Positions 1 to 64,000 of a stretch of 64,000 nucleotides of DNA are shown one piece after another. The notes under the pieces were generated by a model, which was not told where the DNA came from, did no database searches, and worked only from the letters and a program-made list of their open reading frames with translations. Both the position numbers and the translations under genes were made by a program. Where the stretch lies: NCBI GenBank assembly GCA_027621915.1, contig JAQCAD010000008.1:1-64000 (forward strand), read 5' to 3'. Position 1 is the stretch's first letter, and each line of letters begins with the position of its first letter. The stretch comes from Pseudomonadota bacterium. Lineage in GTDB: Bacteria; Pseudomonadota; Gammaproteobacteria; Steroidobacterales; Woeseiaceae.

Positions 1-284
1 AAATCGCACCAACCTCGCAGCGCAATCATGCCGCAACACCGACAATTTCACGGTATTCTGGACAGGTACGAACTAGTTGCATGGCGATGATCGGAATTCC
101 TTGTTCTGTTCCATTAATTTAGCAGTTGGTTCGAATCGCAACGCCAGGTAACCATTCGCAGTGGTTGCCGCTGGCCGGTGTTCTGCGGGGGGCCGCCTAA
201 TATACCGATTTGCAAGGAAATATCGACCAGCATCACCGGGCTTAGTTGCACCGCGCCCTCTTGTGTTCACATCCGGCCCGGTTT
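1..284. other. Non-coding or unassigned left edge
   Basis: No convincing coding region was seen in either strand. The one short minus-strand frame here has no recognisable domain and an unlikely composition, and no tRNA or terminator was seen. The stretch lies downstream of the S66 peptidase stop and may hold the end of whatever precedes the window. Confidence 0.4.
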
Positions 285-1298
285 CTAAATGACGCCGGAC
301 TCCAACATCCGGATAGATCCGGCGTCGGCATCGATTTCAACATCGATACCGAGGGGGATCGTGAACTGTTCGTCAATGTGACCGATCATGCTGCCGCTGA
401 ATGCCGGAATACCCAATGGTGCAACATGCTCGGCGAGCATCTCTTCCATCGTCAGCGAGCCGAAGCCGCTGCCCGGCTCGCATTCCGTGCACCGTCCGAA
501 TACAAATCCACGGATTTTCCCGAGCACACCCGCCAACGACAGCTCCGTCATCATCCGATCAATGCGATAAACAGCCTCGTCGACATCTTCGATGAACAGG
601 ATGCAATCGTCCCAGTCGGGTAGATATCCTGAGCCGGTCACCGCGGTCAGCAATGAAAGATTCCCGCCGAGAATTCTACCGTTGGCTTTGCCGCCCCGGA
701 TTGTCCGAATTCGATTCTCTGTCTGTACCAGTGAGTTTTCGGTAATGAACGTAGGATTGTTTAGTGTGTATTGCTCGCCATTCATGATGACGCGTCGAAA
801 GTGTTCGGCCGAAAAATTATTAAGTGGACTAGGGCCATGAAACGTAACCAGCCCCGTTTTTGCATGCACGGCGTTTATCAATGCGGTCGCGTCGCTATAG
901 CCAAGCAGGACTTTCGGATTTTCCCGAATCAGTTCGTAATCCAGCAATGGCAATAATCGCGGGGCACCCCAGCCACCACGCGCAAAAATCATCTTTATGT
1001 CTGCATCCATGAAGAATGTATTGATATCGCTCGCCCTGGCTGCATCTTCTCCAGCAAAATAGCCGTGCCGGTCGTAATAATTTTCGCCCAACGCGACTTT
1101 GAAACCGAGCGACTCGAGCGCATCGACCCAGATCTCTGTCGCTTCCGTTTCAAAGGCCGCCGTAGCCGGGCTGACGAGGCCGACCTTGTCGCCGGACCGC
1201 AGCCGCGGCGGCTTTATGAGATTTTCACGGGCGGATGTGGTGGTGGATGCGAGGCCGACCGCTCCGATCGCGGACATAAACTCACGGCGATTTATCAT
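285..1298 (-). CDS. LD-carboxypeptidase (peptidase S66), Tat-exported
   Basis: Serine peptidase of family S66, which trims the terminal D-alanine of the murein tetrapeptide during peptidoglycan recycling or cleaves related LD bonds. From the chosen start the protein has 337 residues. Its N-terminus reads NRREFM followed by a hydrophobic stretch, as in a twin-arginine signal, so a periplasmic site is likely; typical LdcA is cytoplasmic. The nucleophile is Ser135 in GYSDAT, followed by Glu237 (FIEDVDE) and His307 (MIGHIDEQ). This order and spacing match the Ser-Glu-His triad of Pseudomonas LdcA. An upstream ATG at 1313 is possible but would push the RR pair inward. The divergent methyltransferase gene begins 56 nt away. 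Family assignment is firm; the true substrate, murein or another peptide, is open. Confidence 0.88.
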   Translation of the reverse strand: MINRREFMSAIGAVGLASTTTSARENLIKPPRLRSGDKVGLVSPATAAFETEATEIWVDALESLGFKVALGENYYDRHGYFAGEDAARASDINTFFMDADIKMIFARGGWGAPRLLPLLDYELIRENPKVLLGYSDATALINAVHAKTGLVTFHGPSPLNNFSAEHFRRVIMNGEQYTLNNPTFITENSLVQTENRIRTIRGGKANGRILGGNLSLLTAVTGSGYLPDWDDCILFIEDVDEAVYRIDRMMTELSLAGVLGKIRGFVFGRCTECEPGSGFGSLTMEEMLAEHVAPLGIPAFSGSMIGHIDEQFTIPLGIDVEIDADAGSIRMLESGVI

Positions 1299-1354
1299 AG
1301 TATTGTTGATCATTGGTTTGCTCAGGATGGCAAGTATGGCAGTGCGGACAGGCA

Positions 1355-2281
1355 ATGAACAAATTTGAGCAGGCGTTGAGACGAGACCGGACCATTATTC
1401 TGGACGGAGGTTTCGCAACGCAACTGGAGGCCATGGGTTTCGATATCAGTGGAGCGGTATGGTCTGCAAAGCTTCTGGATAGCGACCCGCAAGCGATCAT
1501 TGATGCGCATCGGGCATACCTTGACGCCGGCGCTGACTGCATCATCAGTGCGAGTTACCAGGCGAGCCGCAGAGGGTTCATATCTTTGGGAAAAACGGCG
1601 GAAGAAGCGGACAGGCTGCTGGTGCTAAGCGTCAAACTGGCGATTGAAGCGCGACGGCGATTCGTGGCGGACACACACGATGGTCGGCAGCCCCTGGTGG
1701 CGGCGAGTATCGGACCGTACGGTGCCATTATGCGGGACGGTTCCGAATATACCGGTGACTACGGTGTTTCAGAACGGGATCTTCGAGATTTTCATGCTGA
1801 AAGATTGCGGCTCCTGGATCGAAGCGGTGCAGATGTGCTCGCCTGCGAAACGATTCCAAACATCATGGAAGCGAGGGTTCTTTGTGAATTGCTGATCAAT
1901 ATTGAAACGCCCGCGTGGATCTCCTTTTCATGCCGGGACCGGGAGCACATTTGTGATGGTACGAAACTTTCAGACGCGGTAGTCATGTTTGCCGATCATC
2001 CACGCGTGCTTGCAGTCGGCATCAACTGCACGCCACCGGCTTTCGTGGCTGCATTGATCCCGATCCTGAAAACTGCCGCCCCGAACAAGGCGATTGTTGT
2101 CTATCCGAATTCCGGAGAGACTTATCATGCAGATGACAAAACCTGGTCGGGTGCTACCTGCGATTTTGAAAACGACTTTAACGTATCGGCGTGGCGGGAC
2201 GCCGGCGCGAAACTGATCGGTGGCTGCTGTCGCACGGGACCGGGCGACATTGCTGCGATACGTCGTGTGTTGTGCGACTGA
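1355..2281 (+). CDS. mmuM: Homocysteine S-methyltransferase
   Basis: Zinc-dependent enzyme that transfers a methyl group from S-methylmethionine or a similar sulfonium donor to homocysteine, giving methionine in the cytoplasm. The 308 residues match E. coli MmuM in length. The three expected zinc cysteines are present: Cys225 in GINCTPP and Cys291-Cys292 in GGCCRTGPGDI. The N-terminal LDGGFATQLE motif opens the TIM barrel. An in-frame start 42 nt upstream would add an unlikely extension, so ATG 1355 is chosen. It lies beside, but on the strand opposite to, the corrinoid methyl-transfer cluster, so a shared role in methyl metabolism is only suggestive. It lacks the cobalamin-binding modules of MetH. 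A betaine-homocysteine type donor cannot be excluded from sequence alone. Confidence 0.88.
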   Translation: MNKFEQALRRDRTIILDGGFATQLEAMGFDISGAVWSAKLLDSDPQAIIDAHRAYLDAGADCIISASYQASRRGFISLGKTAEEADRLLVLSVKLAIEARRRFVADTHDGRQPLVAASIGPYGAIMRDGSEYTGDYGVSERDLRDFHAERLRLLDRSGADVLACETIPNIMEARVLCELLINIETPAWISFSCRDREHICDGTKLSDAVVMFADHPRVLAVGINCTPPAFVAALIPILKTAAPNKAIVVYPNSGETYHADDKTWSGATCDFENDFNVSAWRDAGAKLIGGCCRTGPGDIAAIRRVLCD

Positions 2282-3180
2282 TCACGATTTCAGTGCTGCT
2301 TGTTTTGCTCGCGATGGCGACAATCGGATTCTTGTTCCGAAGCAGCAATGAGCCAGTGCCTGGCGAGCCATTGTCGACGACGACAGCTCCGGAGATTCAG
2401 GATCTGCCGAAAAACGCCGATGAGAAAAAAGCTGTGCCCGAATACGGTACCGCGGACCTCTTGGACAAGCCTGGCTGTCTGACATTCAGTCAGCTGGAGA
2501 GTCTGCCAGCACTGCTCCAGGACGCGCAGCGTATGGAGTCGGTTTCGTCGAGCGGACCAGCACTGGATTCATATGCGAGTTTCGATGGGGCTACGCTTCA
2601 GGGTTTCGTGGATCAGGGTGATTCCGCGGCCATGGTGATTATGGGTGCAAGAGCCGTGATGCGCGCTTACGCGACGAACGAGTCGATGGCCCTCGAATGG
2701 TTGAATGCAAGGCATCAGATTCACGATCTCCTCGTTCCAGGCAGTCAGCTGTCGCCAACGGCAGGCCTGGCATTGAACGACGCGGCTTACTGGTTCTATG
2801 AGGCGGCTTTGCATGGCCGGCTGTTTGCCCTGGAGCAGCACGGCGTGATCCGGAGCAGGCTTTTCGGTGGCCCCGTTGGTCTGGGGTGGATCGGCCAGGA
2901 AGACTATGATGCACTCGATGTTACCGAGAGAGGCTGGCTGCATCCGGCAAACGTCTATCAGGAGGTTGCGTACGATCTTGCGCCGCAACTTAAAGAAGGC
3001 ATTCTCGGTAGTCTTTCGTACAGGATTCCGGAAAGTGACCTGTTACGCGATATCCGGCGCAGGCTCGTGGCTGACTTCAATCAATCATTGCCGGCCACGG
3101 CGTCGGGGGCGGCAGAAATACTCAATCAGGTATGCGATTCTGTTAAACGTGAACAGCTGGGACGCCATAATTTGGAATAG
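2272..3180 (+). CDS. Membrane-anchored protein of unknown function
   Basis: I do not recognise this family. With the GTG start at 2272, which overlaps the end of the methyltransferase gene by 10 nt, the protein has 302 residues and opens directly with a hydrophobic helix (about residues 3-22). A soluble, probably periplasmic domain follows. The ATG at 2191 would add 27 unlikely residues. Residues about 190-220 contain alanine-rich helical sequence with Tyr-Trp-Phe-Tyr-Glu-Ala, loosely like Sel1/TPR helices, but no repeat is convincing. The overlap implies translational coupling with homocysteine methyltransferase. Function unknown. Confidence 0.6.
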   Translation: MRLITISVLLVLLAMATIGFLFRSSNEPVPGEPLSTTTAPEIQDLPKNADEKKAVPEYGTADLLDKPGCLTFSQLESLPALLQDAQRMESVSSSGPALDSYASFDGATLQGFVDQGDSAAMVIMGARAVMRAYATNESMALEWLNARHQIHDLLVPGSQLSPTAGLALNDAAYWFYEAALHGRLFALEQHGVIRSRLFGGPVGLGWIGQEDYDALDVTERGWLHPANVYQEVAYDLAPQLKEGILGSLSYRIPESDLLRDIRRRLVADFNQSLPATASGAAEILNQVCDSVKREQLGRHNLE

Positions 3181-3218
3181 TCAGCTCGTCAAAGTGCTCG
3201 AATCAGGTTGAGACGTAC

Positions 3219-4286
3219 ATGCACGAATTTGAAATTTCGATGAGGCTAATCGTGATCGGACAGGAGTTGCTGATCGCGTTAATTTTTCTCTTTGGATCTG
3301 GTAGCAAAAGTGCGCGAATCAGTGGCGCGCTGCTGATGATAAGCGTGGCTGCGCATTTGTATACCGCTGATCCGATCCTTCGTGAGTCTGTGCCCGGTCT
3401 TTTTCCGCTGGCGGCGCTGTTCGCGGTCGCCGTACCGTATTTTCTCTGGGCTTTCGCAAAAACGCTGTTCGATTCTCCGTTGCCGAATGTATTTTTGTTG
3501 ACGTTCTTTGTCGCTATCGGGCTGGTCGTCTGGGTCGCTTTCGTAGCCGAAGAGCGGATCAGTGAGTCGCTGTTTGAATCCGCATTCATTTTTTCACGCC
3601 TCACTTCGCTGGTCATCGTCATTAATGCCTTGTGGCTGTCCGCAACCGGGCGACCTGATGATCTTCTGGAACGCCGCAGGCGTTTTCGAGTTGTTTTCGT
3701 CGTCCTGGTCTCTCTGCTGGCTATCGCCTTGCTGATTGCGGAACTTGTTGTGGGCAGTTCCCCCGCGCCGGGTTGGTTGTCGATGCTAAGTGTCCTTTCA
3801 ATAGGCGGTATGACGATGGGTCTTGCCATACCTATGTTGAAATTGAGCGAGGAATTCTTTCCTCTGCAAAGTCAGTTGTGTCGCGTTGAATCCAGGGAAA
3901 GTAAAGTCTCGCTCAGTGCGGCTGACCGGATTCTCAATGAAAAACTTGTAACCTTGATGAAAGAAGGCGCATATCGAAAGACCAGCCTGACGATCACGGC
4001 GTTGGCGACGCAGATTGGCTATCCGGAGCATCATGTCCGGCGACTGATCAATACTCACTTGGGATTTCGAAATTTCTCCGCTTTCCTGAACAGTTACAGG
4101 ATCGATGAGGCCAAACGAAAACTTTCTGATCCAGTCATGGCCAGAGTACCCGTCCTGACGATCGCCCTGGATCTCGGATATGGCTCGCTGGGTCCTTTCA
4201 ATCGTGCTTTCAAGGCCTCGACCGATCTGACGCCCACCGCATATCGCGAGCAAAAAATTGGCTCCGGAGTCGCCGATTCCAAATAA
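3219..4286 (+). CDS. Membrane-bound AraC-family transcriptional regulator
   Basis: Predicted DNA-binding regulator with an integral membrane sensor. The first about 210 of 355 residues form six or seven hydrophobic helices. The last about 105 residues are an AraC-type double helix-turn-helix, seen in TITALATQIGYPEHHVRRLI for the first helix pair and in IALDLGYGSLGPFNRAFK followed by LTPTAYR for the second. This architecture is known in proteobacterial regulators that read an envelope or membrane signal; ligand and targets are unknown. The two final codons run into a nested inverted repeat (4270-4331), a plausible autoregulatory site or terminator. Nearby candidate targets are the small secreted protein downstream and the methyltransferase pair upstream. 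Confidence 0.85.
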   Translation: MHEFEISMRLIVIGQELLIALIFLFGSGSKSARISGALLMISVAAHLYTADPILRESVPGLFPLAALFAVAVPYFLWAFAKTLFDSPLPNVFLLTFFVAIGLVVWVAFVAEERISESLFESAFIFSRLTSLVIVINALWLSATGRPDDLLERRRRFRVVFVVLVSLLAIALLIAELVVGSSPAPGWLSMLSVLSIGGMTMGLAIPMLKLSEEFFPLQSQLCRVESRESKVSLSAADRILNEKLVTLMKEGAYRKTSLTITALATQIGYPEHHVRRLINTHLGFRNFSAFLNSYRIDEAKRKLSDPVMARVPVLTIALDLGYGSLGPFNRAFKASTDLTPTAYREQKIGSGVADSK

Positions 4287-4331
4287 ATCGCGCCGATTTC
4301 GAAATCGGCTAACGCTCGCGGGAATCGGCGA
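4270..4331. repeat. Nested inverted repeat with GCCGATT cores
   Basis: Outer arms of 11 nt (TCGCCGATTCC at 4270-4280 and GGAATCGGCGA at 4321-4331) are perfect reverse complements and enclose an 18-nt perfect palindrome (4292-4309, GCCGATTTCGAAATCGGC). The left outer arm lies inside the last codons of the AraC-type gene. There is no U-run after the structure, so a standard intrinsic terminator is not obvious. Alternatives are a double operator or a REP-like unit. Confidence 0.7.
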
Positions 4332-4396
4332 GAAAGTCCCGTTCGTTGTATCTATTGTCGTCCCCGGTTGATCTCACTATCCGAGGAATACAAGAC

Positions 4397-4756
4397 ATGG
4401 CTATTCAAAATAACATCCGACTGGCAGTTCTGGTGCTGGCTTTACTGTCACTCGCCGTACCGACGGTTTCCGAGTCATCGACAGACCGGCATGCAGGAAG
4501 CAAGGACAAGGAAATTCAGATCTGTGTCGCTGAGATAAGAAAGCGCGCGAACTATGGTGAGGCGACGCGAGTGGTGCATACAGTCGCCGAGGAGCGGAAG
4601 AACATCGCGGAGCAGCAGTTCAGGATCAACACATTGATCTACTCCGGATCCAAAGAAACCGCAGTCCGGGAATACTATTCTCTCTGCGTCACACGCGGAC
4701 CAATCGAGTTGGTCAGTTTCAGGATCGATAACGTGGCACAGGCTACTGTCTACTGA
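4397..4756 (+). CDS. Small secreted protein of unknown function
   Basis: A 119-residue protein with a Sec signal peptide (about residues 1-30: a polar start followed by the AVLVLALLSLAVPTV hydrophobic core). The mature part is charged and helical early on, then carries a strand-rich C-terminus. A GAGGA ribosome-binding site lies 9 nt before ATG 4397, which settles the start over the upstream in-frame codon. Only two cysteines are obvious, in QICVAEI and YSLCVTR, so one periplasmic disulfide is possible. It is convergent with the end of the methyltransferase cluster and downstream of the AraC-type regulator. No domain recognised. Confidence 0.6.
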   Translation: MAIQNNIRLAVLVLALLSLAVPTVSESSTDRHAGSKDKEIQICVAEIRKRANYGEATRVVHTVAEERKNIAEQQFRINTLIYSGSKETAVREYYSLCVTRGPIELVSFRIDNVAQATVY

Positions 4757-4776
4757 CGGGAACGGCGCCGCCGCTA

Positions 4777-6306
4777 TCAGGACCGGCCGCGCCTTCGCCC
4801 CTCACGGCCTCGTCGACCGGCCTGTGCTTTCGGTGCCTGCGTCGCAGGTGCCGGTGGCAGCACCGGCAATTTTTCCTGGCTGACAAATCCGGCGGATACA
4901 ATCCTGCGCATCGCCTGGTCGATTGCCGGATCCGTTTCAATCGCCTGGTAGGCGGCGAGTCGTTCTTCAACGCCATCAATGGCACGTTGGTTCAAATCCT
5001 TACTTCCTGCTTTCTCCCAGCTCTCACGGTTCTCGCGATCGATAACCGGATCAGTCAGGTATAGCTGGTCTGGCCAGTGTTTCAACGTGTGCGGACTGGT
5101 AATGAGATGATCGTCTCTCAACAGGTCGTCGACGAGGCTGGCAACCGGCAGGTCGTCCAGTACCTCTATTTCGCGTATGAAGTGCAGTGACTGGCCGCAA
5201 ACCTCGTTGTCGAAAACCAGTTTCGGCAGGCTGAAGGTCAGAACGAAATCGAGCATTCCAGGTCCGGAGACCGAGTTCACACCAGCGATCGCTGCAAGCA
5301 GGGCACTGGAGAAAGTTTCTCCGCCCGCCTGTGCGTCGAGAAACTTGCCGTCCGACAGTGCCATATAGGCCTGTGTTGGTAGTTTGAGTTTTTTTGCAAT
5401 GCCTACATACGCAACGTTCAGATGCTGCGCTTCGATCGCCGCCATCGGAGAACTCGCCGCCTTCATGTGGAAAGTGGCCGGAGCGCCACCGAAGAGCACC
5501 GGCGCGCCCGGGCGAATAATCTGGGCCATCGTAATACCGGTTAGTACGTCGACACAGTGAAAAACGAGCGCGCCGACCAGCGTCACCGGTGCGATGAGAC
5601 CCATAAGCGTGACCGGGACGATCTCGACCGGTATCCCGGCCTCGACACAATCCAGGAGGTTCTGGCAGGAATCTTCGCCGAAGCGGAAGTTGCCGGTCGC
5701 CGTGATCGTAAATATCGACATCGGCCTAGCGATCAGGTCTGCCCGGTCATCGCGGAACATTTGCATCATGTCGGCCATACGTGGCACGCCATGTTCGCCG
5801 AACGCGCCTGATACAACCGGTTTTTTGGACGTTGTCAGTGTCATGTACAAACGCCACACATCTGATACCTGCGGCTCGATGTCTTTGTTGGTTGAAAAAG
5901 CGGTCGCCAGGTAAGCGATGTTGTCGAGGCCGTCGCAAAGCCGGGCGTACTCGATGAAATCTGTCGAGTTAGCAAGCCGTGTCCGGCCCGTTCGATGATC
6001 AAGAATTTTCAGGCCGCTGGAACCAGGCACGTAGTGGACGTTATTCCCGCCAATTTCTGTATATGCGCCACCATCACGATTGAATAACGTGAAGGACGAT
6101 GGCGCGTCTGCGATAGCCTTCTCAACGACATCAGCAGGGAACAATATTCTCTTACCGCTGGCGTCGGTCTTTAAACCATGGTCCTGCAGGCGTTGCTTCA
6201 TCGTCTGGCCGCGGATTTCCATTCCGACCTCGGACATCAAACGCTTGGCTTCGGTCAGGATTTTGTCAATCTGCTCGTCACTGAGGACGGTTAATGTCGG
6301 ACGCAT
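4777..6306 (-). CDS. MttB-superfamily corrinoid-dependent methyltransferase (copy 2, non-pyrrolysine)
   Basis: Member of the trimethylamine methyltransferase superfamily (COG5598), a TIM-barrel enzyme that moves a methyl group from a methylated amine to the cobalt of a partner corrinoid protein. The 509 codons are continuous with no internal amber codon. It therefore belongs to the large pyrrolysine-free branch, whose studied members (such as MtgB) use glycine betaine or other quaternary amines rather than trimethylamine. Family-typical sequence includes the N-terminal [10 protein letters not shown], the central [13 protein letters not shown] and the [12 protein letters not shown] segment. 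The C-terminal tail is Ala/Pro- then Arg/Gly-rich and probably disordered. It is the last gene of the cluster, 9 nt after its paralogue. Substrate unknown. Confidence 0.85.
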
Positions 6307-6315
6307 CGGAGTTCC

Positions 6316-7866
6316 CTAATTGATAAGTCTGGCTATTTCTTCTTTACGTTTGGCTACATAACTATACAGTGCTTCTTCTATCGCAGGGTCTATTGGCGGT
6401 TTTTCATAATTGCGGAGTAGCGCCTTCCATATCGTATTGGCACGCGATGCGGTATCGATGCAGCCGGCTTCCTCCCACGCCTCAAAATTCTGTCGATTGG
6501 AGACAAGAGGCGCGTAGAACGCGGTTTCATATCTGGCAAGTGTGTGTGCTGTGCCGAAATGATGGCCACCCGGTGGAACTTCGGCGATTGTCTCGAGCGC
6601 GAGCTCGTCATCGTTAACAATGATAGGTCTCAGCGTCTCGGTCATCATTTGCAACATCTCTGCATCGACGATCAGTTTTTCGAAAGAGGCGGTGAGACCG
6701 CCTTCCAGCCATCCAGCGGCATGATTGACGAGATTTGCGTGCCCCATGATCGCGCCCCATAACGACATCTGACTTTCGTACGCTGATTGTGCATCAACAC
6801 AATTTGACGTTGTCGTATTACTGGAGCGAAACGGAATGCCAAGCCTGCGTGCAAGCTGGCCACTGGCAAATGCCATCTTCGTGTATTCGGGCGTGCCGAG
6901 GGCCGGTGCACCACTTTGCATATCAACATTCGACGCAAATGCACCATACATGACCGGCGCACCCGGTCGCACGATTTGCGCCAGAGTTACGACGGCCAGA
7001 ACTTCGGCCGTTTGTTGAGCCAGTGTTCCAGCAAGCGTTGCGGGACTCATGGACCCAGCCAGCGTAAATGGCGTGATACAAGTGACCTGCAGTGAGCGGG
7101 CAAGCTCAATCACCGCTTCTGTCATCGGAATGTCGAGTTGCATCGGCGAATTCGTATTGACGATTGCGAGCAAAGCAGGCTCGCGTTGCAGTTCCTCACG
7201 TTTGATGCCGAGTGCAATGCTGGTCATTTCCAGTCCGTCGACGATTCTTGCCCGGCCGAGTGCGACGCCTTGCGCGTTCTTGTCCATCAGCGTCAGTTGG
7301 GCGAGATGCAGATCAAGGTGTCTCGATTCCGGTGGCAAATCCATTGGCTCGAAACATCCGCCTCCTTCCTGGTGGATGATGTTCAGGCTCTGTATCAGCC
7401 GCAGGTAATCGCACATTTCCGCATAATTTCCCGGGCGGCGGCCCTTGTCGAGATCGCTGACAAATGCCGGCCCGCCAACTGCTGTGAAAACGATGCTGTT
7501 GGCGCCAATGTGCAGATTGCGTTCGGGGTTGCGGGCCCTGAGCCCGAATTCGGCCGGCGCGTGTGCAAGCATTTCGGTTACCAGGTCGCGGTCAAACCTG
7601 ACCATGCCGTCCGTATCAGAAGTGTCCGCACCGGCTCCCTTCAGAATTCCCCGGCTTTCCTGTTGCAGAAAACGGAATCCCTTTGTTTCAAGGATCGTGA
7701 GCGCAGCGCCAATGATACTTTCAACCTGGTCGGCGCTGAGCGATTCGATCGGTGCGAACGGGTTGCGGACAGTTTGCCAGGGCAGCTGGCGAACCGCATT
7801 GACATCGCGACGTTGTCGATGTCCGCGTCTGCTCACCGGAGCGCCTCCAGGGATTCGTGTCGCCAT
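6316..7866 (-). CDS. MttB-superfamily corrinoid-dependent methyltransferase (copy 1, non-pyrrolysine)
   Basis: Second TIM-barrel methyltransferase of the trimethylamine methyltransferase superfamily, 516 residues from the chosen ATG. It has the typical basic N-terminal tail (SRRGHRQRRD) leading into LPWQTVRNPFAPIESLSADQVE and the QIVRPGAPVMYGAF signature shared with its neighbour. It has no in-frame amber codon. Its start lies 34 nt inside the reductase gene upstream, indicating tight coupling; a start at 7896 would lengthen the overlap further. The two copies differ clearly in sequence, so they may act on different methylated amines or on two steps of one compound. It should act with the corrinoid protein encoded at 11493-12194. 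Confidence 0.85.
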   Translation of the reverse strand: MATRIPGGAPVSRRGHRQRRDVNAVRQLPWQTVRNPFAPIESLSADQVESIIGAALTILETKGFRFLQQESRGILKGAGADTSDTDGMVRFDRDLVTEMLAHAPAEFGLRARNPERNLHIGANSIVFTAVGGPAFVSDLDKGRRPGNYAEMCDYLRLIQSLNIIHQEGGGCFEPMDLPPESRHLDLHLAQLTLMDKNAQGVALGRARIVDGLEMTSIALGIKREELQREPALLAIVNTNSPMQLDIPMTEAVIELARSLQVTCITPFTLAGSMSPATLAGTLAQQTAEVLAVVTLAQIVRPGAPVMYGAFASNVDMQSGAPALGTPEYTKMAFASGQLARRLGIPFRSSNTTTSNCVDAQSAYESQMSLWGAIMGHANLVNHAAGWLEGGLTASFEKLIVDAEMLQMMTETLRPIIVNDDELALETIAEVPPGGHHFGTAHTLARYETAFYAPLVSNRQNFEAWEEAGCIDTASRANTIWKALLRNYEKPPIDPAIEEALYSYVAKRKEEIARLIN

Positions 7867-8684
7867 TTCTCGGTCGTCGCTACCTGGTTGAAACAAAACA
7901 GATGATAGCCAGCGATTTTATTTGTCGGGTCCGCCTGGTATTTGGCGAGATTCAGTACGAGTTCATCGGGATTGTAAATGCTCGATTTCATCAATTGTGC
8001 TGCGACGTGAGATTTCTTGCGGAGGAATCTCAGCGAGTCGCCTACGCCGATTCTAAGAGACGTTCTTATCAGCCGGCCCCGATCGATTACACCGGGCAAG
8101 CCGATCCAGACCGGGAGGTGGATTCCTCGTGACCGCATATCGCGCAACCAGGATCCGAGAACGTCCGCTTCAAAACACATTTGCGTCACCATGTATGTAC
8201 AAAGAGATTGTTTCTTCTCCAGTTCGCGAAACAGGGTTTCGTTATCGACGTCCGGATGTCCTTCCGGGTGCGCGCCAACGCCGATTTCCTTGAAGTCGTG
8301 ACCAACTTCATCGATAGCTGCAAGCAGCTGCCATGCGCTTGTGAACTCGCCTTCCGGACTTGGTCTGTCCCCGCCCGGTACGAACAGGCTTTCGATCCGG
8401 AGACTGTCCAGTCGCCGCATGATCTCGCGCAGGTGGCTCATGTCACGAACATTCCTGGCAGCAACGTGTGGCACGACACGAAAACCGGAGCCGATCAGTC
8501 GTTCTGTCATATCCAGTGTATCGTCAACACCCTTCGTGGGCGAACACGTCACTGCCACATATGAATTGGGCTCTAAAATCGCAAGTTCCTTTTCAATATC
8601 CGGCGAGGGAAAGACTTCCATGTAGGCTTCTCGCAGATCATGTATCAGAACGCGACGTTCCGTGTCAGTTTCCGGTCGCCTCAT
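7833..8684 (-). CDS. Methylenetetrahydrofolate reductase family protein
   Basis: A 283-residue TIM-barrel flavoprotein of the MetF family. In this cluster it most likely runs in the oxidative direction, turning methyl-THF from demethylation into methylene-THF. The MetF core is visible in VVPHVAARNV, LFVPGGDRPSP, GVGAHPEGHPD and VTQMCFEADVL, which line up with PHLT, ALRGD, YPEVHPE and ITQFFFD of E. coli MetF. The sequence is divergent and of the type usually found beside corrinoid methyltransferases, not the biosynthetic MetF. It starts with a 4-nt overlap with the activator gene and its end overlaps the first MttB-type gene. Direct participation in methylcorrinoid-to-folate transfer cannot be excluded. 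Confidence 0.82.
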   Translation of the reverse strand: MRRPETDTERRVLIHDLREAYMEVFPSPDIEKELAILEPNSYVAVTCSPTKGVDDTLDMTERLIGSGFRVVPHVAARNVRDMSHLREIMRRLDSLRIESLFVPGGDRPSPEGEFTSAWQLLAAIDEVGHDFKEIGVGAHPEGHPDVDNETLFRELEKKQSLCTYMVTQMCFEADVLGSWLRDMRSRGIHLPVWIGLPGVIDRGRLIRTSLRIGVGDSLRFLRKKSHVAAQLMKSSIYNPDELVLNLAKYQADPTNKIAGYHLFCFNQVATTEKWRHESLEALR

Positions 8685-10684
8685 CGCCTCTTTCTCCGTC
8701 GCCCGGTTGCTTCGTTCTGATTCCTGCGCGCCGGAAGATTCACGACCTTCTGTAATTCATCAAATCTATCAATGTCGTGCGGTATTGCCATCGCGGCAAC
8801 GAAGTGTTCCTGAAAGCGCACCTCGACTGCTGTTTCTATCTTCTCGACGTTGCGCGTTTGTGTTTCGATCAGCACTCTCGATTTGCTATCAAGCAATGCG
8901 ATGCGAGCACCCGTGCCCGCTGCGTTTCCGGCCGAAGAAACCATGTCCAGCTTACAATCGGGGATCATCCCGAGAACCATCGCGTATTTGACGTCAATGT
9001 GCGCGCCAAATGCCCCGGCCAACCGGATGCGATCAACCTTTTCGATTCCGAGTTTTTCCATCAACAGCCGCGCGCCCGCGTACAACGCTGCCTTGGCAAG
9101 CTGAATGGCCCTGACGTCGTTTTGTTGAATACTGATGCCGGGCTCACCTTGTACAAGAGTGTAGGAGAATGTCCTGCCATCGGCCCTGACCCGGTCTGAT
9201 CTCTCTGTGGCGTCCGCCGCTATCGTGCCGTCGGCACGAATAACGCCGGCGAGAAACAACTCGGCAATTGCCTCGATAATTCCTGAGCCACAAATACCAG
9301 TGACACCGCACGCCGGTATCGAATCCATGAATGCCGGGTCGTCCGACCACAGGTCGCAGCCGATGATCTTGTACTTTGGCGTGAGCGTTTCCGGGTCAAC
9401 CCTGACTCGTTCGATGGCGCCCGGGGCAGCGCGCTGACCAGCGCTGATCTGTGCACCCTCAAACGCCGGTCCGGTTGGACTAGACGCAGCCAGAATTCTG
9501 TTGCGATTTCCGAGCAGCATCTCCGCATTCGTGCCAACGTCGACGATCAGGGATACTTCGTCGCGTTCATAGGGTGCCTCTGCGAGTAAAACGCCCGCCG
9601 CATCCGCACCGACATGGCCGGCAATGCAGGGCAGGGCATAGACATAGCCGCCGCCGTTGATGGTTAATCCAATGTCTCTTGCCGGAATCCGCATCGCAGC
9701 GTCGCTGGTCAGCGCGAATGGCGCCATGCCCAGTTCAACGGGATTCAGCCCAAGCACAAGATGCATCATGATCGGATTGCCAACGATCGCGACTTCGACG
9801 ACTTCGTCCAGCTGCAATTTGGCACCGGCGACAACTTCCCCGATGAGATTGTTGAGCGCTTCACGGACAACAGACGTCAGTTCTTTCTCGCCGCCTTTGT
9901 TCATCATGATGTAGGAAACCCGGCTCATCAGGTCTTCGCCGAATCGAATCTGTGGATTCATCTGCCCGGCACTGCCGAGCACATCTCCGCTGGCCAGATC
10001 GCAAATATGTGCGGCGATAGTGGTAGAGCCGATATCGATGGCGACTCCATAAAGTCGGGTCTTAAGTCCGGGCCAGACAGATACGATTTCACCATCGGTT
10101 CTGATCGCAGCCGTTACTTGCCAGTCGCCTTTTCGCAAAGTTGCCTGCAATCCTTGCAGCGCGGCAAACGAAATCGTCAGGTTCTTAAGGTCCCAGTCGC
10201 GCCCGAGCGCCGCTATCAGACGTTCCAGGTCGCCACTCGGGTCATGCATGTCAGGTTCCGCAACTTCGACAAAATAGGAATGTGTTTCCGGGTTGATCTC
10301 GATGTCGTGCGCTTCATGGGGTTTGCGGATGACCTGCTTGTGAACCTGGCTCGAAGCAGGCACATCGATTGCGACATCTCCAAGCAATGTCGCCTGACAC
10401 CCCAGGCGCCTGTTGGCGGCCAGGTTCCTGCGCGCGGAGTACCGCGCTTCCGTCTCCCCTCTTGCGGTCAGATTTTGAAGTTGCGAATCGATTCCGTGTT
10501 TCGCCAGCTCTCCCTCCGTCACGACCACCTGGCAGCGGCCGCACATTGCGCGGCCACCGCAGACAGAATCGAGATCAACATTCAGACTTCGCGCCGCGTG
10601 CAGGACAGAAGTGCCCACAGGAAAACGACCACGCTTTCCGGACGGGGAAAAGACTATCAGCGGTTGATATGGTTTTGTCATCAC
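8681..10684 (-). CDS. Corrinoid-protein reductive activator with [2Fe-2S] and ASKHA domains
   Basis: ATP-dependent reactivase (RACE type, DUF4445/COG3894) that returns accidentally oxidised Co(II) on the corrinoid protein to Co(I). The 667-residue protein starts with a plant-type ferredoxin domain: Cys42, Cys48, Cys51 and Cys96 have the [2Fe-2S] spacing (CGGRAMCGRC, later RLGCQA). The C-terminal two thirds is an actin-like ATPase fold with GVAIDIGSTTIA around residues 213-223 and a second phosphate loop in VDVGTNAEM. Methanogen RamA instead carries [4Fe-4S] clusters. The end overlaps the MetF-like gene by 4 nt. The 197 nt between this start and the DUF1638 gene contain no credible reading frame and could hold an internal promoter. 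Confidence 0.88.
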   Translation of the reverse strand: MMTKPYQPLIVFSPSGKRGRFPVGTSVLHAARSLNVDLDSVCGGRAMCGRCQVVVTEGELAKHGIDSQLQNLTARGETEARYSARRNLAANRRLGCQATLLGDVAIDVPASSQVHKQVIRKPHEAHDIEINPETHSYFVEVAEPDMHDPSGDLERLIAALGRDWDLKNLTISFAALQGLQATLRKGDWQVTAAIRTDGEIVSVWPGLKTRLYGVAIDIGSTTIAAHICDLASGDVLGSAGQMNPQIRFGEDLMSRVSYIMMNKGGEKELTSVVREALNNLIGEVVAGAKLQLDEVVEVAIVGNPIMMHLVLGLNPVELGMAPFALTSDAAMRIPARDIGLTINGGGYVYALPCIAGHVGADAAGVLLAEAPYERDEVSLIVDVGTNAEMLLGNRNRILAASSPTGPAFEGAQISAGQRAAPGAIERVRVDPETLTPKYKIIGCDLWSDDPAFMDSIPACGVTGICGSGIIEAIAELFLAGVIRADGTIAADATERSDRVRADGRTFSYTLVQGEPGISIQQNDVRAIQLAKAALYAGARLLMEKLGIEKVDRIRLAGAFGAHIDVKYAMVLGMIPDCKLDMVSSAGNAAGTGARIALLDSKSRVLIETQTRNVEKIETAVEVRFQEHFVAAMAIPHDIDRFDELQKVVNLPARRNQNEATGRRRKRR

Positions 10685-10881
10685 AACTAACCGTGAACGG
10701 CGAGCCGCCGCCTGTTACCGCATCGCCCGGTCCGCGGCGACTGCCCGGAATTCGTTCCGCGACCGGAGTGAATCCAGACGGAACAATTGACATCGGGTCC
10801 CTTGATGACTTTCTTGTTGGCAGAGCTGATTACCGTATGGGTCATTTCTTTGATCTCTGTTGTAGGTCTGATAAATGCCGG

Positions 10882-11484
10882 TCAGTTCTGCCAGGTAATG
10901 ACCTGCTCCCTGATGATATTCTCGACGAGCTGTAGTCCGGTTCGGTGCTCGATGTATTCGAGACCGAGAAATTCTGCATGCCCCCTGGCGAGCGCCGCCA
11001 GGTCTTCATTTTCAGACTGCGCCAGAAACACGAGCCTTCTGTAGTTGCCAAAGTACTGATCTTTGAGTTCCGGGTGCCGATCGAGCCCAAGTCCCTTAAC
11101 GACCAGTCGATCGAAATGCCGCGCAAGAAAATCAGTCAGGTAAAACGTGCCAGGTTCGGCCTCGGCAAACTCGCTGAAAGCGTCTGCGCCGGTGAAAAAC
11201 TCGTAGCAATGCGCGCCGGGGATCCGCTCAACATCATATTTTTCGAGAACCTTGTCGAGCCGACCGCCAGTGCCACAGTCTGCATAGGCGACGAAAATAT
11301 TCGTATAGTCGTCACGAAATTTTTCGATGGTTGCCGCAACAGCGTCCGGTATTCGTTCCGGTCGATTGTGCAATTCGGCAGGCAGACATTGAATGCGAAT
11401 ATGCTCCCATTCGTTGCGGCGCAGTATCTCGACCAGTTCCCGCGCCAGCGCACCGCACGCGATGACCAGAGCACCGGCAGCCAT
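10882..11484 (-). CDS. DUF1638 protein of corrinoid methyltransferase cluster
   Basis: A 200-residue cytoplasmic protein of the DUF1638 family, known from many genomes to sit beside MttB-type methyltransferases and their corrinoid proteins, with no proven biochemical role that I can name. It begins with a short strand and glycine turn (VIACGALARELVEIL). Cysteine and histidine residues are conserved-looking in LPAELHNRP, YADCGTGG and GAHCYEFF, and could bind a metal or a cofactor. The gene follows the corrinoid gene by 8 nt, so co-expression is nearly certain. Assistance with corrinoid loading or with methyl transfer are guesses from context only. Confidence 0.8.
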   Translation of the reverse strand: MAAGALVIACGALARELVEILRRNEWEHIRIQCLPAELHNRPERIPDAVAATIEKFRDDYTNIFVAYADCGTGGRLDKVLEKYDVERIPGAHCYEFFTGADAFSEFAEAEPGTFYLTDFLARHFDRLVVKGLGLDRHPELKDQYFGNYRRLVFLAQSENEDLAALARGHAEFLGLEYIEHRTGLQLVENIIREQVITWQN

Positions 11485-11492
11485 TTCGTTCG

Positions 11493-12194
11493 TTACATCG
11501 CGCGTCGTTGAGCAACCAAACTCTTGGCTACTTCAACGGCGGTGGCGGCATCCCGACAATAGGCATCTGCACCGACGGCCTGACCGAACTCTTCGTTGAG
11601 TGGTGCGCCACCGACCATGACGATGTAGTCGTTTCGGATACCTCGTTCTTTCATCGTATCGATAACCACTTTCATGTACGGCATCGTCGTCGTCAGCAAA
11701 GCGGACATACCCAGAATGTCCGGTTTTTCTCTCTCGAGGGCTGCGATATAGGCGTCAGCGTCGGTATTGATACCCAGGTCGATTACCTCAAACCCGGCCC
11801 CTTCCATCATCATGCCAACGAGGTTCTTGCCGATATCGTGGATGTCGCCTTTGACAGTACCGATCACCATTTTACCTACGGGCTTCGCACCGGTTTCGGC
11901 CAGGAGCGGCCTTAGTATCGCCATACCGGCTTTCATTGAATTTGCGGCGAGCAGCACTTCCGGCACGAACAGGATACCGTCGCGAAAGTCTGCGCCAACA
12001 ATATTCATGCCGCCGACCAGCGCATCGTCAAGCACTCTGCTGGGGTCCCATCCCCGCCCCAGCAGGATATTGGTACCGTCTCGAATTTCATCGGCAAGAC
12101 CATCGTAAAGATCGTCGAACATCTGTTCGACGAGTTCCTCGTCCGAAAGGTCTGCCAGGACAATGTCGTCCCCGCTGTCGTCGTAATCTGTCAT
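11493..12194 (-). CDS. Corrinoid methyl-carrier protein (MttC/MtgC type)
   Basis: Carrier that accepts a methyl group from the MttB-type enzymes on its cobalt and delivers it to the next acceptor. The 233 residues contain an N-terminal four-helix cap (about 15-100, with the FVPEVLLAANSM motif) and a Rossmann-like B12-binding domain. The base-off/His-on signature is present: Asp117-x-His119-x-x-Gly122 in GDIHDIGKN, then MSALLTTTMP and VMVGGAPLN. The acidic first 25 residues are longer than usual. It is the first gene of a minus-strand run of six, and the upstream 280 nt should contain the main promoter. Product family is firm; the methyl donor is not known. Confidence 0.92.
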   Translation of the reverse strand: MTDYDDSGDDIVLADLSDEELVEQMFDDLYDGLADEIRDGTNILLGRGWDPSRVLDDALVGGMNIVGADFRDGILFVPEVLLAANSMKAGMAILRPLLAETGAKPVGKMVIGTVKGDIHDIGKNLVGMMMEGAGFEVIDLGINTDADAYIAALEREKPDILGMSALLTTTMPYMKVVIDTMKERGIRNDYIVMVGGAPLNEEFGQAVGADAYCRDAATAVEVAKSLVAQRRAM

Positions 12195-12477
12195 CTGTCT
12201 GTCCAGTTTGTGCGTTGTATCGATTGCGCGGGCCGCCGGCTCTCTAAGTACCTGTGCTCATATTGTTCCAGCTATCGCCGCTGCGTTTCGCGCGAGTAGC
12301 GGGGCTGTGATTTCGACAAAATTATCGATCGTCACAGCGGGCTCCAGTCAACAGGTAAGTTGCGCCAGATCAGGCCAGGCAATTGATTGAACGGGAATTC
12401 TAACGAATGCGGGTCATGCGGAACTACAGACTATCTCACAATGTAGAACGACAGGTCAGGATATGAAACAGCAAAAG
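12195..12477. promoter_or_regulatory. Upstream region of corrinoid cluster with inverted repeat
   Basis: No gene was seen in this stretch, which together with the following repeat forms the longest gap of the window. It should carry the promoter of the corrinoid operon on the minus strand. A 7-nt inverted repeat, GCTGTGA (12304-12310) and TCACAGC (12332-12338), encloses an A/T-rich spacer and is a candidate operator. No cobalamin riboswitch box was recognised. Confidence 0.4.
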
Positions 12478-12514
12478 GGGTCAGAGCCCATATCTGGCAA
12501 ACGGGCTCTGACCC
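12478..12514. repeat. GGGTCAGAGCCC inverted-repeat element
   Basis: Two perfect 12-nt arms, GGGTCAGAGCCC (12478-12489) and GGGCTCTGACCC (12503-12514), separated by 13 nt and preceded by AAAA. The same core returns at 29.5 kb and, as a GGTCGGATCC variant, at 51.3 kb. The element is 21 nt beyond the stop codon of the NHL-propeller gene. It resembles dispersed REP-like repeats; no transposase lies nearby. Confidence 0.8.
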
Positions 12515-12535
12515 AATAAACGACCCAATATAGGG

Positions 12536-13525
12536 CTAACGTCGAGGGGTATATTTGACGATCTGCTTCGGTCCGACTTCCGCGCCGTAGATATTGCCGT
12601 CCCGATCGACAGCGACACCCTCGGCAGCAGTGGTGCCTGCATTATCAGGATCCGGATTAGGATCCGGAATGTGCGCAGTGACCCAGCCATCGAACGCGCT
12701 GCCAATGTAGATTCCGCGTGCATAGCCGCGATTCATTCCCCAGGTCGTATTCGATTCGGAGTCCGCAGCGTAGAGAACGTCGTTCTGATCGATGAACAGG
12801 CCGCTCGGCCGGCCAAACTGCGTCCAGGTCTCGAGGTGATTACCTTCCTGGTCGAATATCTGGATACGATTATTCGCCCGGTCACCGATGAAGAGCCGTC
12901 CGGTCGAGTCCATTGCCAACGCGTGTGGGTCGCGAAATTCGCCATACTCTCTGCCTGTCGAACCCCAGGTTTTGACGAACTCACCGTCGGCATTGAATTT
13001 CATGACGCGGTTGTTGCCCTCGTCACCGTGACCGTCGACCACGAAGATGCTGCCATCGGGCGCTACGAGTACATCCGATGGCTGGTTGAATTCATCCATG
13101 CCGTCGCCGGCGACACCGGCTTTTCCAAGGCTCATGAGCAACTCACCGTCGGGACTAAACTTGTGGACCTGGTGTCCCCTGCCTTCATGTCCACGGGCGT
13201 CCGTTACCCAGACATTGCCGTCTCGATCGACATGGATTCCATGCGGCCAGACGATCATGCCGGCGCCAAAACTGTTCAGCAGATTACCGTCGGAATCGAA
13301 GTGAAAAACGTTATCGAGGTCTTCATGTCCAACGCATGTATTCTCACCACAGCGTTCGGCCACCCACACAGTTCCGTCAGGTGATGTATAAACAGCGCTG
13401 GTTGATCCCCACGCTCGACCAATGTTTCCCCAACCGGCTGTGCCTGCATACGGATTCGCGGCTGCAGCAGCCAGCGCCGCCGATAAAACGAGCAGACCGC
13501 CCATCGTGATTCGGACAAATTTCAT
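12536..13525 (-). CDS. Secreted NHL-repeat beta-propeller protein
   Basis: A 329-residue exported six-bladed propeller related to peptidyl-alpha-hydroxyglycine lyase and other NHL proteins. The signal peptide occupies about residues 1-24 (MKFVRITMGG, then an Ala-rich core ending in AAAANP). Repeated blade motifs are evident: WPHGIHVDRDGNVWVTD, FNQPSDVLVAPDGSIFVVD, DPHALAMDSTGRLFIGD, RPSGLFIDQNDVLYAAD and AAEGVAVDRDGNIYGAE. AGGAG precedes ATG 13525, which excludes the longer frame from 13606. NHL proteins bind or hydrolyse diverse ligands, so activity cannot be assigned. A palindrome lies between it and the divergent M1 peptidase gene. Confidence 0.8.
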   Translation of the reverse strand: MKFVRITMGGLLVLSAALAAAAANPYAGTAGWGNIGRAWGSTSAVYTSPDGTVWVAERCGENTCVGHEDLDNVFHFDSDGNLLNSFGAGMIVWPHGIHVDRDGNVWVTDARGHEGRGHQVHKFSPDGELLMSLGKAGVAGDGMDEFNQPSDVLVAPDGSIFVVDGHGDEGNNRVMKFNADGEFVKTWGSTGREYGEFRDPHALAMDSTGRLFIGDRANNRIQIFDQEGNHLETWTQFGRPSGLFIDQNDVLYAADSESNTTWGMNRGYARGIYIGSAFDGWVTAHIPDPNPDPDNAGTTAAEGVAVDRDGNIYGAEVGPKQIVKYTPRR

Positions 13526-13632
13526 TTGAATCTCCTGTTTTGTTTCTTCGTTAAGCAGTGTAGCCCACGCAACAGCATGCTGATGGCTCGATTCCAAAGA
13601 TATCACTTAGCTTGAGAAGAATAACGAGGTTT

Positions 13633-13653
13633 TGACTTCGATCGTCGAAGTCA
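13633..13653. promoter_or_regulatory. Palindromic candidate operator in divergent promoter region
   Basis: Perfect 9-nt arms TGACTTCGA and TCGAAGTCA separated by TCG, centred between the divergent NHL-propeller and M1 aminopeptidase genes. Size and position fit a dimeric repressor or activator site. It could also form a hairpin in either leader. Confidence 0.45.
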
Positions 13654-13693
13654 GTAGCGTCACCAGGACGACTGCGCGCCGGTGTGCACCTGG

Positions 13694-16270
13694 ATGATTC
13701 GAATAATAAAACAGTACATCCTACCGACCATTTTTCTGATCCCGATTCTGTCCTTCGTTGCCTGCGCGGAGCGCGGCCCGGAAATAGTGCGTGGTGTGTC
13801 AATTGAGCTCGCCCGGTACCGGGCGGCAACCATTTCCGACCTCGACTACGATCTAAGCTTTTCAATTCCGGAAGATCCGGAAGCAGAAGTGGCCGGATTC
13901 GTTTCTATTTCCTTTGAACTCAGTGACACGAGGGCTCCGCTACAACTCGATTTTCGCGAGGATGCAGGCAACGTCTCCAGCGTCATCGTTAACGACTCTA
14001 AATCGAATTACGGGTTCGAAAACGAACACATCGTCATTCCGGTGCACGAAACGGTGATCGGGCATAACCAGATAGAAATCGAATTTATCGCCGGATCGAC
14101 TTCACTGAATCGAAACCCGGAATTCCTGTACACATTGTTCGTACCAGACCGGGCACGCACAGCGTTTCCTCTTTTCGATCAACCCGATTTGAAGGCAACC
14201 TACGACCTTACTCTGGTTGTGCCCGCGGGTTGGACGGCGATGTCCAATGCATCGGTCCAATCTGTAGTTGAGGAGGGCGTGCGAACCGAATTTCGCTTCG
14301 CTACCTCCGACCTGATCAGTTCTTACCTGTTCTCGTTCGTTGCCGGGAAATTCGAAACGGTCGAGCGCGAAGTGCGGGGCCGATCGATGGTCATGCTTCA
14401 TCGGGAGACAGATGAAGAAAAGGTAGCAAGAAATATTGAAGACATTTTCGATTTGCACGCTGCCGCACTCGATTGGCTCGAAGATTATACGGATATCGAT
14501 TATCCGTATCAGAAGTTCAGCTTTGCATTGATACCTGCGTTTCAGTATGGCGGTATGGAGCACGTTGGTGCGATTCAATACCGGGCCGATGGTCTGTTTC
14601 TTGACGAGTCGCCTTCGGACACGCGATTGCTCGGCAGGGCAGGGCTTATCGCACATGAAACCGCACACATGTGGTTTGGTGATCTTGTGACGATGGAATG
14701 GTTTAACGACGTCTGGACAAAGGAGGTGTTTGCAAACTTCATGGCCGACAAAATTGTCAATCCGGGTTTCCCGGATATCAACCATGAATTGAATTTTCTG
14801 ATTCAACATTACCCGAGTGCCTATTCGGTTGATCGAACTGCTGGCGCGAACCCGATTCGCCAATACCTGCCAAACCTGAACGAAGCAGGCCAGATGTACG
14901 GTGCAATAATCTATAACAAAGCGCCGATCATGATGCGGCAGTTGGAATTGATGATTGGGGAGGATCTGTTTCGCGAGGGCATGCGGGAATATCTGGCGAG
15001 ATACGCGTTTGGAAATGCGACCTGGCCAGCGCTCGTCGAGATTCTCGACGGCAAGTCGAGCGATGACCTGAAGGCGTGGAGTGACGTGTGGGTGAACACT
15101 GCCGGGCGTCCGGAATTTGCCGGTGGGCTGGAGATCGATTCAGGGAGATTGCAGATCAGCCAGATCGATCCCGGTGGTGCGGGGAGAGTATGGCCGCAAA
15201 AATTCGGCGTTACCGGCGTTGCTGAGAATGGCGACATTGCTCGCTTTCGGGTTTCGTCCGTCGCTGCTGATACTGTTTTCGACAATCCCGGCATCCATCC
15301 GGACTCCGGGCTCATATTTAACGCTGACGGCCTGGGCTACGGTATTTTTCCTGTGGAACCCGATATTCTCGATCACTGGGATCAATTGAACGATGTAGAG
15401 AAGGGAGCCGTTTTGGTCAACCTGTATGAGGTGCTGCTGGAACGAGACCTCGTTGGTGGTTCTGATTATTTCATCGCGTTGAACGACATCGTGACGGACG
15501 AAAAGAATCAGTTGCTCCTGGACCTGGCGCTTGGGCAGATCAGGAGACTCTACTGGACGGTGCTGCCGGAGAAAATCCGAATCGAGCGCGCGCCATTGCT
15601 GGAAGTTGCGCTGTGGCAAACGATGGCGCTGCAATCGGAACGCAGCAACAAGAAGATCTTTTTTGACGCATTTGCCGATATCGCAACATCGCCAGATGCA
15701 GTTGAAAAGGTCTACGACGTCTGGTCGGGTTCGCGTGTAATCGAAGATCTGCCGATATCTGAAAATGACCGAATCGAACTGTCGCAGGACCTGGCAATCA
15801 AGATGCCAGGCGATGCGGAAAAAATCATCGCTGCTCAACTCGCGACCACGCTGAATCCCGACAACCAAAGAATGCTCCGGTTTCTCGCGCCATCGTTGTC
15901 TCCCGACGAGGCAACCAGAAATCAGTTCTTCGCGTCGCTTTCTGATGAAAAAAACCGCGTCGTAGAGTCCTGGGTGCTCGATGCACTTGAAAATATTCAT
16001 CACCCCCTGAGAACAGAGGAGTCGGAACAGTACATTCTTCCAAGTCTGGAGCTACTCCAGGAAATTCAGACGACCGGAGACATTTTCTTTCCGAAACGCT
16101 GGCTTGACACGACACTAGGTAATTACCGCTCTGTCACCGCGGCACATACTGTAAGAACATTCCTCGATGAACGACCTGATTTTAACGAACAACTGAAAAT
16201 GAAAATCCTGCAATCTGCCGACATGATGTTTCGTGCCAGCACTCTGATCAGCGCCGACGAGGCGCGCTAG
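13694..16270 (+). CDS. M1 family zinc aminopeptidase lipoprotein
   Basis: Zinc metallopeptidase of family M1 that releases N-terminal residues from peptides. From ATG 13694 it has 858 residues, with a hydrophobic signal and a lipobox-like LSFVAC, so it is probably lipid-anchored in the envelope. The exopeptidase motif GGMEH is at residues 286-290. The zinc site is His321-Glu322-x-x-His325 with Glu344 (NDVWTKE) 19 residues on. The tyrosine in IIYNKAPIM is the likely transition-state stabiliser. A C-terminal helical ERAP-like half follows, as in PepN-like members. It probably feeds on extracellular peptides, in line with the many other secreted hydrolases here. Confidence 0.9.
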   Translation: MIRIIKQYILPTIFLIPILSFVACAERGPEIVRGVSIELARYRAATISDLDYDLSFSIPEDPEAEVAGFVSISFELSDTRAPLQLDFREDAGNVSSVIVNDSKSNYGFENEHIVIPVHETVIGHNQIEIEFIAGSTSLNRNPEFLYTLFVPDRARTAFPLFDQPDLKATYDLTLVVPAGWTAMSNASVQSVVEEGVRTEFRFATSDLISSYLFSFVAGKFETVEREVRGRSMVMLHRETDEEKVARNIEDIFDLHAAALDWLEDYTDIDYPYQKFSFALIPAFQYGGMEHVGAIQYRADGLFLDESPSDTRLLGRAGLIAHETAHMWFGDLVTMEWFNDVWTKEVFANFMADKIVNPGFPDINHELNFLIQHYPSAYSVDRTAGANPIRQYLPNLNEAGQMYGAIIYNKAPIMMRQLELMIGEDLFREGMREYLARYAFGNATWPALVEILDGKSSDDLKAWSDVWVNTAGRPEFAGGLEIDSGRLQISQIDPGGAGRVWPQKFGVTGVAENGDIARFRVSSVAADTVFDNPGIHPDSGLIFNADGLGYGIFPVEPDILDHWDQLNDVEKGAVLVNLYEVLLERDLVGGSDYFIALNDIVTDEKNQLLLDLALGQIRRLYWTVLPEKIRIERAPLLEVALWQTMALQSERSNKKIFFDAFADIATSPDAVEKVYDVWSGSRVIEDLPISENDRIELSQDLAIKMPGDAEKIIAAQLATTLNPDNQRMLRFLAPSLSPDEATRNQFFASLSDEKNRVVESWVLDALENIHHPLRTEESEQYILPSLELLQEIQTTGDIFFPKRWLDTTLGNYRSVTAAHTVRTFLDERPDFNEQLKMKILQSADMMFRASTLISADEAR

Positions 16271-16286
16271 GTCGGATTCATCATAT

Positions 16287-17237
16287 ATGGCTGATTTCCT
16301 GTTACTGATGTGCGGACTGGCCGGCCTGTGGCTGGGCTCGGAAACGCTGATTCGCGGCGCGATGTCCATTGCCGATCGTTATCGCTTGTCGGATGCATTG
16401 TTCGGCATGCTGGTGCTGGCTATCGGTACTGATCTCCCGGAGCTGTTCGTCGCTTTCGATGCATCTTTTCGAAGTCTGGCGGGCGAGGATCTCTCGGGCA
16501 TTGTTATCGGCAGTGCCATTGGCAGCACAATTGGACAATTTGCGCTCGTGTTTGGCCTTGCCGGATTCCTGGGCTATCGCCCGATGCAACGAAAGTTTCT
16601 GGCACGCAACACGGTGTTTCTTGTCGGCAGCATTGTCGCCGTTTTTGTCTTCTCCCTGGACGGTGTGATCTCGCGTACCGAAGGTATCCTGTTATGCGTT
16701 TACTATGGTGCGTATCTCTACGTGCTGATTTTCCGGCGCGCCGAGATGCCCGATGAAGGCGAGAACCAACCGGATGCCGCGATCTGGAAAGCCTGGTTCG
16801 TTCTTTTAGTCGGGTTTGGTTTGTTGTTGATTTCCGCGGAATTGACGGTTGCCTCAGCCACGAGTTTTGCCGAAGCGGTTGGCCTGAGCAATATCGCAGT
16901 GTCTGCAATCATCATCGGCATGGGTAGCAGTCTGCCGGAGCTGTCGGTGTCATTCGTTGCGTTGTTACGAAAACGGCATGGTCTTTCAGTCGGAAACCTC
17001 GTCGGCAGCAATGTGCTTGATACTTTGCTGGTGCCGGGGCTGGCTGCAGTAATTTCGCCTCTCATTGTGCCAGTGGCTGTATTGTGGGTGGATCTGCCAG
17101 TGCTGCTTGTAACAACCGTTCTCGTGCTTGGCTTTCTTTACGTATCGAAACGTGGCATCCGGACTGTAGAGGCGGTCATCCTGGTCACAATTTACATTGG
17201 ATATGCAGCAACCCGACTGGTTGGCCCGGGTTCATGA
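16287..17237 (+). CDS. CaCA-family calcium/sodium antiporter
   Basis: Inner-membrane cation exchanger of the YrbG/CaCA family, 316 residues with about ten hydrophobic helices. The two inverted alpha-repeats expected for ion binding are visible: AIGTDLPELFVA near residues 46-57 and GMGSSLPELSVSF with GNLVGSNVLDTLL in the second half. In the first repeat, Asp takes the place of the usual Ser before Leu-Pro-Glu, and IGSAIGSTIGQ stands where GNxxGSN is usual, so ion specificity may differ from the typical Ca2+/Na+ type. It begins 16 nt after the M1 peptidase stop and may share its transcript. Confidence 0.85.
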   Translation: MADFLLLMCGLAGLWLGSETLIRGAMSIADRYRLSDALFGMLVLAIGTDLPELFVAFDASFRSLAGEDLSGIVIGSAIGSTIGQFALVFGLAGFLGYRPMQRKFLARNTVFLVGSIVAVFVFSLDGVISRTEGILLCVYYGAYLYVLIFRRAEMPDEGENQPDAAIWKAWFVLLVGFGLLLISAELTVASATSFAEAVGLSNIAVSAIIIGMGSSLPELSVSFVALLRKRHGLSVGNLVGSNVLDTLLVPGLAAVISPLIVPVAVLWVDLPVLLVTTVLVLGFLYVSKRGIRTVEAVILVTIYIGYAATRLVGPGS

Positions 17238-17245
17238 GCAACTGA

Positions 17246-18253
17246 TCAGATACCGAGCGTTCTTTGCAACACCTCGCGCAGCCGCGGCAGGCTTTCAGGG
17301 TCCAATACGTTGAAGCCCTCGACAGCTGAGAGTTTTCGTACAAGATCGATCGCCGCCGATGTGCTTGTTGCCGGGCCGGTCACCAGGTCTGGCACCAATC
17401 CAAAAGCCTTTTCGACGCCAACGACCGCGTACGGGTCGGATGCACAAAGTATGGTGCACTTGATGTTGCCGTTTAATTCATCAATTGCCGCTGCGCCGTT
17501 ATAGGGTTCGAGTGGCGATGCACCCGCCTCCGCGACCAGAAAATCGGGCTTCAGGCTGTCGATGTGATTCAGGAGAGGGCGTATTGCATTGCGAAAATCG
17601 GCCTCCGGTACCACAGTAGATGGAAGTCCGGCGTCTACGAAATCGAAGACAGCCTCGGCGCCCGCGTCGCGAAAACTCAAAATATCCCTGTACCTTCCGG
17701 CACCGGTCAGCTTCGCGCCGATAACTTTTTTCTCCATGCGATCGAGTTCATGGACGACGAGCCGGCCGGTTGTTGTTTTACCCGCGGACATAGAGGTGCC
17801 AACCAGCAGCACGGTCGGAACGTTGAACGAGCGACCCGCCGACTTTATCGCGAAGTCTGACATACAGACCTTCTTTCCGTTGCGCAGGATGTGTCCCTGA
17901 TAACTGAGATTCAGTGTCGGAGGAAACAGTGGTGAAATGGATGTGACCGCGCCAAACAACCCGCCGCTGGTCATTGCGTTCATTTCATTGCCCTGAATGT
18001 CGGCCCAGCTGCCGACGCCCTCGAGCGTCGCTGAGCGATTGCCAAACGCACCTGCAACCAGGTCGCCTGGCAGCGCCAGCACCATTCGTCCCGACGCGAG
18101 TTCCAGACCGTAAAATCGATGGGGCGCGCCAGTAACCTTGCCGACAACGTAGTCGCCGCTGGCCCAAAACTCCTGGTCGATACGCGCGACGTCATAGGGA
18201 TTGGATGCCAGATCAGAGATTCGCGTCATCGAGGTCATCGATGTAACTGTCAT
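17246..18253 (-). CDS. P-loop NTPase of DUF1611/dethiobiotin-synthetase-like type
   Basis: A 335-residue protein with an N-terminal beta-rich region (about 30-135) and a C-terminal P-loop domain. The Walker A loop is residues 152-160 (GTSMSAGKT), followed by KLTGAGRYRD, FRDAGAEAVFDF and FLVAEAGASPLEPYNG. The last could bind Mg2+ or substrate. The fold resembles DUF1611 and dethiobiotin synthetase proteins, which phosphorylate or ligate small substrates. D-glutamate pathway DgcN belongs to DUF1611, but that link is too weak for naming here. It starts inside the last codons of the M20 gene (4-nt overlap), so the two probably act on one compound. Function unknown. Confidence 0.65.
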   Translation of the reverse strand: MTVTSMTSMTRISDLASNPYDVARIDQEFWASGDYVVGKVTGAPHRFYGLELASGRMVLALPGDLVAGAFGNRSATLEGVGSWADIQGNEMNAMTSGGLFGAVTSISPLFPPTLNLSYQGHILRNGKKVCMSDFAIKSAGRSFNVPTVLLVGTSMSAGKTTTGRLVVHELDRMEKKVIGAKLTGAGRYRDILSFRDAGAEAVFDFVDAGLPSTVVPEADFRNAIRPLLNHIDSLKPDFLVAEAGASPLEPYNGAAAIDELNGNIKCTILCASDPYAVVGVEKAFGLVPDLVTGPATSTSAAIDLVRKLSAVEGFNVLDPESLPRLREVLQRTLGI

Positions 18254-19422
18254 GGCGATACTCCACGACTCGGCGGCGCTGCTAACAGCAATGCCAGCAG
18301 CGCGGTCCTTTCCAGCGTCTTGTCAAGGTAAAGAAACTCGTGCTCGGCATGTGCGCCGTGGCCAACCGGGCCGAGACCGTCCAGCGTTGCGGTGTATTGA
18401 CTGGTCGTATTTCCATCGGAACCGCCACCTGCACGGGCGTGTTGCAGGTTGAGTCCGAGCCTTCGTCCAAGACCCGCGGCCTGGAGCCATAAAGCGTTGT
18501 TGCGTGGTGTCAGTTCCATCGCAGGCCGACCAATGCCGCCCTCAATTTGCAGGCGAACTCCGGACGTCACGGGTTGTATTCCATGAATGGCTTTCTCGAT
18601 TCGGTCTCCATCGGCCGCCGTCGTGACTCGTACATCAACAACCGCCTGGCCATACGCGGCGATGACATTCGGTTGCAGGCCGCCGTCGATCGTGCCGACG
18701 TTTACCGTTATTCCCTTGCTGGCGTCGTTCAATGCGAACAGTGCCTGGATGACGTGCGACAACTCCAGGATCGCGCTGGCACCGGCTTCCGGATCCAGGC
18801 CCGCATGTGCAGCCTTGCCGTGAACAACGATCGTAAACCGGCCGATACCTTTGCGCGCCGTTTTGAGTGAACCCTCGTCGCCCATCGCGGGCTCAAGGAC
18901 GAATGCCCGCCCAACACTTTTTGCGAGTGCCCGAACATATTTCGTCGACGTACGACTACCGATCTCTTCGTCCGAGTTAAAGAAAACTACGGGCTCCATC
19001 GGCAGCGGCAGGTTGAGCTCCTGAATCGCCTTCAGTGCGAAGATGATCTGTGTGAGGCCACCCTTCATGTCAAATGAGCCCGGTCCGCGAATAACGTTGC
19101 CATCGACAGTGAATGGTCTGTTCGCCACTGTGCCCAAAGGCCAGACGGTGTCGTAGTGGCCGAGCAATAGCTGCGCCGGCTGGTGCCTGGTTCTGTCAGT
19201 ACGGACGGCGTATATATGTTCGTGCGACTTTTCGGTCCACAGAACCCGAACCCTGAAACCGAGTTCATTCAGTGCGCTGGTGAGTACTGAAACAACAAGT
19301 CGGTGCGCCTCCGGATGAGATGATGGCGACTCTGCGTCAACCAGGTGCCGCAGCAGGTCGATCATGGCCGCTTTTTGGCCCCGGATGTAATGCAAGAGCC
19401 GGTCAGCAGTACTGTGACGCAT
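18250..19422 (-). CDS. M20 family metallopeptidase (CPG2-like)
   Basis: Di-zinc hydrolase of the M20/glutamate carboxypeptidase group, 390 residues, apparently cytoplasmic since no signal peptide is seen. Metal ligands and catalytic residues are in place: His89 and Asp91 in GHYDTVW, Asp118 in SFDMKGG, Glu152-Glu153 in SDEEIGS and the C-terminal His in HGAHAEHEF. The dimerisation insert (about 180-290) carries GKAAHAGLDPEAG. Relatives cut C-terminal glutamate from folates or acyl amino acids. It is the middle gene of a three-gene operon with a flavin reductase-like protein and a P-loop protein; substrate not evident. Confidence 0.87.
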   Translation of the reverse strand: MRHSTADRLLHYIRGQKAAMIDLLRHLVDAESPSSHPEAHRLVVSVLTSALNELGFRVRVLWTEKSHEHIYAVRTDRTRHQPAQLLLGHYDTVWPLGTVANRPFTVDGNVIRGPGSFDMKGGLTQIIFALKAIQELNLPLPMEPVVFFNSDEEIGSRTSTKYVRALAKSVGRAFVLEPAMGDEGSLKTARKGIGRFTIVVHGKAAHAGLDPEAGASAILELSHVIQALFALNDASKGITVNVGTIDGGLQPNVIAAYGQAVVDVRVTTAADGDRIEKAIHGIQPVTSGVRLQIEGGIGRPAMELTPRNNALWLQAAGLGRRLGLNLQHARAGGGSDGNTTSQYTATLDGLGPVGHGAHAEHEFLYLDKTLERTALLALLLAAPPSRGVSP

Positions 19423-19429
19423 AATAATG

Positions 19430-20041
19430 CTACCGCTTCATTTTCGCCGGAAATGGAAATGCATTTGATCGCGTGATCGAGGCAAAACGGCCCGGCGGAA
19501 GGTATGCCATCAGCGGAGCATCATGGATCAATTCCTGGTCGTCGAGCTCTGACGACCGAATGTAGTCCGGATGGGCATAGGCCGCAACGACCTTCCCCGT
19601 AATCAGGCAGTTGGGACCAAAACCATCGAATGTCTTATGGTGTTTACACTCGAGAAACAGGTAGGCATCGTCAACAAATTCGCCGTCAACCTTGCTCGCC
19701 CGAAAGGTAGGGAAGCTCTGCAATACATTTTTCTGCCCGTCGGCACAGCGCGGTGATGCCGCAAGGCTGGCATAAATTACCTGGGATGGCCTGGTGTAGC
19801 TGACCGTGAATTCGCCTGTTCGGGCAATGTTGCCGTGTGTGCTGTGACGAGAGCTGCAAACGAATCCGAAATAATTCTGCCAGCCCATCGGCATTGCCAT
19901 GTGTTTGGGCGCAAGATCGAGTGAACCGTCTTCATCCTTCGTCCCGATCAGGACCAGCGGCGCGACCATAAAGCAGCGATCCCACACAGGCTGGTCGATG
20001 TCCAATTCCACGATTGCCTGCTCTGTTTCCGACACGTTCAC
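19430..20041 (-). CDS. Flavin reductase-like FMN-binding protein
   Basis: A 203-residue split-barrel FMN protein of the flavin reductase family (PF01613 type). The core is visible in CFMVAPLVLIGTKDEDG, PKHMAMPMGWQNYFGFVCS, NIARTGEFTVSY and CLITGKVVAAY. Such proteins supply reduced flavin to monooxygenases or reduce small substrates. It is the first gene of a minus-strand operon and is followed after 7 nt by the M20 peptidase. No partner monooxygenase is visible nearby, so it may use FMN itself for catalysis. Confidence 0.82.
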   Translation of the reverse strand: MNVSETEQAIVELDIDQPVWDRCFMVAPLVLIGTKDEDGSLDLAPKHMAMPMGWQNYFGFVCSSRHSTHGNIARTGEFTVSYTRPSQVIYASLAASPRCADGQKNVLQSFPTFRASKVDGEFVDDAYLFLECKHHKTFDGFGPNCLITGKVVAAYAHPDYIRSSELDDQELIHDAPLMAYLPPGRFASITRSNAFPFPAKMKR

Positions 20042-20313
20042 GATGATTACCCCGGCATATTCGGCGAATGTCCGTTGCTCTCACTTAACGCTACCCGCCT
20101 CGATCTGTCGCTTGAATAGGTAGTTGCCGAGAATGGAAACGAGGACTGCTTACCTGCAGCGCCGGTCAACCGTAGCTGCGTCGATTGGACTGTCGGCCGG
20201 TCTTGAGAACCGACGAAAAACAGGCACGGCTGGCGGCAATGTTTCGGCCGGAATTGTTATGCAGCCCGGATTACTGCACTCTTCGACTCTGTCTGGATTG
20301 AGCGGGAACAATC

Positions 20314-21342
20314 ATGAGATCGGTTTTTCTGGGTATTTTTCTGACAGCAATTTGTGCGTGTAGTGCGGATACAGGTACGGAAGTGGATAAGATATTTCAG
20401 GACTATTCGGGCGCCGTCCCCGGTGCATCGGTCATGGTCATCAGGGATGGCCAGCCGATTCTCACCCGGAGCTATGGCCTGGCAAATGTTGAAGAAGGTG
20501 TGCCGGTCGAGCCGTCGACCAATTTTCGGCTGGCATCCATAACGAAACAGTTCACGGCGACGTCGGTCTTGATGCTGGTCGATCGGGGCAAGCTCTCGCT
20601 CGATGATTCCATCAGTGAATATTTTCCCCAATTCCCGGAATTTGCAGGTGGAATCACTATTAGAAACCTGCTGCAGCACACATCAGGAATCGAAGATTAT
20701 GAGCCGATCTACGGCGACCGGTTTCCAGAGCAAGTAACTGATAAAGGTGTGGTTGAAATCATTGCCGCGACTGAACGCACGATGTTCCCGCCCGGAAACG
20801 AATACCGCTACAGTAATTCGGGCTACGCGATTCTGGCTGTGCTTGTCGAAAAGTTATCTGGCCAGGATTTTCCTGAGTTTCTGCGCGCCAATATTTTCGG
20901 GCCGCTCGAGATGGAGAATACCGTTGCGTTCGTTGACGGCGTTACGTCTGTCAGAAATCGCTCCTATGGGTATTCGGTTTCGACAGATGGTATTGAGTTC
21001 ACTGACCAGAGTGCGTGGAGCGGTGTGCTTGGTGATGGGGGTGTCTATTCTTCGGTGCACGACTTGTTGAAGTGGGATCATGCATTGTATGAAGGCGGCC
21101 TCCTCTCAGAAGAGCTGAGGCAGCAGTCCTGGACACCTGGCCTTGAAACCTACGGCTTCGGATTTCGTATAGACGAGTACAATGGCCACAAACGGTATCA
21201 CCACAGTGGCAGTAGCAGTGGATTTCGTAATCACATGCAGCAGTTCCCTGATGACCGATTGACGATCATAGTCCTGACCAATCGGGCAGAACCCGATGTA
21301 GCGCCGCTTGCAGACAAGGTCGCGGACCTGTATCTGAAATAA
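20314..21342 (+). CDS. Serine hydrolase, class C beta-lactamase family lipoprotein (copy 1)
   Basis: Secreted serine hydrolase with the penicillin-binding/class C beta-lactamase fold, 342 residues. The signal ends with a lipobox-like TAICAC, so lipid attachment is likely. Catalytic motifs are Ser75-x-x-Lys78 (SITK), Tyr166-Ser167-Asn168 (YSN) and HSG near the C-terminus in place of KTG. The last replacement is usual in the esterase and D-aminopeptidase members. Substrates for the family range from D-amino peptides to esters, so antibiotic resistance should not be assumed. It precedes the BNR-propeller gene and a second copy of the same family at 24.5 kb. Confidence 0.85.
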   Translation: MRSVFLGIFLTAICACSADTGTEVDKIFQDYSGAVPGASVMVIRDGQPILTRSYGLANVEEGVPVEPSTNFRLASITKQFTATSVLMLVDRGKLSLDDSISEYFPQFPEFAGGITIRNLLQHTSGIEDYEPIYGDRFPEQVTDKGVVEIIAATERTMFPPGNEYRYSNSGYAILAVLVEKLSGQDFPEFLRANIFGPLEMENTVAFVDGVTSVRNRSYGYSVSTDGIEFTDQSAWSGVLGDGGVYSSVHDLLKWDHALYEGGLLSEELRQQSWTPGLETYGFGFRIDEYNGHKRYHHSGSSSGFRNHMQQFPDDRLTIIVLTNRAEPDVAPLADKVADLYLK

Positions 21343-21422
21343 TCGCGGGGGACAGTGACCTTGACTCCTTAACATGCAGAAATGGTATGTTTTGTCGTGC
21401 CCGCCTACATAAGAGAACAAAA

Positions 21423-24400
21423 ATGATGAATATCCTGAAATATTCGCCGGCTTCGATCATGTTGACCTTGCTTGCCAGCTCCCTGGCCGCCCAGGACTTC
21501 AGTGCGTTTGAGTATCGAAACATCGGGCCATCCCGCGGCGGCAGGGTGACGGCGGTTGCCGGAACCGTTGTGGCACCGTCTACCTTTTATCTTGGTGCGT
21601 CAGGCGGCGGTGTCTGGAAGACCGGGGACTATGGAACGACCTGGAACAATGTTTCCGACGGCTTTTTCGAAACCCCCTCGATCGGTGATATCGCTGTTGC
21701 CCAGAATGATGCAAATATCGTATACGTCGGTACGGGATCGGATGGCCTGCGCAGCAACGTTATCGTCGGCAAGGGTGTTTACAAATCGATCGACGGTGGC
21801 GACACGTGGGAACACGTCGGTCTCAGGGACACGGGGCACATCGGTGCGGTAGAGATTGATCCGACAGACCACAACATCGTCTGGATTGCCGCAATCGGCC
21901 AGGCATTCAATTCGAATGAAGAGCGTGGCGTGTACAAGACCGCCGATGGCGGGCAGACCTGGGAGCGGGTGCTGTTCATTTCGGATACCGTCGGTTTCTC
22001 GGACGTCGAATTATTGCCGGGCAATCCGAACATTGTCTTTGCGACCGCATGGAAGGCTGAGCGCAAGCCCTGGACAATTATTTCGGGCGGTACACAGGAA
22101 GAGGGAGGTCTGTACAAATCGGTCGATGCCGGGCTGACCTGGGAAAAGCTTACCGAAGGATTGCCCCAGGGGCTCATCGGAAAGATTGATCTTGCTATCA
22201 GCAAGGCTGATTCCAAAATAGTATACGCGCTGGTTGAGGCGCCGGATGACGAGGGTGGCCTTTACAAGTCTGTTGACCAGGGCAAATCTTTCGAGCTTGT
22301 CTCAAACGATTCATCGATTCGCTCGCGCCCGTTCTACTACGCAAACATCGACGTAAATCCCATGAATCCCGATATCGTTTTTGCCATGGCGACGCGAAAT
22401 ATGAAGTCGATTGATGGCGGCAAGACGTGGGAACGATTGCAGCCGCCACATGGCGACAGCCATGACATGTGGATCAATCCTGACAATCCCGACCTGTTCA
22501 TTCATGGCGACGATGGCGGTGCCAGCGTCACTCACAACGGTGGCAAGACCTGGTCGACACAATTCAATCAGCCGACTGCAGAACTCTACCAGGTTGAGGT
22601 TGACGATCAGTATCCGTACTGGCTTTACGCAGGACAACAGGACAACAGTACGACGGTAGCGACACCCAGCATGCCACCGTTTCGAGCACAGGATATTTCG
22701 GCCTGGCTCGTCGATGCTGGTGGATGTGAGACCGGACCCGGAGTACCGAAGCCTGGCAACCATAATATTGTGTACTCAAACTGCAAGGGCCGTTTTTTTG
22801 TGTTCGACAAGCGTATTGGTACCGAGAAGGGTTATCACATCGGCGCATCAAACATTTATGGCCACAATCCGAAGGACATGGAATACCGCTTTCAACGTGT
22901 ATCGCCCATTCATGTATCGCCGCACGACCCGGACGTCGTTTACATGGCCTCGCAATTCGTGCACCGGACGACCGACGACGGCGAAACCTGGGAAACCATT
23001 TCACCTGACCTGACCGCATTCGAGGATGACAAGCAAGTCATCGCAGGCAGCCCGATTACGCGCGACATAACCGGCGAGGAGAACTACAGCACGATCTACT
23101 CGTTGCGTGAGTCCCCGGTTCAGGCTGGCGTCATATGGTCAGGTTCCAATGACGGTCCGGTTTTTGTTACACAGGACGATGGAAAGTCCTGGCAGAACGT
23201 CACACCACGCGGACTGCCTCCCGGTGGTCGTGTCGATGCGGTTGAACCCTCGCCGCACAATGCCGCCAAAGCCTACATCGCCGTGCTTCGTTATCAATTC
23301 GGCGACTGGAAACCCTACCTATACAAAACGGAAGACTTCGGAAACCGCTGGGAGCTACTGACAGATGGTCGCAATGGTATTCCGGCGGATTTCCCGACGA
23401 GGGTTGTCCGCGAAGACCCCGTTCGGGAGGGTCTGTTATTTGCCGGCACCGAGTTCGGTATGTTCGTATCGCTGGACGATGGCAAGACCTGGAAAAAGTT
23501 TCAACAAAACCTGGCGGTAACGCCGATTACAGATTTGAAAATTATTCGTGGTGACCTTGCGGTTTCGACCATGGGTCGATCCTTCTGGGTGCTCGATAAC
23601 ATTTCAACGCTCCGGCAAAACGCTTTCCAGTTGGCGGGCGAGGAGGCCTTGCTTTTTAAACCGAAAGACACGATTCGTTACCGAAATGTCTACAGCGGTC
23701 AAACCGCTAACAAAGTGCCGGACTATCCCCCACCGGCAGTCGTCATCGATTATTACCTGCCGGAGAAAAACGGGGGATCCGTAATATTGGAAATATTCGA
23801 TGCAGGCGGAGCGCTCGTCAAAACTTTCGAGGGTAATGGCGCGGCGGGTGTTACCGATGAAGTTGTCGAAGACATGGACCAAAGCCGGGTCTCGGTAATC
23901 GCCGATCAGTCTCTCTCAAGTGAACCCGGGATGAATCGGTTTCGATGGGACATGAAGCATTCCGGTGCATGGACAGAAAAAGAAGAAGATCGCTACAAGA
24001 ACGGCCCCCTGGTCAAACCCGGCGCGTACACACTGAAATTGAGGGCCGGAGGTGTCGTATCCGAACAGACATTCGAGCTTGTTGTTGACCCACGAGTTCT
24101 CGCGCAGGGAACTACGCTTGCGGACATCAACGCACAGGTAGATTTCGAGTTGGTCGTTGTCAGTCTTTTGTCCGACGTTCGGCAGTTTGAAAAAGGCGTA
24201 GCGGACGAAAGTACGCAACTCGAAAGCAGGAGTGACGAGCTTCTGCCTGCGGAGGCAAGTCGGCTTCTGTTGGTCGCAGATGTGCTCGACCAGGTCAAAA
24301 CCGCCGACGTTATTTATCCGCAACCCATGTTAACCGACCAGGTCGCCTACCTTTACGAAATGGTGAGTAATGCCGATCAGGCTCCGGGTATCGAAGCTGC

Positions 24401-24467
24401 AGACAGGCTTGCAGATCTGACTGCGAAGTTTGCCGGGCTCCGCGCAACTTATGAATCGGGTAACTGA
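21423..24467 (+). CDS. Secreted VPS10/sortilin-like BNR-repeat protein
   Basis: A 1014-residue exported protein with a signal peptide ending near SSLAAQD and a large multi-bladed propeller. BNR/Asp-box motifs (S-x-D-x-G-x-T-W type) recur, for example SIDGGDTWE, TADGGQTWE, SVDAGLTWE, SIDGGKTWE, TDDGETWE, TQDDGKSW and SLDDGKTW. The last about 250 residues form a beta-sandwich-like region with EPGMNRFRWDMKHSG and a helical end. Proteins of this architecture are often labelled 'glycosyl hydrolase', although no catalytic site is obvious; binding or scaffolding is equally possible. ATG 21423 is chosen because the signal peptide begins there. It lies between two serine hydrolase genes, likely as part of one secreted set. 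Confidence 0.82.
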   Translation: MMNILKYSPASIMLTLLASSLAAQDFSAFEYRNIGPSRGGRVTAVAGTVVAPSTFYLGASGGGVWKTGDYGTTWNNVSDGFFETPSIGDIAVAQNDANIVYVGTGSDGLRSNVIVGKGVYKSIDGGDTWEHVGLRDTGHIGAVEIDPTDHNIVWIAAIGQAFNSNEERGVYKTADGGQTWERVLFISDTVGFSDVELLPGNPNIVFATAWKAERKPWTIISGGTQEEGGLYKSVDAGLTWEKLTEGLPQGLIGKIDLAISKADSKIVYALVEAPDDEGGLYKSVDQGKSFELVSNDSSIRSRPFYYANIDVNPMNPDIVFAMATRNMKSIDGGKTWERLQPPHGDSHDMWINPDNPDLFIHGDDGGASVTHNGGKTWSTQFNQPTAELYQVEVDDQYPYWLYAGQQDNSTTVATPSMPPFRAQDISAWLVDAGGCETGPGVPKPGNHNIVYSNCKGRFFVFDKRIGTEKGYHIGASNIYGHNPKDMEYRFQRVSPIHVSPHDPDVVYMASQFVHRTTDDGETWETISPDLTAFEDDKQVIAGSPITRDITGEENYSTIYSLRESPVQAGVIWSGSNDGPVFVTQDDGKSWQNVTPRGLPPGGRVDAVEPSPHNAAKAYIAVLRYQFGDWKPYLYKTEDFGNRWELLTDGRNGIPADFPTRVVREDPVREGLLFAGTEFGMFVSLDDGKTWKKFQQNLAVTPITDLKIIRGDLAVSTMGRSFWVLDNISTLRQNAFQLAGEEALLFKPKDTIRYRNVYSGQTANKVPDYPPPAVVIDYYLPEKNGGSVILEIFDAGGALVKTFEGNGAAGVTDEVVEDMDQSRVSVIADQSLSSEPGMNRFRWDMKHSGAWTEKEEDRYKNGPLVKPGAYTLKLRAGGVVSEQTFELVVDPRVLAQGTTLADINAQVDFELVVVSLLSDVRQFEKGVADESTQLESRSDELLPAEASRLLLVADVLDQVKTADVIYPQPMLTDQVAYLYEMVSNADQAPGIEAADRLADLTAKFAGLRATYESGN

Positions 24468-24470
24468 GTT

Positions 24471-25586
24471 ATGAAAGGCGTATCCACACCGGTCTTGACG
24501 TTTGTACTGGTCAATTCTGCAGTCATGGCCGATGGCCTGAACGAAGACATTGATGCGGTTTTTGCGGATATTGATGGCAATAGTCCCGGTTGTGCGGCCG
24601 GCGTCATTCACAACGGCGAGTACATTCACAAGGCCGGCTACGGATTGGCTAATCTCGAATACGGAATTCCAATCACGTCTCAAACGGTATTCAGAACCGG
24701 ATCCGTTTCAAAGCAGTTCACGGCCATGGCGATTGCGATTCTTTCGGAGCGCGGTGAACTCGATCTCGACGCGGACGTGCATGAGTACTTGCCGGATCTA
24801 ATGGGCTATGGCCACGAAGTCACGATTCGGCAGATGGTGCATCACATCGCCGGCATGGGTGATTACGATCACGAGGCGCTGAGGAAACCTGATGGTTCTG
24901 AATTTCGCTTCGGCAACGAAGACTACTCAACGATCGATGAGTTTTACCAGGTGGTGGCGAAAGCGGGCTTGATTCACGATCCCGGCAGCAGATACGAGTA
25001 TTCAAACCTTGCGTATTTCCTTTTGGCTCACGTTGTCGAAAGCGTGAGCGGCAAGACACTGCGTGAGTTTGCGGCGGAAGAAATTTTCGGTCGCCTCGGT
25101 ATGGACGCGTCGCTGTTCAATGACAACGTCAATCAGCCGGTTCGAAATCGGGCAGACGGTTATCAGCGGATGGACGACGGCAGCTGGGAAATATTCATGA
25201 CCAACCTGAGCTATGTTGGAGACGGTGGTGTGTTCACGAATCTCGACGACTTTATCAAGTGGGATCAGAATTTTTACGATAACAAGCTTGGCAAAGGCGG
25301 TGAGTCACTGATCAAACTGGTGACCACGCCGCATCCGGACACGATTGAATACACGGACGAGGGGCCGCGCAATGTTAATTACGCTTTCGGGCTCGGAGTC
25401 TATGAGGTGAACGGTGAATTTATGATTGGCCACACCGGTGGTTGGGTGGCATTCAGCACTGTTTACAACCGGTATCCGGATCTGAACCTGTCGATTGTTG
25501 TATTTTGCAATTCAACGGAAGTGTCAGGGCCGGCACTTGGCGGGAAAGTTGGTGAGCTCGCGGTCGCGGCGGTCAAAAGTCGCTAG
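24471..25586 (+). CDS. Serine hydrolase, class C beta-lactamase family (copy 2)
   Basis: A 371-residue secreted relative of the hydrolase at 20314, with a Sec-type signal peptide (about 1-20) and no lipobox. Motifs are Ser78-x-x-Lys81 (SVSK), Tyr177-Ser178-Asn179 (YSN) and HTGG near residue 320 as the third element. It starts 3 nt after the propeller gene and is therefore translated from the same mRNA. D-stereospecific peptidase or esterase activity would fit the D-aminoacylase-like gene that converges from the other side, but this is inference. A long inverted repeat follows the stop codon. Confidence 0.85.
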   Translation: MKGVSTPVLTFVLVNSAVMADGLNEDIDAVFADIDGNSPGCAAGVIHNGEYIHKAGYGLANLEYGIPITSQTVFRTGSVSKQFTAMAIAILSERGELDLDADVHEYLPDLMGYGHEVTIRQMVHHIAGMGDYDHEALRKPDGSEFRFGNEDYSTIDEFYQVVAKAGLIHDPGSRYEYSNLAYFLLAHVVESVSGKTLREFAAEEIFGRLGMDASLFNDNVNQPVRNRADGYQRMDDGSWEIFMTNLSYVGDGGVFTNLDDFIKWDQNFYDNKLGKGGESLIKLVTTPHPDTIEYTDEGPRNVNYAFGLGVYEVNGEFMIGHTGGWVAFSTVYNRYPDLNLSIVVFCNSTEVSGPALGGKVGELAVAAVKSR

Positions 25587-25604
25587 AAAAAATCGCAGTG
25601 GGCT

Positions 25605-25681
25605 GCAAGACAGGGGAGTTTGCTATCGAAATGGCTCGCTGCGCTGCGCTTTATTTCCGATAGCAAACTCCCCTGTCTTGC
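25605..25681. repeat. Long perfect inverted repeat between convergent genes
   Basis: Two 24-nt arms (25605-25628 and 25658-25681) are perfect reverse complements, with a 29-nt loop that itself can pair further after a single bulge. Arms begin GCAAGACAGG and end GCTATCG. The position, between the ends of two convergent genes, suits a bidirectional terminator, but there is no T-tract and the stem is much longer than usual. A palindromic mobile element (MITE- or REP-like) is the main alternative. Confidence 0.8.
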
Positions 25682-25739
25682 GGAGCTAAAGAGCAAATTA
25701 GGGACTGCCAGATGATCCTGCCGATCAACCACACAATTA

Positions 25740-27284
25740 CTAGATGGCCTGGTTTCGACGGATGATCTTGCCCGGTCTCGCGTCAGTAGCCTCGCCGGCC
25801 CGGTAAACGAGCTCACCGCTAACCCATACGGATTCGATCCCTTCGGAAAGCGTGTCCGGATGCTCCGGTGTCGCACGGTCGATGACCGTGTCGGGGTTAA
25901 ACAAGACCATGTCGGCAACCATCCCTTCCCTGATCAGGCCTCGATCCGTGAAGCCCATGTGTTCCGCTGTCAGGCCGCTCATTTTGTGAATCGCGGTTTC
26001 GACGGACATCAATTTTTTGTCGCGTGCAAAGTGACCCAGCACGCGCGGGAACGACCCGGCGCCGCGCGGGTGCAGGTCCTGCAGGCCGCCGTCGGTGCAA
26101 ATATTGGTTTCCGGCCATGACATCAACACATCAATATCAGCGTCCTTCATGCTGGTCGCAATTATCATCTCGGCGCGTCGACCGTTTTCCTGCTCCCAGC
26201 GCATAGCTTCCTCCGCGAGGTGCGTAAATGCGTCAACTGCATCGACCTCGAGGAGATCCGCAATTTCGGTCAGGCGCTTTCCGACATATTCCGGCCTGGG
26301 CTCGTACCGCGTCATCCAGATTCCTGCGGCAGGAGCAATCTGTTCCAGAACTTCTTCAATCGCCGCCCGGTCTGTGAAATCGCGCTCCGGCAAAAGCACC
26401 ATCATTGTGGATTGCCAGTATTCATAGGGATAGATGTCCGCCGTGATGTTCACGCCGTCTGCACGTGCAGCATTGAGCGTGGCGATCGTTTCGTTGGCAC
26501 GACCCCACAACCGTGTCATCGCGAGCTTGATGTGAGAAATTTTCACCGGCATGCCGGTCTCACGACCGATCAGGATGATTTCGTCAATCGCGTCTTCGAA
26601 CCAGCGGTCCTCACTGCGAATATGGCTGATGTAACGGCCTCCGACATTCGCAGCGACGTGCGCCAACGCAAGTACCTCGGAAGTTTCGGAATAGATGCCG
26701 GGTTCATATTCCAGACCTGTTGCCAGACCGAGCGCGCCATTTTCGAGTTCGCTCGCCAGAATTTTTGACATGGCAGCGATTTCTTCATCAGTCGCGACCC
26801 GCTTGTAATCTTCACCGAGCACCTCCTCGCGAAGCGTATTGTGACCGACATACGAGGCAACATTCAGGGAAGGGGGGCTTTCTTCAAGTCGTGAATAGAA
26901 TTCAGACAGTGGGTATGGCGAACCTCCGTCCTGACCGACGATGACAGTTGTTATTCCCTGGCTAATCGCAGCCAGCGCGTCCGGATGCTCGAATATCAGG
27001 CCGTCGGCATGACTGTGCGTGTCGATGAAGCCAGGCGCAAGCGTTTGGCCGCCGCCGTTGACCACAGCCTCATTTTGACATGCTTCGAGCGAACCGATTT
27101 CAGAGATTCTGCCATCTCGTATGCGCGCGCTTGCAGCGAAGGCGGGTGAACCGGTGCCATCGATAATCTGTACGTTGGAGATCAAAAATCCGGGTGCGTC
27201 GTTCATGCAGGCAGGGGTTTCATCCTGCGCGCAACCACCAAGAACAATGGCCGTCAGGAGTGCCAGCATTGGTTTAGTTATCAT
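25740..27284 (-). CDS. D-aminoacylase / N-acyl-D-amino-acid deacylase-like lipoprotein
   Basis: Metal-dependent amidohydrolase, 514 residues, of the D-aminoacylase group, which frees D-amino acids from N-acyl forms. A lipobox (VLGGC, Cys18) indicates an envelope lipoprotein, while classical D-aminoacylases are cytoplasmic. Metal-binding features are His90-x-His92 in FIDTHSHAD, then GLATGLEYEPG, YISHIRSED and VKISHIKLA. The C-terminus returns to the usual beta-sandwich (GLIREGMVADMVLFNP). D-glutaminase, dihydroorotase-like or dipeptidase activity cannot be ruled out. The start overlaps the end of the DUF6524-like gene by 11 nt, so the two are coupled. Confidence 0.83.
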   Translation of the reverse strand: MITKPMLALLTAIVLGGCAQDETPACMNDAPGFLISNVQIIDGTGSPAFAASARIRDGRISEIGSLEACQNEAVVNGGGQTLAPGFIDTHSHADGLIFEHPDALAAISQGITTVIVGQDGGSPYPLSEFYSRLEESPPSLNVASYVGHNTLREEVLGEDYKRVATDEEIAAMSKILASELENGALGLATGLEYEPGIYSETSEVLALAHVAANVGGRYISHIRSEDRWFEDAIDEIILIGRETGMPVKISHIKLAMTRLWGRANETIATLNAARADGVNITADIYPYEYWQSTMMVLLPERDFTDRAAIEEVLEQIAPAAGIWMTRYEPRPEYVGKRLTEIADLLEVDAVDAFTHLAEEAMRWEQENGRRAEMIIATSMKDADIDVLMSWPETNICTDGGLQDLHPRGAGSFPRVLGHFARDKKLMSVETAIHKMSGLTAEHMGFTDRGLIREGMVADMVLFNPDTVIDRATPEHPDTLSEGIESVWVSGELVYRAGEATDARPGKIIRRNQAI

Positions 27285-27732
27285 CGTCGACCTCGAATTG
27301 CCCGGTCAGTCTCCGCCAGACATGCGACCAGCTTAAGCCCACGGCCAGCAGAACAGACACACAAACCAGTCCGATCCACGTCGCGTCCGTCGGGTCGTCA
27401 ATGTTTATTACCTTGATATCGACCAGGAGCCAGACAACCCCTCCAAGCAAAGCGCCGCCGAGCATCAGGCCAAGGAAGCCAAGCGATCGCTGGGTAGCCG
27501 CCAAAAGAATGACCCAGCCAATCAGCAACAAAACGCCAACGACGAAATGTTCCGGTCCAAGGCCAGCGGAGTCCGCGCCGCGCGCTACGACGAGCCAATT
27601 CCAGTACGAAAATTGTGTTGGGTTGTAGGTGGCCACAACCAGCACGGTCGAGGACGCCAGTCGCCATATAAAGCTCATGAAATCGAATTCTCGTTTTACA
27701 CCGGAGCCGTTTTTGCTTTTCTTTTTTGCCAT
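27274..27732 (-). CDS. Small inner-membrane protein (DUF6524-like)
   Basis: A 152-residue protein with a Lys-rich N-terminus and four hydrophobic helices (about residues 20-38, 60-80, 85-105 and 118-136), closing with an acidic tail (FEVDDDN). I recall the pattern FDFMSFIWRLASS and YNPTQFSYWNW from the DUF6524 family, which has no known function. The gene overlaps the D-aminoacylase-like gene by 11 nt. The association may be accidental, since this family also occurs alone. Confidence 0.65.
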   Translation of the reverse strand: MAKKKSKNGSGVKREFDFMSFIWRLASSTVLVVATYNPTQFSYWNWLVVARGADSAGLGPEHFVVGVLLLIGWVILLAATQRSLGFLGLMLGGALLGGVVWLLVDIKVINIDDPTDATWIGLVCVSVLLAVGLSWSHVWRRLTGQFEVDDDN

Positions 27733-27946
27733 TGGATCTCTCTGCTATTCAGTGGGACTCTTTGTTCAGGCTAACTGTTTCTGACACAGTGCGGCGTATC
27801 CTGTCAGTATCTCCATCAGTTTTGTACTCGATCGCATTGATGTGTCCATCGGTCCGGAAACAGGAATTTACCATGACTTTCGCCTCACCACTCTTGCTAT
27901 CATCGCCCACTCAATAAACCAGCCGACAGCCGTCAGGAGTCGAGCC

Positions 27947-29068
27947 ATGTCATTCACCCCGTTTGATCTTGAATATACTCAATCGCTGTGGGAACAGAAG
28001 GTTGATATCAATCTGACAGAGAGTGGCGTTCACCCGATACGGCTGGACGAGCTGCTGGGTGATGACGAGCGCAGACTTGCGGATCTCCTGGCCACCGAAA
28101 TTAACTATCCGCATGTAAATGGCAATCCCGAGCTCCGCGAGCGTATCGCCGGACTGTACGAGGGCGCCACTATTCCAAATGTGCTTGTTACTGTCGGTGC
28201 AGCCGAGGCGAACAACATCATTATGCAGACGTTGATGCGTCCCGGCGACGTGCTGCTGACGCAGACACCCACGTACAAGCAGATCTGGGGCCTTGCCAAA
28301 AACAGTGGCCACACTGTGAAGTCGTTTCGAATGCAGGCCGACAACGGCTGGGCGTTGGACATTGACGAATTGAAAGCCCAAGTGACGGACAAGACTCGCA
28401 TCATCGCTGTGGTGAACCCGAATAACCCGACGGGTTACATCATGACCGACGCTGAGATGGATGCTGTTGTTGCTGCTGCAGACAGCGTGGGTGCCTGGAT
28501 TCTTGCGGACGAAGTCTATCGCGGCGCCGAACGCCTGCAGGAAGCGGAAACCAAGTCATTTTACGGGCGTTACGACAAAGTTCTTGCGGTAGGCAGCATG
28601 AGCAAGGCCTATGGGTTGCCTGGATTGAGGGTCGGCTGGGTTGTTGGGCCGCCGGCTATGGTGGACGATTTATGGCGCCGTCACGAATACACGACGATCA
28701 CCGCGAGCATGTTGAGCAACATACTGGCAACACATGCGTTGTCGGCAGATGTCCGGCCGAGACTGTTAAAACGCACCCGGAATTACATCAGAAATGGATT
28801 TCCAATCCTTGAAAATTGGATGAATAGCCAGGATGGCCTTTTCAGTTATTCGCCGCCGCAGGCATCGGCCGTTTCATTTATTCGCTACAACCTGGATATC
28901 AACTCAACTGAACTGATGGAGAAGTTGTGCAGGGAAGCGAGCGTTTTCGTCGGCGCGGGGGACTCGTTCGGCATGGATCATCACCTGCGAATTGCGTTTG
29001 GTCAGGAGCGGGCGGTGCTGGAAGACGCGTTTCAGAGAATTGAGAAGTCCCTTCAGTCGATCGCCTGA
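27947..29068 (+). CDS. Pyridoxal-phosphate aminotransferase, class I/II
   Basis: Fold-type I aminotransferase, 373 residues. The PLP lysine is Lys220 in SMSKAYGLPGLRVGW; VVNPNNPTG, LADEVYRG and the C-terminal LRIAFG arginine segment complete the active site. AGGAG lies 7 nt before ATG 27947, so the long in-frame extension from 27842 is rejected. The stop codon overlaps the ATG of the ornithine cyclodeaminase remnant (TGATG), implying that the two once worked as a pair, with cyclodeaminase removing or reducing a keto- or imino acid product. The specific amino acid is not clear. The aminotransferase looks intact although its partner is broken. Confidence 0.88.
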   Translation: MSFTPFDLEYTQSLWEQKVDINLTESGVHPIRLDELLGDDERRLADLLATEINYPHVNGNPELRERIAGLYEGATIPNVLVTVGAAEANNIIMQTLMRPGDVLLTQTPTYKQIWGLAKNSGHTVKSFRMQADNGWALDIDELKAQVTDKTRIIAVVNPNNPTGYIMTDAEMDAVVAAADSVGAWILADEVYRGAERLQEAETKSFYGRYDKVLAVGSMSKAYGLPGLRVGWVVGPPAMVDDLWRRHEYTTITASMLSNILATHALSADVRPRLLKRTRNYIRNGFPILENWMNSQDGLFSYSPPQASAVSFIRYNLDINSTELMEKLCREASVFVGAGDSFGMDHHLRIAFGQERAVLEDAFQRIEKSLQSIA

Positions 29069-29517
29069 TGCAAATTCTGACGCTCGATCAAATAAAAGCG
29101 GCGCTACCATCGGTCAACCTGATCGACGAGATTGAAAAGGGATTCGTCGCCTATAGTCGTGGTGAGGCCGTCGTGCCACCCGTCGGCGAGCTCATTTTGC
29201 AGGACCCGCCCGGCGACGTGCATATCAAGTATGGCTACATCAAGGGCGATGACTATGACGTCTTGAGTCTTGTAACCTGATCGTGACGACCACACCCTCG
29301 ACGATTCCGATTTTGTCAGGGAAAGTGCGTCCTGGCACTCACATAACGGCGATCGGCTCGGATACTCACGACAAGCAGGAACTCGACGCCGGAATTCCCG
29401 GGCAGGCGGATCCGATTGTTGCTGACAGTATTTCACAGTGCCTTCTGCGCGGAGAAATTCATCAGGCATTGATCGCCGGCGCGATCGCTGCAACAGATGT
29501 TGTCGAGCTTGTAAAAG
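29068..29517 (+). pseudogene. Ornithine cyclodeaminase/mu-crystallin family pseudogene
   Basis: Two fragments of one gene in different frames. The first 70 codons (to TGA 29278-29280) match the N-terminus of the family, up to GDVHIKYGYIKGDDYDV. In another frame, from about 29271, CNLIVTTTPSTIPIL and GTHITAIGSDTHDKQELD continue the NAD-domain end and C-terminal part. About 130 residues between them, including the Rossmann core, are missing. The junction has a short direct repeat, GTCTTG at 29260-29265 and 29267-29272, as left by slippage or recombination. Sequence resembling the family stops at about 29517, where the AAAAGGGGTCAGAGCCCG repeats begin, so the C-terminus is lost too. An intact product is not possible. 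Confidence 0.85.
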
Positions 29518-29576
29518 GGGTTAAAAGGGGTCAGAGCCCGTTTATTAAAAGGGGTCAGAGCCCGATTCCGACCCCG
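29513..29576. repeat. AAAAGGGGTCAGAGCCCG direct repeats
   Basis: Two identical 18-nt copies (29523-29540 and 29547-29564), preceded by a partial copy AAAAGGGGT (29513-29521) and followed by GATTCCGACCCC (29565-29576), the reverse complement of GGGGTCGGAATC. Both variants of the window-wide repeat family thus occur side by side. The block lies exactly between the truncated cyclodeaminase remnant and the 3' end of the convergent permease gene. Confidence 0.82.
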
Positions 29577-29583
29577 TCACTTC

Positions 29584-32019
29584 CTACTCGTACCTCAATG
29601 CCATCACGGGCCTCGCCGTCGCCGCTCGCCCTGCCTGCAAGGCGATCGTTATCCACGCAACGGAAAAAGCTGCAACCGCGCTGGCCAAAAACAACCACGC
29701 CCAATTACCGAGCGGCGCCTGATAAACAAAACGGCTGAGCCAACCCTTCATGTAGAAATACGCGAGTGGCCAGGCGATAACGTTGGCGAGCAGTACCAGC
29801 TTCGTGAAGTCGATTGTCAACAACATGATAATGTCTTTGACAGATGCGCCCATGACTTTTCGAATACCGATTTCCTTGGTGCGTCGTTCCGTTGTGAATG
29901 ACGCAAGACCGAACAGGCCGAGAGTCGCCACGAAAATCGCAAAAGCGGAAAAGACACCGAACATCTGCGCCTGCCGTCCTTCAGACCGGTAAAGCGCGTC
30001 GAACCGGTCTTCCAGAAATTGCCAGAAAATCGGTTCGTTCGGTAACAATTTTTTCCAGGTCTCCTCGAAGTGTGCGATCGCCGCTCGATGGTCGCCGGCC
30101 GCCAGCTTGACGGAGATGTTGCGGGCGTAATCGGGACTCGGTTCTTCATACACAGTGGCTTTCATCTCATCACGCAACGACGAGAAATGGATATCCGGAA
30201 CCACACCGACAATCGTCCGGTCGATGAACTTGTCAAGATCGCGACTCATCGGTGAGCGAATCACCTTCGCGATGGCCTCTTCCGGCGACCAACCGAAGCG
30301 ACGCGCGGCTGATACATTGAGGATGGCAACAGCTTTGACGACGGGGTTTTCATCGGTCGGCTCCTCGATGCGCATTTCATTTTGACGAAAGGCGCGGCCA
30401 GCCACAAAATCGATGTCGTAGTGATCGAACCATTGGTAGTCAATCTTTATGTTCGCAATGCCCAGGAAATTCTCCATGACAAGCTGTTCACCCTCGGCGA
30501 TGTAACCCTGACCGTCGTTATTTCCCATGCTTGGAACTCGCGAGGAATAAACAGCGGAAAGGATATCCGGGTGCGACTCCAGTTCCGCTTTCAGCGGTTC
30601 ATAAACTTCCCACAAATCTACAAAGTAGGGTAGTTCGCTCGTCAGGTTCCGCGACTTATCGAAACCGAGATCCATATTTCGCGCGTAACTCATTTGCGCC
30701 ATGACAACACCGGTCGCGATCAGCAATGCGATAGATGTCGCGAACTGAAAGACGACAAGTGATTTTCGTAGCAACGCTGAGCCAGTACCAGTGGCAGGAC
30801 CTTTCAGTACCTCTACCGGCCGGAATTTTGACAGGTAAAGCGCAGGGTAGCTTCCAGCGAACAGTCCAACTATTACTATGCCGACAAGCAACAGACCCAG
30901 CGTTACGGGATTCGCAAGAGAAAACGACAACGGTTTTTCAAGGTAAGCAGAGAACGCAGGCAGCGTGACTTCAATGATAGCCACCGCGAGCAACATGGCG
31001 ATCGCCGTCAGCAGGATTGACTCGCCCATGAACTGTGTAATCAACTGGCTGCGACTGGCGCCAACCACCTTCCTCACGCCAACTTCGCGGGCCCGTTGAG
31101 TTGATCGGGCGGTCGTCAGGTTCATGAAATTGATGCATGCAATCAGCAGTACAAACAATGCTATCGCTGAAAATGTATAGACAGTGTCGATGCTGCCATT
31201 GACTCTCCACTCGGTCTCCCGGTCCGACGTCAGGTGAATATCAGGCAACAACTGCAATCCCAGTGCAGAACTGCTCTCGGCATCTTCACTCCAGTGCCTG
31301 ACAAGAAAATCGTTGAATTGCGCTTCGAGCTTCGCAGGATCATAGCCCCCTGGCAGCCGGACATAGGTGAAATAGTTGTTGCTGCCCCAGCTCTCCAGCT
31401 CCTCGGGGCCGACCATTAGTGGAATCGCAGCCATCGAGCCGATCAGCTGGAATTCCATGTGCGTGTTGTCGGGCAGATCCCTGATAACGGCAGTAACGGT
31501 AACGTCAACCTGGTTCATCAGGTTCAGAGTCTGCCCGATTGGATCTTCATTGCCGAAGTAACGTGTGGCGGCTCGTTCCGTCAGGACGATGTCGGTAGGA
31601 TTCGCGAGTGCAGAGCGGGCATCGCCAGACAGGAAATCCAGATTGAAAAAATCGAATACGTTTGGATCAGCCACAACAAACTGGGTTTCCCGAAAACGAA
31701 TGTCACCCCTGGATATTGTGGCCTCTGATTGCAGGATTCTTGTCGCATCCTCGACTTCTGCGAAATCCTGCTTCAGGAGCGGTGCTATTGGCGGCGCGAC
31801 CCTGGCGAGCCTCAGGTTGTTGCCGAAGAAATCACGAGTCACACGGTAGGTGCGATCAGCATTTTCCCAGTGTTTGTCGTACGAGATCTCGTAGCGGACG
31901 AACAGCGTAATAATAATGCAGCATGCCAAACCGATCGCAAGACCGACGACGTTGATGGCGCTGAAAAGCGGATTTCCAACAATATTCCGCCAGGCGATTT
32001 TGAAATAGCTACTTAACAT
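29584..32019 (-). CDS. MacB-like ABC transporter permease with two FtsX domains
   Basis: An 811-residue inner-membrane permease of the MacB/FtsX type. It has an N-terminal helix (about 20-42), a large periplasmic MacB_PCD-like domain, three helices around residues 285-420 with RAREVGVRKVVGASR, then a second periplasmic domain and a repeated FtsX block with RRTKEIGIRKVMGAS. The family uses ATP to drive periplasmic movements that expel peptides, lipids or antibiotics through a fusion protein. ATG 32019 overlaps the ATPase gene by 11 nt; the longer frame from 32112 would run deep into it. An outer-membrane channel gene is not present here. The GGGGTC repeat lies just past its stop. Confidence 0.88.
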   Translation of the reverse strand: MLSSYFKIAWRNIVGNPLFSAINVVGLAIGLACCIIITLFVRYEISYDKHWENADRTYRVTRDFFGNNLRLARVAPPIAPLLKQDFAEVEDATRILQSEATISRGDIRFRETQFVVADPNVFDFFNLDFLSGDARSALANPTDIVLTERAATRYFGNEDPIGQTLNLMNQVDVTVTAVIRDLPDNTHMEFQLIGSMAAIPLMVGPEELESWGSNNYFTYVRLPGGYDPAKLEAQFNDFLVRHWSEDAESSSALGLQLLPDIHLTSDRETEWRVNGSIDTVYTFSAIALFVLLIACINFMNLTTARSTQRAREVGVRKVVGASRSQLITQFMGESILLTAIAMLLAVAIIEVTLPAFSAYLEKPLSFSLANPVTLGLLLVGIVIVGLFAGSYPALYLSKFRPVEVLKGPATGTGSALLRKSLVVFQFATSIALLIATGVVMAQMSYARNMDLGFDKSRNLTSELPYFVDLWEVYEPLKAELESHPDILSAVYSSRVPSMGNNDGQGYIAEGEQLVMENFLGIANIKIDYQWFDHYDIDFVAGRAFRQNEMRIEEPTDENPVVKAVAILNVSAARRFGWSPEEAIAKVIRSPMSRDLDKFIDRTIVGVVPDIHFSSLRDEMKATVYEEPSPDYARNISVKLAAGDHRAAIAHFEETWKKLLPNEPIFWQFLEDRFDALYRSEGRQAQMFGVFSAFAIFVATLGLFGLASFTTERRTKEIGIRKVMGASVKDIIMLLTIDFTKLVLLANVIAWPLAYFYMKGWLSRFVYQAPLGNWAWLFLASAVAAFSVAWITIALQAGRAATARPVMALRYE

Positions 32020-32719
32020 GACGGGCCTCGATTGCTTGCTCCATGCGGACAACGTTTTCCGACAGGACTCTTCCATCGAGCATATTGACGACGCGACTCG
32101 CGTGGTCAGCATGTCCCTGATCGTGCGTGACCATGACGATGGTCGTGCCGTCCCCGTTAAGCTGATTCAGGAGCTGGAGTACTTCCTCGCCATTGGCTGT
32201 GTCCAGATTTCCGGTCGGTTCGTCAGCAAGAATGAGTTTCGGGTTCGTCACAACGGCACGCGCAACTGCAACTCGCTGCTGCTGGCCGCCCGAAAGCTGT
32301 TGTGGCCGGTGATCTGCGCGGTGCGCTATGCCAACACGCTCCAGCACTTCTCTGACACTTTGGCTGCGCTTCGCGACTGCTACATCCTGATAAAGAAGTG
32401 GCAGCATGACGTTCTCGGCGACCGTCAGCTCGTCAACGAGATTGAAGCTCTGAAAAATAAAACCGATATTTTTTTTGCGAATGTCAGCAAGCTTTCTTTC
32501 GCTGTAATCTGCGACGTTTTCACCTAGGAAATCGTAACTTCCTGAGTCCGGCGAATCGAGCATACCGATGATGTTCAATAATGTAGACTTGCCGCACCCG
32601 GACGGCCCCATGATGGCGATGAACTCGCCGGCAGTTACTTCCAGATTGATGTGATTTAGGGCCGTCGTCTCTACATCAGAGGTGCGATAGGCTTTTGAAA
32701 GGTCGTGAATCTTAATCAT
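32009..32719 (-). CDS. ABC transporter ATP-binding protein (LolD/MacB-like)
   Basis: Cytoplasmic ATPase of 236 residues that energises the FtsX-type permease encoded by the next gene. Walker A is residues 38-46 (GPSGCGKST); the signature [14 protein letters not shown] and Walker [13 protein letters not shown] follow, then the H-loop in [12 protein letters not shown] lies 7 nt before ATG 32719, so the longer frame, which overlaps the fusion-protein gene, is discarded. The order fusion protein - ATPase - permease in one run matches MacAB-type exporters. Confidence 0.92.
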
Positions 32720-32753
32720 TGTTCCGCTCCTGAATTTCGCGTCATTCGTGTTC

Positions 32754-34001
32754 TTATTGGTCGATAAACAAACGCTCGACCTCAATAAAATTCGCATACG
32801 ATGAAATGATGACCTCGTCACCAGCGACGAGGCCACCATCGACCTCGATCATGCTCGGGTTGCGACGACCGAGCTGGACGGGCCGACGTGTTGCAGTTTT
32901 TCTGTCCGGGCCCAAGACGAAAACCCACGCGCCGCCGGTGTCGTTAAAAAATGGACCGCTGGCAAGCAGTACGGCTCGTTCGTTGCTGTCGCCGAGAACA
33001 AGTCTCAGCTGCAGTGTCTGGCCGCGACGAATGTCTGCCGGTGCATCGCCAACAAATCTGAGATCGACTTCGAACTGAGACGCCTGAACTTCCGGATATA
33101 TTTTGCTGACCTCAAGCAGATGATCGCGGCCATTGATTTCCAGTTGCGCCTGCTGGCCGATTCGTACACGGTTGAGATAGAACTCGTTAACCAGCGCGGT
33201 TGCCTTAAAGCGATCAACGTCATCGATCTGCCCGAGGCGCTCGCCGCGTGATTTCGATTCACCGATTTCGGCATTCATCGATGTCAGCTGGCCAGCGCGT
33301 GGCGCACGAATCAGCAGGTTGTCGAGATTGCCACGTGCAAGCGTTAAATTCTTTTCGAGCTGCGAGACCGAACTGTTCAGTTGCTCGATCTGTGCGAAGC
33401 GAACGACCTCGTCCTGCGCCTGGCTTTCTTCGGTAACTACCCTGCGTTTCTTCCAGTACTCCAGCTCATCATTGCTGTTTTCATAGTCAGTTCTGGAAAT
33501 AAACTGACTGCCTTCCAGTTCCTCGTAGCGATTGACCAGTCGCGTCAACCGGATAATCTGGTAATCAATTTCAATAAGGTCGCCTTTCAACTTCAATCGG
33601 TTTTGCTCAATTGCCAGTTGTGTGTTGCGGAGGTTGTTGAGTTGCTCGCTGACCTCAGCCTCGCGAGCGATGACGTCAAGTTGCAGCGATGTATTCGAGA
33701 GGTCGATCAGCGGCTGGCCTTCCTCAACAAAAGCGCCTTCTTCGACGAGGATCGCCTCAACGCGGCCCCCCTCAATAGCATCGAGATAAACGGTCTTTTC
33801 GGGTTCGACATTGGCGCGCAATGGTATGTAGTCCTCATACATGCCGATAGAAACTTCCGCGGTTCGAATTCGTTGTCCATCCAGGGTGAAAGACGTCGAT
33901 GTATCGGTGAAGAAAACAATGGCCAGCAGCCCGCCAACGGCTGCGACTGCACCGCCAATCAGCAGCGGCTTACGCGACTTGGTTGTTATTTTTCGGTCCA
34001 T
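32754..34001 (-). CDS. HlyD-family periplasmic membrane-fusion protein
   Basis: A 415-residue adaptor of a tripartite exporter. It has a cytoplasmic basic start (MDRKITTKSRK), a transmembrane helix (about 12-32), a lipoyl half (VEAILVEEGAFVEEGQPLIDLS), a long coiled-coil hairpin rich in Glu/Gln/Leu (about 105-235), the second lipoyl half (LLIRAPRAGQLTSMNAEIGE) and a beta-barrel. Earlier in-frame ATGs exist at 34091 and 34037, but the sigma-54 promoter at 34049-34065 places the transcript start near 34038. That leaves ATG 34001, preceded by AGGTCGG, as the best start. It heads the export operon and is the presumed target of the divergent NtrC-type regulator. Confidence 0.88.
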   Translation of the reverse strand: MDRKITTKSRKPLLIGGAVAAVGGLLAIVFFTDTSTSFTLDGQRIRTAEVSIGMYEDYIPLRANVEPEKTVYLDAIEGGRVEAILVEEGAFVEEGQPLIDLSNTSLQLDVIAREAEVSEQLNNLRNTQLAIEQNRLKLKGDLIEIDYQIIRLTRLVNRYEELEGSQFISRTDYENSNDELEYWKKRRVVTEESQAQDEVVRFAQIEQLNSSVSQLEKNLTLARGNLDNLLIRAPRAGQLTSMNAEIGESKSRGERLGQIDDVDRFKATALVNEFYLNRVRIGQQAQLEINGRDHLLEVSKIYPEVQASQFEVDLRFVGDAPADIRRGQTLQLRLVLGDSNERAVLLASGPFFNDTGGAWVFVLGPDRKTATRRPVQLGRRNPSMIEVDGGLVAGDEVIISSYANFIEVERLFIDQ

Positions 34002-34048
34002 GCCGACCTGGCTGGAATGAGGATTGCCCGTGTTCATACCCAACAGAT

Positions 34049-34065
34049 TGCAATCCGCGTGCCAA
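34049..34065 (-). promoter_or_regulatory. Sigma-54 (-24/-12) promoter of the export operon
   Basis: On the minus strand the sequence reads TTGGCACGCGGATTGCA, matching the consensus YTGGCACG-N4-TTGCW at every defined base outside the N4 spacer. The invariant GG and GC are correctly spaced. Transcription should start near 34038, directing the HlyD-LolD-FtsX operon. The divergent gene next to it encodes a sigma-54 activator. Confidence 0.88.
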
Positions 34066-34087
34066 TGTGGGTCCTCTTTGAAATCAA

Positions 34088-34139
34088 GCACTTACACTGC
34101 GACAGTGCCCCTCGGCTGTTCACTTTCGAAAATGAGTGA
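34088..34139. promoter_or_regulatory. Candidate upstream activator sites for NtrC-type regulator
   Basis: Two dyads with the same CACT...AGTG core: GCACT-N11-AGTGC (34088-34108) and TCACT-N10-AGTGA (34120-34139). Centres are about 32 bp apart, close to three helical turns, and about 60 and 92 bp upstream of the predicted sigma-54 start. That is the usual position for enhancer sites bound by a dimeric activator. Binding by the neighbouring regulator is inferred. Confidence 0.55.
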
Positions 34140-34174
34140 TCGATTTCGGACATCTGCAGCGATACAGTCATGCA

Positions 34175-35512
34175 ATGATTCTTCGCGCTACAGTTCTCGT
34201 TGTCGACGACGATCCTGATGTCCTTATGGCTGCCAGGCTGTTGCTGCAACAACATTTTGAGCACGTGCTTACGTCTCAGATTCCTGACGCTGTCGAGTCG
34301 ATGATGGCAAAGGGACATATCGACGTGTTTCTTGTCGATATGAATTTTGCGATAGGCCGCAACGCGGGCACGGAAGGCCTGCAGTTGCTTGAGCGAATTC
34401 TGGCGGCGGATCCTGACGCGGTTGTCGTGCTAATGACAGCTTTCGGAGATCTCAACACGGCTGTGCGCGCAATGCGTGATGGCGCAACGGACTTTATCTT
34501 GAAGCCGTGGCAAAACGACAAGCTGGTCGCGACCCTTAGTGTCGCCGCGAAGCTGCGGCAATCTCGTGCCACTGTTAACGCGTTAAGTGTCCTGCCGCCG
34601 CCCGACGAATTGATCGCTGTGTCTCCACAGATGCGTGAGTTAATGGGTGTCGTCGCCCGGGTTGCTCCGACGGACGCCAATGTCCTGATCAGAGGTGAGA
34701 ACGGGACGGGTAAGGAACTGGTTGCGCACGCCCTGCACAGGCAGTCGCGGAGGGCAGACAAGGTGATCGCTACGGTTGATCTCGGCGCTATCGCCTCAAG
34801 CCTTTTTGAAAGCGAACTGTTCGGTCATAAAAAGGGGGCATTCACTGATGCAATCAGTGATCGTGCGGGGCGATTCCAGGCTGCGGATCAGGGCACGCTT
34901 TTTCTTGATGAGATCGGCAACCTCCCGGCAGCATCACAATCCAAGTTGTTACGCGTTCTCGAAAGCAGGGAGGTCCTGCCGCTTGGTAGCGACCAGGCTA
35001 TCCCAATCGACGTGCGGTTGATCTCGGCTACGAATCAACCCCTCGAACAACTTGTAAACGATGGGGCCTTCCGCGAAGATCTACTGTACAGAATCAATAC
35101 TATCGAGATCGTGGTTCCACCTCTTCGTGAACGTGTTGATGATGTCGATGCACTTGTCAGCCATTTCATCAAGGTCTACTCCCGTAAATACCGGCTGACA
35201 GAGAAAACTGTAACGCCAGATGCGAGATCAGCTCTTCGCGCTCATGGCTGGCCCGGCAATGTTCGGGAGCTGTCACACGCCGTTGAGAGGGCACTTATCC
35301 TCAGCGATCACAATCAGCTGGATACGCCAGACTTCCGGCTTACCACTGGTTCCACGGTTACGGCACATAAATCACTCAACCTGGAGGCTACTGAGCGACG
35401 CATAGTAGCCGAGGCACTTGAAATAGCCGGCGGGAATATATCGCACGCAGCAGTGGCACTCGGGATAACTCGCGCGGCGCTTTACCGTCGCATCGCGAAG
35501 TTTGAGCTGTGA
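34175..35512 (+). CDS. NtrC-family sigma-54-dependent response regulator
   Basis: Two-component regulator of 445 residues that activates sigma-54 promoters. The receiver domain holds the acidic pocket DDD (11-13), phospho-acceptor Asp55, Thr88 and Lys110. The AAA+ domain has Walker A at 174-180 (GENGTGK), FLDEIGN as Walker B and the loop that normally reads GAFTGA as GAFTDA (221-226). A Fis-type helix-turn-helix closes the protein (GNISHAAVALGITRAALYRRI). ATG 34175 places the start directly before the receiver. The gene is divergent from the sigma-54 promoter of the HlyD-LolD-FtsX operon and overlaps its cognate kinase gene, so the circuit is self-contained. Confidence 0.92.
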   Translation: MILRATVLVVDDDPDVLMAARLLLQQHFEHVLTSQIPDAVESMMAKGHIDVFLVDMNFAIGRNAGTEGLQLLERILAADPDAVVVLMTAFGDLNTAVRAMRDGATDFILKPWQNDKLVATLSVAAKLRQSRATVNALSVLPPPDELIAVSPQMRELMGVVARVAPTDANVLIRGENGTGKELVAHALHRQSRRADKVIATVDLGAIASSLFESELFGHKKGAFTDAISDRAGRFQAADQGTLFLDEIGNLPAASQSKLLRVLESREVLPLGSDQAIPIDVRLISATNQPLEQLVNDGAFREDLLYRINTIEIVVPPLRERVDDVDALVSHFIKVYSRKYRLTEKTVTPDARSALRAHGWPGNVRELSHAVERALILSDHNQLDTPDFRLTTGSTVTAHKSLNLEATERRIVAEALEIAGGNISHAAVALGITRAALYRRIAKFEL

Positions 35513-36816
35513 AACGACACCATCGGGCACGATTTCGACTTCTGACAGTTGTTCAGATTGCACTGTTGATTACGAGTATTCTGCTTCTCGCCTGGTCCGT
35601 CATGAAGACGGAATTCATTGCTATCCCACTCGTAGTCGGATTTGCTGTGGGATTACAGACCATGGCGCTGCTGCGTCACGTCGAGGCACATGTTGATTCT
35701 CTCGAAGATTTTTTTTCCGCAGTGAACTATGAGGATTTTACGCGACGATTCATTGGGGACGATGTCGACACCGAGCTGAAAGAAGCTTTCAACCGGGTGC
35801 TGTCGAAATTCCAGGATGCGCGGGCAGAAAGAGAGTTACAGGCCAGTTACCTCGAAACAATCGTACGCCATGTGCCCATTCCTTTTATCGCAGCCAGGTC
35901 GGATGGTGCGGTTACTCTGGTTAACATCCCGGCGCGACAGTTGACAGGTTTGGCAGCTCTGACGCGCATTGACCAACTGGCTGAGCTGGATCTGGCACTG
36001 CCTGGACTGATGCGCTCCATCGAACCCGGCAGGCAACAATTGCTGCAAACGAAACTACGTGGTGTCCCGGCGGAGCTGCGAGTATCTGTATCGGAAATTC
36101 GGCTGGCTGCTGGCGTTGAACGTCTTTACTCGATCGAAAACCTGTCCGGCGAATTGACGGCCAGGGAAGCGAGCGCCTGGCGAAACCTGATTCGCGTATT
36201 AACACACGAGATAATGAACACGCTTACGCCGGTAACTTCTCTGGCACAAACCGCAGCAGGACTTCTGGACAATGCGGATGCAAAAGCCGACGTTCGGCTA
36301 TCGATCGAAACAATTGCCCGACGCAGCGAAGGGCTGATGACGTTCGTCCTTCGTTATCGTGAGCTTCTCAAGGTGCCGCAACCTGTCCCCACGATTGTGA
36401 GCGTTTTGGACACGCTGCAGGCTGTTCGAACGCTGATGTCTGATGAACTCGCACGTGTACAGGTCGTCATTGATGTAAGTCCCGAAACGCTGGAGGTATC
36501 TGCGGACGGAAACCTGCTGGACCAGGTGTTGCTCAACCTGGTGCGAAACTCGCTTGACGCGCTGAAAGACTCCGGGCAGCCACGACTTGAATTAAGTGGC
36601 CGGCTAAGCTTCGGACGGGTTCTCATTTGCGTCAGGGATAATGGGTGTGGAATCGACGAGGAAACAATCGCGCAAATCTTCGTGCCGTTTTTTACTACCA
36701 AACGAGAAGGAAGCGGCATCGGCCTAAGTTTGAGCCGTCAGATTATGACTGCGCATGGCGGCGAGATTGCCGTGGAAAGTGACACCAATGGTACGATAGC
36801 CAGACTGGTATTTTGA
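35509..36816 (+). CDS. Sensor histidine kinase, NtrY-like
   Basis: Membrane histidine kinase of 435 residues, predicted to phosphorylate the regulator encoded just upstream. Two hydrophobic helices near residues 10-29 and 36-54 leave almost no periplasmic loop. A HAMP/linker-like segment, a PAS-like region (about 115-210, with [18 protein letters not shown]) and the kinase core follow. The phospho-acceptor is His233 ([11 protein letters not shown]); ATP-binding boxes are [16 protein letters not shown] and GSGIGLSLS. The GTG start overlaps the regulator stop as GTGA. The short periplasmic loop suggests sensing within the membrane or cytoplasm, in keeping with envelope stress or cargo of the exporter. 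Confidence 0.9.
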
Positions 36817-36829
36817 CAAGGTACTTGGA

Positions 36830-37900
36830 ATGAACACCTATCTGCGAATTATGGCGACGTTCATTTTGTGCATTGCCTTCGGAACACAGCCGATGGCATC
36901 TCCACTCTTCGACGATGAAACGAGCCTGACTCTGACGATCGAAGCACCGATGCGTGATGTCATCATGAAGCGAGCGAGTAAGCCTGTGTTTGATACTGTC
37001 GTTCGCTTCAAAGACTCGTCGGGAACAACAATTGAACTGCACGGGCAATTGGCGCCGCGAGGGAATGCGAGACTTGAGGCGTGTGAGTTTCCACCATTGC
37101 AGCTTATCTTGAAGAAAAGTGAAACCAGGGGCACAGTTTTTGAGGGACAAGACGACCTGAAGATTGTCACTCAGTGCAATACAACCAGGGATGCCGAAAC
37201 GTGGCTGTTGCAGGAATACGGAATTTATCGGGCTTACAACATTGTCACGGATTATTCGTACCGGGTGCGTCGTCTTGAGGTGACCTATCTTGACAGCACC
37301 TCGTCGCGTTGGAGCCGTACGCAGCCTGCGTTCTTTATCGAGTCGACCGGCGAACTGGCAAAACGAATGCAGCTTGAAACGATCAGGCCGCCAGCCGTCG
37401 GGCCTGACCAGTTTAATAGAGCGGAACTTACTAATAACGTCTTGTTCCAATTACTTATTGCAAATACGGACTTTGCAATGAAGAAAGGCCCAACCGGTGA
37501 AGGCTGTTGTCACAACGGCCGGGTGCTGACAGAGCCCGGGCAGCAAAAAGACTGGGTCTTTGTGCCGTATGACTTCGATCAGGCCGGAATCATCAAAACG
37601 AACTATGCACTGCCCGATCAGAGGCTTGGTATCAGGGCTGTGACTACCCGCCTGTATCGGGGGTTTTGCTGGCAGAGCGATTATTTGCCCGCTGCGATGG
37701 ATCGATTCCGCGAACTCCGTGAAGAAATTACGACGGCACTGATTCCGCAAGAGGTGTCGCCAACCAGGCAAAAGCGGATAAAGGCCTATATTGGCGGGTT
37801 TTATAAAATTATTGACGATCCAAACGAAATGAAAAAGAGGATTGCAGATACGTGTCGTGGGCCGGATACGTATCCGATCAGAAAGACGAGAACATCCTGA
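36830..37900 (+). CDS. Secreted CotH-kinase-like protein of unknown function
   Basis: A 356-residue exported protein with a signal peptide (about 1-24). Motifs RGNARLEACEFPPLQL, FEGQDDLKIVTQC, ANTDFAMKKGP, EGCCHNGRVL and VPYDFDQAG follow the pattern of a widespread uncharacterised family. They also recall the N-T-D and D-F-D elements of spore-coat CotH protein kinases, so an atypical extracellular kinase fold is a reasonable but unproven idea. Cys residues in pairs suggest disulfides. It begins 13 nt after the histidine kinase and may share that transcript. The last 15 codons precede a small exported protein gene. Confidence 0.65.
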   Translation: MNTYLRIMATFILCIAFGTQPMASPLFDDETSLTLTIEAPMRDVIMKRASKPVFDTVVRFKDSSGTTIELHGQLAPRGNARLEACEFPPLQLILKKSETRGTVFEGQDDLKIVTQCNTTRDAETWLLQEYGIYRAYNIVTDYSYRVRRLEVTYLDSTSSRWSRTQPAFFIESTGELAKRMQLETIRPPAVGPDQFNRAELTNNVLFQLLIANTDFAMKKGPTGEGCCHNGRVLTEPGQQKDWVFVPYDFDQAGIIKTNYALPDQRLGIRAVTTRLYRGFCWQSDYLPAAMDRFRELREEITTALIPQEVSPTRQKRIKAYIGGFYKIIDDPNEMKKRIADTCRGPDTYPIRKTRTS

Positions 37901-37968
37901 TATTTGCGGCGGGACTGACATCATCGAAATCGATCGACGCCTCATTAATTAGCAAACGGAGTATTGAA

Positions 37969-38352
37969 ATGATTAGGAAGCCAGTCCAGGTTGTTGCTTG
38001 CAGTATGTTGTGTTTGTTTTTCACCGCTTCAAACAGCGAAATGCTTGTTGCCCAGTTTGAGGGAACGGGTAACAAGACAACCCTCGAATTTACGGCCGAG
38101 GCTCCGTGGATTCTCGACTGGCGAATCAACAGCGACTACAACAAGATGGTCTCTTTCGATCTGGACCTTATCGACGGCACTACAGGCGTATTGGTTGGCA
38201 ATATCAAAAGTGCAAAACAACTTGGCAATGGCGTCAGGTTGTTCGAAAAAGGCGGAAAATACAAATTTCGCATTAACGCCTCATTCATTCGCTGGCATCT
38301 TAAAGTTAAAGAGCTCACCGCCGAGGAAGCCAAGCTCTATACGCCGCGATGA
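37969..38352 (+). CDS. Small secreted beta-rich protein of unknown function
   Basis: A 127-residue protein with a Sec signal peptide (about residues 1-27). The mature domain is rich in beta strands and aromatics (FEGTGNKTTLEFTAEAPWILDWRIN, split by turns), resembling small periplasmic jelly-roll proteins. ACGGAG precedes ATG 37969, deciding the start over an in-frame codon 117 nt upstream that lies inside the preceding gene. It follows the CotH-like gene by 68 nt. No function can be given. Confidence 0.65.
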   Translation: MIRKPVQVVACSMLCLFFTASNSEMLVAQFEGTGNKTTLEFTAEAPWILDWRINSDYNKMVSFDLDLIDGTTGVLVGNIKSAKQLGNGVRLFEKGGKYKFRINASFIRWHLKVKELTAEEAKLYTPR

Positions 38353-38362
38353 CTCTTTAATC

Positions 38363-39460
38363 TTAAGAGTTGTAAACTTCCGTAAACACGCGATCGAAGG
38401 TTTCCAGATCTTCGAGTTTCCCCATGCTGACCCTTGAGTAGTTGGGATAGAGCTCGAAGCTGCCGCGAATCAGGATGTCACGCTCATTCATCCGTTTCTG
38501 GAATAGAGTGGCGTTCCGGCCAATATCTGCATAGACGAAATTTGCCTGCGACGGCAATGGCTCGATTCCGTTCTTGCGAAACGTTTCGTTAACCATGTTC
38601 CGGCCTTCAATGACTTTCGCGCGGGAGAACCGGATGAATTCGTCATCGTTGTAGCTGGCATATGCTGCTGCCAGCCCCGGACCGTTAGGCCAGGCCATGA
38701 CATGGCCGGAAATAATCGAGGCAAGATCCGGTCGCGCCATGCCATAACCGACACGCAACCCCGCCATACCGAATATTTTTGAGAACGTTCGCATGACAAC
38801 GACGTTTTCGTCCTCGCGTACAAGGTCAATCATAGACGTGTAGTCCGGTTCGTCCGTCAACTCGTTATAGGCTTCATCGATGATTACCGTCGCTTTCTTA
38901 CCGACCGTCCGGCAAAAATGCCGCAGCAAATCGCCATCCAGAGCCATGCCGGTCGGGTTGTTCGGGTTGCAGATGTATACGAGGCTGACGCCATCGTCGA
39001 CGGCTGCTGCCATTGCCTCGAGGTCGATGGACATGTCTTTGGCGAGCGGTACCGTTACCAGTTCGACACCCATTCTTATTGAATAGGCAATGTGATCCGT
39101 ATAGGTAAGCGCTGGCAGCAGTACCTTTCCTTTCTTTCCCCAGGCAACGAACGCGGCCTGCAGCGCTTCATTCGATCCGGACGAAAGGACCATGTTCTCG
39201 AGCGCAACTCCGTTTTTTGTGGAAATCGCGTTCAGGAGGTCGTCGGTAATCGATATCGGATAATAGGCGCCCATTTCGAGTGCTTTCGCGGCTGCCTTCA
39301 ATGCGCTTGCGCTCGGACCATACGGGTTCTCGTTGAAGCGTAACGCTATCTTTCCTGGCGGCGGCCCATGCTGGGCGAAAGTGCCTTGTGCAAATGCAAG
39401 GCTTACGGCTCCGCTGACCATTGCGCGCATCACATCGCGGCGGTTTAACTGCATAGGCAT
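38363..39460 (-). CDS. HisC-like PLP aminotransferase with Tat signal
   Basis: Fold-type I aminotransferase of the histidinol-phosphate aminotransferase group, 365 residues. The PLP lysine is Lys228 in TFSKIFGMAGLRVGY, with CNPNNPTG and IIDEAYNE earlier. The N-terminus is a good twin-arginine signal: NRRDVM, a hydrophobic stretch and an AQ-HG cleavage-like site near residue 30. Export by Tat fits a cofactor-containing protein folded before transport. Histidine biosynthesis is therefore unlikely; a periplasmic role in breakdown or racemisation of amino acids is suggested. The gene is alone on its strand, next to alaX. Confidence 0.85.
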   Translation of the reverse strand: MPMQLNRRDVMRAMVSGAVSLAFAQGTFAQHGPPPGKIALRFNENPYGPSASALKAAAKALEMGAYYPISITDDLLNAISTKNGVALENMVLSSGSNEALQAAFVAWGKKGKVLLPALTYTDHIAYSIRMGVELVTVPLAKDMSIDLEAMAAAVDDGVSLVYICNPNNPTGMALDGDLLRHFCRTVGKKATVIIDEAYNELTDEPDYTSMIDLVREDENVVVMRTFSKIFGMAGLRVGYGMARPDLASIISGHVMAWPNGPGLAAAYASYNDDEFIRFSRAKVIEGRNMVNETFRKNGIEPLPSQANFVYADIGRNATLFQKRMNERDILIRGSFELYPNYSRVSMGKLEDLETFDRVFTEVYNS

Positions 39461-39506
39461 ATTCTCGTTCCTCGGAATTCATTCGCGGCCAAGGCCAGCG
39501 GAGAAA

Positions 39507-40208
39507 TCACTGATCCAGCAATATTGAAACCCTGCGATTTCGTTTACCTTTCTTCTCAACTTTTCCCACCTTAAACCTGCCCACCTCCCCCGTCGACCGG
39601 AGGTGTGTACCGCCACAGGGTTGTAAATCGACGTCCCCGATTTCCAGCAATCGAACTTTCCCGGCACCCTTCGGCGGTTGCACGGACATCGTCCTGACCA
39701 GTTCCGGCTGTGCCTCGAGTTCCGCGTCAGAAATCCAGCGGCAGGTGACCGGATGATTTGCGTCTACCAGTGCCTGAACGTTCAGAGTGACCTGCTCTTT
39801 GTCGACCGTGTCCTCCATATCGAAATCCAGTCGGCTCCTGTCGGCGGAAATGTTGCCGCCCGTGACGCCGTACTTGAGAACGGACCCAAGCAGATGCAAG
39901 GCTGTGTGCATGCGCATATGCAGGTAGCGCCGGTCCCAGTCGAGAGTCGCAATCACTGCCGTTCCCACCGGCGGCAAGGCAACTCCGTCAGCGACCAGAT
40001 GGCATATTGCGCCGTCTTCACCATAGCGAGTGTCTACGATTGTGGCGTCACCAGCTTCCCAGCTGATTCGTCCGGTGTCGCCGGGTTGTCCGCCACCCAT
40101 AGGGTAGAACACGGTCCGGTCCAGCACGATCGCACCCTCGCCGGCAGCTATGACAGTTGCTTCGCACTCCCTTAAATAGGAATCCTCTCTGAATAATTGT
40201 TCGCTCAT
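39507..40208 (-). CDS. alaX: Alanyl-tRNA editing protein AlaX
   Basis: Free-standing trans-editing enzyme that deacylates mischarged Ser- or Gly-tRNA(Ala). The 233 residues match the AlaRS editing domain: zinc ligands His-x3-His in MHTALHL and Cys-x3-His in PCGGTHL, along with the N-terminal FYPMGGGQPGDTG motif. GTG 40214 lies two codons upstream; ATG 40208 is taken. It is divergent from dapF, 82 nt apart. AlaX in this length class has the glycine-rich element and lacks the C-Ala extension, so it is type I/II. Confidence 0.9.
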   Translation of the reverse strand: MSEQLFREDSYLRECEATVIAAGEGAIVLDRTVFYPMGGGQPGDTGRISWEAGDATIVDTRYGEDGAICHLVADGVALPPVGTAVIATLDWDRRYLHMRMHTALHLLGSVLKYGVTGGNISADRSRLDFDMEDTVDKEQVTLNVQALVDANHPVTCRWISDAELEAQPELVRTMSVQPPKGAGKVRLLEIGDVDLQPCGGTHLRSTGEVGRFKVGKVEKKGKRNRRVSILLDQ

Positions 40209-40290
40209 CGACACGATCTTTCGGCACGGGATGGGATCAAATGTACTCTATAATCGTGCAACGTTCACGAAACGAGCACGGTTCGACCAC

Positions 40291-41151
40291 ATGACTCAAG
40301 CTCCATATTTTGGCACGACTCCGTCGGGCCGCTTTTTTGTCAAAATGCATGGCCTGCAAAATCACTTCGTTATTACCGATGCACGCAGTGAGGAATACCG
40401 GCCGTCTGACGACGAGATTATTCGTATCTGCGATCAGAAGACGGGCATTGGCGGCGATCAGTTGCTGATCATTCAACCACCGACCGAAGTGGGGCGCGCC
40501 GGTGCGGCGAGCGCATTCATGCGAATTTTGAATGTGGATGCGCGCGAAGTAGAGGCTTGCGGCAATGCCACCCGATGTGTCGCCTGGCTGCTGATGGAAG
40601 AAGAGGGGAGCGATGAAATTACCCTCGAGACACTGGCCGGGGTGATTGCATGTAAAAAAACCGGAGAACGGGAAGTCAGTTGTGCAATGGGCCGAGTTTC
40701 GATGAATTGGCAGGATGTGCCACTCTCCGAAGATCGCGACACGCTCCATCTGAATCTCGGCCAGGGGCCGCTCCGTGACGGTGTGGCGCTCAACATTGGC
40801 AATCCGCATGTCGTTTTTTTCGTTGGCGACACAGACACCGTTGATATCGAATCGATAGCGCCGGGCATTCAGACGGACGCGCTCTTCCCCGACCAGGTGA
40901 ACGTAGGCGTTGCGACAATCGAATCGAGCAGTCATATGTCGCTCAAGGTGTACGAGCGAGGCGCGGGTTTGACCATGGCTTGCGGTAGTGGTGCATGCGC
41001 GGCTGTCTATGCTGCAATTGCGCGAGGCCTGACGGACAAGAACACGATGACAGTCAGCATGCCAGCTGGCGATATGCATATCGAAATTCGTGCGGATGGC
41101 AATGCCATCATGACCGGGCCCGTGGAATTTTGTTTTTCGGGCTTCTATTAA
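40291..41151 (+). CDS. dapF: Diaminopimelate epimerase
   Basis: Cofactor-free epimerase of 286 residues, converting LL- to meso-diaminopimelate in lysine and peptidoglycan synthesis. The catalytic cysteine pair is Cys90 (EACGNATR) and Cys231 (ACGSGACA). The N-terminal signature reads KMHGLQNHFVITD, where KMHGLGNDF is usual, so Gly-to-Gln and Asp-to-His changes are present near the substrate pocket. The rest (TGIGGDQLL, NIGNPHVVFF) is standard. It stands beside two short-chain dehydrogenases and not with other lysine genes, so action on another diamino or hydroxyproline-type substrate is not excluded. ATG 40291 is preferred over the frame from 40231. Confidence 0.88.
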   Translation: MTQAPYFGTTPSGRFFVKMHGLQNHFVITDARSEEYRPSDDEIIRICDQKTGIGGDQLLIIQPPTEVGRAGAASAFMRILNVDAREVEACGNATRCVAWLLMEEEGSDEITLETLAGVIACKKTGEREVSCAMGRVSMNWQDVPLSEDRDTLHLNLGQGPLRDGVALNIGNPHVVFFVGDTDTVDIESIAPGIQTDALFPDQVNVGVATIESSSHMSLKVYERGAGLTMACGSGACAAVYAAIARGLTDKNTMTVSMPAGDMHIEIRADGNAIMTGPVEFCFSGFY

Positions 41152-41227
41152 TTGCGAGGACTGCTTTGTCGCCGAAAGCAGGTGTTAGAGTGATAGAGTT
41201 CTGAAGATTGAGTGCAAGGGGTGACTG

Positions 41228-41992
41228 ATGCGCGGTTTGAAAGGTAAAAACGTACTGGTAACTGGTGGAGCCAGCGGCATAGGCGAAGCGACCGCCGTGC
41301 GTTTCCTGGAAGAGGGATGCGCCGTTTGCGTCCTTGACAGCAGCGCAAAAGCGCGTACCCGGGTTGCCCGGGACCTGCCGGAATTGAGCGGGGTTATCGA
41401 CGCCGATGTATCGAGCATGGAACAGGTGCACCGGGCATTCGCGGAGGCAGTTGATTGCATGGGCTCGGTCGACGTGCTGATCAACAACGCCGGAATCAGC
41501 ATCCGTCATGGCTTCCTCGATATCACGCCAGCGGAGTGGGACAATGTGCTGGACGTCAACCTGAAGGGCGTATTCCATATCGCACAGACCGCCGCTCGTC
41601 ACATGATGAATAAAGGCTCCGGCGTGATTCTCAACACCGCCTCAACGGCAGGCACGACAGGATACCCGCACTACGCCGATTACAGTGCCAGCAAGGGTGG
41701 CGTGATCGGGTTGACGAAGGCGATGGCACTGGAGCTGGCGCCCATCGTACGGGTGAACGCGATATCTCCGGGATATGTGCTTACTCCGATGCAACGAGCC
41801 GAGTACACCGACGCAATGCTTGACGCCGTGAACAGCAAGATCCCGATGCGACGCCACGCAAAGCCCGCTGAGATTGCCGCATTGTTTGCGTTCCTTGCCT
41901 CCGAGGACGCCGCGTTTGCCACCGGCCACGTTTATGTGATGGATGGCGCAGAAACGACCGGGGGCCTTTGCAGCCAGTGGGCCCACGAATAA
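41228..41992 (+). CDS. Short-chain dehydrogenase/reductase (NAD-type)
   Basis: Classical SDR oxidoreductase, 254 residues, cytoplasmic. The cofactor loop is TGGASGIG (12-19). Asp37 after the second strand points to NAD(H). NNAG (87-90) and the catalytic Ser139, Tyr152 and Lys156 (YSASK) are intact. The gene starts 76 nt after dapF and is followed by a second SDR of similar sequence and length, presumably a duplicate with different specificity. Substrates of this group are mostly sugar acids, steroids or hydroxy-acids, and none is indicated here. Confidence 0.9.
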   Translation: MRGLKGKNVLVTGGASGIGEATAVRFLEEGCAVCVLDSSAKARTRVARDLPELSGVIDADVSSMEQVHRAFAEAVDCMGSVDVLINNAGISIRHGFLDITPAEWDNVLDVNLKGVFHIAQTAARHMMNKGSGVILNTASTAGTTGYPHYADYSASKGGVIGLTKAMALELAPIVRVNAISPGYVLTPMQRAEYTDAMLDAVNSKIPMRRHAKPAEIAALFAFLASEDAAFATGHVYVMDGAETTGGLCSQWAHE

Positions 41993-42053
41993 GTTTCTTA
42001 AACATGGCCCGCGGTACCACGTTTCTATCAATCGACATCAGAAGGCTAAAAGA

Positions 42054-42815
42054 ATGAGACTGGAAGGAAAGGTAGCTTTGATCACCGGAGGCACTTCGGG
42101 AATAGGCGAAGCCACTGCTGTGCGCTTCGCACACGAGGGGGCGTCAGTCGCGATCACCGGGCGCGATGCCGATCGTGGCGAGCGGGTAGTTCAGACAATC
42201 ATCGCAAATGGTGGCGAGGCGCTGTTCGTTCGCTCCGATGTGCGATTTGCCGACGAGTGTCGGCAAGCCGTCGAACAAACCCTCGAACGCTTTGGCAGGA
42301 TTGACGTGTTGTTCAACAACGCCGGCGTATTCCATCCGCGAACCGTCCCCGAGTGCACGGAAGAGGAGTGGGATGAGACTATCGACTCCAGTCTCAAAGG
42401 CGCTTTTTTAATGTCGAAATTCGTCCTGCCCTCGATGATCGAACGCGGCAGCGGTTCGATCATCCACACCAGTTCCGGCTGGGGAATCCTGGGAGGCAAC
42501 AAGGCGGCCGCGTACTGCGCCGCCAAAGGCGGCCTGGTCGTGATGACCAAAGCCATGGCAATCGATCATGGGCCCGACGGGATTCGCGTGAACTGCGTAT
42601 GCCCCGGCGACGTGCTGACGCCCATGTTGCCCGATGATGCCGCCAAGCGTGGCATGTCCTGGGACGATTACGCGGTCGGCGCCGCCGACCGACCACTCGG
42701 TCGCATCGGTACGGCAGATGACATCGCTAATGCGGTGCTGTTTCTGGCGTCCGATGAAGCCTCGTTCGTAACCGGCGAGGCGCTTGTCGTTGATGGTGGG
42801 GGCGTCGCCGGCTAA
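42054..42815 (+). CDS. Short-chain dehydrogenase/reductase (probably NADP-type)
   Basis: Second classical SDR, 253 residues. It has TGGTSGIG (11-18), Arg37 in ITGRD at the end of the second strand (an NADP(H) hallmark), NNAG (88-91), Ser140/Ser141, Tyr154 and Lys158. GAAGG lies 10 nt before ATG 42054, which excludes the long extension overlapping the first SDR gene. A pair with opposite cofactor preferences could interconvert two epimeric alcohols by way of a ketone. That is inference only. Confidence 0.9.
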   Translation: MRLEGKVALITGGTSGIGEATAVRFAHEGASVAITGRDADRGERVVQTIIANGGEALFVRSDVRFADECRQAVEQTLERFGRIDVLFNNAGVFHPRTVPECTEEEWDETIDSSLKGAFLMSKFVLPSMIERGSGSIIHTSSGWGILGGNKAAAYCAAKGGLVVMTKAMAIDHGPDGIRVNCVCPGDVLTPMLPDDAAKRGMSWDDYAVGAADRPLGRIGTADDIANAVLFLASDEASFVTGEALVVDGGGVAG

Positions 42816-42868
42816 GGAAACGGGCCGACACACGCAAATTGAATCGAAACTTGTTGACGGAGCATCAT

Positions 42869-43336
42869 GTGAATTCTGATCGCGTAAACCGATGGCTTAC
42901 GCTCGGTGCAAATCTTGGCGTATTGGTCGGTATTGTTCTCCTGATTGTGGAACTGAATCAGAACCGGGACATGATGCGGGCACAAACCCGCCACGATCTC
43001 GCCGCGGGAATTGTCGACCTGCTTCAGGTTGCAGCCAGCAATGAGCAACTTGCCGACGTCATGTACCGGGCAGAATCGGGCGGGGAATTGACGCCGAGAG
43101 AGTTGTACCAGTTTGAAGCTCGCGCTAACGCGCTTTTTCGTTATTGGGAGGATGCCCACTACCAGTATCGTATGGGTCTGTACGACGAAATTGAATTTGG
43201 GAAACAACTCGGCGCGTGGAGGAATTCCTTTGCCAAGTCCGGCCGGCAGGTAACATATTGGTGCAGAGTTCGATTACTCTACTCACCCGAATTCATGATC
43301 GAAATGGATGGCCTGATACCCGACGGCGCTTGTTGA
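42869..43336 (+). CDS. Single-pass membrane protein of unknown function
   Basis: A 155-residue protein with one transmembrane helix near its start (about 10-30, NRWLTLGANLGVLVGIVLLIVELNQN), then a charged helical region with YRFEARANALFRYWEDAHYQYR-like content. The GTG at 42869 is chosen, with GGAG 6 nt upstream; an upstream TTG adds only ten unlikely residues. I recognise it as a widespread uncharacterised marine family without a known role. It lies between an SDR gene and an M20 peptidase gene on the same strand. Confidence 0.65.
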   Translation: MNSDRVNRWLTLGANLGVLVGIVLLIVELNQNRDMMRAQTRHDLAAGIVDLLQVAASNEQLADVMYRAESGGELTPRELYQFEARANALFRYWEDAHYQYRMGLYDEIEFGKQLGAWRNSFAKSGRQVTYWCRVRLLYSPEFMIEMDGLIPDGAC

Positions 43337-43398
43337 TCGAGACGAATGGGTCAGTGCCAGCAATAAAATTGATGACTGTACTTTTTGACGAGACTCTA

Positions 43399-44793
43399 AT
43401 GAGAAAAATCGTAATTTTGTTCGCCTCCACACTGATGGTTTTCGCCGCGGCAACAGCGCAGGACGTCAACTCCGAACACGCCCGCAAGACGCTGGAGATC
43501 TACACTCGAATTATTGAAGTGGAGACGGCGAAGAATCTCGGCAACGTGCCGGAGGTGGCAAACTACCTGGCGAATGAGCTCATTGCTGCGGGATTTCCCG
43601 CAGGAGATGTTGAAGTGCTGCCAAATGGCGAGACAGCATCCCTGATTGCGAGATATCGCGGAGACGATTCGTCCGGCAGAGCGCCGATACTCTTACTGGG
43701 CCATATGGATGTCGTCGAAGCTCGCCCCGAAGACTGGGAGCGACCGCCATTCAAACTGACCAAAGACGAGACGTATTTCTACGCCCGAGGCACCATCGAC
43801 AATAAATTTGGTGTTGCACAGCTCACGTCGACCTTCATTCGCCTGATGAAAGAGGGATTTGTGCCCAACCGGGATCTGATTCTCGTGTTTTCCGGCGATG
43901 AAGAAAGCGGCATGGTCACGACCCGCCAGCTCGCCTACGAACGCGAAGACCTTGCCGAAGCAGAGTTCGCATTGAACTCCGACGCAGGTGGTGGTGACCT
44001 GAGCGTGGATGGCAAGGCGCTGGTCTACAACATCCAGGCTGCCGAGAAGACCTACGTCACGTGGGAGATGACGGTGCGCAATCCCGGCGGGCACAGTTCA
44101 AGACCGAGGCCGGACAACGCGATCTACGATCTGGCGAATGCGATCAGCAAGATACAGGCCCACCGCTTCCCGGTGCGCTGGAACCCGATGACGCTGGAAT
44201 TTTTCGAGGTGACGGGTTCACAAATGGGCGGCGAGCTCGGCGATGCGATGGTCCGGTTTGCGAGGAATCCTGAAGATAAAACTGCGTCGGATCGGCTCTC
44301 GGTCGAATCGTCTTACGTTGGCACCACGCGCACAACCTGCGTCGTCACGATGTTGCGAGCTGGTCATGCCGAAAATGCGTTGCCGCAATCCGCCACGGCC
44401 ACCGTTAATTGCCGAATCTTCGTCGGCGTACCCGCAGCCGATGTATTGAGAACGTTGCAACAGGTCGTCGGCAATGACGCGATCGAGTTCGAGGAAACCT
44501 ACGAACCCACTGAAAGCCCGGTTTCAGAATTACGCGAAGATGTTCGTGCCGCTATCAGTGAAGCGGTGCAAGGGCGTTACCCGGGCGTAAGAATGATCGC
44601 TTACATGGAATCGGGCGGAACCGACGGGATGCATTTTCGCAGGGCCGGAATTCCCACATGGGCGGCGAGCGGCATTTTCATGAATCCGGACGAAATGTTC
44701 GCTCACGGTCTCAATGAACGAGTCCCCATCAAAACCTTTTACGATGCGCTGGATCACTGGACGATCATCATTAAGGAACTGACGGGGGATTGA
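43399..44793 (+). CDS. Secreted M20/M28-type metallopeptidase
   Basis: Periplasmic di-zinc peptidase of 464 residues with a cleavable signal peptide (MRKIVILFAS to about residue 21, TAQDV). Active-site elements are His102-x-Asp104 (GHMDVV), Asp134 in GTIDNK, Glu168-Glu169 in SGDEESG, and MESGGTDGMHFR near the end. The lid domain holds NPGGHSSRP. DNK replaces the commoner DDK at the bridging aspartate region. It probably cleaves dipeptides or acyl-amino acids taken from outside. ATG 43399 is set by the signal peptide; the frame extends further upstream into the preceding gene without meaning. Confidence 0.88.
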   Translation: MRKIVILFASTLMVFAAATAQDVNSEHARKTLEIYTRIIEVETAKNLGNVPEVANYLANELIAAGFPAGDVEVLPNGETASLIARYRGDDSSGRAPILLLGHMDVVEARPEDWERPPFKLTKDETYFYARGTIDNKFGVAQLTSTFIRLMKEGFVPNRDLILVFSGDEESGMVTTRQLAYEREDLAEAEFALNSDAGGGDLSVDGKALVYNIQAAEKTYVTWEMTVRNPGGHSSRPRPDNAIYDLANAISKIQAHRFPVRWNPMTLEFFEVTGSQMGGELGDAMVRFARNPEDKTASDRLSVESSYVGTTRTTCVVTMLRAGHAENALPQSATATVNCRIFVGVPAADVLRTLQQVVGNDAIEFEETYEPTESPVSELREDVRAAISEAVQGRYPGVRMIAYMESGGTDGMHFRRAGIPTWAASGIFMNPDEMFAHGLNERVPIKTFYDALDHWTIIIKELTGD

Positions 44794-44870
44794 TTGCCTG
44801 AAGTAAATCAACCAGGTCATCCAATCGAATTCTTTTCGCCAGCCGGACGTGCCCGCAACCGGAGAAAGTA

Positions 44871-45398
44871 ATGAAAAAAGCGTGGAGCCTCGCGATACTG
44901 TTTGTCGCCGCATGCGTGCAACCAGACAACGCATCAAATTCAGGCGGTAGCAGTCCTCTCGATGGGGCATGGAAATTGGTCGCTTCCGAGGCAGTTTCGC
45001 CAAATGGCGAACGCTTTCCCGGCCACTCTCAGGAAAGCTTTCTACTGTTCGCAGGCGATTACTACAGCATGAACTGGGCGACAGGAACGTCGTCCGCACC
45101 ATTTTCCAGAGAGCCACTTCGACCGAATGACGCCGAAAAGGTAGCACGGTACAACACGCTTATTGTTAACGCCGGGCGATTTGACGTATCGGGCGGAGTG
45201 CTGACGATCCATCCTGATTTCGCGCTGGTACCAGAATACGTAGGTGGTCTCGGCGAATTTGACTACGTTCTGAGTGGCGATATGCTCGATCTCGAATGGC
45301 ATACGATCGAATCTGCTGACGGCACCCCTGATCCAAACACGGCTATCGGCGTGCGATTTCACTACAAGTTTGTACGTCGCCAGGCGGGGGCGCCGTAG
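44871..45398 (+). CDS. Lipocalin-like lipoprotein
   Basis: A 175-residue lipoprotein: signal with lipobox FVAAC (Cys15), a Gly/Ser/Asn linker and a domain starting with LDGAWKLVASEAVSPNG, the usual first strand of lipocalin-like domain proteins. YYSMNWATG and later YNTLIVNAGRFDVSGGVLTIHPDFALVPEYVG fit the beta-barrel pattern of that family. A small-ligand or storage role is only a guess. It is convergent with the NhaC gene. Confidence 0.7.
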   Translation: MKKAWSLAILFVAACVQPDNASNSGGSSPLDGAWKLVASEAVSPNGERFPGHSQESFLLFAGDYYSMNWATGTSSAPFSREPLRPNDAEKVARYNTLIVNAGRFDVSGGVLTIHPDFALVPEYVGGLGEFDYVLSGDMLDLEWHTIESADGTPDPNTAIGVRFHYKFVRRQAGAP

Positions 45399-45460
45399 AT
45401 TTTCAGATAGCTACCTTTTCTCGCGCAAAGCGAACAGGCTACTTGTATTGCGGTATTCAG

Positions 45461-46873
45461 TCAGGCGATGAAGCTGAATAGGAAAAAAGCGACGGTGGCA
45501 AACGCGGCTGCGACCATTGCATAAGGTAATTGTGTCCGCACGTGGTCGATATGGTCTGTGGCGGAAGCCATGGATGCCACCACTGTGGTATCGCTGATCG
45601 GCGATGCGTGATCGCCAAATATCGCGCCGGATATCGCGGCGCCGAGCAAGAGCGGTACAGGCAAGCCAAGCGTTGTCGCAATCGGAATCGCAATCGGAAT
45701 CATGATCGCAAATGTGCCCCAGCTTGAGCCAACAGAGAACGCGATGAACGACGATGTAATGAAAATGAGTGGCGCAAGGAGTGGCGTAGGGATCGCGTCT
45801 CCAACAGCGGTGGCCACGTAGAGCCCGGTGCCCAGCAGGTTGGCAACGTCGCCCAGTGCGAGTGCTAACAGTAGTATCGTTGAGATCGGTAACAGGCCAC
45901 CTGCGCCCTTCATGAAAATTCTCATGAGCTCATTCACAGAGCTGGTGCCCTTCGACAAGATCATGATCCAGGAAACCAGAAGCGCGAAGCTGACAGACCA
46001 GAGTATAGACACCGATCCGGAGCCCTCAATGATGTTGCCATCACCGGTAATGTAGAGACCGACCGGCATCATCAGGATCATCGCCATAATCGGTAGCACC
46101 ATCAGCATCGCCGATGGAATCTGCCCAGGCTTGTCGACAATTACCTCGGCAGAAATATCAACCATGGGCGTTGCGTCCGGCCAGAGAACTTCGCCCGCTT
46201 GCGTTCGTTCTTCGGCTTTCTTCATCGGTCCGATATTGATGTTTTTCCAAATAACGACGGCGGACAAAACAATTGCGGCAATGGCGTAGAAGTTATAAGG
46301 AATGGAAGCGATAAAGGTTTCCAGCGGGTTCTCGACTCCTGTCGATGCGATCAGGCCAATGATGACTGCACCCCAGGCGTTCAGAGGAATCATCACGCAT
46401 ACCGGTGCCGATGTTGCATCAATCAGGTAGGCAAGCTTCTCCCGAGAGACTTTATATCGATCGAATAGTGGTCGACTGACTGAGCCGGCGACGAGCAACG
46501 TGATATTGGATTCAATAAAGATCACGAGGCCCGTGACCCAGGCAAGAATCTGTGCACGAAAGCCATTGTGGACCCAACGCCGTGTTTCCAGGAAGTGTAC
46601 AAAGCCGCGGACTCCGCCCGAGTGCTCGATGGTTGCGATCAGCGAACCGATAATCAGCGTGAAGATCAGGACGCGCGTATCACCCGGATCAGAAAACACA
46701 TTGACTATGCCGTCCAGTCCGGCGGTAACACCGGTCAGCGGATTGAAGCCGTTCAATAGCGTGAAGCCCATCCAGATGCCTGCAAACAGTGACAGAATTA
46801 CCTGCTTGCTCCAGATCGCAAGGACAATGGCGATGATTGGTGGCAGTACGGAATACCAGCTTGGATCGGTCAT
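45461..46873 (-). CDS. NhaC-family Na+/H+ antiporter or amino-acid exchanger (copy 1)
   Basis: Inner-membrane transporter of the NhaC superfamily, 470 residues with eleven or twelve helices. Characteristic segments are FIESNITLLVAGSVSRPLFD, IDATSAPVCVMIPLNAWG, FSVGSSWGTFAIMIPIA and IFGDHASPISDTTVVASM. The family contains Na+/H+ and malate-Na+/lactate exchangers, so substrate is uncertain. The paired occurrence with a similar gene at 51.5 kb, around a gamma-glutamyltransferase, suggests Na+-linked amino-acid or dicarboxylate uptake. The next gene upstream is a 2OG-Fe(II) oxygenase, 55 nt away on the same strand. Confidence 0.87.
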   Translation of the reverse strand: MTDPSWYSVLPPIIAIVLAIWSKQVILSLFAGIWMGFTLLNGFNPLTGVTAGLDGIVNVFSDPGDTRVLIFTLIIGSLIATIEHSGGVRGFVHFLETRRWVHNGFRAQILAWVTGLVIFIESNITLLVAGSVSRPLFDRYKVSREKLAYLIDATSAPVCVMIPLNAWGAVIIGLIASTGVENPLETFIASIPYNFYAIAAIVLSAVVIWKNINIGPMKKAEERTQAGEVLWPDATPMVDISAEVIVDKPGQIPSAMLMVLPIMAMILMMPVGLYITGDGNIIEGSGSVSILWSVSFALLVSWIMILSKGTSSVNELMRIFMKGAGGLLPISTILLLALALGDVANLLGTGLYVATAVGDAIPTPLLAPLIFITSSFIAFSVGSSWGTFAIMIPIAIPIATTLGLPVPLLLGAAISGAIFGDHASPISDTTVVASMASATDHIDHVRTQLPYAMVAAAFATVAFFLFSFIA

Positions 46874-46928
46874 AGTCTGTTCTTGTTGTTATCAGGACGA
46901 CCCCGACTGTAATGCAACAGCGTCGTTT

Positions 46929-48026
46929 TTACGATTTTTCCAGCGGTGACTCGACTGCATAATCGTCGCCATAGAATTTGCTCGTGCTTTTCGTGTGGAA
47001 CGTGATGGCCTTGACCGGGTCGTATTTCGGCTTGCCCAGCCCAGGTAACACTTCGAGAATTTCCTCCTCCCAGACGTAAACTGCCAGAGGAAAAGATATC
47101 CGCGCCGTATCCAGATGAGACCCGTCCAGCGGTTTCCCAACGCGGTGGGACGTTGATGGCAATCGGTCATTGGAAATGCGTTGCATGTAGTCGCCCGTGT
47201 TAATAATGATCGATCCTTCGGGCGCATCCAGGCGAACCCATTTCTGGTTGTGATGATTCCAGACCTGAAGGCCGCTGACCTTTGCGGCGGGCAGTATGGT
47301 GAAGAGATCGACATCTTCATGGCCCAGCAATCGTCCGGCGCCGGAATCACCGCCGACCTGTTTCATCGGTGGGTAATAGTTAAGGCGCAAACCGAAATTC
47401 GTGTCCGTCAGTTTTTTATCGTAACTGTGCGGGTCGCAACCGAGTCCCTCGAACATTGCCTGCGTGATCGGTTTGAATAATTTCTCGTGTGCCGTCGCAA
47501 GTTCTCTGAATATTGGTTCGTACCTGATGTCGGGCCAGAAGTCTTCGGGCCGAAATTCACCGAATCTCTTCTGTGGCATGTTGAAGGCACGGCGACACCA
47601 GACCCATCCCTCGACGAGATCCGGATGAATGTCGCTTGTTTCTCTAATCGGGAAGTATCCCTGGCTGACGGAACCGAAGCGTTTCGCCCGATAACGCATC
47701 TTGTCTTTCATCGAAGTGCCGTTGAACAGCTCTTCAGTACGATCGTTCATTTCATCGTAAAGAGATTTGTCGACGCCGTGGCCTGTCAGAACCGAAAAGC
47801 CAATATCCTGAACGGCGGCGCCAAACTCTTCAGCAAAGACCTTCCGGTCACGTGCATTTCCATTGAGATAGCGACCGAAATCGAATGTTTGAATCTGGTA
47901 GTCAGTATCAAATTCGTCAGCGTCGTTCTCCGCCAGGCGATACGTATGACTCTTTTTTACCTGGTCGTAGCGAATGAAGTCCTGATTGACTGCCTCTTTG
48001 ATCGCGCGGGTGTCGGGCTCGCTCAT
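46929..48026 (-). CDS. 2-oxoglutarate/Fe(II)-dependent oxygenase (isopenicillin N synthase-like)
   Basis: Non-haem iron oxygenase of 365 residues. The facial triad is His236-x-Asp238 (GHEDVDLF) and His294 (TSHRVG), with Arg in ARISFPL as the 2-oxoglutarate carboxylate ligand. The N-terminal DIOX_N region carries VQDIGFSVLTGHGVD. Family members hydroxylate or desaturate amino acids and small metabolites. Placement just before an NhaC-type transporter on the same strand hints that the transporter imports the substrate. The exact substrate cannot be read from the sequence. Confidence 0.88.
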   Translation of the reverse strand: MSEPDTRAIKEAVNQDFIRYDQVKKSHTYRLAENDADEFDTDYQIQTFDFGRYLNGNARDRKVFAEEFGAAVQDIGFSVLTGHGVDKSLYDEMNDRTEELFNGTSMKDKMRYRAKRFGSVSQGYFPIRETSDIHPDLVEGWVWCRRAFNMPQKRFGEFRPEDFWPDIRYEPIFRELATAHEKLFKPITQAMFEGLGCDPHSYDKKLTDTNFGLRLNYYPPMKQVGGDSGAGRLLGHEDVDLFTILPAAKVSGLQVWNHHNQKWVRLDAPEGSIIINTGDYMQRISNDRLPSTSHRVGKPLDGSHLDTARISFPLAVYVWEEEILEVLPGLGKPKYDPVKAITFHTKSTSKFYGDDYAVESPLEKS

Positions 48027-48118
48027 GTAGATTCTCTTACTACGTGAATCGTATCGATGCCTAGCGTATCAGAAGACGCTTCGACGTACGCTCTGGAACT
48101 AACCGTCGCTTCGGCAAA

Positions 48119-48571
48119 TCAAGGGTAAATGCGATAATTGTACTGCGGAACAAATACGTCGTAGTGAGGCTGCAGGAAAGCGACGATGTCGATGAGTTCC
48201 TGAACTGTCATATATCCGTTGTACACTGGCATTCTCGATTGGCCGTCATTCGTGATGACTTCCAGTGGATATCCCCTGGCCAGTTTGTGCGACGGGTTTA
48301 TGATTGATGTCACCAGTTCGCCATATGTTTTAACCCGCGTAACTTTGCCGCCCAATTCCACAAACGGCGGCGCCGTTCCTGTGAGTGCAGGCAACTCCTC
48401 GCCGACGACTGTATGGCACTCGTGGCAATGCATGTAAACGAACGCCTCCCTTCCGCTCATGGCATTCCCGGGCGGCAGGCTGAAGCCTTTCTCTGACATT
48501 CGGTCAGCTTCACAGGCGGCTAGTAGCAAAACGGCGAAAATTATAAAAGTGGTTGAGATCGATCGTGTCAT
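48119..48571 (-). CDS. c-type cytochrome lipoprotein
   Basis: A 150-residue monohaem protein. The lipobox LLAAC (Cys20) anchors it in the membrane facing the periplasm. Haem binds through Cys49-His-Glu-Cys52-His53, with Met114 in SRMPVYNGY as the probable distal ligand. MTVQELIDIVAFLQPHY is the usual C-terminal helix of class I cytochromes. It could pass electrons from a periplasmic dehydrogenase to an oxidase; no partner oxidase is next to it. The gene ends 92 nt before the oxygenase start on the same strand. Confidence 0.88.
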   Translation of the reverse strand: MTRSISTTFIIFAVLLLAACEADRMSEKGFSLPPGNAMSGREAFVYMHCHECHTVVGEELPALTGTAPPFVELGGKVTRVKTYGELVTSIINPSHKLARGYPLEVITNDGQSRMPVYNGYMTVQELIDIVAFLQPHYDVFVPQYNYRIYP

Positions 48572-48815
48572 GACGCACCCCGTCTATCGGACTACTTCCA
48601 TTGGTAACACAGGGTCCGGGATATCACGATCAGGGAAAACCGCAACGACGCAGCAGGATTCGTGACAGGACGGGTATTTTCCCGCCCGGCAAAATCGACG
48701 TCAAAAACGTGAAATTGTCCTCGACATCGCCTAGGATTGCCCGCCGCGGTTGGGCCCCAATGGCAGTTTGCCTGGCGCAGCTGATTTCCCATGTTGGTTT
48801 TGGAGGTTTGGGTTC

Positions 48816-49541
48816 ATGTTAAAGATTGGTAATTTCGTTGCTGTTTTCCTGATGATGTCGGGTGTGGCCTTTGGTCAGGCATCTCAGGCGGTCGTAGAAG
48901 AAAGCCCGTGGTCAGGTGCTTTTTCGCTGGGCTATCTGAGTACATCCGGCAATACGGACACGACAAGTTACAGCACAAAATTCAATGTCGGATTCCTGAG
49001 TGGAGATTGGGCGCATGCATTCAACGCAGCCGCGAATGGGGCCGATGACACAGGTGCGGCTACTGCCGAAGCTTTTCAGGCTGGTTGGAAGTCCGAGTAC
49101 AATTTTACCGCACACGACTTCATCTTCGGCACGATCGACTGGCGCAAAGATCGTTTCAGTGGCGTCGATAAACAGTTAACCGAGGCTGTCAGCTATGGTC
49201 GTCGACTGCTCGATACACCGAAACATTTGTTGAGCGCAGGCCTTGGTGTCGGTTACCGACAGGCGGATCTTTCGGATGGAACGAGTGAAAGCGGTGTTAT
49301 CGGCCGCGGCAGTATCGACTACAGCTGGAAATTCAGCGAGACGGCGGGCTTCGATGAGCACATCGTCGTTGAATCAGGATCAGACAATACCTATTTCGAA
49401 TCAGTCAGCGCAGTTCGCGCAAAATTGATCAACGATTTCGCGCTGGTTCTGTCTTACACCATTAAACAGAACTCTGACGTGCCGGTTGGCAACGAAAAGA
49501 CAGACAAGTTGAGCGCCATTTCCATCGAATACGCGTTCTAG
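48816..49541 (+). CDS. DUF481 outer-membrane protein (YdiY-like)
   Basis: A 241-residue beta-barrel-type outer-membrane protein of DUF481, the family of salt-induced YdiY. It has a signal peptide (about 1-21, ending in VAFGQA), then alternating strands such as FSLGYLSTSGNTDTTSYS and VESGSDNTYFESVSAVRAKL, ending in SIEYAF with a C-terminal Phe as expected for BAM insertion. GGAGG lies 9 nt before ATG 48816. The last 4 nt overlap the end of the convergent ggt gene. Confidence 0.87.
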   Translation: MLKIGNFVAVFLMMSGVAFGQASQAVVEESPWSGAFSLGYLSTSGNTDTTSYSTKFNVGFLSGDWAHAFNAAANGADDTGAATAEAFQAGWKSEYNFTAHDFIFGTIDWRKDRFSGVDKQLTEAVSYGRRLLDTPKHLLSAGLGVGYRQADLSDGTSESGVIGRGSIDYSWKFSETAGFDEHIVVESGSDNTYFESVSAVRAKLINDFALVLSYTIKQNSDVPVGNEKTDKLSAISIEYAF

Positions 49542-51250
49542 TAGGCGATCGCACCGCCATCTTCCGCTCGCGGGTCGGCTGCGCCGGATAACACGCCGGA
49601 TTGCGGGTCTCGGTAGACGCCCATCGCCATGCCGATACCCCGGGTCTCACGAACGGCGTGACCTTTCTGTTCGTAAAGACGCAGCGTGTCGGCTGAGAAT
49701 GATCCGGATTCGATGAGCGTGCTGTCTGGCAGCCATTGATGGTGGATTCGTGGCGCGTCAATGGCGCGGGCGATGTTCATATCGAAATCGATTACGTTCA
49801 GGATCGTTTGCAAGCTGATGTTGATAATCGTCCGACCGCCAGGTGAGCCAGTGGCAAACACCGGGACACCGTCTTTAGCGACGACTGTTGGTGTCATGCT
49901 GGAGAGCATTCGCTGTTCCGGCCTGATCTGGTTGGCTTCTGTACCAATCGTGCCGCGCTCGTTAGTGACTCCCGGTTGCGCGTTAAAGTCACCCATTTCG
50001 TTGTTCAACAGAAAGCCGGCACCATCTACAACAATTTTGCTTCCATAACCGTTTTCCAGCGTGTAGGTCAGTGAGACCATGTTGCCGGATTTGTCGACGA
50101 CAGAAAAATGCGTGGTCTCGTCACTTTCGTATGGCTGCGCAAATCGTGCCGGATCACTTTCGGACGCCGCGTGCATCACTATTGTGGCGCGCTGCCGCTC
50201 TGCATGTTCTTTTGACATGAGGGTAGCGACCGGAACATCTTCATTGAAATCGGTATCGCCCAGGAAATTGGCTCGGTCGGCATAAGAGCGCCGCATGGCT
50301 TCTGTCAGTAAGTGCAAATACAACGCCGAGTTGTGACCGATTTCTTTCAGATCGAAACCTTCAAGTATGTTGAGCATTTGCACGAGCCCGACACCACCGG
50401 AACTCGGCAACGGCATGCTGACGATGTCGTAACCACGATAGTTGCCGCGGATGGGTTCGCGCTCCTTTGCCTCGTATTTTGCCAGGTCTTCCAGCGTGAT
50501 GATCCCGCCGTTGGCCGCCATATAACTGGCAATCATGCGCGCCGTCTCGCCTTTGTAAAAACCGTCCTTGCCCTGCGTCTGAATTCGCTCAAGTGTTGCA
50601 GCAAGGTCCGGCTGTTTCCAAATGTCGCCGGGCTCGTAAAAGGATCCGTCATCTTTCAGAAAGACTTTGCCGGAGCTCGGGTACATCTCCCAGTAATTGT
50701 TTAATCGTTTGAACGAATCGGAAAGACTCCAGCTGAGTGGCATGCCATCGCGCGCGAGATCGATGGCTGGCTGTAACAGAACTTCCCATTCCAGAGATCC
50801 GAAACGCCGATGCGCGAGCTCCATTCCGGCGACGGTACCCGGCACGCCGATTGCTAGAATGCCGGCGTGGTTGGAATTGTCACGAACGTTTCCATCGTCG
50901 TCGAGATACATCGTTTTGGTTGACGCCAGCGGTGCTTTTTCGCGGAAATCAAAAGCCGTCGCTTCACCATCGGCGCCGTGATAAATCATGAATCCACCGC
51001 CGCCGATGTTACCCGCGGATGGATATGTTACTGCCATCGCAAATGCGGTGGCGATTGCGGCATCCACGGCATTTCCGCCTTTCTTAAGGATGTTGACGCC
51101 GACTTCGGACGCGATTCGTGACGACGACGAGACGACACCATGATTGCCGCGGACCGGAAAGCGGCTCGTGGCGTCGGCGCTGATCGTTCCAAGCAGGACG
51201 ATCGTCGCTAAGATCGTGACAAGGAAATTACTAATCTGGCGTCGTTTCAC
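49538..51250 (-). CDS. ggt: Gamma-glutamyltransferase
   Basis: Periplasmic self-processing N-terminal-nucleophile enzyme that hydrolyses glutathione and other gamma-glutamyl compounds. The 570-residue precursor has a signal peptide (KRRQISNFLV to about residue 28). The catalytic Thr379 sits at the autocleavage site in ETTHFSVVD. PGGRTIINI and LLNNEMGDF are further hallmarks. The GTG at 51250 is chosen since it begins right before the signal peptide; the upstream frame starts with TTG inside a repeat-rich stretch. Products, glutamate and cysteinylglycine or oxoproline, would suit the HyuA-type gene and M20 peptidases in the window. Confidence 0.9.
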   Translation of the reverse strand: MKRRQISNFLVTILATIVLLGTISADATSRFPVRGNHGVVSSSSRIASEVGVNILKKGGNAVDAAIATAFAMAVTYPSAGNIGGGGFMIYHGADGEATAFDFREKAPLASTKTMYLDDDGNVRDNSNHAGILAIGVPGTVAGMELAHRRFGSLEWEVLLQPAIDLARDGMPLSWSLSDSFKRLNNYWEMYPSSGKVFLKDDGSFYEPGDIWKQPDLAATLERIQTQGKDGFYKGETARMIASYMAANGGIITLEDLAKYEAKEREPIRGNYRGYDIVSMPLPSSGGVGLVQMLNILEGFDLKEIGHNSALYLHLLTEAMRRSYADRANFLGDTDFNEDVPVATLMSKEHAERQRATIVMHAASESDPARFAQPYESDETTHFSVVDKSGNMVSLTYTLENGYGSKIVVDGAGFLLNNEMGDFNAQPGVTNERGTIGTEANQIRPEQRMLSSMTPTVVAKDGVPVFATGSPGGRTIINISLQTILNVIDFDMNIARAIDAPRIHHQWLPDSTLIESGSFSADTLRLYEQKGHAVRETRGIGMAMGVYRDPQSGVLSGAADPRAEDGGAIAY

Positions 51251-51337
51251 TGTTAGAGGCTCGCAGTCTGGATCCGGATTGCTAAACAAGCCGCGAATAC
51301 TACCCCACAAAAACCGCAACGCCCAAAAAAGAAAAAA

Positions 51338-51479
51338 GGGGTCGGATCCAATTTACAGTGGGGCGCGAAACTGCGGAAATCGATGAAAACCGGATCCGAC
51401 CCCCTTTTTGGTGGCCGAAATTTCCCCTATGTGGCGGATTAGTATAGGTTCATTCATCCGGGAAACTGGATCCGACCCC
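51338..51479. repeat. GGGGTCGGATCC repeat block with inverted copies
   Basis: Three copies of the 12-nt motif: GGGGTCGGATCC at 51338-51349 and its reverse complement at 51392-51403 and 51468-51479. A-run and T-run flanks (about 51332-51337 and 51405-51409) extend the first pair into a long hairpin-capable inverted repeat. The last copy ends 7 nt before the NhaC start codon. It is a variant of the GGGGTCAGAGCCC elements seen at 12.5 and 29.5 kb. Confidence 0.85.
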
Positions 51480-51486
51480 TCTATAT

Positions 51487-52959
51487 ATGTCCGAGCCTTC
51501 GTTCGTTTCGCTGATTCCCGTGTTCGTTACGCTGATCGTTGCTCTTGCGGCGCGCAACGTGCTCGTGGGTCTTTTTTCCGGTGTATTCGTCGGTGTTGCG
51601 ATGGTGGCCGATACTTCCGTGCTGTTGTTCGTGCCTGCACTGGTGCAAGACCACATCGTTCCGGAAATCGCCAATACCTATAACGCCAGCGTACTGGTGC
51701 TGCTCGTATTTATCGGTGGCTTCGTCAAATTGATTCAATTCTCCGGCGGTGGCACCGCTTTCGCGCAAGTCGCGGCGCGCTGGGTGTCTGGCAGAGCGCG
51801 CGCGCAGCTCGCGGCGTGGTTTGGTGGCGTAATGATTTTCTTCTCCGATCTCGGCACACCACTGATTGTCGGACCTGTGTTTCAGCCTCTGGTGGACCAA
51901 CTGAAAGTATCTCGACAAAAGCTTGCGTTCATTCTTGATTCGACATCGTCTCCCGTTGCCATCCTGATCCCGTTTATCGGCTGGGGTGTATTCATCATGA
52001 GCGTGATCGCTGATTCGTTTTCAGCCAATGGAGTTGCTACGTCGGAGTGGGATGCGTTTGTTTCCGCTATTCCCTATCAACTCTACGCGTGGCTTGCGAT
52101 CGCGATGGTGCCTGTCCTTACTGCATTGAATTTTGACTACGGAGCGATGGCGCAAGCCGAAAAAGAAACCGCGAACAAAGTCCAGATGCTGCCGATATCA
52201 CCGATTGGCACACACAGTCGTGCGAAACCCGTATTGGTATGGCTGCCGCTGCTCGTGCTCGGCGTTACGCTGTTCGCGACCCTCAACCATCATGGCTTTC
52301 CGTTTGCGCAGGTTGCGGGGTCAGATTTTCGGGCGGGTTTGTCAGCAGCTTATTTCCTGGCGGCGGTCGTGCTGGTCATCCTGATCGTCTACATGGGCGT
52401 GCAGGGTTTGCTCGATACATTCACCAGGTATATCGAGGGCATGACGGGAATGATGCCGATTGCAGCGACGCTCGTGCTCGCCTGGACGCTCGGGAGTGTG
52501 AGTGAAACACTCGGCACCGGCACTTTCGTCGCTGACATTGCGCGCGACGGATTGCCCGGGGGCTTGCTGCCTGCCGTGACGTTCCTGTTAGCCGCTGTCA
52601 TTTCGTTTGCGACCGGATCGTCGTGGGGCACGATCATAATCATGATGCCACTGGCGGTTCCGGCAGCGCTGGCTACCGGCGCTGCGTTGCCGGTGGCGAT
52701 CGGCGCCGTGCTATCCGGCGGATTGTTCGGCGACCATTCTTCGCCGGTCTCGGAAACAACTATACTTTCTTCGACAGGCGCGGGTACCACTCCGCTTGAA
52801 CATTTCCGCACACAGCTGCCCTATGCGCTGACCAATGGCGTAATCGCGCTAATCGGATTCGTCCTGGCCGGCTACCTGCACCTGCCCTGGATTTCGGTAT
52901 TCGCGATCGGAGGCCAGATCGCGATACTCTGGGCCCTCAGAAACCGCTTCGCGAAATAG
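51487..52959 (+). CDS. NhaC-family Na+/H+ antiporter or exchanger (copy 2)
   Basis: Inner-membrane transporter of 490 residues in the NhaC superfamily with about twelve helices. Family segments are FSDLGTPLIVGPVFQPLVD, LDSTSSPVAILIPFIGWG, FATGSSWGTIIIMMPLA and LFGDHSSPVSETTILSS. It matches the copy at 45.5 kb in layout but differs in sequence. No ribosome-binding site is visible: the 8 nt before ATG belong to a GGATCCGACCCC repeat. Moving the start downstream would cut into the first helix. Expression may therefore be leaderless or disturbed by the repeat. It is divergent from ggt. Confidence 0.88.
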   Translation: MSEPSFVSLIPVFVTLIVALAARNVLVGLFSGVFVGVAMVADTSVLLFVPALVQDHIVPEIANTYNASVLVLLVFIGGFVKLIQFSGGGTAFAQVAARWVSGRARAQLAAWFGGVMIFFSDLGTPLIVGPVFQPLVDQLKVSRQKLAFILDSTSSPVAILIPFIGWGVFIMSVIADSFSANGVATSEWDAFVSAIPYQLYAWLAIAMVPVLTALNFDYGAMAQAEKETANKVQMLPISPIGTHSRAKPVLVWLPLLVLGVTLFATLNHHGFPFAQVAGSDFRAGLSAAYFLAAVVLVILIVYMGVQGLLDTFTRYIEGMTGMMPIAATLVLAWTLGSVSETLGTGTFVADIARDGLPGGLLPAVTFLLAAVISFATGSSWGTIIIMMPLAVPAALATGAALPVAIGAVLSGGLFGDHSSPVSETTILSSTGAGTTPLEHFRTQLPYALTNGVIALIGFVLAGYLHLPWISVFAIGGQIAILWALRNRFAK

Positions 52960-53117
52960 AATGAGTCACGATTATTTCGTCGAGGCAACAAGAGCGGGCA
53001 GAGGAGTTTCCGGACAATTTTGAATCAGGCAATATGCTCAGTTGTCGGATAGAACAACGCGGTGGCAGATTGGTCTGAGCAGCAGACCGACCCTTAATTA
53101 ATCCAGGAAGAATGAAC

Positions 53118-54233
53118 ATGAAACGACCAACGCTCCTACTCCTCAGTTTCTTCGTGACGGCCTGCGCGACGGCTAACGAAGATTCGTGGCCGTTTGACGC
53201 TACTCCGGTAGCTCAGTTTGAAGAACCGTGGGCGATGACTTTCTTACCGGACGGTCGTTTGCTGGTTACTGAGAAGCCGGGCCGTGTGCTTATCGCCACA
53301 CAGGACGGGAAAAAATCCGCGCCGTTAGCGGGTGTTCCGGAAGTGGACTATGGCGGCCAGGGCGGACTCGGTGACGTTGTCCTTCATCCTGACTTCGCCG
53401 AAAACGGTGTTATCTATCTCAGCTATGTTGAGGCCGGCGATGACGACACGCGCGGTGCCGCACTTGCCCGCGGCACACTGACGCTCGACAACGGCGGCGG
53501 TGCGCTGCAAGACATGACGGTTATCTGGCGACAGGACCCCAAGGTCACAGGTCGCGGCCATTTCAGTCATCGCATCGCGTTCTCGCCGGACGGCTACCTG
53601 TTTGTTTCCTCTGGCGATCGGCAGAAGTTCGATCCGGCACAGGACATGAAAATGAACCTTGGCAAAGTCATTCGACTGCACGATGACGGATCCGTCCCGG
53701 ATGACAATCCATTCGCAGATCAGGGCGGCGTGACAGCACAGATTTGGTCACTTGGTCATCGGAACCTGCTTGGCCTTGCTTTCGATTCGCAAGGTCGCCT
53801 CTGGAACCAGGAAATGGGTCCGCAGCACGGCGATGAACTGAACCTTGTCAAGAAAGGCCATAACTATGGCTATCCAATCGTCTCTAACGGCGATCACTAC
53901 AGCGGCGAAGAGATTCCCGACCATGATACGCGTCCGGAATTCGAAGCGCCCAAAGCCTATTGGGTCCCCGCGATCTCGCCGGGTGGGTTGATGTTCTACG
54001 ATGGCGACATGTTCCCGGACTGGAAAGGCGACGCGTTTATCGGTGGTCTGAGCTCAATGTCGCTGGTGCGAGTCGAGTTCGACGGAGATGAAGCACGCGA
54101 AGCGGAGCGATTCGAAATGGGCCGGCGGATTCGCGAAGAAGAGCAGGGGCCGGACGGCGCGATCTGGATTCTTGAAGATCAGCGCGACGGCGAGGGTGGA
54201 AGGCTATTGAAGCTGACGCCGAAAGCGCGATAA
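53118..54233 (+). CDS. PQQ-dependent sugar dehydrogenase-like lipoprotein
   Basis: Periplasmic six-bladed propeller of the soluble aldose dehydrogenase (YliI/Asd) group, 371 residues with lipobox FVTAC (Cys16). Typical features are [39 protein letters not shown] and [18 protein letters not shown], the last providing PQQ/Ca-site residues. ATG 53118 has AGGAAG 7 nt upstream, better than ATG 53112. It heads a run of six closely packed genes up to 59284. PQQ biosynthesis genes are not in the window, and some homologues do not use PQQ, so activity needs proof. Confidence 0.85.
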
Positions 54234-54235
54234 CC

Positions 54236-54646
54236 GTGCGAACCGGTCAGTGCCTGTGTGGTGCCGTGCGATTCAAGGCGGCATATGTGCAATCAGGCTA
54301 CTCCGCTTGCCACTGCGTAATGTGTCAACGATGGGCAAGCGGGCCCTTCTTGTCGGCATCGGTCGAGAAAGTTGAGTTTCAGGGGGAAGAGAACCTCACG
54401 CGTTACCGGTCGTCCGAGTGGGCCGAGCGCGCGTTCTGCAGCATTTGTGGTTCCAACCTGTACTTTCGCGTTCTGAAACTGGACAACGTCGAAATGTGCG
54501 TCGGCGTATTTGATGACAAAGAAGGTCTCGTCTTGAGCAGTGAAATTTTCGTGGACCGAAAGCCTGACAGCTATGCGTTCGCGGGCGATCATCCGCGCCT
54601 GACAGAAAAGGAAGCCCTCGAAAAATACTCCAGCCTTGCGAAGTAG
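54236..54646 (+). CDS. GFA-family zinc-binding protein
   Basis: A 136-residue protein of the GFA/CENP-V family, which includes S-(hydroxymethyl)glutathione synthase. Zinc cysteines are Cys6, Cys8, Cys25, Cys27, Cys30, Cys68 and Cys71 (CLCGAVRF, ACHCVMCQRW, FCSICGSN). The GTG start at 54236 is 2 nt after the previous stop, so translation is coupled. A role in glutathione-formaldehyde handling could be linked to demethylation elsewhere in the window, yet most family members have no known substrate. Confidence 0.85.
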   Translation: MRTGQCLCGAVRFKAAYVQSGYSACHCVMCQRWASGPFLSASVEKVEFQGEENLTRYRSSEWAERAFCSICGSNLYFRVLKLDNVEMCVGVFDDKEGLVLSSEIFVDRKPDSYAFAGDHPRLTEKEALEKYSSLAK

Positions 54647-54655
54647 CGACGGCCA

Positions 54656-55333
54656 ATGGGCGAGCAAGCGGGGCCAGAGGTATCTGAAAGTTGGGTCAAC
54701 AAAGTCGAGCTCGCGATCGCGATCGCGCTGCAGATCAGTATATTCCTGGTCACCGTCGGTGCGTTTGTTGAGGCGCAATGGCTTGTCGCCTTTAATGGCG
54801 CGCTTGTACTTATCCTGAGTTTTGCACCGGCGATCATCGAGCGGCGCCTTCGCGTGCCGCTGCCGGTTGAACTGACGCTTATTACCTGCGTTTTTCTCTA
54901 CGCCAGTTTTGCCCTGGGTGAGGTGCGTGACTTTTATGAAAAGATCTGGTGGTGGGATCTCGCACTGCATGGACTGTCCGCGCTAACGGTCGGCATCATT
55001 GGTTTCTTGAGTATCTACGTGTTCTATATGACGCGGCGGATTCGTGTCGCGGCGGGCTGGATAGCCACGATTACTTTCGCACTGGCAGTTTCTGTAGGCA
55101 CGATCTGGGAGATATTCGAATTCTCGATGGACTGGTACTTCGGCTTTAATATGCAGAAATCCGGGCTGACTGACACAATGACTGACCTGGCTATCAACGC
55201 GGCTGGTGCGGCAATCGCCGCGGCAATTGGTTACTTTTATGTTTATGGCGAAGATAGCCTCCTTGGCCACCGCCTGATTCAGGCCATGGCAAGGCATAAA
55301 AATAGAAAAGAGGCACGTCAGTCAAGTGAGTAA
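54656..55333 (+). CDS. Inner-membrane DUF2238-like protein
   Basis: A 225-residue membrane protein with six hydrophobic helices. YEKIWWWDLALHGLSALTVG, TIWEIFEFSMD and GLTDTMTDLAINAAGA form the conserved acidic and aromatic core known from DUF2238 (YjdF-like) proteins. Its function is unknown. It sits 9 nt behind the GFA gene and 36 nt before the NCS1 permease gene, so it is part of the operon, though not obviously of its pathway. Confidence 0.75.
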   Translation: MGEQAGPEVSESWVNKVELAIAIALQISIFLVTVGAFVEAQWLVAFNGALVLILSFAPAIIERRLRVPLPVELTLITCVFLYASFALGEVRDFYEKIWWWDLALHGLSALTVGIIGFLSIYVFYMTRRIRVAAGWIATITFALAVSVGTIWEIFEFSMDWYFGFNMQKSGLTDTMTDLAINAAGAAIAAAIGYFYVYGEDSLLGHRLIQAMARHKNRKEARQSSE

Positions 55334-55369
55334 TCCAGAAGTTTCCGGGCCTGTCGGCGGTTCCGGCGA

Positions 55370-56635
55370 GTGAATTCCGACGCGAGTTCGCGCACGCCGG
55401 TTCCTAAATCGGAAGCCGTCAGCGGATTTCAGATCGGCGTTGTTATCATCGGCATCTCGATCACGTTGCCACTGATGTACAGCGCGGGTGAGCTGGCACA
55501 GGGAGTCGGGTTTTCGCGCGCCATGATCGCTGTCGTCGCCGGCGCAATTATCCTGAGTCTGATGTCGGTTCCCGCTTCCATTGTTGGAGTCCGGACGCGA
55601 CTGTCGAGTTACATGATCATCGAGCATACCTTTGGTTATGCCGGTGCGAAGTTTGTCAACTTCTGGTTTGGCCTGTTCCTTCTCGGCTGGTACGCGGTAA
55701 CAGCAGAATTGTTCGGGCGCACATTGTTTCTCGCGGCGAACGAGCTGACGCCGCTGAGCCTCGGCGAACCGGTATACACGATGCTCAGTAGCATCCTGGT
55801 CATTGCAACAACAATCTACGGATTCAGGGCGATAGATCGACTCGCGTTGATTGCAGTTCCTTTTCTTCTGCTTGCGCTCGCATCCGTCGTCATTATCTCG
55901 CTTCGTCAATCGAACTTTGCGGACCTGCTTGTCGTCGAAGGCATCGGCATGGATATGCCGACGGCAATCTCTGCCGTTGTTGGCGCGGCGATAGTTGGTG
56001 TCGTATTGATGCCCGATCTGACGCGCTATGCTCGTAATACGCGCGACTGCGTTGTTGCATCATTCCTTGGCCAGGGCGGCGGAATCATCATTGCCTATGT
56101 GTTTGGCATGATCCCGGTACTTGTCTGGAATGAACTTGAACCAATGACCTACATGTTCATGGTTGGTTTTGGTGGCCTGGCGCTGGCTGTCCTGGTATTC
56201 GCGACCTGGACGACGAACGTGATTAACCTGTATTCCACGGCGCTCGCTGCGCGCGCGTCAGTGCCGATTGGAAACTACCGACTGGTCGTCATTATCAGCG
56301 GCATCCTGGGAACCGCAGCCGCTGTTATCGGCGTTGCAGATCACCTGATTAACTTCCTGGTCGTGCTCGGCCTTCTCGTGCCGCCAATCGCCGGCGTGTA
56401 TCTGTGTGATTTCTTTGTACTCGGGCGCACCGATTTTTCTCCAAAGCACCTTGAAAATCGTCCCGCGGTCAAGGTCAACGCGATGATTGCCGGCATTGGC
56501 AGCGGCATCATCGCGACCTGGATGTATTTTTCCGATTACTCACTGACGACTGTCGCCCCAATTGATTCGTTGATCATAGCTCTGGTTGTTTATCTCGGAC
56601 TGGAGATGGCTGGTCGAAAGATGGGCAAGACTTAA
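55370..56635 (+). CDS. NCS1-type nucleobase/hydantoin permease
   Basis: Cation-coupled permease of the purine-cytosine/hydantoin family (CodB-like), 421 residues with about twelve helices. Segments include GISITLPLMYSAGELAQ near the N-terminus, GAAIVGVVLMPDLTRYARN in the middle and AGVYLCDFFVLGRTDFS near the end. The GTG start at 55370 is accepted in the absence of a better codon. The next gene is HyuA, 1 nt away, so the natural substrate may be hydantoin, oxoproline or another cyclic amide instead of cytosine. Confidence 0.87.
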   Translation: MNSDASSRTPVPKSEAVSGFQIGVVIIGISITLPLMYSAGELAQGVGFSRAMIAVVAGAIILSLMSVPASIVGVRTRLSSYMIIEHTFGYAGAKFVNFWFGLFLLGWYAVTAELFGRTLFLAANELTPLSLGEPVYTMLSSILVIATTIYGFRAIDRLALIAVPFLLLALASVVIISLRQSNFADLLVVEGIGMDMPTAISAVVGAAIVGVVLMPDLTRYARNTRDCVVASFLGQGGGIIIAYVFGMIPVLVWNELEPMTYMFMVGFGGLALAVLVFATWTTNVINLYSTALAARASVPIGNYRLVVIISGILGTAAAVIGVADHLINFLVVLGLLVPPIAGVYLCDFFVLGRTDFSPKHLENRPAVKVNAMIAGIGSGIIATWMYFSDYSLTTVAPIDSLIIALVVYLGLEMAGRKMGKT

Positions 56636-56636
56636 T

Positions 56637-58193
56637 ATGCGAGTTGGAATCGATGTTGGCGGTACGCACACCGATGCAGTGGTGCTCGATGGCCAGGACG
56701 TCATCACCTCAACCAAGGTGCTGACGTCGCAAAATATCAAAGATGGTGTCGTAAACGCGCTTGACGAAATCCTGACCGCGAGCGGCATTGCCCATAATGA
56801 AATCGATGCGGTGATGATCGGAACAACGCAGTTTACAAATGCTGTCATTCAGCGGCGCGACCTTGCGCCGACTGCAATCATTCGTGTGGCACTGCCGTCC
56901 GGCGAGCTCGTACCGCCAATGATTGACTGGCCAGACGATATCGCCGCCGAACTGGGTCGGCATGTCTACATGATTCATGGAGGGCGGACCTATGACGGTT
57001 TTCCGATAGCGCCGCTTTCCGACGACGAAATAGACAAGGTCATCGATGACATTCGCGCGAAAGGCATTCGGCTGGTTGCGATATCGGCCGTGTTTTCGCC
57101 CTCCGACCCGACGCAGGAGGAGTATGTTGCCGCCCGTGTAAGAGCAAGGTTTCCCGAGGCTCGCGTCACGCCATCACACAGTATTGGTCGCATGGGTTTG
57201 CTCGAACGGGAGAATGCGGCGCTGTTGAATGCCAGCTTGCTGCCGCTGGCGGAAAAGGTTGTGAATTCGTTCGCCGCAGCGTTGCAAGAACGGCGGATCG
57301 AGTGTCCCTTCTATATCAGCCAGAATGACGGCACGCTGATGTCCGCGGAATTCGCGGCCGAGTTTCCGGCGCTGACTTTCGCTTCCGGCCCGACGAACTC
57401 GCTGCGAGGCGCCAGTTTACTAACGCAACTCAATGATGCCGTGGTTGTCGATATAGGTGGAACCACATCTGACATCGGTGTTTTACAGGACGGCTTTCCG
57501 CGGCAATCGAACATTGCGATTGAGGTCGGGGGCGTACGAACGAATTTTCGGATGCCGGATATTCAGGCGATTGGGCTTGGCGGCGGAAGTCTCGTCAGAA
57601 ATGACGGTGCCACGATCGGACCGCAGTCTGTCGGCTATCGACTGGTAACGGATGGCATGGTATTCGGCGGCGACACATTGACGGCGACCGACGTTGCCGT
57701 AGCGGCAGGTTACGCGGACATCGGTGATAAGAGAAAAGTCGCGGCACTGGATGCGTCGATGGTCGAAACGGCGATAGCGAAAATTCATGACATCATCGAT
57801 AACGGCATCGATCAGATGAAGTCGAGTCGGGAGCCTGTGCCGGTCATCCTGGTCGGTGGCGGCGCTGTCCTGGTTTCGCGAAGCCTCGGATCTGCTTCGG
57901 AAATTCGTCGGCCGGAGCACTCCGGTGTAGCCAATGCAATCGGTGCGGCGAACGCGCAGGTTGGCAGTGAGGCGGAGCGCATCGTTTCGTACCGGCGCAT
58001 ACCGCGTGAAACGGTACTTAATGAGATGACAGCGGAACTAACGTCCGGACTGGTGCAGGCGGGCGCGGATCCGGACACGGTTCGGATCGCAGATATAGAA
58101 GAGACCGCGATTTCCTATATGGCTGACGAGTCAACCCGGATTCGGGTCAAGTTGGTAGGTGATTTGTCAATCGCGAAGCGGAGAAACAGCTGA
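56637..58193 (+). CDS. hyuA: Hydantoinase/oxoprolinase family protein (HyuA type)
   Basis: ATP-dependent cyclic amide hydrolase A subunit with an actin-like fold, 518 residues. The phosphate-binding motif opens the protein (GIDVGGTHTDAVV, residues 4-16), and DIGGTTSDIGVL recurs near residue 280. Known enzymes open 5-oxoproline or hydantoins together with a HyuB subunit. No HyuB-type gene is present; the partner here is a DUF917 protein, whose ATG overlaps the stop codon by one base. The ATG at 56637 is one nucleotide after the permease stop. Confidence 0.87.
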   Translation: MRVGIDVGGTHTDAVVLDGQDVITSTKVLTSQNIKDGVVNALDEILTASGIAHNEIDAVMIGTTQFTNAVIQRRDLAPTAIIRVALPSGELVPPMIDWPDDIAAELGRHVYMIHGGRTYDGFPIAPLSDDEIDKVIDDIRAKGIRLVAISAVFSPSDPTQEEYVAARVRARFPEARVTPSHSIGRMGLLERENAALLNASLLPLAEKVVNSFAAALQERRIECPFYISQNDGTLMSAEFAAEFPALTFASGPTNSLRGASLLTQLNDAVVVDIGGTTSDIGVLQDGFPRQSNIAIEVGGVRTNFRMPDIQAIGLGGGSLVRNDGATIGPQSVGYRLVTDGMVFGGDTLTATDVAVAAGYADIGDKRKVAALDASMVETAIAKIHDIIDNGIDQMKSSREPVPVILVGGGAVLVSRSLGSASEIRRPEHSGVANAIGAANAQVGSEAERIVSYRRIPRETVLNEMTAELTSGLVQAGADPDTVRIADIEETAISYMADESTRIRVKLVGDLSIAKRRNS

Positions 58194-59284
58194 TGCCGGT
58201 GACCATCACGCACGCCGATATAGCCGATCTGTGCTGTGGGTCAGTGTTTCTCGCTACCGGTGGTGGCGGTGACCCTTACGTAAGCCAGATCCTCGTCGAG
58301 CAGGCGTTGAAAAAACATGGTGCCGTAGATCTCGTACCGCTCGCTGACGTGCCGGATGATGCGTTCGTTGTGGCAATCGGAGAAGTGGGTGCGCCGACGG
58401 TCAGTCTTGAGCAGTTGCCGATCGGCACGGAGTGTCTCGATGCCGTCGATCGTTTCGAGGCATGGGTTGGGAAAAAAATTACACACATCGTTTCATTCGA
58501 GGTCGGCGGAGCCAATTCGGTTATTCCGTTGATTGCTGCTGCGGCGAAAAAAATCCCGCTCATCGATGGTGACGGCATGGGCCGTGCGCTGCCGGAAGCG
58601 CAGATGATGACGTTTGCGATTGAGGGTGTACGACCAACCCCGGCGGTCGCGGTTGACTACGCGGGTGGTGCGACCTATTTCGATACGGCAGATACTCTGT
58701 TGTACGAGCGTCAGATCAGAAATATCGCGATGGCAATGGGAGGCATGGTTTTCACGGCCGAGCATCCGATGTCAGCCGAGGAGGCGCGTCGCGCCATCGT
58801 GCCCGGCACTATCAGCTTCGCGCTCGAGGTTGGTCGCACGCTGACCCGCCACTACGGCAATGCGAAGCACGTCGAGGCACCCCTTAGAGCGCTCTTTGAC
58901 CGGTCTGACTACGGCATCCTGAAGCACCTCTACACGGGAAAGATCGTCGACATCAATCGCAAGATCGTGGGTGGGTTCGACGTCGGTGAGGCAACGATTG
59001 AATCGGTGGGTGGCAATGCACCAGCAATGAAATTATCGATCAAGAATGAATTCCTGGTAGCGACCGTCGATGGGCGAGTCGTTGCTTCCGTTCCCGACCT
59101 GATCACGATGGTGGACCACGAGACGTCGTCGCCGATCAATTCAGAACGAATCCACTACGGGCAGCGGGTTACCGTATTTGGGATTGGTTGCCCACCGCAC
59201 TACCGGAGCGAGCGGGCCTTAAAGGTCGTCGCTCCGAGGGCATTCGGCTTCGATTTCGATTTTGTTCCGATCGAAAAGTTATAA
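58193..59284 (+). CDS. DUF917 family protein
   Basis: A 363-residue protein of DUF917, a family without proven activity that often stands beside HyuA-like genes. Conserved patches are FLATGGGGDPYV (residues about 19-30), SFEVGGANSVIPLI, IDGDGMGRALPEAQMMTF and FDVGEATIESVGG. The glycine-rich and acidic motifs suggest nucleotide or metal binding. Coupling to hyuA (TGATG) implies a heteromeric or sequential enzyme. It closes the six-gene run; no clear terminator was seen before the TonB receptor gene. Confidence 0.83.
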   Translation: MPVTITHADIADLCCGSVFLATGGGGDPYVSQILVEQALKKHGAVDLVPLADVPDDAFVVAIGEVGAPTVSLEQLPIGTECLDAVDRFEAWVGKKITHIVSFEVGGANSVIPLIAAAAKKIPLIDGDGMGRALPEAQMMTFAIEGVRPTPAVAVDYAGGATYFDTADTLLYERQIRNIAMAMGGMVFTAEHPMSAEEARRAIVPGTISFALEVGRTLTRHYGNAKHVEAPLRALFDRSDYGILKHLYTGKIVDINRKIVGGFDVGEATIESVGGNAPAMKLSIKNEFLVATVDGRVVASVPDLITMVDHETSSPINSERIHYGQRVTVFGIGCPPHYRSERALKVVAPRAFGFDFDFVPIEKL

Positions 59285-59498
59285 ACACGGCCAGGCCCGG
59301 CTGACAAAAATCTGTTGCTCTCCAGCAACGTTGCCCTGGTAGCCGAACATTGACAATGGCCGTGAGAACGGCTATGACTAAGCCTATCAAGATATTTGGT
59401 GATTCTGAGCCGGTTTGACTACTTTTGTTGCCTGATACCAACAATAGAGATCGGCGGCCAGATTTTTGTTCGCGCTTGTGAATCTAGAGGGAATGACG

Positions 59499-62400
59499 AT
59501 GCAATCTTCACTCGGTAGGAAGTGGTTGACCAATGGTCTGACGTTCGCCTTATCTGCGTTGGGACTCTGCGTATTTTCCGGAACCGTCTCGGCCCAGGGG
59601 GAGCAGGTTGAGGAAATAACGGTAACGGGTTCCCGTATCGCACGTGATGCGAACCTGACCGGCGCGCTGCCGGTTCAGTCGGTCAGTGAACAGGAAATTC
59701 AGATGTCGGGCGAGTTTTCGTTGACGGACGTCGTTAATGATGTACCTGCGCTGCTGTCCTCGACGTCATCTGAGAGTTCGATCGACTCGGCATTTTCCGA
59801 CGGTGCGAATATTCTTAATCTTCGCGGCCTTGGCTCCAACCGGACGCTGACGCTTGTTGATGGTCGCCGTCATGTCGGCGGAGTACAGGGTTCGGCGGCT
59901 GTGGACGTCGGCTCGATCCCGATGCGACTGGTCGAGCGGGTTGAAGTGCTGACCGGCGGCGCATCCGCTATTTACGGCGCTGATGCAGTCACCGGTGTGG
60001 TCAACTTCATCCTCAAGGATGACTACGAAGGTTTCAATATTGATGCCAGCTACGGCATGTCCGGTGAGGCCGATGGCGCTCAGACGGCATTAACCGCGAC
60101 CTGGGGCACCAATTTTGCAGGTGACCGAGGCAACATCGCTGTTTCCGTCGACTACCGTACTGACGAAGGCCTGAAGATGGGTGACCGGCCGGGCGCCAAT
60201 TTCGGCACAGGTGGAGACTGGGTGAACCCCGCGCTGCGATTCCAGCGCGGTGAAATTGGTGGTTCGACACCTTTGTTTGAACAGTACTACGACTACACGA
60301 ATACGGGCCTGATCAACTATGGACTTCGTATTCCGACAGCGGACAGTTTTATTGCCAACTACAATACGGCATTTGGTACCACACTGACTACCGGCGATCT
60401 GTCGTCAGAGGAAATGGCGCTGATCAGCCGCGCAGCAACGGCCCCGCAACGTGCAGTACATCCCGAAGTCACGTTTCCGTTCACCGGTGGTTACGGTTAT
60501 GTGGGCCCCGGCGAGGGCTTTGGTTTCGGCGGCTGGGACGCGGAAGAGCCGGTCGACCTGAATAACAATGGCACGCCGGATTGCCTCGATTCGTTTACCG
60601 GCTACAACTCGTCGTTGACCGGTGCTGCGTCATTCGGCGTTGTCGGTGGTTGCTGGCGCGTCGACCAGGATGGCTCCTATTCGGTCGTTGAGGATGGTCT
60701 GGTGTCCGGTAACTTCCAGGGATTTGGTGGCAGTTCCTATGACGTCTACCGGCAGGACTATTACGACTTCCTGCTGCCGGACGACAAGGTGTCTGTCAAT
60801 GTCATGGGCCACTTCGATGTCACTGACTCGACCACATTATTCGGTGAGCTTAAATACGTATCCCAGGAAACGGATACCGCTGCCGACCCCAATTCATTCT
60901 GGGATCTCATTCTCGGACAGCCTGACAATCCATTCCTGCCACCATTCCTGCAGACCATTGCAGCTAGCACCGGTGGCGTCAGCATTACGCCCGATCCGAT
61001 TGGTTTTCGTGCCCATCGCACGACCGAGAGAGATACATTCCGCGCGGTTGTTGGTATGGAAGGCGAACTGGACAACGGCTGGGGATATGAAATTTCCGCA
61101 AATTACGGTCGGTTCGAGCAAGAGATTTCCCGAACCAATCAAATTGTTAATGATCGCTGGTTCGCGGCGCTGGATGCGACTACTGATGTCAATGGAAATC
61201 CGGTCTGTCGTTCGTCGATAGATCCGTTGACGCCTCCTGGAAATACGCCGTTCGAAATACCGGCGTATGAGGCAGGTTATTTCACATTTACGCCGGGCGA
61301 CGGATCTTGTGTGCCGCTCGACATGTGGAATGGTCTTGGAGGAATTACCCAGGCTGCGAAAGACTTCATGACGACCGACACGTGGGACAAGCTGGTTATG
61401 GATCAGTTCGTGTTTTCGGCGTTCCTGACCGGCGACTCATCGGGCTTTTTCGAGATGCCGGCTGGCGCAATCAGTTTTGCGGCCGGCCTTGAGTATCGTG
61501 ACGAATCTTCCGACGCACAGTTCGATCCCTGGCAGCGAGGCGTGATTCCTGCGGGCGCACCATTTGCGGCGGGTACTCAGATTTCCGATTACTCGGCAAA
61601 CAGTTCACTCGTGTTTCGGCCACAGCTGTCGACCAAGAACGAGAACGGAAGCTATGACGTAACCGACGTTTTCGTCGAAGCGTCAATTCCGCTGTTACGC
61701 GATGCTGCAATGGCCAAAGAGCTGACGCTGGATTTTGCGGCCAGGCTGTCTGATTATTCGACAATCGGACAAACGACGACCTGGAAGACGAACCTGATCT
61801 GGGCGCCTGCGGACTCTTTCGCGGTACGTGGAACATACTCGGAAGCGGTACGCGCGCCGAATATCACGGAGCTTTTTGGCCCTGAGGTTGGTCTCAACTT
61901 CCGTCCGGATGATCCTTGCGATGCGGCGCAAATCGCTGCAATCGCTGTAGATAACCCGACGCTGGCTGCTCAGACTCAGGCCAATTGCGTGGCGGTATTC
62001 AACTCGTTCGGCCTCGACCCGTTTGTGGCCGGCGTTTATTCCTTTGCCGATCCGCTGTCTGCGTCATTCGGCGGTCTGACAGGCGGCAATCGACTGTTGC
62101 AGGAAGAAACGGCCGAAACATTTACGATTGGTTTCGTATTCCAGCCTGATTTCGTGCAAGGCCTGAGCCTGACAGTTGACTACTGGGACATCAGCATCGC
62201 GGATGCGATCGAGGCAGTTTCTGCTCAGAATATCGTCGACGGCTGTTATCAGGGCGCTGTATTGAATACCGCGTTCTGTGCCTTATCAGGACGCAATGAG
62301 GATCCTTTGTCTGCCCAGTATGGGGGCTTCAACTTCCTCCGCCAGACGACGCTGAACTTTGCGAAGGTTGAGACCAGTGGCATCGATTTTTCCGTGAAAT

Positions 62401-62846
62401 ATGCGTTTGAAGTGGGCGCTCACGGATTCGACGCGACAGTCCAGGGAACACAGGTTGACGAGATCAACGACTTCGAGAATCCGCTGGATCCGACTTTCTC
62501 GAATCCCGAGCTCGTCGAAATCAACCGGCCGGAGTTTGCGGGCAACGTGTTCCTGAACTGGACTTTTGGTGACCTTCGAGTTGGCTGGCAGTCGCAGTAC
62601 ATGGGCGAGATGTTGTTCGGTGGCATAGAAGTCGAAACGGCGCAGACACTCTACGGCCGTTCCGTGTTCCAGGAGGCCAACTGGCAGCATGACCTGAGCG
62701 CGAGCTACTTCCTGACTGACGACATCATGGTCTATGGTGGCGTCAAGAATGTGACTGATGAGCAACCGTTCATTACCGAGAACGCGTTCCCATACAGCCC
62801 GCGTGGAACGTTCTTCTTCTTCGGTGTTGATTACACGATGAAGTAG
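59499..62846 (+). CDS. TonB-dependent outer-membrane receptor
   Basis: Outer-membrane gated channel of 1115 residues that takes up scarce large substrates with energy from TonB. It has a signal peptide (about 1-34, ending in VSAQGE), a TonB-box-like EEITVTGSRIARD, a plug with FSLTDVVNDVPALL, NLRGLGSNRTLTLVDGRR and GGASAIYGADAVTGVVNF, then a 22-strand barrel ending in GTFFFFGVDYTMK. ATG 59499 has GAGGG 7 nt upstream; ATG 59493 is too near it. Adjacent NCS1/HyuA/DUF917 and an amino-acid oxidase suggest a nitrogenous cargo, such as peptides or cyclic amides. Vitamin B12 or siderophore uptake is not excluded. Confidence 0.9.
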   Translation: MQSSLGRKWLTNGLTFALSALGLCVFSGTVSAQGEQVEEITVTGSRIARDANLTGALPVQSVSEQEIQMSGEFSLTDVVNDVPALLSSTSSESSIDSAFSDGANILNLRGLGSNRTLTLVDGRRHVGGVQGSAAVDVGSIPMRLVERVEVLTGGASAIYGADAVTGVVNFILKDDYEGFNIDASYGMSGEADGAQTALTATWGTNFAGDRGNIAVSVDYRTDEGLKMGDRPGANFGTGGDWVNPALRFQRGEIGGSTPLFEQYYDYTNTGLINYGLRIPTADSFIANYNTAFGTTLTTGDLSSEEMALISRAATAPQRAVHPEVTFPFTGGYGYVGPGEGFGFGGWDAEEPVDLNNNGTPDCLDSFTGYNSSLTGAASFGVVGGCWRVDQDGSYSVVEDGLVSGNFQGFGGSSYDVYRQDYYDFLLPDDKVSVNVMGHFDVTDSTTLFGELKYVSQETDTAADPNSFWDLILGQPDNPFLPPFLQTIAASTGGVSITPDPIGFRAHRTTERDTFRAVVGMEGELDNGWGYEISANYGRFEQEISRTNQIVNDRWFAALDATTDVNGNPVCRSSIDPLTPPGNTPFEIPAYEAGYFTFTPGDGSCVPLDMWNGLGGITQAAKDFMTTDTWDKLVMDQFVFSAFLTGDSSGFFEMPAGAISFAAGLEYRDESSDAQFDPWQRGVIPAGAPFAAGTQISDYSANSSLVFRPQLSTKNENGSYDVTDVFVEASIPLLRDAAMAKELTLDFAARLSDYSTIGQTTTWKTNLIWAPADSFAVRGTYSEAVRAPNITELFGPEVGLNFRPDDPCDAAQIAAIAVDNPTLAAQTQANCVAVFNSFGLDPFVAGVYSFADPLSASFGGLTGGNRLLQEETAETFTIGFVFQPDFVQGLSLTVDYWDISIADAIEAVSAQNIVDGCYQGAVLNTAFCALSGRNEDPLSAQYGGFNFLRQTTLNFAKVETSGIDFSVKYAFEVGAHGFDATVQGTQVDEINDFENPLDPTFSNPELVEINRPEFAGNVFLNWTFGDLRVGWQSQYMGEMLFGGIEVETAQTLYGRSVFQEANWQHDLSASYFLTDDIMVYGGVKNVTDEQPFITENAFPYSPRGTFFFFGVDYTMK

Positions 62847-62869
62847 TATTCAAATCGCAGTAAACCAAA

Positions 62870-62898
62870 AACCGGGGCATTGCCCCGGTTTTTTTTGG
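62870..62898 (+). terminator. Rho-independent terminator of the TonB receptor gene
   Basis: Stem AACCGGGGC (62870-62878) and GCCCCGGTT (62882-62890) with loop ATT, followed directly by a T-run to about 62896. An A-run precedes it, so it may also stop transcripts arriving from the minus-strand oxidase gene, whose stop is 25 nt away. Confidence 0.92.
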
Positions 62899-62914
62899 TA
62901 CGAAAAGTGCGGAT

Positions 62915-64000
62915 TCAGAATCGCTCGACGCGAAAATCTGCCAACAGGTTAACGGATACACCATCGAGAATTTCCATCGCTGCCAGATGACCAACAATGG
63001 GTGCCAATGTGACACCGCTGTGCATTGAGGCAAGATAGATTTCCGGAAGCTTTTTCGGACGACCGATCACCGGCAAACCATCGAGCGGCAGCGGCCGCCA
63101 ACCGACGCCAACGCTCTCGATCTCTGCGTCGGAAAACTCCGGCACATACTTTTTCGCGATCTCGATGACTCGATTCGCGTGCTGCATCGCGAGTTCGGCG
63201 GATGCGTAGGCGTTCGGCCGTTCTGTCAGGTACGCGAGGTGCTGATCAGTCTCCGGTGGCCCGGCTTTCTCTCCAAGAATGACTCGGCCATCGTTCAGCT
63301 GGTGAAAGTGAGTGTCCGTTGTATACGCGACGGAATTGATCAAAGGTGGCATCGGTCTTGTTGTCACGATGATGCCCGGCGTCGGCGCCTTGATAAGGTC
63401 CGTGCCGAGCTCGAGCATTGCAGCAATTTCGTTGGCACCTGTCCCCGCGGCAACAACGACCTGGTCAACCTCGAATGTCTCAACATCAGTCTCAACCAGC
63501 ATTTTCGCTTGCCGTTTCAGGACGCCGGTTACCGTCGCCGGAAACAGGGTGGTTCCGCCGTTCTCGATAACGCGTCCAACCAGCGCATGAGTCGTGTCAC
63601 CCGGATGAATGGCCGCGTCGCGCGAACACCAGGCTACCTGCCGGTTACCAGGCAGGCGGAGGTTCGGCTCAAGCTCGGCAACTCTGTCCGCGCCGATCAT
63701 CCACACGGGCGCGCCGTAGCCCTGAATATGGCGCACGCCATCGACGACTTCCCTTTCCCTGTCGTCAGAGTGATACCACTCGAGGCTGCCACCCCAACGG
63801 ATCGGTATGTCGACATCTGCAGCCAGCCGGTGATACTCATTTAGCGAAAGTGTTCGAAGCGCGAAATAGCTCTGTGGCATGTCGAAGTAGGAGGCGTTGA
63901 TCCATGCGAATGAATTGCCGGACGCTTGTGCCGCCGGTTCGTGTTTTTCGATCAGGATGACATCGCAACCGCGTTTCGACAGGTTGTATGCGATGGAAGC
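62915..64000 (-). CDS. FAD-dependent D-amino-acid/glycine oxidase-like protein (5' end missing)
   Basis: C-terminal 361 residues of a DAO-family flavoprotein; its start lies beyond the window. The edge sequence encodes the end of the FAD-binding Rossmann fold (ASIAYNLSKRG, then DVILIEKHEPAAQASGNSF), so an ATG inside the window would be wrong. VVVAAGTGANEIA, then VGWRPLPLDGLPVIGRP and SGVTLAPIVGHLAAMEI are typical of DadA and sarcosine oxidase relatives. Products are a keto acid and ammonia, or a demethylated amine. Being convergent with the TonB receptor, it may degrade the imported compound. D- versus N-methyl-amino acid specificity is unknown. Confidence 0.88.
   Translation of the reverse strand, partial: ASIAYNLSKRGCDVILIEKHEPAAQASGNSFAWINASYFDMPQSYFALRTLSLNEYHRLAADVDIPIRWGGSLEWYHSDDREREVVDGVRHIQGYGAPVWMIGADRVAELEPNLRLPGNRQVAWCSRDAAIHPGDTTHALVGRVIENGGTTLFPATVTGVLKRQAKMLVETDVETFEVDQVVVAAGTGANEIAAMLELGTDLIKAPTPGIIVTTRPMPPLINSVAYTTDTHFHQLNDGRVILGEKAGPPETDQHLAYLTERPNAYASAELAMQHANRVIEIAKKYVPEFSDAEIESVGVGWRPLPLDGLPVIGRPKKLPEIYLASMHSGVTLAPIVGHLAAMEILDGVSVNLLADFRVERF

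Follow-up and report, generated by a model that had tools for sequence, protein, structure and literature searches.

An MtgC-type corrinoid methyl-transfer operon with a deleted mtgD that seems to share its parts with a second locus

Results

Gene content of the operon

The six genes of the cluster lie on the minus strand of the window, the whole 64,000-nucleotide stretch of DNA analysed here (Table 1). Their span, 4777-12194, is exactly that given in a first-pass annotation made from the letters alone, the frames have no internal stops, and Pfam matches bear out the families that had been assigned. The same annotation described one unit. The six frames do share a strand, but they are not unbroken, being interrupted by a 197-bp interval with a fossil of mtgD. 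MttB2 most likely starts at the GTG at 7836, overlapping MetF2 by 4 nt, rather than at an upstream TTG. The cluster belongs to a Woeseiaceae-like gammaproteobacterium and is an MtgC-type operon for aerobic corrinoid methyl transfer, a kind of operon known from Ruegeria and Phaeobacter (PMC12478193, PMC5764234).

Table 1 Features of the operon and the basis of each assignment
Feature	Position	Strand	Basis
mtgC-type corrinoid carrier, 233 aa	11493..12194	-	Pfam B12-binding and B12-binding_2
DUF1638 protein, 200 aa	10882..11484	-	PF07796, 108.6 bits
Interval of 197 bp, PF13769 gene missing	10685..10881	-	PF13769 gene present there in relatives
mtgD fossil, 52-codon in-frame ORF	10687..10845	-	Alignment to G007 MtgD, shuffle test
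RamA-type [2Fe-2S]/ASKHA corrinoid activator, 667 aa	8681..10684	-	Pfam Fer2, RACo_linker, Raco_middle, RACo_C_ter
MetF-like protein (MetF2), 283 aa	7833..8684	-	MTHFR, 36.4 bits (weak)
MttB2, MttB-superfamily methyltransferase	6316..7836	-	MTTB, 614.7 bits; GTG start most likely
MttB1, diverged MttB-superfamily methyltransferase, 509 aa	4777..6306	-	MTTB, 261.3 bits

The carrier (MtgC) matches the NCBIfam MtgC models below their cut-off. Its closest named relatives are from Woeseiaceae, and it is 75-90% identical to the carriers in the 80 named loci that were kept. Its N-terminal extension is acidic, with a net charge of -10 over the first 25 residues. The cluster does have just one carrier, as claimed earlier, but the genome encodes a second free carrier, 77% identical to the first. 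The RamA-type activator and the DUF1638 protein are both present, as expected of an MtgBCD-type system, and each has a single match in the assembly (G000), the copy in the window. The AlphaFold2 model of the DUF1638 protein is confident (pLDDT 91). Foldseek found no match for it at E <= 0.001, and VIA-align returned mostly two-lobed sugar-binding proteins with a best Z of 8.7, where models without a clear match typically reach 7 to 8; we assign it no function on this basis. MetF2 presumably oxidises methyl-tetrahydrofolate (methyl-THF). It is only a distant relative of MTHFR (36 bits); two more MTHFR matches occur in the genome, at 340 bits on contig C2, close to MetH, and at 63 bits on C39.

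Two MttB-type enzymes beside one carrier

Two pyrrolysine-free donors of the MttB superfamily stand beside the carrier. As previously annotated, neither has an in-frame TAG. In place of pyrrolysine, MttB1 has Leu and MttB2 has Thr. In NCBIfam both match only the model of the pyrrolysine-containing MttB (TIGR02369), at 298 and 281 bits against a cut-off of 525; a pyrrolysine trimethylamine methyltransferase was ruled out on these scores and on the missing TAG. MttB2 is homologous to 9yce, 2qne and 4yyc. Based on phmmer, it scores 299 bits to 9yce and MttB1 171 bits, and the AlphaFold2 model of MttB1 has the MtgB fold (TM 0.84-0.90 to 9yce/2qne). Because of this fold, and because MtgC, RamA, DUF1638 and MetF2 match the Ruegeria set, the best reading is of a system that would act on methylated, most likely quaternary, amines. 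The same evidence lends partial support to the type of system proposed in the first-pass annotation, which overlooked the lost folate methyltransferase and hence also the dependence on a second locus.

Judged by gene order, the pairing of MttB2 with MttB1 is conserved: the two adjoin in 16 of the 16 MttB1-holding loci (19 loci compared). This adjacency would suit two enzymes acting in sequence on one compound, for example from tri- to di- to monomethyl, which we nevertheless think rather unlikely. An MttB1-type gene (67% identical) is found in L259 without a listed MttB2 neighbour, and MttB2-type genes (50% and 46% identical) are found without MttB1 in L262 and L263. Moreover, it is usually FAD/GCV_T dehydrogenases that carry out the later N-demethylation steps on betaine, and genes of that kind are at the second locus. 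The separate occurrence of the two types makes a substrate for each somewhat likelier than a sequence that needs both enzymes. Neighbours of the pair in relatives include multihaem-like, PdxH-like, trigger-factor-like and FAD oxidase-like proteins. Reading these neighbours by eye, we noticed neither a transporter nor a catabolic gene that recurs consistently, and so name no substrate for MttB1 or MttB2.

Deletion of mtgD and a second locus

At the position of the fossil, relatives have an intact mtgD, whose product we take to pass the methyl group to folate, and a PF13769 gene lies between DUF1638 and mtgD (in L095, L014, L015 and others). No intact MtgD (PF00809) is encoded in the window operon. 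The fossil retains, in frame, residues 1-12 and 263-302 of the 302-residue MtgD of a relative, including the C-terminal basic tail, with 250 internal codons deleted. Its alignment to the G007 MtgD scores 139 (28/52 identities), and the best of 1000 shuffles scores 29. The PF13769 gene has no tblastn match within the window. In this genome, both mtgD and the PF13769 companion have been deleted from the operon. Three loci are without mtgD between DUF1638 and RamA (the window, L016 of G106 and L110 of G025), and each of the three genomes has an MtgD elsewhere. The stretch seen of L110 is without MttB2 and MttB1, so that the operon lacking mtgD there may be a different one.

Given the deletion, MtgD must come from a second, carnitine/betaine locus on contigs C47 and C54 (C47/C54). 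Besides the second carrier, this locus encodes a BCCT transporter, a carnitine 3-dehydrogenase above cut-off and FAD-GCV_T fusions that resemble sarcosine/dimethylglycine dehydrogenases. The cluster had been described as lacking a transporter, which is right for its six genes; the BCCT of the genome is here. Another MttB, on C47/C54, has S. meliloti 4yyc as its best PDB match and is probably the glycine-betaine enzyme, likelier than MttB1 or MttB2. The sole MtgD of the assembly is on C54. As MtgD is found only there, and RamA and DUF1638 only in the window, the two loci seem to need each other. "Only" refers to this assembly, a draft fragmented into 101 contigs and 95% complete. The end of C47 overlaps that of C54 over 189 bp, with 8 mismatches, which makes a strain mixture or a second copy possible.

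The metagenome-like draft and the mismatched overlap would also fit a deletion that is an artefact of mixed-strain assembly, as would the finding of the identical junction in no other genome of the genus (12 searched, own included). However, the fossil keeps the reading frame, has diverged from its relative and is coupled to the loss of a second gene, and two other genomes are also without mtgD in this interval. We consider an artefact quite unlikely. That one interval lost two genes might instead indicate a decaying operon that no longer supports demethylation. This is very unlikely given that the remaining six frames are intact, that the charged ends of MtgC, RamA, MttB2 and MttB1 are preserved, that one MtgD and one PF13769 gene are retained elsewhere in the genome, and that the two further genomes also have mtgD outside the interval.

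A split methionine synthase (MtgCDE) would be the main role of the cluster if the PF02574 gene at 1352-2281, 2.5 kb away, were MtgE; homologues of MtgC, RamA and DUF1638 serve methionine synthesis in Phaeobacter, in the part of PMC5764234 that treats them. We reject this as highly improbable because a full MetH is encoded on C2 and the neighbour is a homocysteine S-methyltransferase of the PRK09485 type (363.6 against a cut-off of 215). The combination of an MtgE-type partner with a missing MetH was not found in this genome. The PF02574 protein of the window also has no basic tail, whereas in the named loci 37 of 37 PF02574-type proteins whose genes are close to mtgC carry one.

We return to the aerobic MtgC-type operon, and think it probable that two MttBs feed MtgC, that MtgD is borrowed from C47/C54 and that the loci are interdependent. 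MttB2 and MttB1 would each demethylate their own methylated, probably quaternary, amine, a substrate class that we infer, and pass the methyl group to Co(I) cobalamin on MtgC. MtgD would move it from the carrier to tetrahydrofolate and MetF2 would oxidise methyl-THF towards formate/CO2, if the flow runs in the presumed direction. RamA with DUF1638 would re-reduce carriers that have fallen to Co(II). The C47/C54 locus would supply MtgD and use the RamA and DUF1638 of the window. The fossil is a natural experiment, with two loci of one genome apparently functional only together. It implies that the absence of mtgD from a cluster does not equal absence of the pathway, and neighbourhood assigns the PF13769 "virulence factor" family to the pathway.

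Charged ends of the carrier and its partners

In the window, RamA ends in the basic tail GRRRKRR and MttB1 in a C-terminal basic tail (13 residues) that is predicted to be unstructured (AlphaFold2, pLDDT < 50 for residues 492-509). MttB2 has an N-terminal basic stretch, SRRGHRQRR, similar to stretches in L014, L015, L072, L017, L018 and L016. DUF1638 and MetF2 have no tail. Among relatives, carrier partners of four families (MttB, MtgD, MtgE, RamA) mostly have Arg-rich ends and the carrier N-terminus is acidic; DUF1638 and MetF2 are mostly without tails. The last 15 residues of MttB1 proteins have a net charge of +4 or more in 6/6. Chloroflexota controls mostly lack the basic partner ends and the acidic carrier end, with exceptions. 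Basic ends on the partners commonly go with an acidic carrier end and are seldom seen without one, in sequences that are related and not independent. Four Arg in the last 20 residues occur in none of 30 Chloroflexota control activators and in 111 of 667 background ORFs, spurious reading frames included.

The C-terminal counts omit duplicates by the last 60 residues and alignments stopping >45 residues (>60 in the Chloroflexota control count) before the end of the query. Frames cut by the end of a locus were kept (e.g. L087 RamA, L076 MtgD), so some tail misses are artefacts. The 26 control carriers are 27 rows with the rhizobial MtgC of L134 left out, carrier frames of at least 330 aa being absent; control row L149 is a 93-aa fragment. 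Based on a nearest-ATG rule, MttB N-termini reach net +4 in 12 of 29 located tailed-group rows and 0 of 24 located control rows, statistics that are weak because the rule often picks an internal Met. Of the 37 tailed-group rows entered, 8 were not located (7/7 MttB2 and 1 MttB54). An alternative rule searched from 70 residues ahead of the approximate start of the core to 40 residues past it, did not screen out untranslated residues upstream, and took the best stretch of 25 residues; by this rule, +6 is reached by 24 of 27 proteins of the MttB54 type. One such N-terminal extension is backed by an annotated start in Aminobacter.

Tentatively, and with close to an even chance of being right, we suggest that in aerobic split B12 methyltransferase systems the shared carrier is recognised via complementary unstructured charged ends, the acidic N-terminus of MtgC and the Arg-rich ends of its partners. 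Such ends, at either terminus and on four families (MttB, MtgD and MtgE are all TIM barrels), would form a common plug-in code by which many donors, acceptors and two carriers per cell exchange partners. Because both carriers are acidic at the N-terminus and both loci have Arg-rich partners, the two probably rely on a single set of docking ends.

It is also quite possible, if somewhat below an even chance, that the Arg-rich ends bind nucleic acid, membrane or polyphosphate, or are a by-product of the ribosome-binding site of the next gene. The MtgD proteins of L020, L025 and L033 (Chloroflexi records) are tail-less despite an acidic carrier, and L166 has a tailed MttB1-type protein among the control loci. 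In RamA, the AGR fraction of Arg codons is 0.26 in the tail and 0.07 in the body, and the purine-rich stretch of the window RamA tail precedes the MetF2 start; a Shine-Dalgarno contribution to this tail may be suspected. For the other tails a Shine-Dalgarno by-product was rejected, as AGR is about as rare in tails as in bodies (0.05 vs 0.03 in MtgD, 0.05 vs 0.04 in MtgE, 0.07 vs 0.12 in MttB1). Furthermore, no gene follows MttB1 in the window operon, the basic stretch of other MttBs is N-terminal, and the controls mostly lack both kinds of charged end.

Docking by charged ends, if true, would explain how mtgD can be lost from one locus and its product drawn from another, and would make carrier partners not yet recognised predictable from sequence. 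It would also answer how one free B12 carrier finds several partners, a question not addressed in the part of PMC12478193 concerned; according to the same part, mtgC is frequently expressed more strongly, across the global ocean, than the betaine pathways known before. A term search of the main texts of PMC12478193 and PMC5764234 gave no mention of charged ends, and a literature search covering few subscription papers gave nothing bearing on Arg-rich tails or PF13769.

Comparison with known systems

In the sections of PMC12478193 and PMC5764234 that describe them, the MtgBCD glycine-betaine demethylase and MtgCDE split methionine synthase of Ruegeria pomeroyi and Phaeobacter inhibens have in common with the window a free MtgC, MttB-superfamily donors, RamA, DUF1638, MetF2 and an aerobic setting. 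Their component set has genetic and proteomic support there and is not necessarily one operon. In contrast, the window has two MttB types (MttB2 and MttB1), an mtgD fossil and no PF13769 gene, and its genome has MtgD at another locus and MetH. Desulfitobacterium hafniense MtgB/MtgC/MtgA (2qne, 9yce) resembles it in having the MttB fold without pyrrolysine. The match starts at residue 9 of 477 in 9yce and at residue 41 in MttB2, which leaves 9yce without an N-terminal extension comparable to that of MttB2. Methanosarcina MttB-MttC (7xcl, 7xcn; PMC9842639) likewise combines an MttB-superfamily enzyme with a cognate corrinoid carrier, but its MttB is a pyrrolysine enzyme, unlike those of the window, and is described in the relevant part of that paper as holding the carrier mainly via a dimerization loop. 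RACo/AcsV activators (3zyy) share the Fer2 and RACo domains with the window RamA, which continues for 29 residues past the match and has its basic tail at the end.

An MtgC-type operon in the window

The six minus-strand genes that the first-pass annotation had read as a pyrrolysine-free cluster with two MttB paralogues are real: they contain no internal stops, share one orientation and extend exactly from 4777 to 12194. In-frame TAG is absent from both MttB1 and MttB2, and the pyrrolysine position is occupied by Leu in the former and Thr in the latter; the two proteins are 24% identical. The nearest named carriers to the window MtgC (88% and 90% identity) come from Woeseiaceae MAGs. The cluster is of the same kind as the MtgC systems of Ruegeria and Phaeobacter. 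In Ruegeria pomeroyi, MtgC and the pterin-binding MtgD are required for demethylating betaine as well as for making methionine, and N-osmolytes raise RamA, DUF1638, a MetF paralogue and two proteins of the MttB superfamily (Mausz et al. 2025, PMC12478193). Price et al. 2018 (PMC5764234) link DUF1638 and a RamA-like protein to B12 reactivation in Phaeobacter.

Upstream of MtgC, an NHL-repeat protein is encoded on the same strand (12536-13606); five of the 19 loci compared, the window among them, have a member of this family next to the cluster. A PRK09485-type homocysteine S-methyltransferase on the plus strand (1352-2281; 363.6 bits, cut-off 215) has no Arg-rich tail and is probably unrelated to the corrinoid system.

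Genes and loci of the corrinoid system (L, loci; C47 and C54, contigs of the same draft assembly)
Feature	Location	Strand	Remark
Corrinoid carrier MtgC	11493-12194	-	domain search; 1st in transcription order
DUF1638 protein	10882-11484	-	domain search; 2nd
mtgD fossil, 52-codon ORF	10687-10845	-	first 12 and last 40 residues of relative's 302-residue MtgD, joined in frame
RamA-type [2Fe-2S]/ASKHA activator	8681-10684	-	domain search; 3rd
MetF-like protein (MetF2)	7833-8684	-	domain search; 4th
MttB2	6316-7836	-	domain search; GTG start inferred; 5th
MttB1	4777-6306	-	domain search; 6th
MttB54; MttB47	C47/C54		MttB54 split across the two contig ends
PF13769 gene; MtgD; second carrier	C47/C54
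BCCT transporter; BKACE enzyme	C47/C54
Carnitine 3-dehydrogenase	C47/C54		728 bits, cut-off 592
FAD-GCV_T fusions	C47/C54		sarcosine/dimethylglycine-dehydrogenase type
Carnitine-to-betaine locus	L010:3473-16914		carnitine 3-dehydrogenase with thioesterase domain, BKACE, enoyl-CoA hydratase, BCCT transporter, second MtgC, MttB
PF13769 genes	L095:1214-1510; L009:1166-1462; L267:10285-10620		small protein, encoded with MtgD

Remnant of mtgD and a second locus

In relatives, the interval between the DUF1638 and activator genes holds two genes, one for a PF13769 protein of about 99 residues and mtgD. The window interval is 197 bp long, and its mtgD fossil, from which residues 13-262 are absent, aligns with the MtgD of a relative with a score of 139 (best of 1000 shuffles, 29) and 28 identities in 52 positions. 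The PF13769 gene has no match anywhere in the window. This family accompanies MtgD in 46 of the 47 named loci that hold MtgD, the exception being L033, and in Azoarcus sp. KH32C the corresponding protein, annotated 'virulence factor', is encoded between the DUF1638 and MetF/MtgD genes. A literature search for 'PF13769' found no paper. Judged by its neighbourhood, PF13769 ('Virulence factor') seems to belong to B12 methyl transfer and not to virulence.

DUF1638 and RamA occur without an intervening MtgD in three loci, namely the window, L016 (genome G106) and L110 (G025), the last with neither MttB2 nor MttB1 within the stretch covered. All three genomes encode MtgD elsewhere; thus, in these three cases, mtgD is absent from the interval only where another copy exists. 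In the sister genome G007, both copies of MtgD are present.

The assembly encodes three PF00809 proteins: MetH on contig C2, a protein on C97 that is FolP-like by eye, and one MtgD, on C54. RamA and DUF1638 are each present once, inside the window, and there are two free carriers apart from MetH, one in the window and one on C47. Because the ends of C47 and C54 overlap over 189 bp with 8 mismatches (L010:1-189, L009:1-189), the two contigs are likely to be one locus; the mismatches point to mixed strains or to a locus present twice. In our reading, this locus and that of the window complete each other. The best match of MttB54 is S. meliloti 4yyc, and MttB54 is the better candidate for the betaine enzyme.

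Charged ends of the carrier and its partners

In the window, MttB1 and RamA each have a net charge of +7 over their last 20 residues and MttB2 one of +6 over its first 25; the first 25 of the carrier have -10, and the termini of DUF1638 and MetF2 are near neutral. Across 80 named loci, chosen as the closest carrier relatives and mutually related, so that trials are not independent, at least 4 Arg among the last 20 residues were found in RamA (39/41), MtgD (39/43), MttB1 (5/5) and the PF02574 proteins taken as MtgE (37/37), compared with DUF1638 5/70, MetF2 0/19, MtgC 2/73, MttB54-type 0/26 and MttB2 1/6. Of the background ORFs, many of them spurious, 111/667 have as many. A stricter rule (net charge of at least +4 over the last 15), for which rows from the window and its own genome were counted too, gave RamA 29/42, MtgD 28/44, MtgE 25/38 and MttB1 6/6, against DUF1638 1/71, MetF2 1/20, MtgC 10/75 and background 55/667. 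The MttB1 tail (492-509) is predicted to be unstructured (pLDDT < 50). In MttB types other than MttB1 the basic stretch lies close to the N-terminus and not at the C-terminal end; one rule finds it in 24 of 27 MttB54-type proteins, but a cruder rule in 12 of the 29 rows that could be located. Over 38 N-terminal residues the carriers have a median net charge of -14 (-17 to -10, n=79), and control corrinoid proteins from Chloroflexota -3 (-6 to +1, n=26).

L020 is a Chloroflexi MAG, and its phylum supplied the controls: 26 of 151 genomes have an MttB homologue, and activators and carriers were sought in 20 of the 26. None of the 30 activators, 26 carriers or 8 PF02574 proteins of the control loci reached 4 Arg in the last 20; the counts for the other families were PF00809 1/12, MetH 1/4, DUF1638 1/3, MttB2/MttB47-like 2/25 and MttB1-like proteins 1/3, the last (L166) having a true tail. 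Genomes G187, G125, G203 and G211 have homologues of MttB, RamA, DUF1638 and MtgD, with PF13769-like matches in three; basic tails are missing from their MttB, RamA and MtgD proteins, as is the acidic extension from those carriers that were seen (in G125 and G211). Contrary to the tail rule, MtgD is tail-less in L020, L025 and L033 although the carrier is acidic. Annotated proteins from Azoarcus and an Aminobacter plasmid mostly conform, an Azoarcus MetF with 4 Arg in the last 20 being an exception.

Proposed mechanism

We infer that the tails may act as a shared docking code for the carrier, which fits their frequency on those proteins that should contact it and their rarity on DUF1638 and MetF2. 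If so, DUF1638 should, speculatively, act on RamA or free cofactor and not on the carrier. By comparison, PMC9842639 attributes recognition of the carrier chiefly to a dimerization loop in MttB-MttC and to an added N-terminal domain in MtaB-MtaC. Our model, which draws on a draft assembly and on structures predicted for single chains, is that MttB2 and MttB1 would each methylate MtgC from a methylated amine, the methyl group would pass to folate via MtgD encoded at the other locus, MetF2 would then oxidise the folate-bound methyl, and RamA/DUF1638 would maintain the carriers in an active state.

Cys 10, 70 and 93 and His 39 and 92 of DUF1638 are invariant across 62 aligned proteins, and its confident model resembles Rossmann-like proteins with two lobes; the protein may hold a metal or Fe-S site. 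On the Aminobacter plasmid pAA02 (L268:5501-13691), MttB and MtgC adjoin a racemase-family protein, an FAD oxidoreductase and a P5C-reductase-like protein, a gene set reminiscent of proline-betaine catabolism.
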